Origin: Hamiltosporidium magnivora
Taxonomy: Eukaryota > Microsporidia > Dubosqiidae
Direction of reading: 5' to 3'
Length of the DNA: 19,051 bases
Assembly (NCBI GenBank): GCA_004325065.1
Contig: PITI01000150.1
Span: forward strand, 1-19,051
The notes under the pieces: model-generated
Databases searched by the model: none
Seen by the model: only the letters and a program-made list of their open reading frames with translations
Told to the model about the DNA's origin: nothing
Part shown: piece by piece, positions 1 through 19,051 of the stretch
How positions within the stretch are numbered: position 1 is the stretch's first letter
Layout: each line of letters starts with the position of its first letter
Program-made: the position numbers and the translations under genes

Positions 1-814
1 GAAATAATCTTTTAATTTGAAGATTGTTTTAGAAAAAATTTAACTTTTTAATTGCTGCTCTATTGGTTGTTATTTTTTTTTATTTCTTTAAAAAAATATA
101 ATATTTTTATAATTTTTATATTTTCGCTTCACCACTAGACAAATATCCGATATTATTTGTTTCTCAATCCGTTAAAGATTATAAAAGGCATTAATATATA
201 ATATATACCTTATGAGATTGTATAATATCGTTATTTATGAAATAAGTCATATAATTGGTTAACGCGTTCCCCCAGTTAATTAAATTACAGTATGTCAAAG
301 CATACAAGATCTTATTTGCATAGACTCTAAAAGAAAAATTGCGTTTAATCTAGTGCGACAAAGTCTTTCAACTCGTAAAATATTTTCTCTATCTCCACAT
401 AAGCTTAATTATATATTTATTCTTAAGACAAAATTCCTTAAAACAGAGAACTATGGTTATAATCATGTCTTTATGTAATTTCATACTTACTTCAATAAAA
501 TATTTTTTTTAGTCGTTATACTAGTTTGATAAAACAAATAAATGCCAATAATAATCATTTCCATACCAAATAAAAAATATCAGAATATACTATTAGAAAA
601 ACAAATATCAGAATATACAATTAGAATGGTAAAAATTCAAATATACTATTGGGAAAAGAATAAATAATAACAAATATCAAGAATAATAAATATTAGAAGT
701 AGGTCAACTCTGTTAATCTCATATGTATTCACAAGGGTAATAAAATTAAATTTCTTATAAAAGAAAGTATTACCAAGGAAAAAGAAAAAAAATCCCATTA
801 AAAAAAAACGTAGA
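1..814. other. A/T-rich stretch without a supported gene
   Basis: I see no convincing coding region in either strand. Near 576-660 a word containing AATATCAGAATATAC occurs twice with a 28-nt period, and a decayed third copy follows (the shared part is ATATACTATT). The rest is A/T-rich sequence with homopolymer runs. The last 40 bases before 815 are A-rich and contain a CCCATT word about 22 nt upstream of the next start codon. Confidence 0.6.
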
Positions 815-1000
815 ATGAAAAAAAGATTTATAAAACAAAAAGTATTACAAACTAAAGAACAAACAAAATTAAAAAAGTATTTAGAATCGGAAAAGAAAGA
901 AGATTCTATTTTAGAAGAAGAATGGAAAGATATTAAAGATAATAATTATAGTTCTTCACCTTTTAAATCTGAACTGTTTCAATCTTTTAGTAAGAAATAA
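815..1000 (+). CDS. short lysine-rich hypothetical protein
   Basis: This 61-residue reading frame begins MKKRFIKQKV and ends at TAA. I do not recognise the family. It is strongly basic in the first 28 residues (many Lys, a few Gln), then has an acidic segment with EEEW near residues 34-37, then a Ser/Phe-rich tail (SSSPFKSELF). The change from basic to acidic to Ser/Phe-rich looks more like a protein than random A-rich sequence, and a small nucleic-acid-associated or nucleolar protein is possible, but this is a guess. Upstream, CCCATT about 22 nt before the ATG resembles the C-rich word often seen close upstream of microsporidian starts. No partner gene is adjacent. The main doubt is that A-rich DNA can give a lysine-rich frame of this length by chance. 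Confidence 0.45.
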   Translation: MKKRFIKQKVLQTKEQTKLKKYLESEKKEDSILEEEWKDIKDNNYSSSPFKSELFQSFSKK

Positions 1001-1012
1001 TAAAATGTTTTT

Positions 1013-1200
1013 AATTCTTATATTCTTACATTCTTTACGTCTACATTCTTATATTCTTATATCCTTTATGTCTTTATGTCTTATATTCTTTATATTCTTG
1101 ATTTCCTATATTCTTTATTCTTTATATTGTTTTAATTGTTTTTATATTGTTTTGCGAATTTTTGGTCTACTGTTCTTTATTTTCTTTTTAATTGTCTGTT
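1013..1200. repeat. T-rich degenerate tandem repeat (TATTCTT-like)
   Basis: Words such as TTATATTCTT, ATTCTTTA and TTTATGTC recur irregularly, giving a low-complexity tract just after the stop of the preceding short gene. An open frame here (1005-1220) encodes only Phe/Leu/Ile/Tyr/Ser repeats and is best explained by the repeat itself. An A-rich tract with the complementary flavour (AAGAATAAGAA words) lies at about 1355-1400. Confidence 0.6.
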
Positions 1201-1446
1201 ATTTTCATATATTCTTATAGATTATTATATTTGTCTTACAAATGTTTTATTTATTAAATGTACATAGAAAGATAAGCTAAATATAACTGAAAAGAATAAT
1301 TGAGAATATTATTCTAAAAAACTATAAAAACTATAAAAACGATAATATCTATAATATTAAGAATTATAATAAGAATAAGAACAATAATAAGAACTACTAA
1401 ATCTACTATAAAAAGAATTGATGTACGACATTACTTTACTTAAAAA

Positions 1447-1608
1447 TTATAGTGGCTTACACTTCCCTTTTTCCGCCTTATTCCCTAAAAAGCCATTACA
1501 CAAGAAAAAACACTCCTTTCTATTACAATCCCTACCTCCGCCAAAAGGTATTCCCCGTGGTCATAGGAGATACTCTTTTACTCTTATCTGACCACAATGT
1601 ATAAACCG
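1447..1608 (-). other. G+C-richer patch with a broken cysteine-containing reading frame
   Basis: This patch is visibly richer in G+C than its surroundings. Read on the minus strand it has one frame of about 54 codons from 1608 to a TAA at 1447-1449, interrupted by a single TGA at 1561-1563. The lower half, after the TGA, is glycine-rich (GIPFGGGRDC) and then carries cysteines with spacing C-x4-C-x3-C-x12-C before ending KCKPL. There is one more Cys-containing stretch above the TGA. I do not recognise it. It could be a decayed small secreted Cys-rich protein, the last exon of something broken, or a non-coding RNA; a TGGCTT/AAGCCA inverted pair at 1453-1492 would be compatible with an RNA. Confidence 0.3.
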
Positions 1609-1899
1609 CTACAATATTTATATTTTGTTTAATACATACAGTTTCATATTTGATTGCTTATTCACTTAAAAATTCTTACTGTTTTGTTTCTAATACGTTT
1701 CAATTTGTTAAAATATTTACTTATTCGTTGCTGATGTAGTGTTTCATTCATCTTACTTTTGTTACAGACTTATTTAAATATGTATTGGGTATAAGTATTA
1801 CTTGGAATCAGTTAATAAACATTATATTAATCACATTATCTCAATCTGTATCTAACTAGTATCTTAGTATGTATTGTTTAAATTATCTTTATCTTTATA

Positions 1900-1958
1900 A
1901 TATTCTAGTATTCTAATATTCTAATATTCTAATAGTATTCGAATAGTATTCTAAAGTA
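1900..1958. repeat. short tandem repeat, TATTCTAA-type
   Basis: About six copies of an 8- to 11-nt unit (TATTCTAG, TATTCTAA, then TAGTATTCGAA and TAGTATTCTAA) follow one another in A/T-rich intergenic sequence. Confidence 0.7.
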
Positions 1959-2213
1959 TTATTTGATAGTATTTACTACTTTGATACTCTTGTTTTATAG
2001 TCTTATTTGATTATGTATTCTCTATATTCTCTTTACAATACAGTATTATTAACTTATATGTATTTTTAATTTATCTAATATTTAATAAGATATATTATAA
2101 AGGATATATAAGGTTAATAAAATATGTAAATAGGAAGACTCAAACTAAAATAATATTTGATAGAATATTAAAGATATTTGATAAGAAAAATATAAATAAT
2201 TCATAAAATATTA

Positions 2214-2255
2214 GTTAAAGATGTATTAAAGATGTATTAAAGATGAAATAAAGAT
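2214..2255. repeat. short tandem repeat, TTAAAGATGTA unit
   Basis: An 11-nt unit (TTAAAGATGTA) appears about three times in a row and degrades into AGATGAAATAAAGAT. Confidence 0.7.
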
Positions 2256-2522
2256 AATTTATAGTTATATCACTATTTATTACAAGATATTTAGGATAAT
2301 GTAATAATTTATGTGTTATGCGATAGATATGTAAATATATACTGAAGAAAAATATTTATAAAATTGTTTATTTCAATTAAAGATTAAATTAAAAAAATAA
2401 ATTATTACAATTATAAAGTAAGTCCTATGAATATAAATTTATATACAAGTTATGTCTAATTTGATATAAATTTTATTTTTACAGTTTAACTTATATTTGT
2501 AGATTATCTTATTGATGTATAA

Positions 2523-2735
2523 ATACTTTACTTCTGTTATCAATTTATACTAAAATTTGAATAAAATACTTTACTTTGATATCAGTTTGTACTAAAATTT
2601 AAATAAAACATTTTACTTCTTAACACTGTTTATACTAAAATTTAAATAAACCACTTTACTTCTGTTATCAGTTTGTACCAAATTATAAATAAAATACTTT
2701 ACTTTGTTATAAGTTTAACTAACATATAAATACTC
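2523..2735. repeat. 43-bp minisatellite, five diverged copies
   Basis: Copies start at about 2523, 2566, 2608, 2651 and 2694, so the period is 42-43 bp. Each copy opens with a version of ATACTTTACTT, has a TTTATACTAAAATTT-like centre and closes with AAATAAA. Copies differ by several substitutions and small indels, so the array is old. It lies about 90 bp beyond the stop of the lectin-like gene at 2822-3352, in its downstream flank. Confidence 0.85.
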
Positions 2736-2821
2736 TTTGAGACTAAATAATGTATTGGTTTATTTAAAAATATTACAAAATATAAATTATTAAAATATAG
2801 TTAATTTACCTTTTTATTTAA

Positions 2822-3352
2822 TTATCCTAATCTTCTAAACGGATTATACTTTCCATACTCATTCAATAGTCTTTCAACGGGTGTAGGTGGTGCAAAGAAG
2901 GGTTTACCGAAATGAGAATTACGACTATCAGAATCATAGTACTCTGCTGGTGTTTCTATATCAAACAACTGATTACGGTCATTACGACACGTTTCTCTCA
3001 TAAAAGCAAGTTCTAACTCATTATATTCCATACATAGACCATTACTCATGATTCGGTATGCACCAGAATAATCCAAGAAGAGTTGAAACTGCTGGTTGTT
3101 ATATCCGTGTAACGGATAATATATAAGTCTCTTGTTGTTACCTTCTATATCAAACACCTTGTCAAGTTCTACTGCTTCCAATGTCACTTCAAGAAGTGAG
3201 TTGCCTACACGGTCTATTTCATAGAAATCGGCATCCATTTTGTTTACAAGTTTAGGTACTGTTCGTCCAAGACTTCCTATATACTTGTCAGTGCCGTACA
3301 TCTTTATATAAGCTGGAAATGTGTATACAGTGCACAGTAATAAGAATAGCAT
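2822..3352 (-). CDS. secreted ricin-B-lectin-like (beta-trefoil) protein
   Basis: This is a 176-residue protein. Residues 1-13 (MLFLLLCTVYTFP) form a short hydrophobic signal peptide, so it is probably secreted or placed at the spore wall or host interface. Residues about 15-132 look like one or two trefoil lobes: FQLF at 89-92 and NQLFDI at 127-132 sit where ricin-B-type repeats have Gln-x-Trp, and the segment between them (YSGAYRI, NGLCMEY, ETCRNDRNQ) has the usual strand-turn pattern with Cys107 and Cys122 able to pair. The tail (133-176) is polar and proline-containing (FFAPPTP). Only the lectin fold is suggested; no catalytic chain is present. Ricin-B-lectin-like secreted proteins are a known expanded family in microsporidia. 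The usual tryptophans are Phe here, so sugar binding is uncertain. The start is the first ATG of the frame and gives the signal peptide. Confidence 0.7.
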   Translation of the reverse strand: MLFLLLCTVYTFPAYIKMYGTDKYIGSLGRTVPKLVNKMDADFYEIDRVGNSLLEVTLEAVELDKVFDIEGNNKRLIYYPLHGYNNQQFQLFLDYSGAYRIMSNGLCMEYNELELAFMRETCRNDRNQLFDIETPAEYYDSDSRNSHFGKPFFAPPTPVERLLNEYGKYNPFRRLG

Positions 3353-3580
3353 GTTTTAAAAAGAGGTTGTTTTCTTTTTATTTAAGGTTTTTTTTTATTT
3401 TGAAACGTTTTTTTTGTATTACTTTTCTTAAAATGGAAAGAGATTTGAACAATTAGAATATTTTAAATGAAACAACGTGTATTTACAGGTATTCTTGGAA
3501 CAAAGATAAGAAAATAGAAAAATTATTTATTCTTCGATAAGAAACAAAAATTTTAGATATTTGTATGGTAAATGGATAGA

Positions 3581-3930
3581 GGGGTGTTATTTAGGAGCAA
3601 TAGGTAGAAGATTTGTTAATGGTGTGTTATATAGGAGTTATAGTAGTATAAAGGGTGTTATTGATAATTACAGAGTAATAGTAGTATAAAGGGTGTTATC
3701 AATAAGTATATATTATAAGGTGTTTAAAGGGATGTTAGTATAAGTATATATTCTAAGGTGTTTAAAGGGTGTTAGTAATAAGTAAAGTATTATTAGTTAT
3801 AGGTCTTAGTAATAAGTAAAGTATTATTAATACATATAGGTGTTAGTTATAAGTAAAGTATTATTATTACATATAGGTGTTAGTTGTAGGTAAAATATAA
3901 ATAAATATTGGTTTTGGTCATTAGTAAAGT
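3581..3930 (+). repeat. left arm of inverted minisatellite (GGTGTTAG units on + strand)
   Basis: GGTGTTA-containing units recur at about 3582, 3622, 3653, 3691, 3768, 3839 and 3876, separated by A/T-rich spacers such as TAAGTAAAGTATTATTA. The spacing is irregular and the units are diverged. The same unit occurs in reverse complement at 4011-4553, with a mostly A/T-homopolymer centre of about 80 bp between them. The array lies in the upstream flank of the lectin-like gene. Confidence 0.85.
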
Positions 3931-4010
3931 ACTATTATAGTTAAAAAATTTAAAATTTTTTTTTTTTAAAAATATTTTACAAAAATAAAAGTATAATATA
4001 ACCTTTATTA

Positions 4011-4560
4011 TTAACACCCCTTTATCTCATGTATATATTTACTATAATATAACACTCTCTATATAACCTTTATAAAATAACCTTTATTATTAACACCTTC
4101 TGTATTACTTACTATACATAAGTATCATTACTATATATAACCCTATCTATATTACTCTTTATCCCTAACACCCCTTTACCTTACAATACCTTTACTCCTT
4201 ATAACTAACACCCCTTTAACTACAAAACTATTCCTCTTTATAACTAACACCCTCTATATTACTCTTTATAACTAACACCCCTTTAACTACAATACTATTA
4301 CTCTTTATAACTAACACCACTTTAACTACAATACTATTAATCTTTATAACTAACACCCTCTATATTACTCTTTATAACTAACACCCCTTTAACTACAATA
4401 CTATTACTCTTTATAACTAACACCACTTTAACTACAATACTATTAATCTTTATAACTAACACCCTCTATATTACTCTTTATAACTAACACCCTTCTCTAA
4501 CATATCCTCTAATACATCCCTAACACCCCTTTACCATACACTACCTCACCCTACTAACAC
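4011..4560 (-). repeat. right arm of inverted minisatellite, with a 106-bp higher-order repeat
   Basis: On the + strand the unit reads CTTTATAACTAACACC followed by CTTTAACTACAATACTATT or by CTCTATATT. Read on the minus strand it begins GGTGTTAGTTATAA, the same as the left arm. Subunits of 39, 39 and 28 bp form a 106-bp higher-order unit, and 4261-4366 and 4367-4472 appear identical base for base. Units nearer the centre (4011-4200) are more diverged. The array runs into the stop codon of the next gene: CTAACAC at 4554-4560 contains that gene's TAG in reverse complement. Confidence 0.9.
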
Positions 4561-5105
4561 ATTAAAGCCTCCATAACCTTAAAAAAGAACATCTGTATGT
4601 GTTCTTCAGTAAAACAAATACTATCACTCAAATACTCAGGCAAACTAACATTACAAGAACTTACAGGTTTATAAACATAAGAAGAAGTATCAGGAATAAG
4701 TAAAAATACAATATAACGAGTTACTCCTTTAACAGTTACAGTATGTGTACACTCATACTTACCTTCTACCTCTTTAATAGAAAGACCTATCAGTCTCTGA
4801 AAAATTAAAGAATCGTTTTTTAAATTTCTCAAAAATTTATTTTCTTCTCTGTACGACTCTAAAAGAGAAGATAAAGTATTTTCTGTAGAAATTATAGAAG
4901 AATCTAATTTTTTATTTTCTGTAGGTATAGTGTGATTGTCCTTATGTTTTAGAGACAGAGAAGTATCTCTACTCTCTCTACTCTCTGTCATCTCCTTACT
5001 CTCTCTACTCTCCTTACTCTCTCTACTCTGTTTGAGTGATAGAGGTGTCTTTATATTTCTTTTTTTTGGTGTTTTAAATGTTATGCGTGAACGGGGTGTT
5101 TTCAT
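4554..5105 (-). CDS. Csm1/Pcs1-like kinetochore (monopolin) subunit
   Basis: This 183-residue protein has the layout of fungal Csm1/Pcs1. Residues 1-25 are basic with three Lys-Thr-Pro motifs (one, TPKK, fits a CDK site). Residues 27-47 are a Ser-Arg-Glu/Ser-Lys-Glu repeat, residues about 72-98 look like a coiled coil, and 99-183 resemble the C-terminal globular domain: an IGLSI segment, then YECTHTV, a hydrophobic strand YIVFLLIP, YVYKPV, LPEYLSDSICF and a final helix with FFFKVMEAL. In yeast, Csm1 dimers cross-link kinetochore proteins and act at centromeres and rDNA; that role is inferred from the family. An RWD-fold relative such as Spc24/Spc25 is the alternative. The Ser-Arg-Glu repeat is encoded by a CTCTCTACTC-type DNA repeat at about 4963-5034 and may vary in length. 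The stop codon lies inside a word of the adjacent minisatellite. The start is the first ATG. Confidence 0.6.
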   Translation of the reverse strand: MKTPRSRITFKTPKKRNIKTPLSLKQSRESKESRESKEMTESRESRDTSLSLKHKDNHTIPTENKKLDSSIISTENTLSSLLESYREENKFLRNLKNDSLIFQRLIGLSIKEVEGKYECTHTVTVKGVTRYIVFLLIPDTSSYVYKPVSSCNVSLPEYLSDSICFTEEHIQMFFFKVMEALMC

Positions 5106-5171
5106 TGTTTTTAACCCTTCTTGTGATTTGAAGATAAGAAAATTTAAAATAATTTTTTTGTATTAAAATGA

Positions 5172-5195
5172 GGGGGGGAATTAAATTATTGGGGG
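5172..5195 (-). promoter_or_regulatory. C-runs upstream of the Csm1-like gene
   Basis: On the minus strand a run of seven C (5178-5172) and one of five C (5195-5191) lie about 67 and 86 nt upstream of the ATG at 5105, in otherwise very A/T-rich DNA. Microsporidian genes often have C- or G-runs just before the start, but these are farther away than usual, so a promoter role is only a suggestion. Confidence 0.25.
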
Positions 5196-5488
5196 ATATA
5201 AATTATTTCATTTTAATCTTTGAAAAATTTAAATTATGGAGGGATAGAATGAAATTTTAATATTAAATTGTTTTATAACTAAGATTATTTAACAGTTCAA
5301 AGTGTTTTGAGTCTTAGAAGGAAATTTTAATGAAAAATTCATTTGTTTTTTTAAAAATAATTTATTTTAAGATTTATTTCTTAAAATTTCTTAAGTTAAG
5401 TATTATAGGAATTTTAAATGAATAGTTGAGAATAAAAAAAAGTATTTAAAATTATACTTTTCTAATCTAAAATATATATGAAGATATT

Positions 5489-5493
5489 AAAAA
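5489..5493 (-). terminator. RNA polymerase III terminator of tRNA-Leu
   Basis: On the minus strand five T residues begin three bases after the discriminator base of the tRNA. A run of four or more T is the normal Pol III stop signal. Confidence 0.7.
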
Positions 5494-5495
5494 TA

Positions 5496-5579
5496 TGACA
5501 TCTGAGGGATTCGAACCCTCGCCCACTATCGTAGATTCGATTTTGAGTCGAACGCCTTAGACCACTCGGCCAAGATGTC
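5496..5579 (-). tRNA. tRNA-Leu (anticodon CAA), no intron
   Basis: The minus strand folds into a full class II tRNA. The acceptor stem GACATCT pairs with AGATGTC, followed by discriminator A at 5496. The D arm is of the TTGGCCGAGTGGTCTAAGGC type, the anticodon stem TTCGA pairs with TCGAA around the loop CTCAAAA (anticodon CAA at 5545-5543), there is a long variable arm, and the T arm is GAGGG-TTCGAAT-CCCTC. It reads the Leu codon UUG. CCA is not encoded. Many eukaryotic tRNA-Leu(CAA) genes have an intron next to the anticodon; this one has a 7-nt loop and none. The internal A box (TGGCCGAGTGG) and B box (GGTTCGAATCC) are intact. Confidence 0.95.
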
Positions 5580-5819
5580 TTAAGAAATACTCAATTTCTT
5601 TTTAAAAATATCATCCTAATTTTTCAATTCGTTTTAATTAAATAATTATAACTGCTTGTAATTATCTCTTATAAGGTGTAAAAAAATAAAAATTTATTAA
5701 CTATGAAAACAATAATCTATTCTAAGAATTATAAAAAAATAGAAATTGGTAAAAAAAAATAAAACAATTATATCTTAGAAGGATTTTTAAAAAATAAAAA
5801 TTAGTAAAAAAAATTTACC

Positions 5820-6381
5820 ATGAATTTGATAATTATAGGGCCTCCTGGTAGTGGAAAAGGAACACAAAGTAAACTTTTATCTATAAATCTGAACTTGTAT
5901 CATATTTCTAGTGGAGATATATTACGAGACGAAATAAAAAAAGGTAATTTTTTTTTCTAATTTTTTAGACACAGAATTTGGTAGACAGATATCTGTAAAA
6001 ATACAAAAAGGTGAATTTATTAGTGACACTTTTATGGCAGAAATGGTGATGTGTAGGATTGGTGAGGTTGAAGGAGGTAAGGGTATTATTTTGGATGGAT
6101 TTCCTCGTAATTTGTATCAGATACCTTTTGTTACGATTGAAATTAGTGGAGTGATATTTTTAAATGTGAGTAAAGATATTTGTAAAAAGCGTGTGTTTCA
6201 AAGAAATGAGAATAGAAGTGATGATAGTGATATTGTGTTTGAGAATAGATGGGAATTGTATGAGAGAAGTACTTTGGAGGTTGTTGAGTATTATAGGAAT
6301 AAAGGGAAGGTTGTTGAGGTAGATGGGAGTAGAAGTAAGGAGGAGATTCGTGATTTCTTAGTAAAATATTTTAAGAAATAA
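5820..6381 (+). CDS. nucleoside monophosphate kinase (UMP/CMP or adenylate kinase), spliced
   Basis: This enzyme transfers phosphate from ATP to a nucleoside monophosphate in the cytosol. Exon 1 is 5820-5943 and exon 2 is 5969-6381; joined they encode 178 residues. The P-loop GPPGSGKGT is at 7-15, the NMP-binding helix SSGDILRDEI at 30-39, DTEFGRQI at 42-49, the DGFPRN motif at 84-89, a short-type lid with RNENRSDDS at 120-128, and Arg135 in the helix after it. DGFPRN with Asn, the RSDD lid and the ending (GKVVEVDGSRSKEEI) are closer to UMP-CMP kinases than to typical adenylate kinases, so UMP/CMP kinase is my first choice. At 178 residues it is slightly short for the family. Without splicing the frame hits TAA at 5958-5960. 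The ATG precedes NLIIIGPP, the usual N terminus. It is divergent to the tRNA. Confidence 0.85.
5944..5968 (+). other. 25-nt spliceosomal intron in the NMP kinase gene
   Basis: The intron begins GTAATT and ends TTCTAATTTTTTAG, so a CTAAT branch-point-like word lies almost against the 3' AG, as in other very short microsporidian introns. It splits codon 42 after its first base (G/AC, Asp). Removal restores the frame exactly, joining DILRDEIKK to DTEFGRQ, which is the expected kinase sequence at this point. Retention adds a stop codon and shifts the frame by one. Confidence 0.85.
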
Positions 6382-8411
6382 AGAGATTTTATTCTTGAAA
6401 TTATTTCTTTACTGTATTCGATAATTTTTTTGTAACTGATGTTCTTTAAATGGTTATACACTAATGTTAGATCATAATTAGTATTTGAATATTTTTAGTA
6501 TTCAGGTTTATACTTTGTAGGCATTTATAAGTTATCTATTGTTTACTATTTCTATCCAAATTTTGCTTTTTGGTTAAAAAACAGATATAAATTTATTATA
6601 AAAATATTTTTTTTAAAGTAATTTTAAGAATTCTAGAATTTAATTTGCTGGTCAGATAAATTTATTACCGTTTTTTTATAAAAATAATTTTATTACGGGT
6701 TTTTTAATCTATAAAAAGACTGGTATTTATAGATGATGGATCTAGTAAAAGGTAATATGATGCATTAAAATGTATATTGATTTTTTAAAATGTCGAAGTA
6801 AGTAAGATATATTAAGTGTGATCAGTGTCTTTTATACAACTTATTGTAATTTTGTGTTTATTTAAATAAAAATTGAAGTTTTTTTTACAAAGTAGCAAAG
6901 TAGAATAAAATTTTTTTATCGATAAATACAAAATAAGTAATGAAGCAAAATAATTTAAATATTTATAATAAAGAAGAATTTACTATTTAAAATTAGAGTT
7001 GGAGGATTGATAATTACAATTAGAAATATCAGTTTGTAATGATTAAGTAAAGTTGGTGTGTAAAATATTTGTAGTTTTTTTGGTTTGGTTCAAACAAGAT
7101 TACATTTTGGTATTGGCGTAGTGATTTTAATAGCAGGAGAGAGTCTATAAAACGGTGAACCGTTTTCTACAAATTGGCTTATAGTTTTTTATACAACTAG
7201 ATTGAAAACCACGAACGCCTATGATGGCGATTTACATTTTAAAACATTAAAACATAGCATGACCTCGAATTAAAAGACTTATCATCTGAAAGATGCGAAA
7301 AAATAGAGTTTTAAATCCAAGGATAGCAAAGTAGCAAATTATACACGTGCGTTATTGTTTATACGTCTATGTAAATACTTTATAAGTTCGATATGTATTA
7401 TCCAGATGCACATCCACTTTGGAAGGTTTATAATAAGTGGTTTTGTACGGTTTGAAGGTCAGCGTGGTTTATGTCCGCGAATACACTCTGAACAATAAAA
7501 TCCCAACTCTAAGTAAATTATGCGCTCATTTGATGGGTTGCAATTCTTTTAAATAAAAATATTTAATATTAACTATAAATCGAGATACGAGTAGTGTATT
7601 GTAATATCAGTCATCTACATAAACCAGAACCGCGTAAATGCTCTGAAAACGATGTAAAACATGCCTCTTTTATAAAAAGAAATGTTATATATTTATTGGA
7701 AATATTTTGTTTGAAAAAAAACCGGTTATATACATCAAACTCTTTGTTTATTAACTCTAATTGCAATTTATAGATCAATTTCATTTAGAATATTTTAATA
7801 ATATAATCTGCAAATCCTGTACTATATTTCGAGAAAAGGTAATTTATGTGCAACATTTTAAAGTTTTTTAACTGTTTAGTATTTCAAGTATTTTCATAAT
7901 CAATCATACAGTGTTACAATATGACAATCTCTAAATATTACAGTTTTAACTTTTTAAAATACTATATAATTCAATGTTTATAGAATTAATTTAGAAATTT
8001 AAAATAGATTTCGAGGTTAGATTATTTCATTGAGATCAACAATCAATAATATTTTAGTAAAAATATGTGTAATTATTAAAATAAATCGAAAAAACTAGTA
8101 GGTTACAAATTTTATATCACGAGCCAAAATAAATAGATAGAAATATATGCGGATTTTATTCGAATCCTCAAGAAATTTCTAATTTTATACGTTTCCCATA
8201 ATTTTTAACCTATTTATATGAATTATAATTATTTTAAATCGAAAAAATTACTTAGAGGGAAAATCTAGAGATTAAAATAAATTGTTGGTGAATTATAAAA
8301 TCATTTTTCAAAGCGAAAACATTGAAAGACCTGTAAAAAGAAATAATATATGAAACATATTATGTTTGATAGAGATGAAATACCATTAAAACCGAGACTT
8401 TTAAAGACTTT
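6382..8411. other. 2-kb intergenic region without a supported gene
   Basis: I found no frame that I can defend. Around 7130-7550 the G+C content rises, and plus-strand stop-free pieces of 40-60 codons appear (one ends at 7492-7494 and one at about 7554), but neither resembles a known protein. A perfect hairpin sits at 7149-7166. The motif AGCAAAGTAG occurs near 6895 and again near 7326. Confidence 0.5.
7149..7166. repeat. perfect 8-bp inverted repeat (AAAACGGT GA ACCGTTTT)
   Basis: An 8-bp palindromic pair with a 2-nt centre is preceded by TAT and lies in the G+C-richer part of the intergenic region. It could be a factor-binding site, an extruding hairpin or chance; no gene start is close to it. 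Confidence 0.5.
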
Positions 8412-8560
8412 ATGAAAAATAAAGTATTATTGATTTTATTTAATTCATTATCTGTATATTAAAACAGAAATTCAAAATAGAATTATTAGAATTGGAGCAT
8501 TTCGAAATAGAAAAAAAAGTGTTTTTGAAAAAAAGCATAAATAGAGCAATAATCTCATAA
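8412..8560 (+). pseudogene. possible broken 5' extension of the RhoGAP-like gene
   Basis: An ATG at 8412 opens 16 codons beginning MKNKVLLILFNSL, which resemble a signal peptide, and then stops at TAA. Shifting by one base gives a second open stretch (IELLELEHFEIEKKVF and on) up to TAA at 8558-8560, six bases before the ATG of the intact frame. The two pieces and the intact gene are in three different frames. Either the downstream gene lost its N-terminal part by frameshifts, or this is chance in A/T-rich DNA. No GT...AG pair with a microsporidian-type branch site joins the frames. Confidence 0.25.
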
Positions 8561-8565
8561 AATAG

Positions 8566-9360
8566 ATGAAATATCTCATGGCAAATTTGACACAAAAAGA
8601 GGAGAACTCGATTCCATATTGGAAGTTGAATGCAAATGAAAAAGAGTTCCTCTATTACTATTGTCTCACGAAGATGGAAAAAATAAACCAACAGACAAGG
8701 TATAAGAAAATAAAATGTTTTTTGGCAAAAAACCTGTGTTGTGGAAAACAACAAATTAAATTTCCAAAATCTAAAAGGCTCGAACCTATAATATTCGAAT
8801 TAATCGAGCGTATAGTCAACAGCGAGCCAACTGTTGCCTATCTATTTTTTCATCGCGAAAAATTACTTGACAACGATGGAATCCGTTTATATATAGATAC
8901 TATAAAGCAATACGGAGTTGATATATATCAAATAGAGGAACTAGCAAATCTGCTAATTAGCCTTATCAAAGTATATGATGGGCTATTTCACAGAGAACTA
9001 GCATATCCATTGCACAAAGCAATGTTTATGAAACCAAATGGTAAAAATATAGAATTCTTTTTGTATTATATGAGGTTTGCGTTTACAGAAGACGAGAGGA
9101 AACTTTTTACAGAACTCCGAAGAATGTTTATATACTTGAGCAACAATAATTCAAGTATATATAGGAGTTTGCTAATTGAGAATGTCGACATGTATTTCCC
9201 TGAGTGTAGTTACTTTACGAAAAGTAATGTAAATACCCAAGCAAAATTAATAGATTATTTCAACGATTTTAATTTCCATAGTGTGCCAGAAGAATTGCTG
9301 AAAAAGGCAAATGATAAGCTTCACACTATGATTTTAAAAAAATCAAGAACTATTAAATAA
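8566..9360 (+). CDS. RhoGAP-domain-like protein
   Basis: This 264-residue protein has no clear signal peptide or membrane segment from this start. Residues about 68-215 fit a diverged RhoGAP domain. RLEPIIFELIERI (71-83) matches the entry helix. LFFHREKLL (93-101) lies where GIFR-x-SG carries the arginine finger, so Arg97 is a candidate but the motif is poor. SLIKVYDGLFHRELAYPL (132-149) matches the LLK...REL-x-x-PL motif with a few extra residues. NNNSSIYRSLLIENVDMYFPE (193-213) matches the end motif that normally reads N-x-MT-x-x-NLA-x-x-F-x-P. Such proteins speed GTP hydrolysis by Rho/Rac/Cdc42 GTPases; with the weak finger motif this one could be inactive or only bind. N-terminal residues 1-67 are Lys/Asn/Tyr-rich with Cys51, Cys58 and Cys59. 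The start is the first ATG after an in-frame TAG; codon 5 is another Met. The gene stands alone in a gene-poor area. Confidence 0.55.
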   Translation: MKYLMANLTQKEENSIPYWKLNANEKEFLYYYCLTKMEKINQQTRYKKIKCFLAKNLCCGKQQIKFPKSKRLEPIIFELIERIVNSEPTVAYLFFHREKLLDNDGIRLYIDTIKQYGVDIYQIEELANLLISLIKVYDGLFHRELAYPLHKAMFMKPNGKNIEFFLYYMRFAFTEDERKLFTELRRMFIYLSNNNSSIYRSLLIENVDMYFPECSYFTKSNVNTQAKLIDYFNDFNFHSVPEELLKKANDKLHTMILKKSRTIK

Positions 9361-12300
9361 TGTTTTTTTATATTTTTTTCGTGAATATTTATGATTTTTT
9401 GTTAAATTTTTCAATTTTTTTAAGAAAAGAAAAGTAATATTTTCGAAATTATTAAAATAAATTTTATGAAAGGATCGGAGAAAAGAATAATTCTAAAAGC
9501 AATCTTGAAGTAAAACAGTGCTGTGAAGTAATTATTTAAACCTATTTTATATCTATACCTTAAATTTATAAAAAAAAATGTCAAACGAACGATTTATCCA
9601 TAATTTAATTCGAAAATAAATGTATTTAGACATTTCGTTAGATTATTTGGATTTTAGATGATATACTCTATCATTTATAATATCATAATCGAAAATAAAT
9701 AAAAACATTAGAATTTAAAGGAAATACCAGAAAATGTCAAAAAAAATCTAGCGGTCTCGGATCTATCGAAAAAAACTAAACTTCATTTGGTTATTAAGCC
9801 GGCTCAGAATATTATATATATCGATTTTGGATAAAAAAATATATATTAAATAGAAGAATACTGTATTGTATGCAAGCATTGTACCAGTGTTTCGACATAA
9901 AATGGGCTCGCTTCAAGAAACGTAGTTCTTTCTTTTTTTATTTTCCCTGTATTATATCATTCTTAAATATATAGAAATTTTTGTTTTAGATTCTTCGCTC
10001 TGGAATTTATAAAATCAAAGCAAGTTATAGTTGCATCTGCTTCTTTACGGACCGCTTCTTTTCAAAAACTAAAAATAAAATCTGGATGGGCAGCTATAAT
10101 ACACCTTAAAAAACCATTAGAATATATTTGAATGCCTTGGGTTTTACATATACATGTTAGTTTAATGCCCAAAAGCTAAAAATATTCTTAAAATGATATG
10201 AATTCCAATAATTTAAAACATTTTCATATTTCTTTTCTTCAAAATATTTTTACTTGAAGATGACCCAAGATATAATTATTTTTAAAATTTCCTGTTTGAG
10301 AAAACCAATTTTATGACTTTTCTGTGATTATAACTATACACTATATAAGGTAAAACATCTGCTTTTCCTATGATAAAAAAAATCTTCAAAAATTGTTCTA
10401 AAATTCATTCTTAATACAATTTTTTGATTTTTTAACAAATTTATCCTTAAATTTGATAAAAAGAAGAATAAATTAGCTTTGAATATGAAATTCATTTTAA
10501 GTTTAAATTTTACGTATAAAAATCCTGTTAATATGTTTCTGTAGATCTAAACTCCTAGCTTTTATTTGATTACATTAACTCGCTTCTATAATAATCCTAT
10601 AAGAATCACATTTCCGAACTTAAACAAGTTTATAATTTTTATTTTGTTTTTATTAGAATCAAATTCGAATTTTATAAACAATAAATTCAATTTATAGATT
10701 TCTGATAATGATATGATGCCTGCATTTATCTATAGATTAAATACTGGTCGGGTATTTTATATCCGTATCAACGAACATATTAACCAAATTACTAGTATAA
10801 TACTATTTCCGATATCAGGCTTTATTTTCATTTTATAACCGATCTACGTCAGTGGTTCAATACTCTGAAATCCAGGGTTCTCATACTTTGCATCTTTTTT
10901 AAATGAAAATTTTCTCCTTCGATATATATTTTTAAAAAGAGGACAGAATACCAAGCATCTTATAGTTCTTTGTACGACATTGAGAGAAGTATTATCTAGG
11001 CTTAAGTCTGTATTTGGACTGAGTTAATTTTTTTTCTTAATCAAAAAAGTCTTCGTAGTATTTTTACCTACCATTGAATGTTATAATTGATTGATCCTTG
11101 AGATCAAAGTAGCTTATTAAGTAATATTATGGTAATTCGAAATAAAACCATATAAAGCTATCTCATATATGATTTTCTTCTAGAATCTAATAGCGATTAT
11201 CTAAAGCAAATAATATTATTTTTTCTGCCTTTTTTCAACGATTATAGAAGATTTGGCTTGTGTTTCCGATCTCCCCAAGCCAAGCTTAATTCAATTGTCT
11301 AATCTAAATAAATGAATTTAGGATATTTTCCATATTTTTACTATATTTTGCATCTTCAATCGATTCTAAATATGCAATATAAAGAATTTGGATCATTGTA
11401 CCCCCAATTTGTTCATTAGACTTAAATATAAATGCGAATCAAAAGAAGTAGAATCTAACCCAAGATATCCTATATGGAGTCTTTTGTAGTTCTATGCAGC
11501 ATTTTTTTTATTCGTATTGCTAATGATCTACGGTTTTAACAAGATAACCTGGTCTATCCCGTTCGTTCTAAACCCAAATAAATTTTAATTCTTTATATCA
11601 CTCAAAATTATTGGTCGAGAATAAATTTTTTTAATTACTTATGCACAATAGAGAATTTACAATTATAAGAGTTCAATCTTCTATAATTATATGGTGTTGA
11701 CGTGAATTCCATTTTTGTATTAAACTGTAATAATTTGCAAGTGTGTTTTTATAATATTCTCGAGATATATCTTACCCTCTTTATATTTTTTACTTTAAGA
11801 ATTCTAAACTCCGACATGAAGGGCTTTTCCTATTCTTTTAGATACCAAATGGTGCTTTTTTAGTGATATTTCATAACATACTAAGACAAGTAGAGCTGCA
11901 AAGAAGTTCGTATATCGCATACAATAACGTTAAAACATATTATAGGAATTTTTTTAAGAAACCACGAGGGCTTTCTATATTCCCTCTTGGTGTGATTCCG
12001 ATTTGAATAAAATAGTAAACCTCATAAATCTATCCAGAACAGCAAAATGGTTTTGGTCAACCCGCGAAAATTTTTAGATAACAAAATCGCACATTATATT
12101 TTCATCCATTTAATTTGACCCGATGAAGTTTTAACGCCGATGATATCATTTTGATCTTAACTTCTTTTTATAAACAAATGTTGATTTATTTTGTCACTTT
12201 CCTTAATTTCACAATATTTGAAATCTCGTTAATCTTATAAAAATGTAGAATTAGATTGAAAGGATGTAATTATTTTTGGCTTTCCATTTCAATTATATAC

Positions 12301-15235
12301 ACGTATATATAAATTAAACTGCGTTCAATCTCCAAACATAACTGCGAATCTTATACCTTCGAATTCTGGGTACTTAAGAGTATACATAAATAATAGATAA
12401 TTTGTTGTGTTGAGATCGGACAGCATTATGTATTTAAATTTTATATTAATCATTACGCTATTGGTTCACCGGATTCATAGTATACAACAGCAAGAAAAAT
12501 TGACAAAGTATCTCACAACACAATTTTCAATATAGAGGCATATTTTCATATTCCTTGGGATAATGTTTATAAATTTGTTATTATTTATTTATTTTTTCTC
12601 AAAAAAAATTTAAAGATTTATTAAAGAAGTTGGCTTTTCAATGCTTTTATAAGTCTGTAGATTTGATAATATATTTTCACATAAATGTATTTTTTTTAAT
12701 AATGCTACCAAATTCTTTAGTTATACAACACTTTAAGGTATATTCTGCCTCTTTACAACCTTTTTTCTCTTTAAATCGTTTTCAGATGCCAAAATCAAAT
12801 TATTCGTTTCCATTCGAACAAACTCAATTGCAACAATTTTTTTAAATGAACAAAGTTCTAAATGCACGTGATCTGTCTGAGTCTTAGCTTATATTGACAT
12901 GCTCTTTGCATTTTTTTATAATTATGCTGAAATAATTAACAAGTCTTTTTTTTAAAATTTACAATATCTTTAAAATATTTTGCAAAAAATAATTTCTATT
13001 GAAAATAAGAAAGGTTGTCCATTCGAGATATTTATATGCATCTCATTTGATGGAAAAATATAATGAAACCATCCGCATATATGTATCTAATACTCATCTT
13101 ATAAATCGTTTTTTTTCTAATTTCTCATTAAGAATTTAAAATAAAACTGTATAATCTTAGGCTATATTCTTTTATTCAATATGCTAAGATACATAAGATA
13201 TAATCTGACATAAAATAATTCGAATTCTTTTCATACTTCTAAATTTCATTTACGTATGCATATACTATAAAGTGCAGTTTTTAGAAAACTCTTAAATTGT
13301 TTATTTGAATTTTTATTCTCTCAAGATATTCTCTGATCTATTTTAATTGTATGGTGAAATGTTTTAAAGGCATTTGTCCCAGATGCGGAGGTCTTTAATC
13401 CAATAAAACTCTTTTCAGAAAGATATTTGATAAAATACAAAAAAATCTCTTTTCTATGTTTTCCATCCAGGTAGTTCGAGTATTTCCTTTCCCATTTAGC
13501 TAACTATATTTTCTTAAACAATGTTTAAAGTTTTTTTTTAACTACGTTAGATTTTGCAAAAAAAACCACCAAAAGATAAATAAACCTAGGATTTTATTTG
13601 AAGAGTTTTGAATATGTTTATATGTATACTGTTATCTGTAAGAGTTTTGCTTCAAATTTCTCACATTTCACATAATATTACTTATACGATTATTATATGA
13701 GAGTACATAGTTCCTTAATATCTACCCGCTAAAAGTTTGCTACTCTATATCGCTCTTCTTTGTTGCTTATCCAGCATACATATATAAAAGGTGTTGCTAA
13801 ACACTCATTTAATACCTTAGAATCTATTTTTGGCCAATTGTGTATTTTGCTGTATTTTGTAGCTCTCAAACATAATAGAGAAAGTACATTCTCTCTGGAA
13901 ATCAACTAGACAGATATAGAGCGTGAAGCAAATATAATTTCTCTTTAGAATGTTATGGTTGTATCTGATTTTTGTATCAAAAGTTAAGATGTCTTAAGGC
14001 CTCGAGCCAAGAAAGTGACATCGGTGTAAGAATACAGTATAAATCAGTGCAAACATCAGTTTTCAAAATTATTACGATGTATAAGTTACAACTAGGATTT
14101 ATAATTTAAAAAGGCAAAGGAAATAGAATAGAAGTACTTTTTCCTACCTTAAAAATTTATACCTCGTGTATCTTTTTTATAAACTTTATATCTTTCTGTT
14201 TTTTTTATTTTAAATTCGTTTATTACCCATATATAGTTTAAAACATATCATCAAGATTTAAATAACGTTTTTGCTCTGTAATTATATAAACATGATAGTA
14301 TCATATGATATTTTTTGGTGAAATAATCCCATTTTCGGAATAAATTGCAAAAGAGAAATCATAAGAGTTAATTTATGTTAAAATATTAACATTTTCGCTA
14401 TATAATATAATTTTTACAGGAAATTTTCTGAAATTTACCCAAATAATTCGTAGAAGGCATATTTTTGGAGAAAATCGTCTTTGTTTATATATGTGAAAGA
14501 GAAAAGGGATTTATGTTTGGTTGCACATATATGTTTATATTAAACCGCCATTATGGCAAGTATAAATATAATTTCTAAAATAGCAAAAAAAAGAATTGAA
14601 ATAACTCTTAGCATGCAAAATATACATTTGAATGTAGGCAATTAAATCATATTTGAATATTGGTAAATTAATACGATTTAATGACTGATATAATTTATTT
14701 ATAGTTTAAACATAAAAGATTCGCAATAATTAGGAAGAAAAAATAGCAAAATATTTAGAGAATATATTTAAATTTCATACTTAGTTTTTTTTTCTCGGGT
14801 TTTAAGGCATTTAAACCCTTATACCCATCAAAAAGAAAATTATTTTTTGGAGGCCAATACTACTCTAAGTATAGCATACTTTATTGGCTTTTAATGCCTA
14901 TTTAAATTCTCTGTTTATTATGTTAATGCGGTTTTGCCATCGAATTAACTTAAATTTCGGTTAAATTTTACATAATAACAAAATTTCACTGCTTTGATTA
15001 TTAATCAGCTTAAAATAAATTTAATCCACGCAGATTTTCCCAGTATAGATATTAACTTTCTCAATAATTTTTGATTTAAAATTTAAAGATAAAATCTATG
15101 GTAAATCACACAGATAGGTTTCGCGTTCTGATAAATTTAAAAAAAGGGAAGATTACCTATCGACGTAAATTAAATATTACTTTATTTAAAAGTATCACAT
15201 CTTTTTAAAAAAAGCAAGTGTTATATTTGTTTACA
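9361..15235. other. 5.9-kb gene desert
   Basis: No intact gene is supported on either strand. The sequence is A/T-rich with scattered TCGAA and ATTCGAA words. The longest open pieces, such as 12630-12845 on plus (a TTG-start hydrophobic frame) and about 13731-13905 and 13311-13500 on minus, are of a length expected by chance. I could not identify RNA genes, terminal inverted repeats or transposase-like motifs. Confidence 0.5.
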
Positions 15236-15720
15236 TACCATTACGAGATTCTAGGTGTAACATAAATAACTGCTACTCCAACACGCCATCAACACCCCCT
15301 GCGATACCTAAATTCCACTGCATTTTATCTAACAGCTGTGTAGAACCTAATCACTAGGCGAGGCAGTTCTGCGGGGTTTGTTAGTGTCCGTTGCATGGAG
15401 TGTGATCGAAGTCCAAGACCCCCCTGGGCTCCCCCAAGACTAGGCAGCATTTCCACTACTCTACACTTTCTGAACCCAACAAATTTCTAGCTAAAATATA
15501 TTTCAGAGACTTACATGGGGTTCACCTAGACAGTGCAATGTCATACCGAGAGGTATAACCTCCTACTTAGCTTTCCCGGCTTTAAATCTTTTTATTTTCT
15601 ATATCCCCCAGGCACTCAATCTTTTAAGCCAGTGTACAAAGCTAGATTTTCATGCTTTTGCACGGCAATTGCCTACATTTTTGGCTGCGACCTTTGATCC
15701 AGTTACATAGAAAACTACAA
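15236..15720. other. G+C-rich island of unknown nature
   Basis: This roughly 480-bp island stands out clearly from its flanks, with runs such as CAACACCCCCTGCG, GACCCCCCTGGGCTCCCCC and ATATCCCCCAGGC. The hexamer TTCTAG lies at 15249-15254 and again at 15485-15490, enclosing 230 bp that start GTGTAACATA and end CCCAACAAAT, which would be compatible with a solo LTR or other insertion and a 6-bp target duplication. A small hairpin, GAGGT-ATA-ACCTC, is at 15550-15562. No long frame is present: the best is a 48-codon plus-strand stretch ending at 15488-15490. I did not find rRNA, RNase P, SRP or snRNA signature sequences. A transposon fragment, structural RNA or foreign insert are all possible. 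Confidence 0.45.
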
Positions 15721-16063
15721 ATAAATTTATAGAAAAAGTTTCATCACTTTGTAGACCTCTATTCATAATAAAAACCTCCATGAATAACTTAAGATGTCTC
15801 TCTAAGAATATTATTCAATTAAAAAATAATAATTCCTATTATTTATTCAAATTTATAGATAACAGATCTATGTTGCCCAAACATACTTCTATTATATAAT
15901 ATTTAGTATATCAATTGTTTACTATAGAGAATTAGATGAAAGGAAAATTGTTTTTCAACCAAACCTAAAAATATATTCTTTGTATGAGCAGCAAAGGTAT
16001 ATGTTTTTTAATTTAAAAAAAATTTAAAAGTTCATTTGCACTTAAAAAATGGATTTCTTTGTG

Positions 16064-16180
16064 AAAATATTATAAATTCAGAATAATTAAAAAATATATT
16101 ATTTGAAAACAAAATATTTTAGCTTAAAAAGACTATTTCGGTTAAAATATTTTAAAGTCAGAATAATTACAGAATATATT
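16064..16180. repeat. two-copy direct repeat (TCAGAATAATTA core)
   Basis: The word TCAGAATAATTA, preceded by AAATATT-TAAA and followed by AGAATATATT-like sequence, occurs at about 16066-16102 and again at 16143-16180, about 79 bp apart. The copies differ at several positions. Confidence 0.6.
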
Positions 16181-16206
16181 GTAAAGTAGTAAACAGAGAC
16201 TTTGAT

Positions 16207-17290
16207 TTATTATGTTTTTATATTAATATCAAGATAAAGCTTACAAACAAACAATTTGTTATTAATTGAAATATTAAGCTTAAAACTTGTAAAAGAAGGA
16301 TAAAAATTTTAACTAGAACTTAATAAATCTTTTTAAGCTAAAATTTAGAATCTAAATACAAATAGGTTTTAAATTGTGAAACAAATAAATTTTTTACCAT
16401 AAAATTTTAGTTTTCGTTAAAACGATTTATATTTTAAAAATTTCACACACAATTTAATTCCTTCGTTGAAATATTCAAAAGATCCCAAATTGTATTGGTT
16501 TGTATATACCCTTATTATTCCACCCAACGCTTTTTAAAGATTAAACATGGCAAATAAAACTTCTGAAGCAATCATTAATTCCTTTAAATCCCATTATTCA
16601 ATAAATCGTAACTCGTTTTTTATAAGACTATCTTCAGCCTGAAAAACTTCGAAAGAAAGTAACTCGGAGATAAAAAATTTTATACGATTCTATCAAATTG
16701 ATATAAATAAGTTCGAAATCAGCCTAAATATTTTCACAAATTCAGATGAAAAATAATAAAGTCGCGAAAACAAACGGTTTATAAGAGAGAAGGAATTTAA
16801 CCTCCTAAACCCTTCCAGTTTAAAACCTTTTAACTGCGAAATGAACGATAATATAATTTCGAGCTTCATTCTGAAAATGCCTTCCGAAACGACCTTATTC
16901 AAATATATATGACCACCGTTTGGTATATGCATACCAATATTTCTATAGATCGCGTTTATTGAAATATAATCAAGCATAAAGATGTAAGCGTCGGAAACAT
17001 TTGTTCGAATGAATTTTTTTTTGCTATTTTTTCGAAAACTTCATATGATCTTTCCAAACCATTAAATTTCTTTTTTTTCTTAAAAATAATAAAATTTTAA
17101 AATTTATAGTATTTAACATATCTCAGGCTGTCATTATCTTGAGGTGAAGTATAGAATTGTAGATTCCAAAAAGATTCAGAAACTTTCAGTAGTAGATTCC
17201 CCAGAAATAATTTTTTTACATTTCTATAATCTTCATATATTAGATTGGCTATAAAATATATTTAATTGACTATACTAGGAAAAAATTGAT
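16207..17290 (-). pseudogene. possible eroded gene (minus strand)
   Basis: One minus-strand frame is open from about 17046 to a TGA at 16693-16695 (about 118 codons, with an ATG at 16977). It then continues in the same frame to about 16207 with roughly nine stops, fewer than this composition would normally give. Open pieces include WDLKELMIASEVLFAMFNL and YTNQYNLGSFEYFNEG. Just upstream, a second frame runs from about 17265 to 16940 with a single TAA, containing LFLGNLLLKVSESFWNL and NGLERSYEVFEKIAKKN. Together they could be one gene of 350 residues or more, broken by a frameshift near 17000 and several stops. Leucine spacing faintly suggests leucine-rich repeats, but I cannot name a family. 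An open stretch of 118 codons could also occur by chance about once in a window like this. Confidence 0.3.
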
Positions 17291-17764
17291 AAATTTGGAG
17301 AACAAGGTTTACAAAAATAATATCTCATTACAGTTTTTATTAGCCTTCCAACTCAGTAATTCTTCATCATCTGGTCTTCAACCCGTGTCTAAAAATTATT
17401 TTCCTTTGTACTAACAATATCTATTAAATCATAAAAAGGTTTTTTATCTAATTTTATAAACTATCCATTAAATGAAAAATCACCTTCGATGAAATTCTGA
17501 TATCGCAAAATTATATGTCGTTGTTTATAGATTTATCAAATATTACACTATTATTACTTTCTATATCAAAAATTTTTCTAAATAACTTTTATCAAAGATA
17601 TCTAATTTTATATTAAAACTTGAAGTAATTGGCACGAATTTCGATTTTTTTTTGTTTTAGAAAAGTCGAAAAGACTAGAAATATCCATGGTATATTCTTT
17701 AGTATTAGTGTATTACAAACTAAAATAATAATTAGATGACACTAGAGTTAAAAATTTTGAATCA

Positions 17765-18290
17765 GTACCCAGGTTGATTCATAACTTTGAGATTGGTCGT
17801 AAGTTTTCTGATGGCAATCAGGATACTCATCACTTCTTTATTTTGTAGTTATTGTGTATCGTAATTAGATAAATTGTTTTTTGATGTAGAATTAGAATTT
17901 TTCTCATTCATCCTTTCGTTTTTCTCGTAGAAAAGTCAAATGTTTGTTTATTCCTTGTCTGCCTTTTGTATCTGATTGGTTTGTTATCTCTGAATATTCC
18001 CTCGAAATTCGATATTTATCGATATCACGCGGATTAGAGAAAGCGTGTTCATCACGGATTTTCTGTTTATTTTCATGACTAAGTTTACTATAAGAATTTT
18101 TTTCTAGCTCTGAAACTATATCAGACTACAAATATCTATAAGGTAGCTTATTTTAGCAAAATGTTTTTTGAATGTTGACATTCTCCATATTACGGTGGTT
18201 GTCTTCAGCATATTTATTATTCTGATCATCACAATTTGTATTTCTTCGTTCATAATTTTACCTCGAAGAAAATACAAATTGTACTTAAAG
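17765..18290 (-). pseudogene. possible relic of a hydrophilic protein gene (minus strand)
   Basis: One minus-strand frame carries four polar open pieces separated by stops. The longest is about 73 codons at 18123-17907 and contains SELEKNSYSKLSHENKQK and NPRDIDKYRISREYSE. Another, above it, contains DDQNNKYAEDNHRNMEN, and one below contains DEYPDCHQKTYDQSQSYES. An ATG near 18254 is in a different frame. The charged, low-hydrophobicity composition is consistent across pieces, but A-rich DNA tends to give this. It may be the 5' part of the possible eroded gene at 16207-17290, or chance. Confidence 0.25.
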
Positions 18291-18493
18291 AATCAAATAT
18301 AATTTCTGTATTACCATTTAGGTAAAAATTATTCGTTTTTTTATAAAAATCGTAAGATTGAATTTCATTTTTTTGTATTTTACACATTTAAATTAATTAT
18401 TATTCGAAATATGGAAATATGATTAAACTAAATAAACTTGGTAAATTAAAAACGATTTTTATAGGGTTCTTCCATCAATATATATCCTTGCAA

Positions 18494-18754
18494 TCAATTA
18501 ATAATTTTTCGATCAATATCATAATTATTGCAATCAATATAATAATACAGCAATCCATGAATAAAATTTTTGGTTAAAATTTTTTTTCCCATTTTTATAT
18601 GTTTTATTCTACCTCTTTCACCACTACTGTCTCTTCTTCCAAATACGACTCTTCCTTTAATGTTATTGATCGGTTCCTCTAGAGTGGTTCCTCCTTGTAT
18701 TATAAAGGGTATAATATTTTTCTTTATTTTTTGTTTTAACACAACCTTCTTCAT
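18494..18754 (-). CDS. small ORF downstream of the retrotransposon fragment
   Basis: This 86-residue frame starts with ATG and begins MKKVVLKQKIKKNIIPF. It has a glycine/arginine-rich middle (GRVVFGRRDSSGERGR) and a Lys/Tyr/Asn-rich end. I do not recognise it. It begins 32 bp after the stop of the retrotransposon frame and in another frame, so it may be part of that element's 3' region, a displaced continuation of its coding sequence, or a chance ORF. The retrotransposon's own frame is also open for about 40 codons past its TAG, so two frames overlap here and neither is clearly the right one. Confidence 0.25.
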   Translation of the reverse strand: MKKVVLKQKIKKNIIPFIIQGGTTLEEPINNIKGRVVFGRRDSSGERGRIKHIKMGKKILTKNFIHGLLYYYIDCNNYDIDRKIIN

Positions 18755-18785
18755 TACTCGCTTGTTTTAAAGGAAGTTTTGGTTC

Positions 18786-19051
18786 CTAATGCATCTCTGC
18801 TCTCATAATAACACCCATTGACGCTCTCTCCCAGCTCTGTTCGGCATTTAGTCCTGACTCAATCCCTCTTCGTCGACCAAAGGAAATTGTTTCGACTGTT
18901 TTCTTAAGTACTAAGGACTGAATGTATGCCTCTACATTCGTGGGTATTTCTAGTCTTTTAAGATGAGATTTATGGTATTTTGTCACAATACCGTCCCAGG
19001 TCATCACATAGGGGATTATCCCAACACTACACTTATAAATAAGACCCAACT
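18786..19051 (-). CDS. C-terminal end of an RLE-type non-LTR retrotransposon protein (partial)
   Basis: The frame is cut by the right edge of the window, so its true start lies outside; there is no ATG at the edge, where the codon at 19049 is TTG. The 88 visible codons include CSVGIIPYVMTWDGIVTKYH, then KRLEIPT, then EAYIQSLVLKKTVETIS and GRRRGIESG, ending at a TAG. The pattern of a hydrophobic strand IIP-x-V, a Gly, Val-x-Lys, a Leu-rich helix, and then Gln-x-x-Val-Leu-x-x-Thr matches the region following the restriction-like endonuclease domain in R2/Dong/CRE-like elements, which integrate by target-primed reverse transcription. The reverse transcriptase and endonuclease cores would lie beyond the window. 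G+C content is higher than in the neighbouring desert, consistent with a younger insertion. A host gene is less likely. Confidence 0.55.
   Translation of the reverse strand, partial: LGLIYKCSVGIIPYVMTWDGIVTKYHKSHLKRLEIPTNVEAYIQSLVLKKTVETISFGRRRGIESGLNAEQSWERASMGVIMRAEMH

What the first reader, a model, noticed from the sequence alone, without database searches (positions are those of the whole stretch)
3581..4560. Head-to-head inverted minisatellite between two genes
Units containing GGTGTTAG run on the plus strand from 3581 to about 3930, and the same unit runs on the minus strand from 4011 to 4553, around an A/T-homopolymer centre of about 80 bp. G-rich sequence therefore switches strand exactly at the centre. 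This is not a simple tandem array; it could arise from an inversion or fold-back event, and could act as a replication origin, a fragile site, a matrix or chromatin boundary, or a centromere-like element. Its place next to a possible kinetochore gene is a curiosity rather than evidence.
Basis: seen in the sequence. Interest (0 to 1): 0.75.

Follow-up and report, generated by a model that had tools for sequence, protein, structure and literature searches.

The report
Inverted minisatellites pointing away from genes
The head-to-head repeat is real, but it is one of dozens of similar repeat arrays in the genome of a water-flea parasite, and in the sample read here arrays close to a gene nearly always point their G-rich strand away from it, for reasons not yet known.

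Summary
Observation confirmed: GGTGTTA units on + in 3582-3882, TAACACC units in 4012-4528, around a 129-bp A/T centre. The window is from the microsporidian Hamiltosporidium (probably H. tvaerminnensis). The locus is not unique: tandem TAACACC pairs occur 494 times in the held genome against 2 for the reversed control, on at least 60 of 644 contigs. The core is shared, the spacers are locus-specific. Arrays lie between genes and, in frame, inside genes (myosin, gamma-tubulin complex, Prp8-like, hydrolase). Opposite arms of a locus are in general no more alike than arms of different loci, so local inversion is not the general origin; for the window itself the evidence is mixed. A polarity appears instead: within 120 bp of an ORF end the G-rich strand reads away from the ORF in 35 of 37 runs, at both 5' and 3' ends; beyond 120 bp there is no rule (9:6). 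The window thus looks like two arrays, one per facing gene end. I favour polar, break-centred growth of minisatellites in unconstrained DNA; a decayed fold-back/MITE-like element and oriented binding sites are live rivals. The polarity is the surprising part; the sample was not random, the limit was chosen afterwards, and the mechanism is inferred.

The parts
3582..3882 (-). Arm 1: 8 cores (6 exact) reading TAACACC on - (GGTGTTA on +), spacings 31-71 bp
3883..4011 (.). Centre, 129 bp, 87% A+T, with A and T homopolymers
4012..4528 (+). Arm 2: 14 cores (13 exact) reading TAACACC on +; includes a 106-bp higher-order unit, 3.3 copies at 4146-4492
2822..3352 (-). ORF of 176 aa with a weak Ricin_B_lectin match (21.1 bits, below the cut-off of 29); its 5' end is 229 bp from arm 1, whose G-rich strand reads away from it
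4554..5105 (-). DUF5094 gene (PF17015), 183 aa; its stop lies 25 bp from arm 2, whose G-rich strand reads away from it

Best explanation
Shown in the loci read: the element is one member of a dispersed minisatellite family with a shared core (TAACACCC, weakly TTATNNTAACACCCTTTTA) and locus-specific spacers. Arrays lie between constrained blocks, in intergenic DNA or in variable parts of genes, where spacings keep the reading frame. Runs close to a block have the G-rich strand (GGTGTTA, 5' to 3') leading away from it on either side, so the space between two blocks reads G then C, as in this window. Inferred: cores near block ends serve as seeds and each arm grows by its own local tandem duplication (slippage or unequal exchange). 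The G-to-C polarity comes from a process centred inside the unconstrained interval, most simply repair of breaks there: the two 3' ends (or the two exposed single strands) are equivalent, and both come to carry the G-rich, C-poor sequence. No function is required. I hold the shown part at about 0.85 and the inferred mechanism at about 0.35; the number below is for the whole.
For: Dispersal: 494 tandem pairs against 2 for the reversed pattern. Shared core flank, unshared spacers: 46 loci, 536 cores (the first 7 bases were fixed by selection, the 8th is C in 87%). Arms independent in general. Polarity: 44 of 52 intergenic runs outward, 35 of 37 within 120 bp (25 of 27 if runs overlapping the ORF are left out), 28 of 32 with one run per contig, 24 of 28 where the interval holds one orientation only; 8 of 9 scored intragenic runs relative to Pfam domain edges. 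Not tied to transcription sense: 17 G and 16 C runs in coding sense. Frame: 160 of 181 intragenic spacings are multiples of 3, against 155 of 423 intergenic. G-to-C junctions are short (21, median 77 bp), C-to-G junctions long (25, median 365 bp). Some array-free ORF ends are G-skewed outward too (21 of 29 above 0.2).
Against: The break-centred step is not observed anywhere. It does not explain why one core is shared by all loci. Beyond 120 bp there is no polarity (9:6), and the limit was chosen after seeing the data. The 8 loci fetched later gave only 4 scorable runs, 2 for and 2 against. Exact close opposite-strand pairs are nearly even, 15 G-to-C and 12 C-to-G. Four ends of two kinase genes picked for another reason show little skew (+0.24, -0.15, +0.27, -0.05). 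The intragenic exception is a 17-core run next to a PI3/4-kinase domain.
Confidence: 0.4

Rival explanations
1. Decayed copies of a mobile element with inverted ends (fold-back or MITE-like): ends of the type TAAAAGGGTGTTA ... TAACACCCTTTTA, each end later expanded into a tandem array. Inverted ends give the G-to-C polarity automatically.
For: A motif with fixed orientation shared by all loci, with weak consensus ending soon after CCCTTTTA; recurrent tight G-to-C junctions of 16-18 bp (7 of 21); occurrence inside genes and between genes. Other microsporidia carry MITEs (PMC4405373, passages).
Against: Opposite arms of a locus are no more alike than arms of different loci; many loci have one arm (20 of 46 lack runs on both strands); no target duplication, empty site or transposase was looked for successfully.
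Confidence: 0.25
2. Clusters of binding sites for a DNA-binding boundary factor (of the Rap1/Tbf1/Reb1 general kind, recalled) that acts with orientation at gene ends, as insulator, terminator or polar fork barrier.
For: Conserved core with free spacers; nearness to gene ends and fixed orientation at both 5' (11:1) and 3' (24:1) ends within 120 bp. Microsporidian genes have CCC-like signals just upstream of the start codon (PMC2803860, passages), which fits the C sense upstream but not the G sense downstream.
Against: 36 of 98 runs lie inside ORFs, in both coding senses, where a boundary or terminator would be harmful. No protein was identified.
Confidence: 0.17
3. Transcription-coupled strand asymmetry: divergent transcription at 5' ends and read-through at 3' ends both leave the gene with a G-rich non-template strand (R-loop prone), and repeats expand there.
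For: Outward G skew at 5' and 3' ends alike, with and without arrays. Transcription of both strands and overrun are reported for E. cuniculi (PMC2803860, passages).
Against: Intragenic runs show no preference for coding sense, 17 G and 16 C; skew is weak at the four kinase ends.
Confidence: 0.08
4. One reading: a local inversion or fold-back copied one arm into the other at this locus.
For: Arm 2 is arm 1's best match among 62 arms (46, next 42). Another locus, L010, fits whole-unit inversion (0.67 against 0.56 for flipping the core in place).
Against: No excess of similarity between opposite arms over all loci; three other arms match arm 2 better; at the window neither inversion (0.50) nor in-place flipping (0.49) is favoured.
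Confidence: 0.1

Closest known systems
Dispersed minisatellites / VNTRs with a shared core (human core families recalled)
   Same: Tandem units of about 27-48 bp, shared short core, locus-specific spacers, G-rich/C-rich strand asymmetry, length differences between strains
   Different: Orientation follows the nearest constrained block; frequent two-armed arrays; many in-frame coding members
Fold-back transposons (Drosophila FB type, recalled)
   Same: Inverted arms made of short tandem units around a short centre
   Different: Arms are not near-identical inverted repeats; no target duplication or element genes shown
REP/BIME elements of bacteria (PMC2817692, abstract start seen)
   Same: Short dispersed repeats, regularly spaced, in two orientations
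   Different: Here orientation comes in long runs, not regular alternation, and the host is a eukaryote
Large in-frame amino-acid insertions of Octosporea bayeri (PMC2784321, section 10 read in full)
   Same: Same lineage; in-frame inserts in conserved proteins, retained in mRNA by RT-PCR
   Different: Reported as 14 proteins without a link to a DNA repeat family; whether they are this family was not tested
Interstitial telomeric repeats
   Same: G-rich strands converge head to head, as at a telomere fusion
   Different: The H. tvaerminnensis telomere is (TTAGGG)n (PMC10542269, passages); the unit here is longer and its core is GGTGTTA

Membership tests
Minisatellite | Tandem units of about 10-100 bp | tested here: met
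   Periods 28-106 bp in the window; spacings mostly 27-48 bp elsewhere
Minisatellite | Copy number varies between strains | tested here: inconclusive
   One protein pair differs in the array (473 against 491 aa); at the window locus the public gene models read different arrays. No DNA of other strains was compared
Fold-back transposon | Long, closely matching inverted arms | tested here: not met
   Best inverted match 63 nt at 71%; opposite arms no more alike than unrelated arms
Fold-back transposon | Target-site duplication or empty site | not tested
   No DNA of other strains at hand
Telomeric repeat | Units equal the species' telomere repeat | tested here: not met
   Published telomere is (TTAGGG)n; the core here is GGTGTTA in units of 27-48 bp
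Regional centromere | One site per chromosome | tested here: not met
   At least 60 of 644 contigs carry the family (lists), against 13-17 estimated chromosomes (PMC10542269, passages)
Replication origin, fragile site or chromatin boundary | Origin firing, breakage or boundary activity | not testable with these tools
   Needs experiments
REP/BIME-like element | Units alternate in orientation | tested here: not met
   494 same-strand pairs (gap 12-42) against 27 opposite-strand pairs (gap 10-40)

The most novel reading that the evidence does not exclude
In Hamiltosporidium the unconstrained DNA between conserved blocks, intergenic and intragenic alike, is shaped by a strand-polar process that leaves a G-rich strand running 5' to 3' away from each block and amplifies one 8-base core into locus-specific minisatellites. 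Two-armed head-to-head arrays such as this one are its visible signature, and the same process is a source of the lineage's in-frame protein inserts.
Probability: 0.35. Interest if true: 0.8.

Novelty: new variant of a known kind. Interest (0 to 1): 0.5.

Why it matters
A dispersed minisatellite family whose orientation is set by the nearest constrained block, at both ends of genes and inside them, would be a sequence-only readout of a directional repair, recombination or boundary process in microsporidia. It would also suggest where in-frame protein inserts of this lineage come from. Both can be tested at once on the published near-chromosome assembly.

Tried and rejected
Considered and set aside: (1) misassembly as the cause: other contigs show the same anatomy and another public contig has the same gene-array-gene order (P0003). 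(2) Interstitial telomere: the unit differs from (TTAGGG)n. (3) Local inversion as the general cause. (4) Transcription sense as the cause: intragenic runs are 17 G and 16 C in coding sense. (5) In-place flipping of the core (AACAGGGTGTT and AACACCCTGTT are reverse complements): suggested at L015 (0.60 against 0.49 for inversion), L083 (0.57 against 0.48), L091 (0.51 against 0.40) and L079 (0.55 against 0.50), but favoured in only 3 of 6 mainly coding and 2 of 7 non-coding loci; 18 loci were printed and 5 fall in neither class. That script then crashed, before its last count. (6) Alanyl-tRNA synthetase (L094): the alignment shows GV-rich codons but no clear array insert, so it is not counted as an example of an insert, though its two runs count among the intragenic spacings. 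(7) The minisatellite at 2521-2732 as a core-less relative of arm 1: score 15.5 against a shuffled mean of 12.4, maximum 19.5. (8) Exact close opposite-strand pairs as proof of polarity: 15 against 12, too even.

Limits: the first 46 loci are the window and 45 pieces that I chose from the hit lists, not at random; 8 more came later. Genes are ORFs of at least 100 aa without transcript evidence; other cut-offs give 45:6 (60 aa), 44:6 (80) and 39:10 (130) in the first set. In the final count 36 runs inside ORFs and 10 without an ORF in the piece were left out, leaving 52. In one search, 9 of 21 intragenic runs could be scored. Some contigs appear to be duplicate copies of each other (C119/C122, C76/C572), so 60 contigs is not 60 independent loci; on the other hand three of the five lists it is counted from were cut short. 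Of three kinase genes fetched as outside controls I used two (four ends); I did not place the ends of the third (C39). The held genome (10.74 Mb) is about half of the published assembly (21.64 Mb).

Full report
WHAT IS THERE. Six exact TAACACC lie on the - strand in 3583-3882 and thirteen on the + strand in 4012-4527; shuffles give 1.46 for the whole window on average. Allowing one mismatch to TAACACCC, arm 1 has 8 cores and arm 2 has 14, with a 129-bp centre of 87% A+T. The + strand has no net G in 4201-4500 (GC skew -1.00). Arm 2 contains a 106-bp higher-order unit repeated 3.3 times at 95%, which speaks for recent local tandem duplication.

WHERE IT COMES FROM. The neighbour gene (4554-5105, -) is DUF5094 (PF17015, E 6.6e-43). 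Its closest relatives are H. tvaerminnensis proteins (97% for P0001), so the window is from Hamiltosporidium, a microsporidian parasite of Daphnia. The held genome has 10.74 Mb in 644 contigs. P0002 and P0003 carry translated array at their ends. Reading the window's - strand by eye, a GT...AG 'intron' beginning within the ATG of HIQM and ending in GTAAAG gives the residues MGVRDVLEDMLEK of P0002. These look like gene-model artefacts that splice into arm 2 and drop the FFFK end that is conserved in P0004 and P0005. P0003 then runs on into the lectin-like ORF (SLGRTVPKLV...): the same gene - array - gene order in another public contig.

A GENOME-WIDE FAMILY. TAACACC-N12-42-TAACACC occurs 494 times against 2 for the reversed pattern. 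From the lists printed, at least 60 of 644 contigs carry a tandem pair (three of the five lists were cut; a few contigs look like duplicates). I read 46 loci, the window plus 45 that I chose from the lists. With equal weight per locus, the base after the selected 7-mer is C in 87%, TTTTA after it and TTAT before it are weakly shared, and the rest of the unit is not (536 cores). 26 of 46 loci have runs on both strands, with 21 G-to-C and 25 C-to-G junctions. G-to-C junctions are short (median 77 bp, 7 of 21 at 16-18 bp, 129 bp in the window) and C-to-G junctions long (median 365 bp).

INSIDE GENES TOO. Intragenic runs have spacings that are multiples of three in 160 of 181 cases, against 155 of 423 between genes. 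Host ORFs include an alpha/beta hydrolase, an XMAP215/CLASP TOG protein, a ubiquitin hydrolase, a PI3/4-kinase, a Prp8 N-terminal domain, an LRR protein and a myosin head and a gamma-tubulin complex protein. In coding sense the G form reads, for example, QGVNNSTNKQ (L079) and the C form HPVNNS (L015). In the hydrolase the array lies between two conserved blocks. It is absent from 6 of the 7 more distant homologues that I aligned; the seventh, P0007, has an unrelated insert there. Another H. tvaerminnensis record has a different array (473 against 491 aa in all). An H. magnivora protein carries similar units (P0089). Corradi et al. 2009 reported in-frame inserts of 15-57 residues in 14 conserved proteins of O. 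bayeri, retained in mRNA (PMC2784321; passages, section 10 in full). Whether those are this family was not tested.

ARMS ARE NOT COPIES OF EACH OTHER IN GENERAL. Spacer similarity of opposite runs at one locus is 0.503 (108 ordered comparisons), and of runs at different loci 0.509 (9,340). For the window the signal is mixed: arm 2 is arm 1's best match of 62 arms (46 against 42), yet three other arms match arm 2 better. One other locus, L010, does look like a true inverted duplication (0.67 against 0.56).

POLARITY. For each intergenic run of at least 3 cores I asked whether the G-rich strand reads away from the nearest ORF end. In the first set it was 42 away and 6 toward. Eight loci fetched afterwards gave 2 and 2, the two agreeing runs lying 5 and 62 bp from an ORF and the two disagreeing ones 126 and 293 bp away. 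All together: 44:8; within 120 bp 35:2 (5' ends 11:1, 3' ends 24:1; 25:2 without runs overlapping the ORF); beyond 120 bp 9:6; one run per contig 28:4; intervals with one orientation only 24:4. The 120-bp limit was chosen after seeing the data. Relative to Pfam domain edges inside genes the count is 8:1 of 21 runs. Coding sense of intragenic runs is even, 17:16, so the rule follows block edges, not transcription sense. ORF ends without a detected array in the loci read also tend to G skew outward (21 of 29 above 0.2, one below -0.2), but four ends of two kinase genes picked for another reason show little (+0.24, -0.15, +0.27, -0.05). The skew may be confined to part of the genome.

HOW IT MAY WORK. 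A process centred inside an unconstrained interval and equivalent on its two sides would give G on the left and C on the right of its centre, whatever the gene direction. Repair of breaks does this, since both 3' ends, or both exposed strands, are treated alike. Local tandem duplication then enlarges each arm by itself, under frame constraint in genes. This accounts for independent arms, frame, strain differences and polarity, but not for the one shared core. A mobile element with inverted ends accounts for core and polarity, but not for dissimilar arms. A binding-factor model accounts for core and gene ends, but not for in-frame arrays in both senses. I put the break-centred reading first with modest confidence; none of its steps was observed.

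IN PRINT. Searches for Hamiltosporidium with tandem repeat, O. bayeri, minisatellite and related words (top 20 of 1,343 listed), microsporidian CCC-like signals, GC skew with intergenic and microsporidia, Hamiltosporidium with nonadaptive or repeats (6 of 230 listed), dispersed minisatellites and inverted orientation (8 of 33 listed) and GC skew with R-loop and related words (8 of 79 listed) showed no title or abstract start that describes this family or its polarity. Of opened papers I saw passages only (PMC10542269, PMC12449221, PMC2803860, PMC4405373) and, for PMC2784321, passages and one section. The library lacks most subscription journals, so absence from print is not established.

VERDICT. 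Observation confirmed, interpretation partly supported. The locus is a typical member of a dispersed family. What deserves attention is the outward polarity near block edges, which needs a genome-wide count on annotated genes before it is relied on.

Noticed in passing
window 2521-2732: A different minisatellite, 43-bp unit x 5, on the 3' side of the lectin-like ORF; it shares ATACTTTACTT with arm 1's spacer on the other strand, but the similarity is within chance.
   Followed up: partly
window about 15150-15750 and L085 about 860-1500: A stretch richer in G+C (about 0.4) than its surroundings whose sequence resembles, by eye, one in L085: probably an undescribed dispersed repeat or a non-coding element; no Rfam match at gathering threshold in the window.
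   Followed up: no
window 5938-6381 (+): Adenylate-kinase-like open frame (E 2.3e-15) that starts at profile position 38, so the N-terminal part with the nucleotide-binding loop is not in this frame.
   Followed up: no
window 5496-5579 (-): tRNA-Leu (anticodon CAA), 84 nt.
   Followed up: no
P0002 and P0003, public H. tvaerminnensis proteins: Gene models that appear to use a false GT...AG intron to read into arm 2, one of them fusing the DUF5094 gene to the neighbouring lectin-like ORF.
   Followed up: partly
G000 contigs C119/C122, C76/C572, C315/C480, C3/C398: Pairs of contigs with identical hits, probably duplicate haplotypes in the held assembly.
   Followed up: no
L106 about 225-450: A G+C-rich stretch downstream of a kinase gene on C39 that looks unlike its surroundings, possibly another dispersed repeat.
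   Followed up: no
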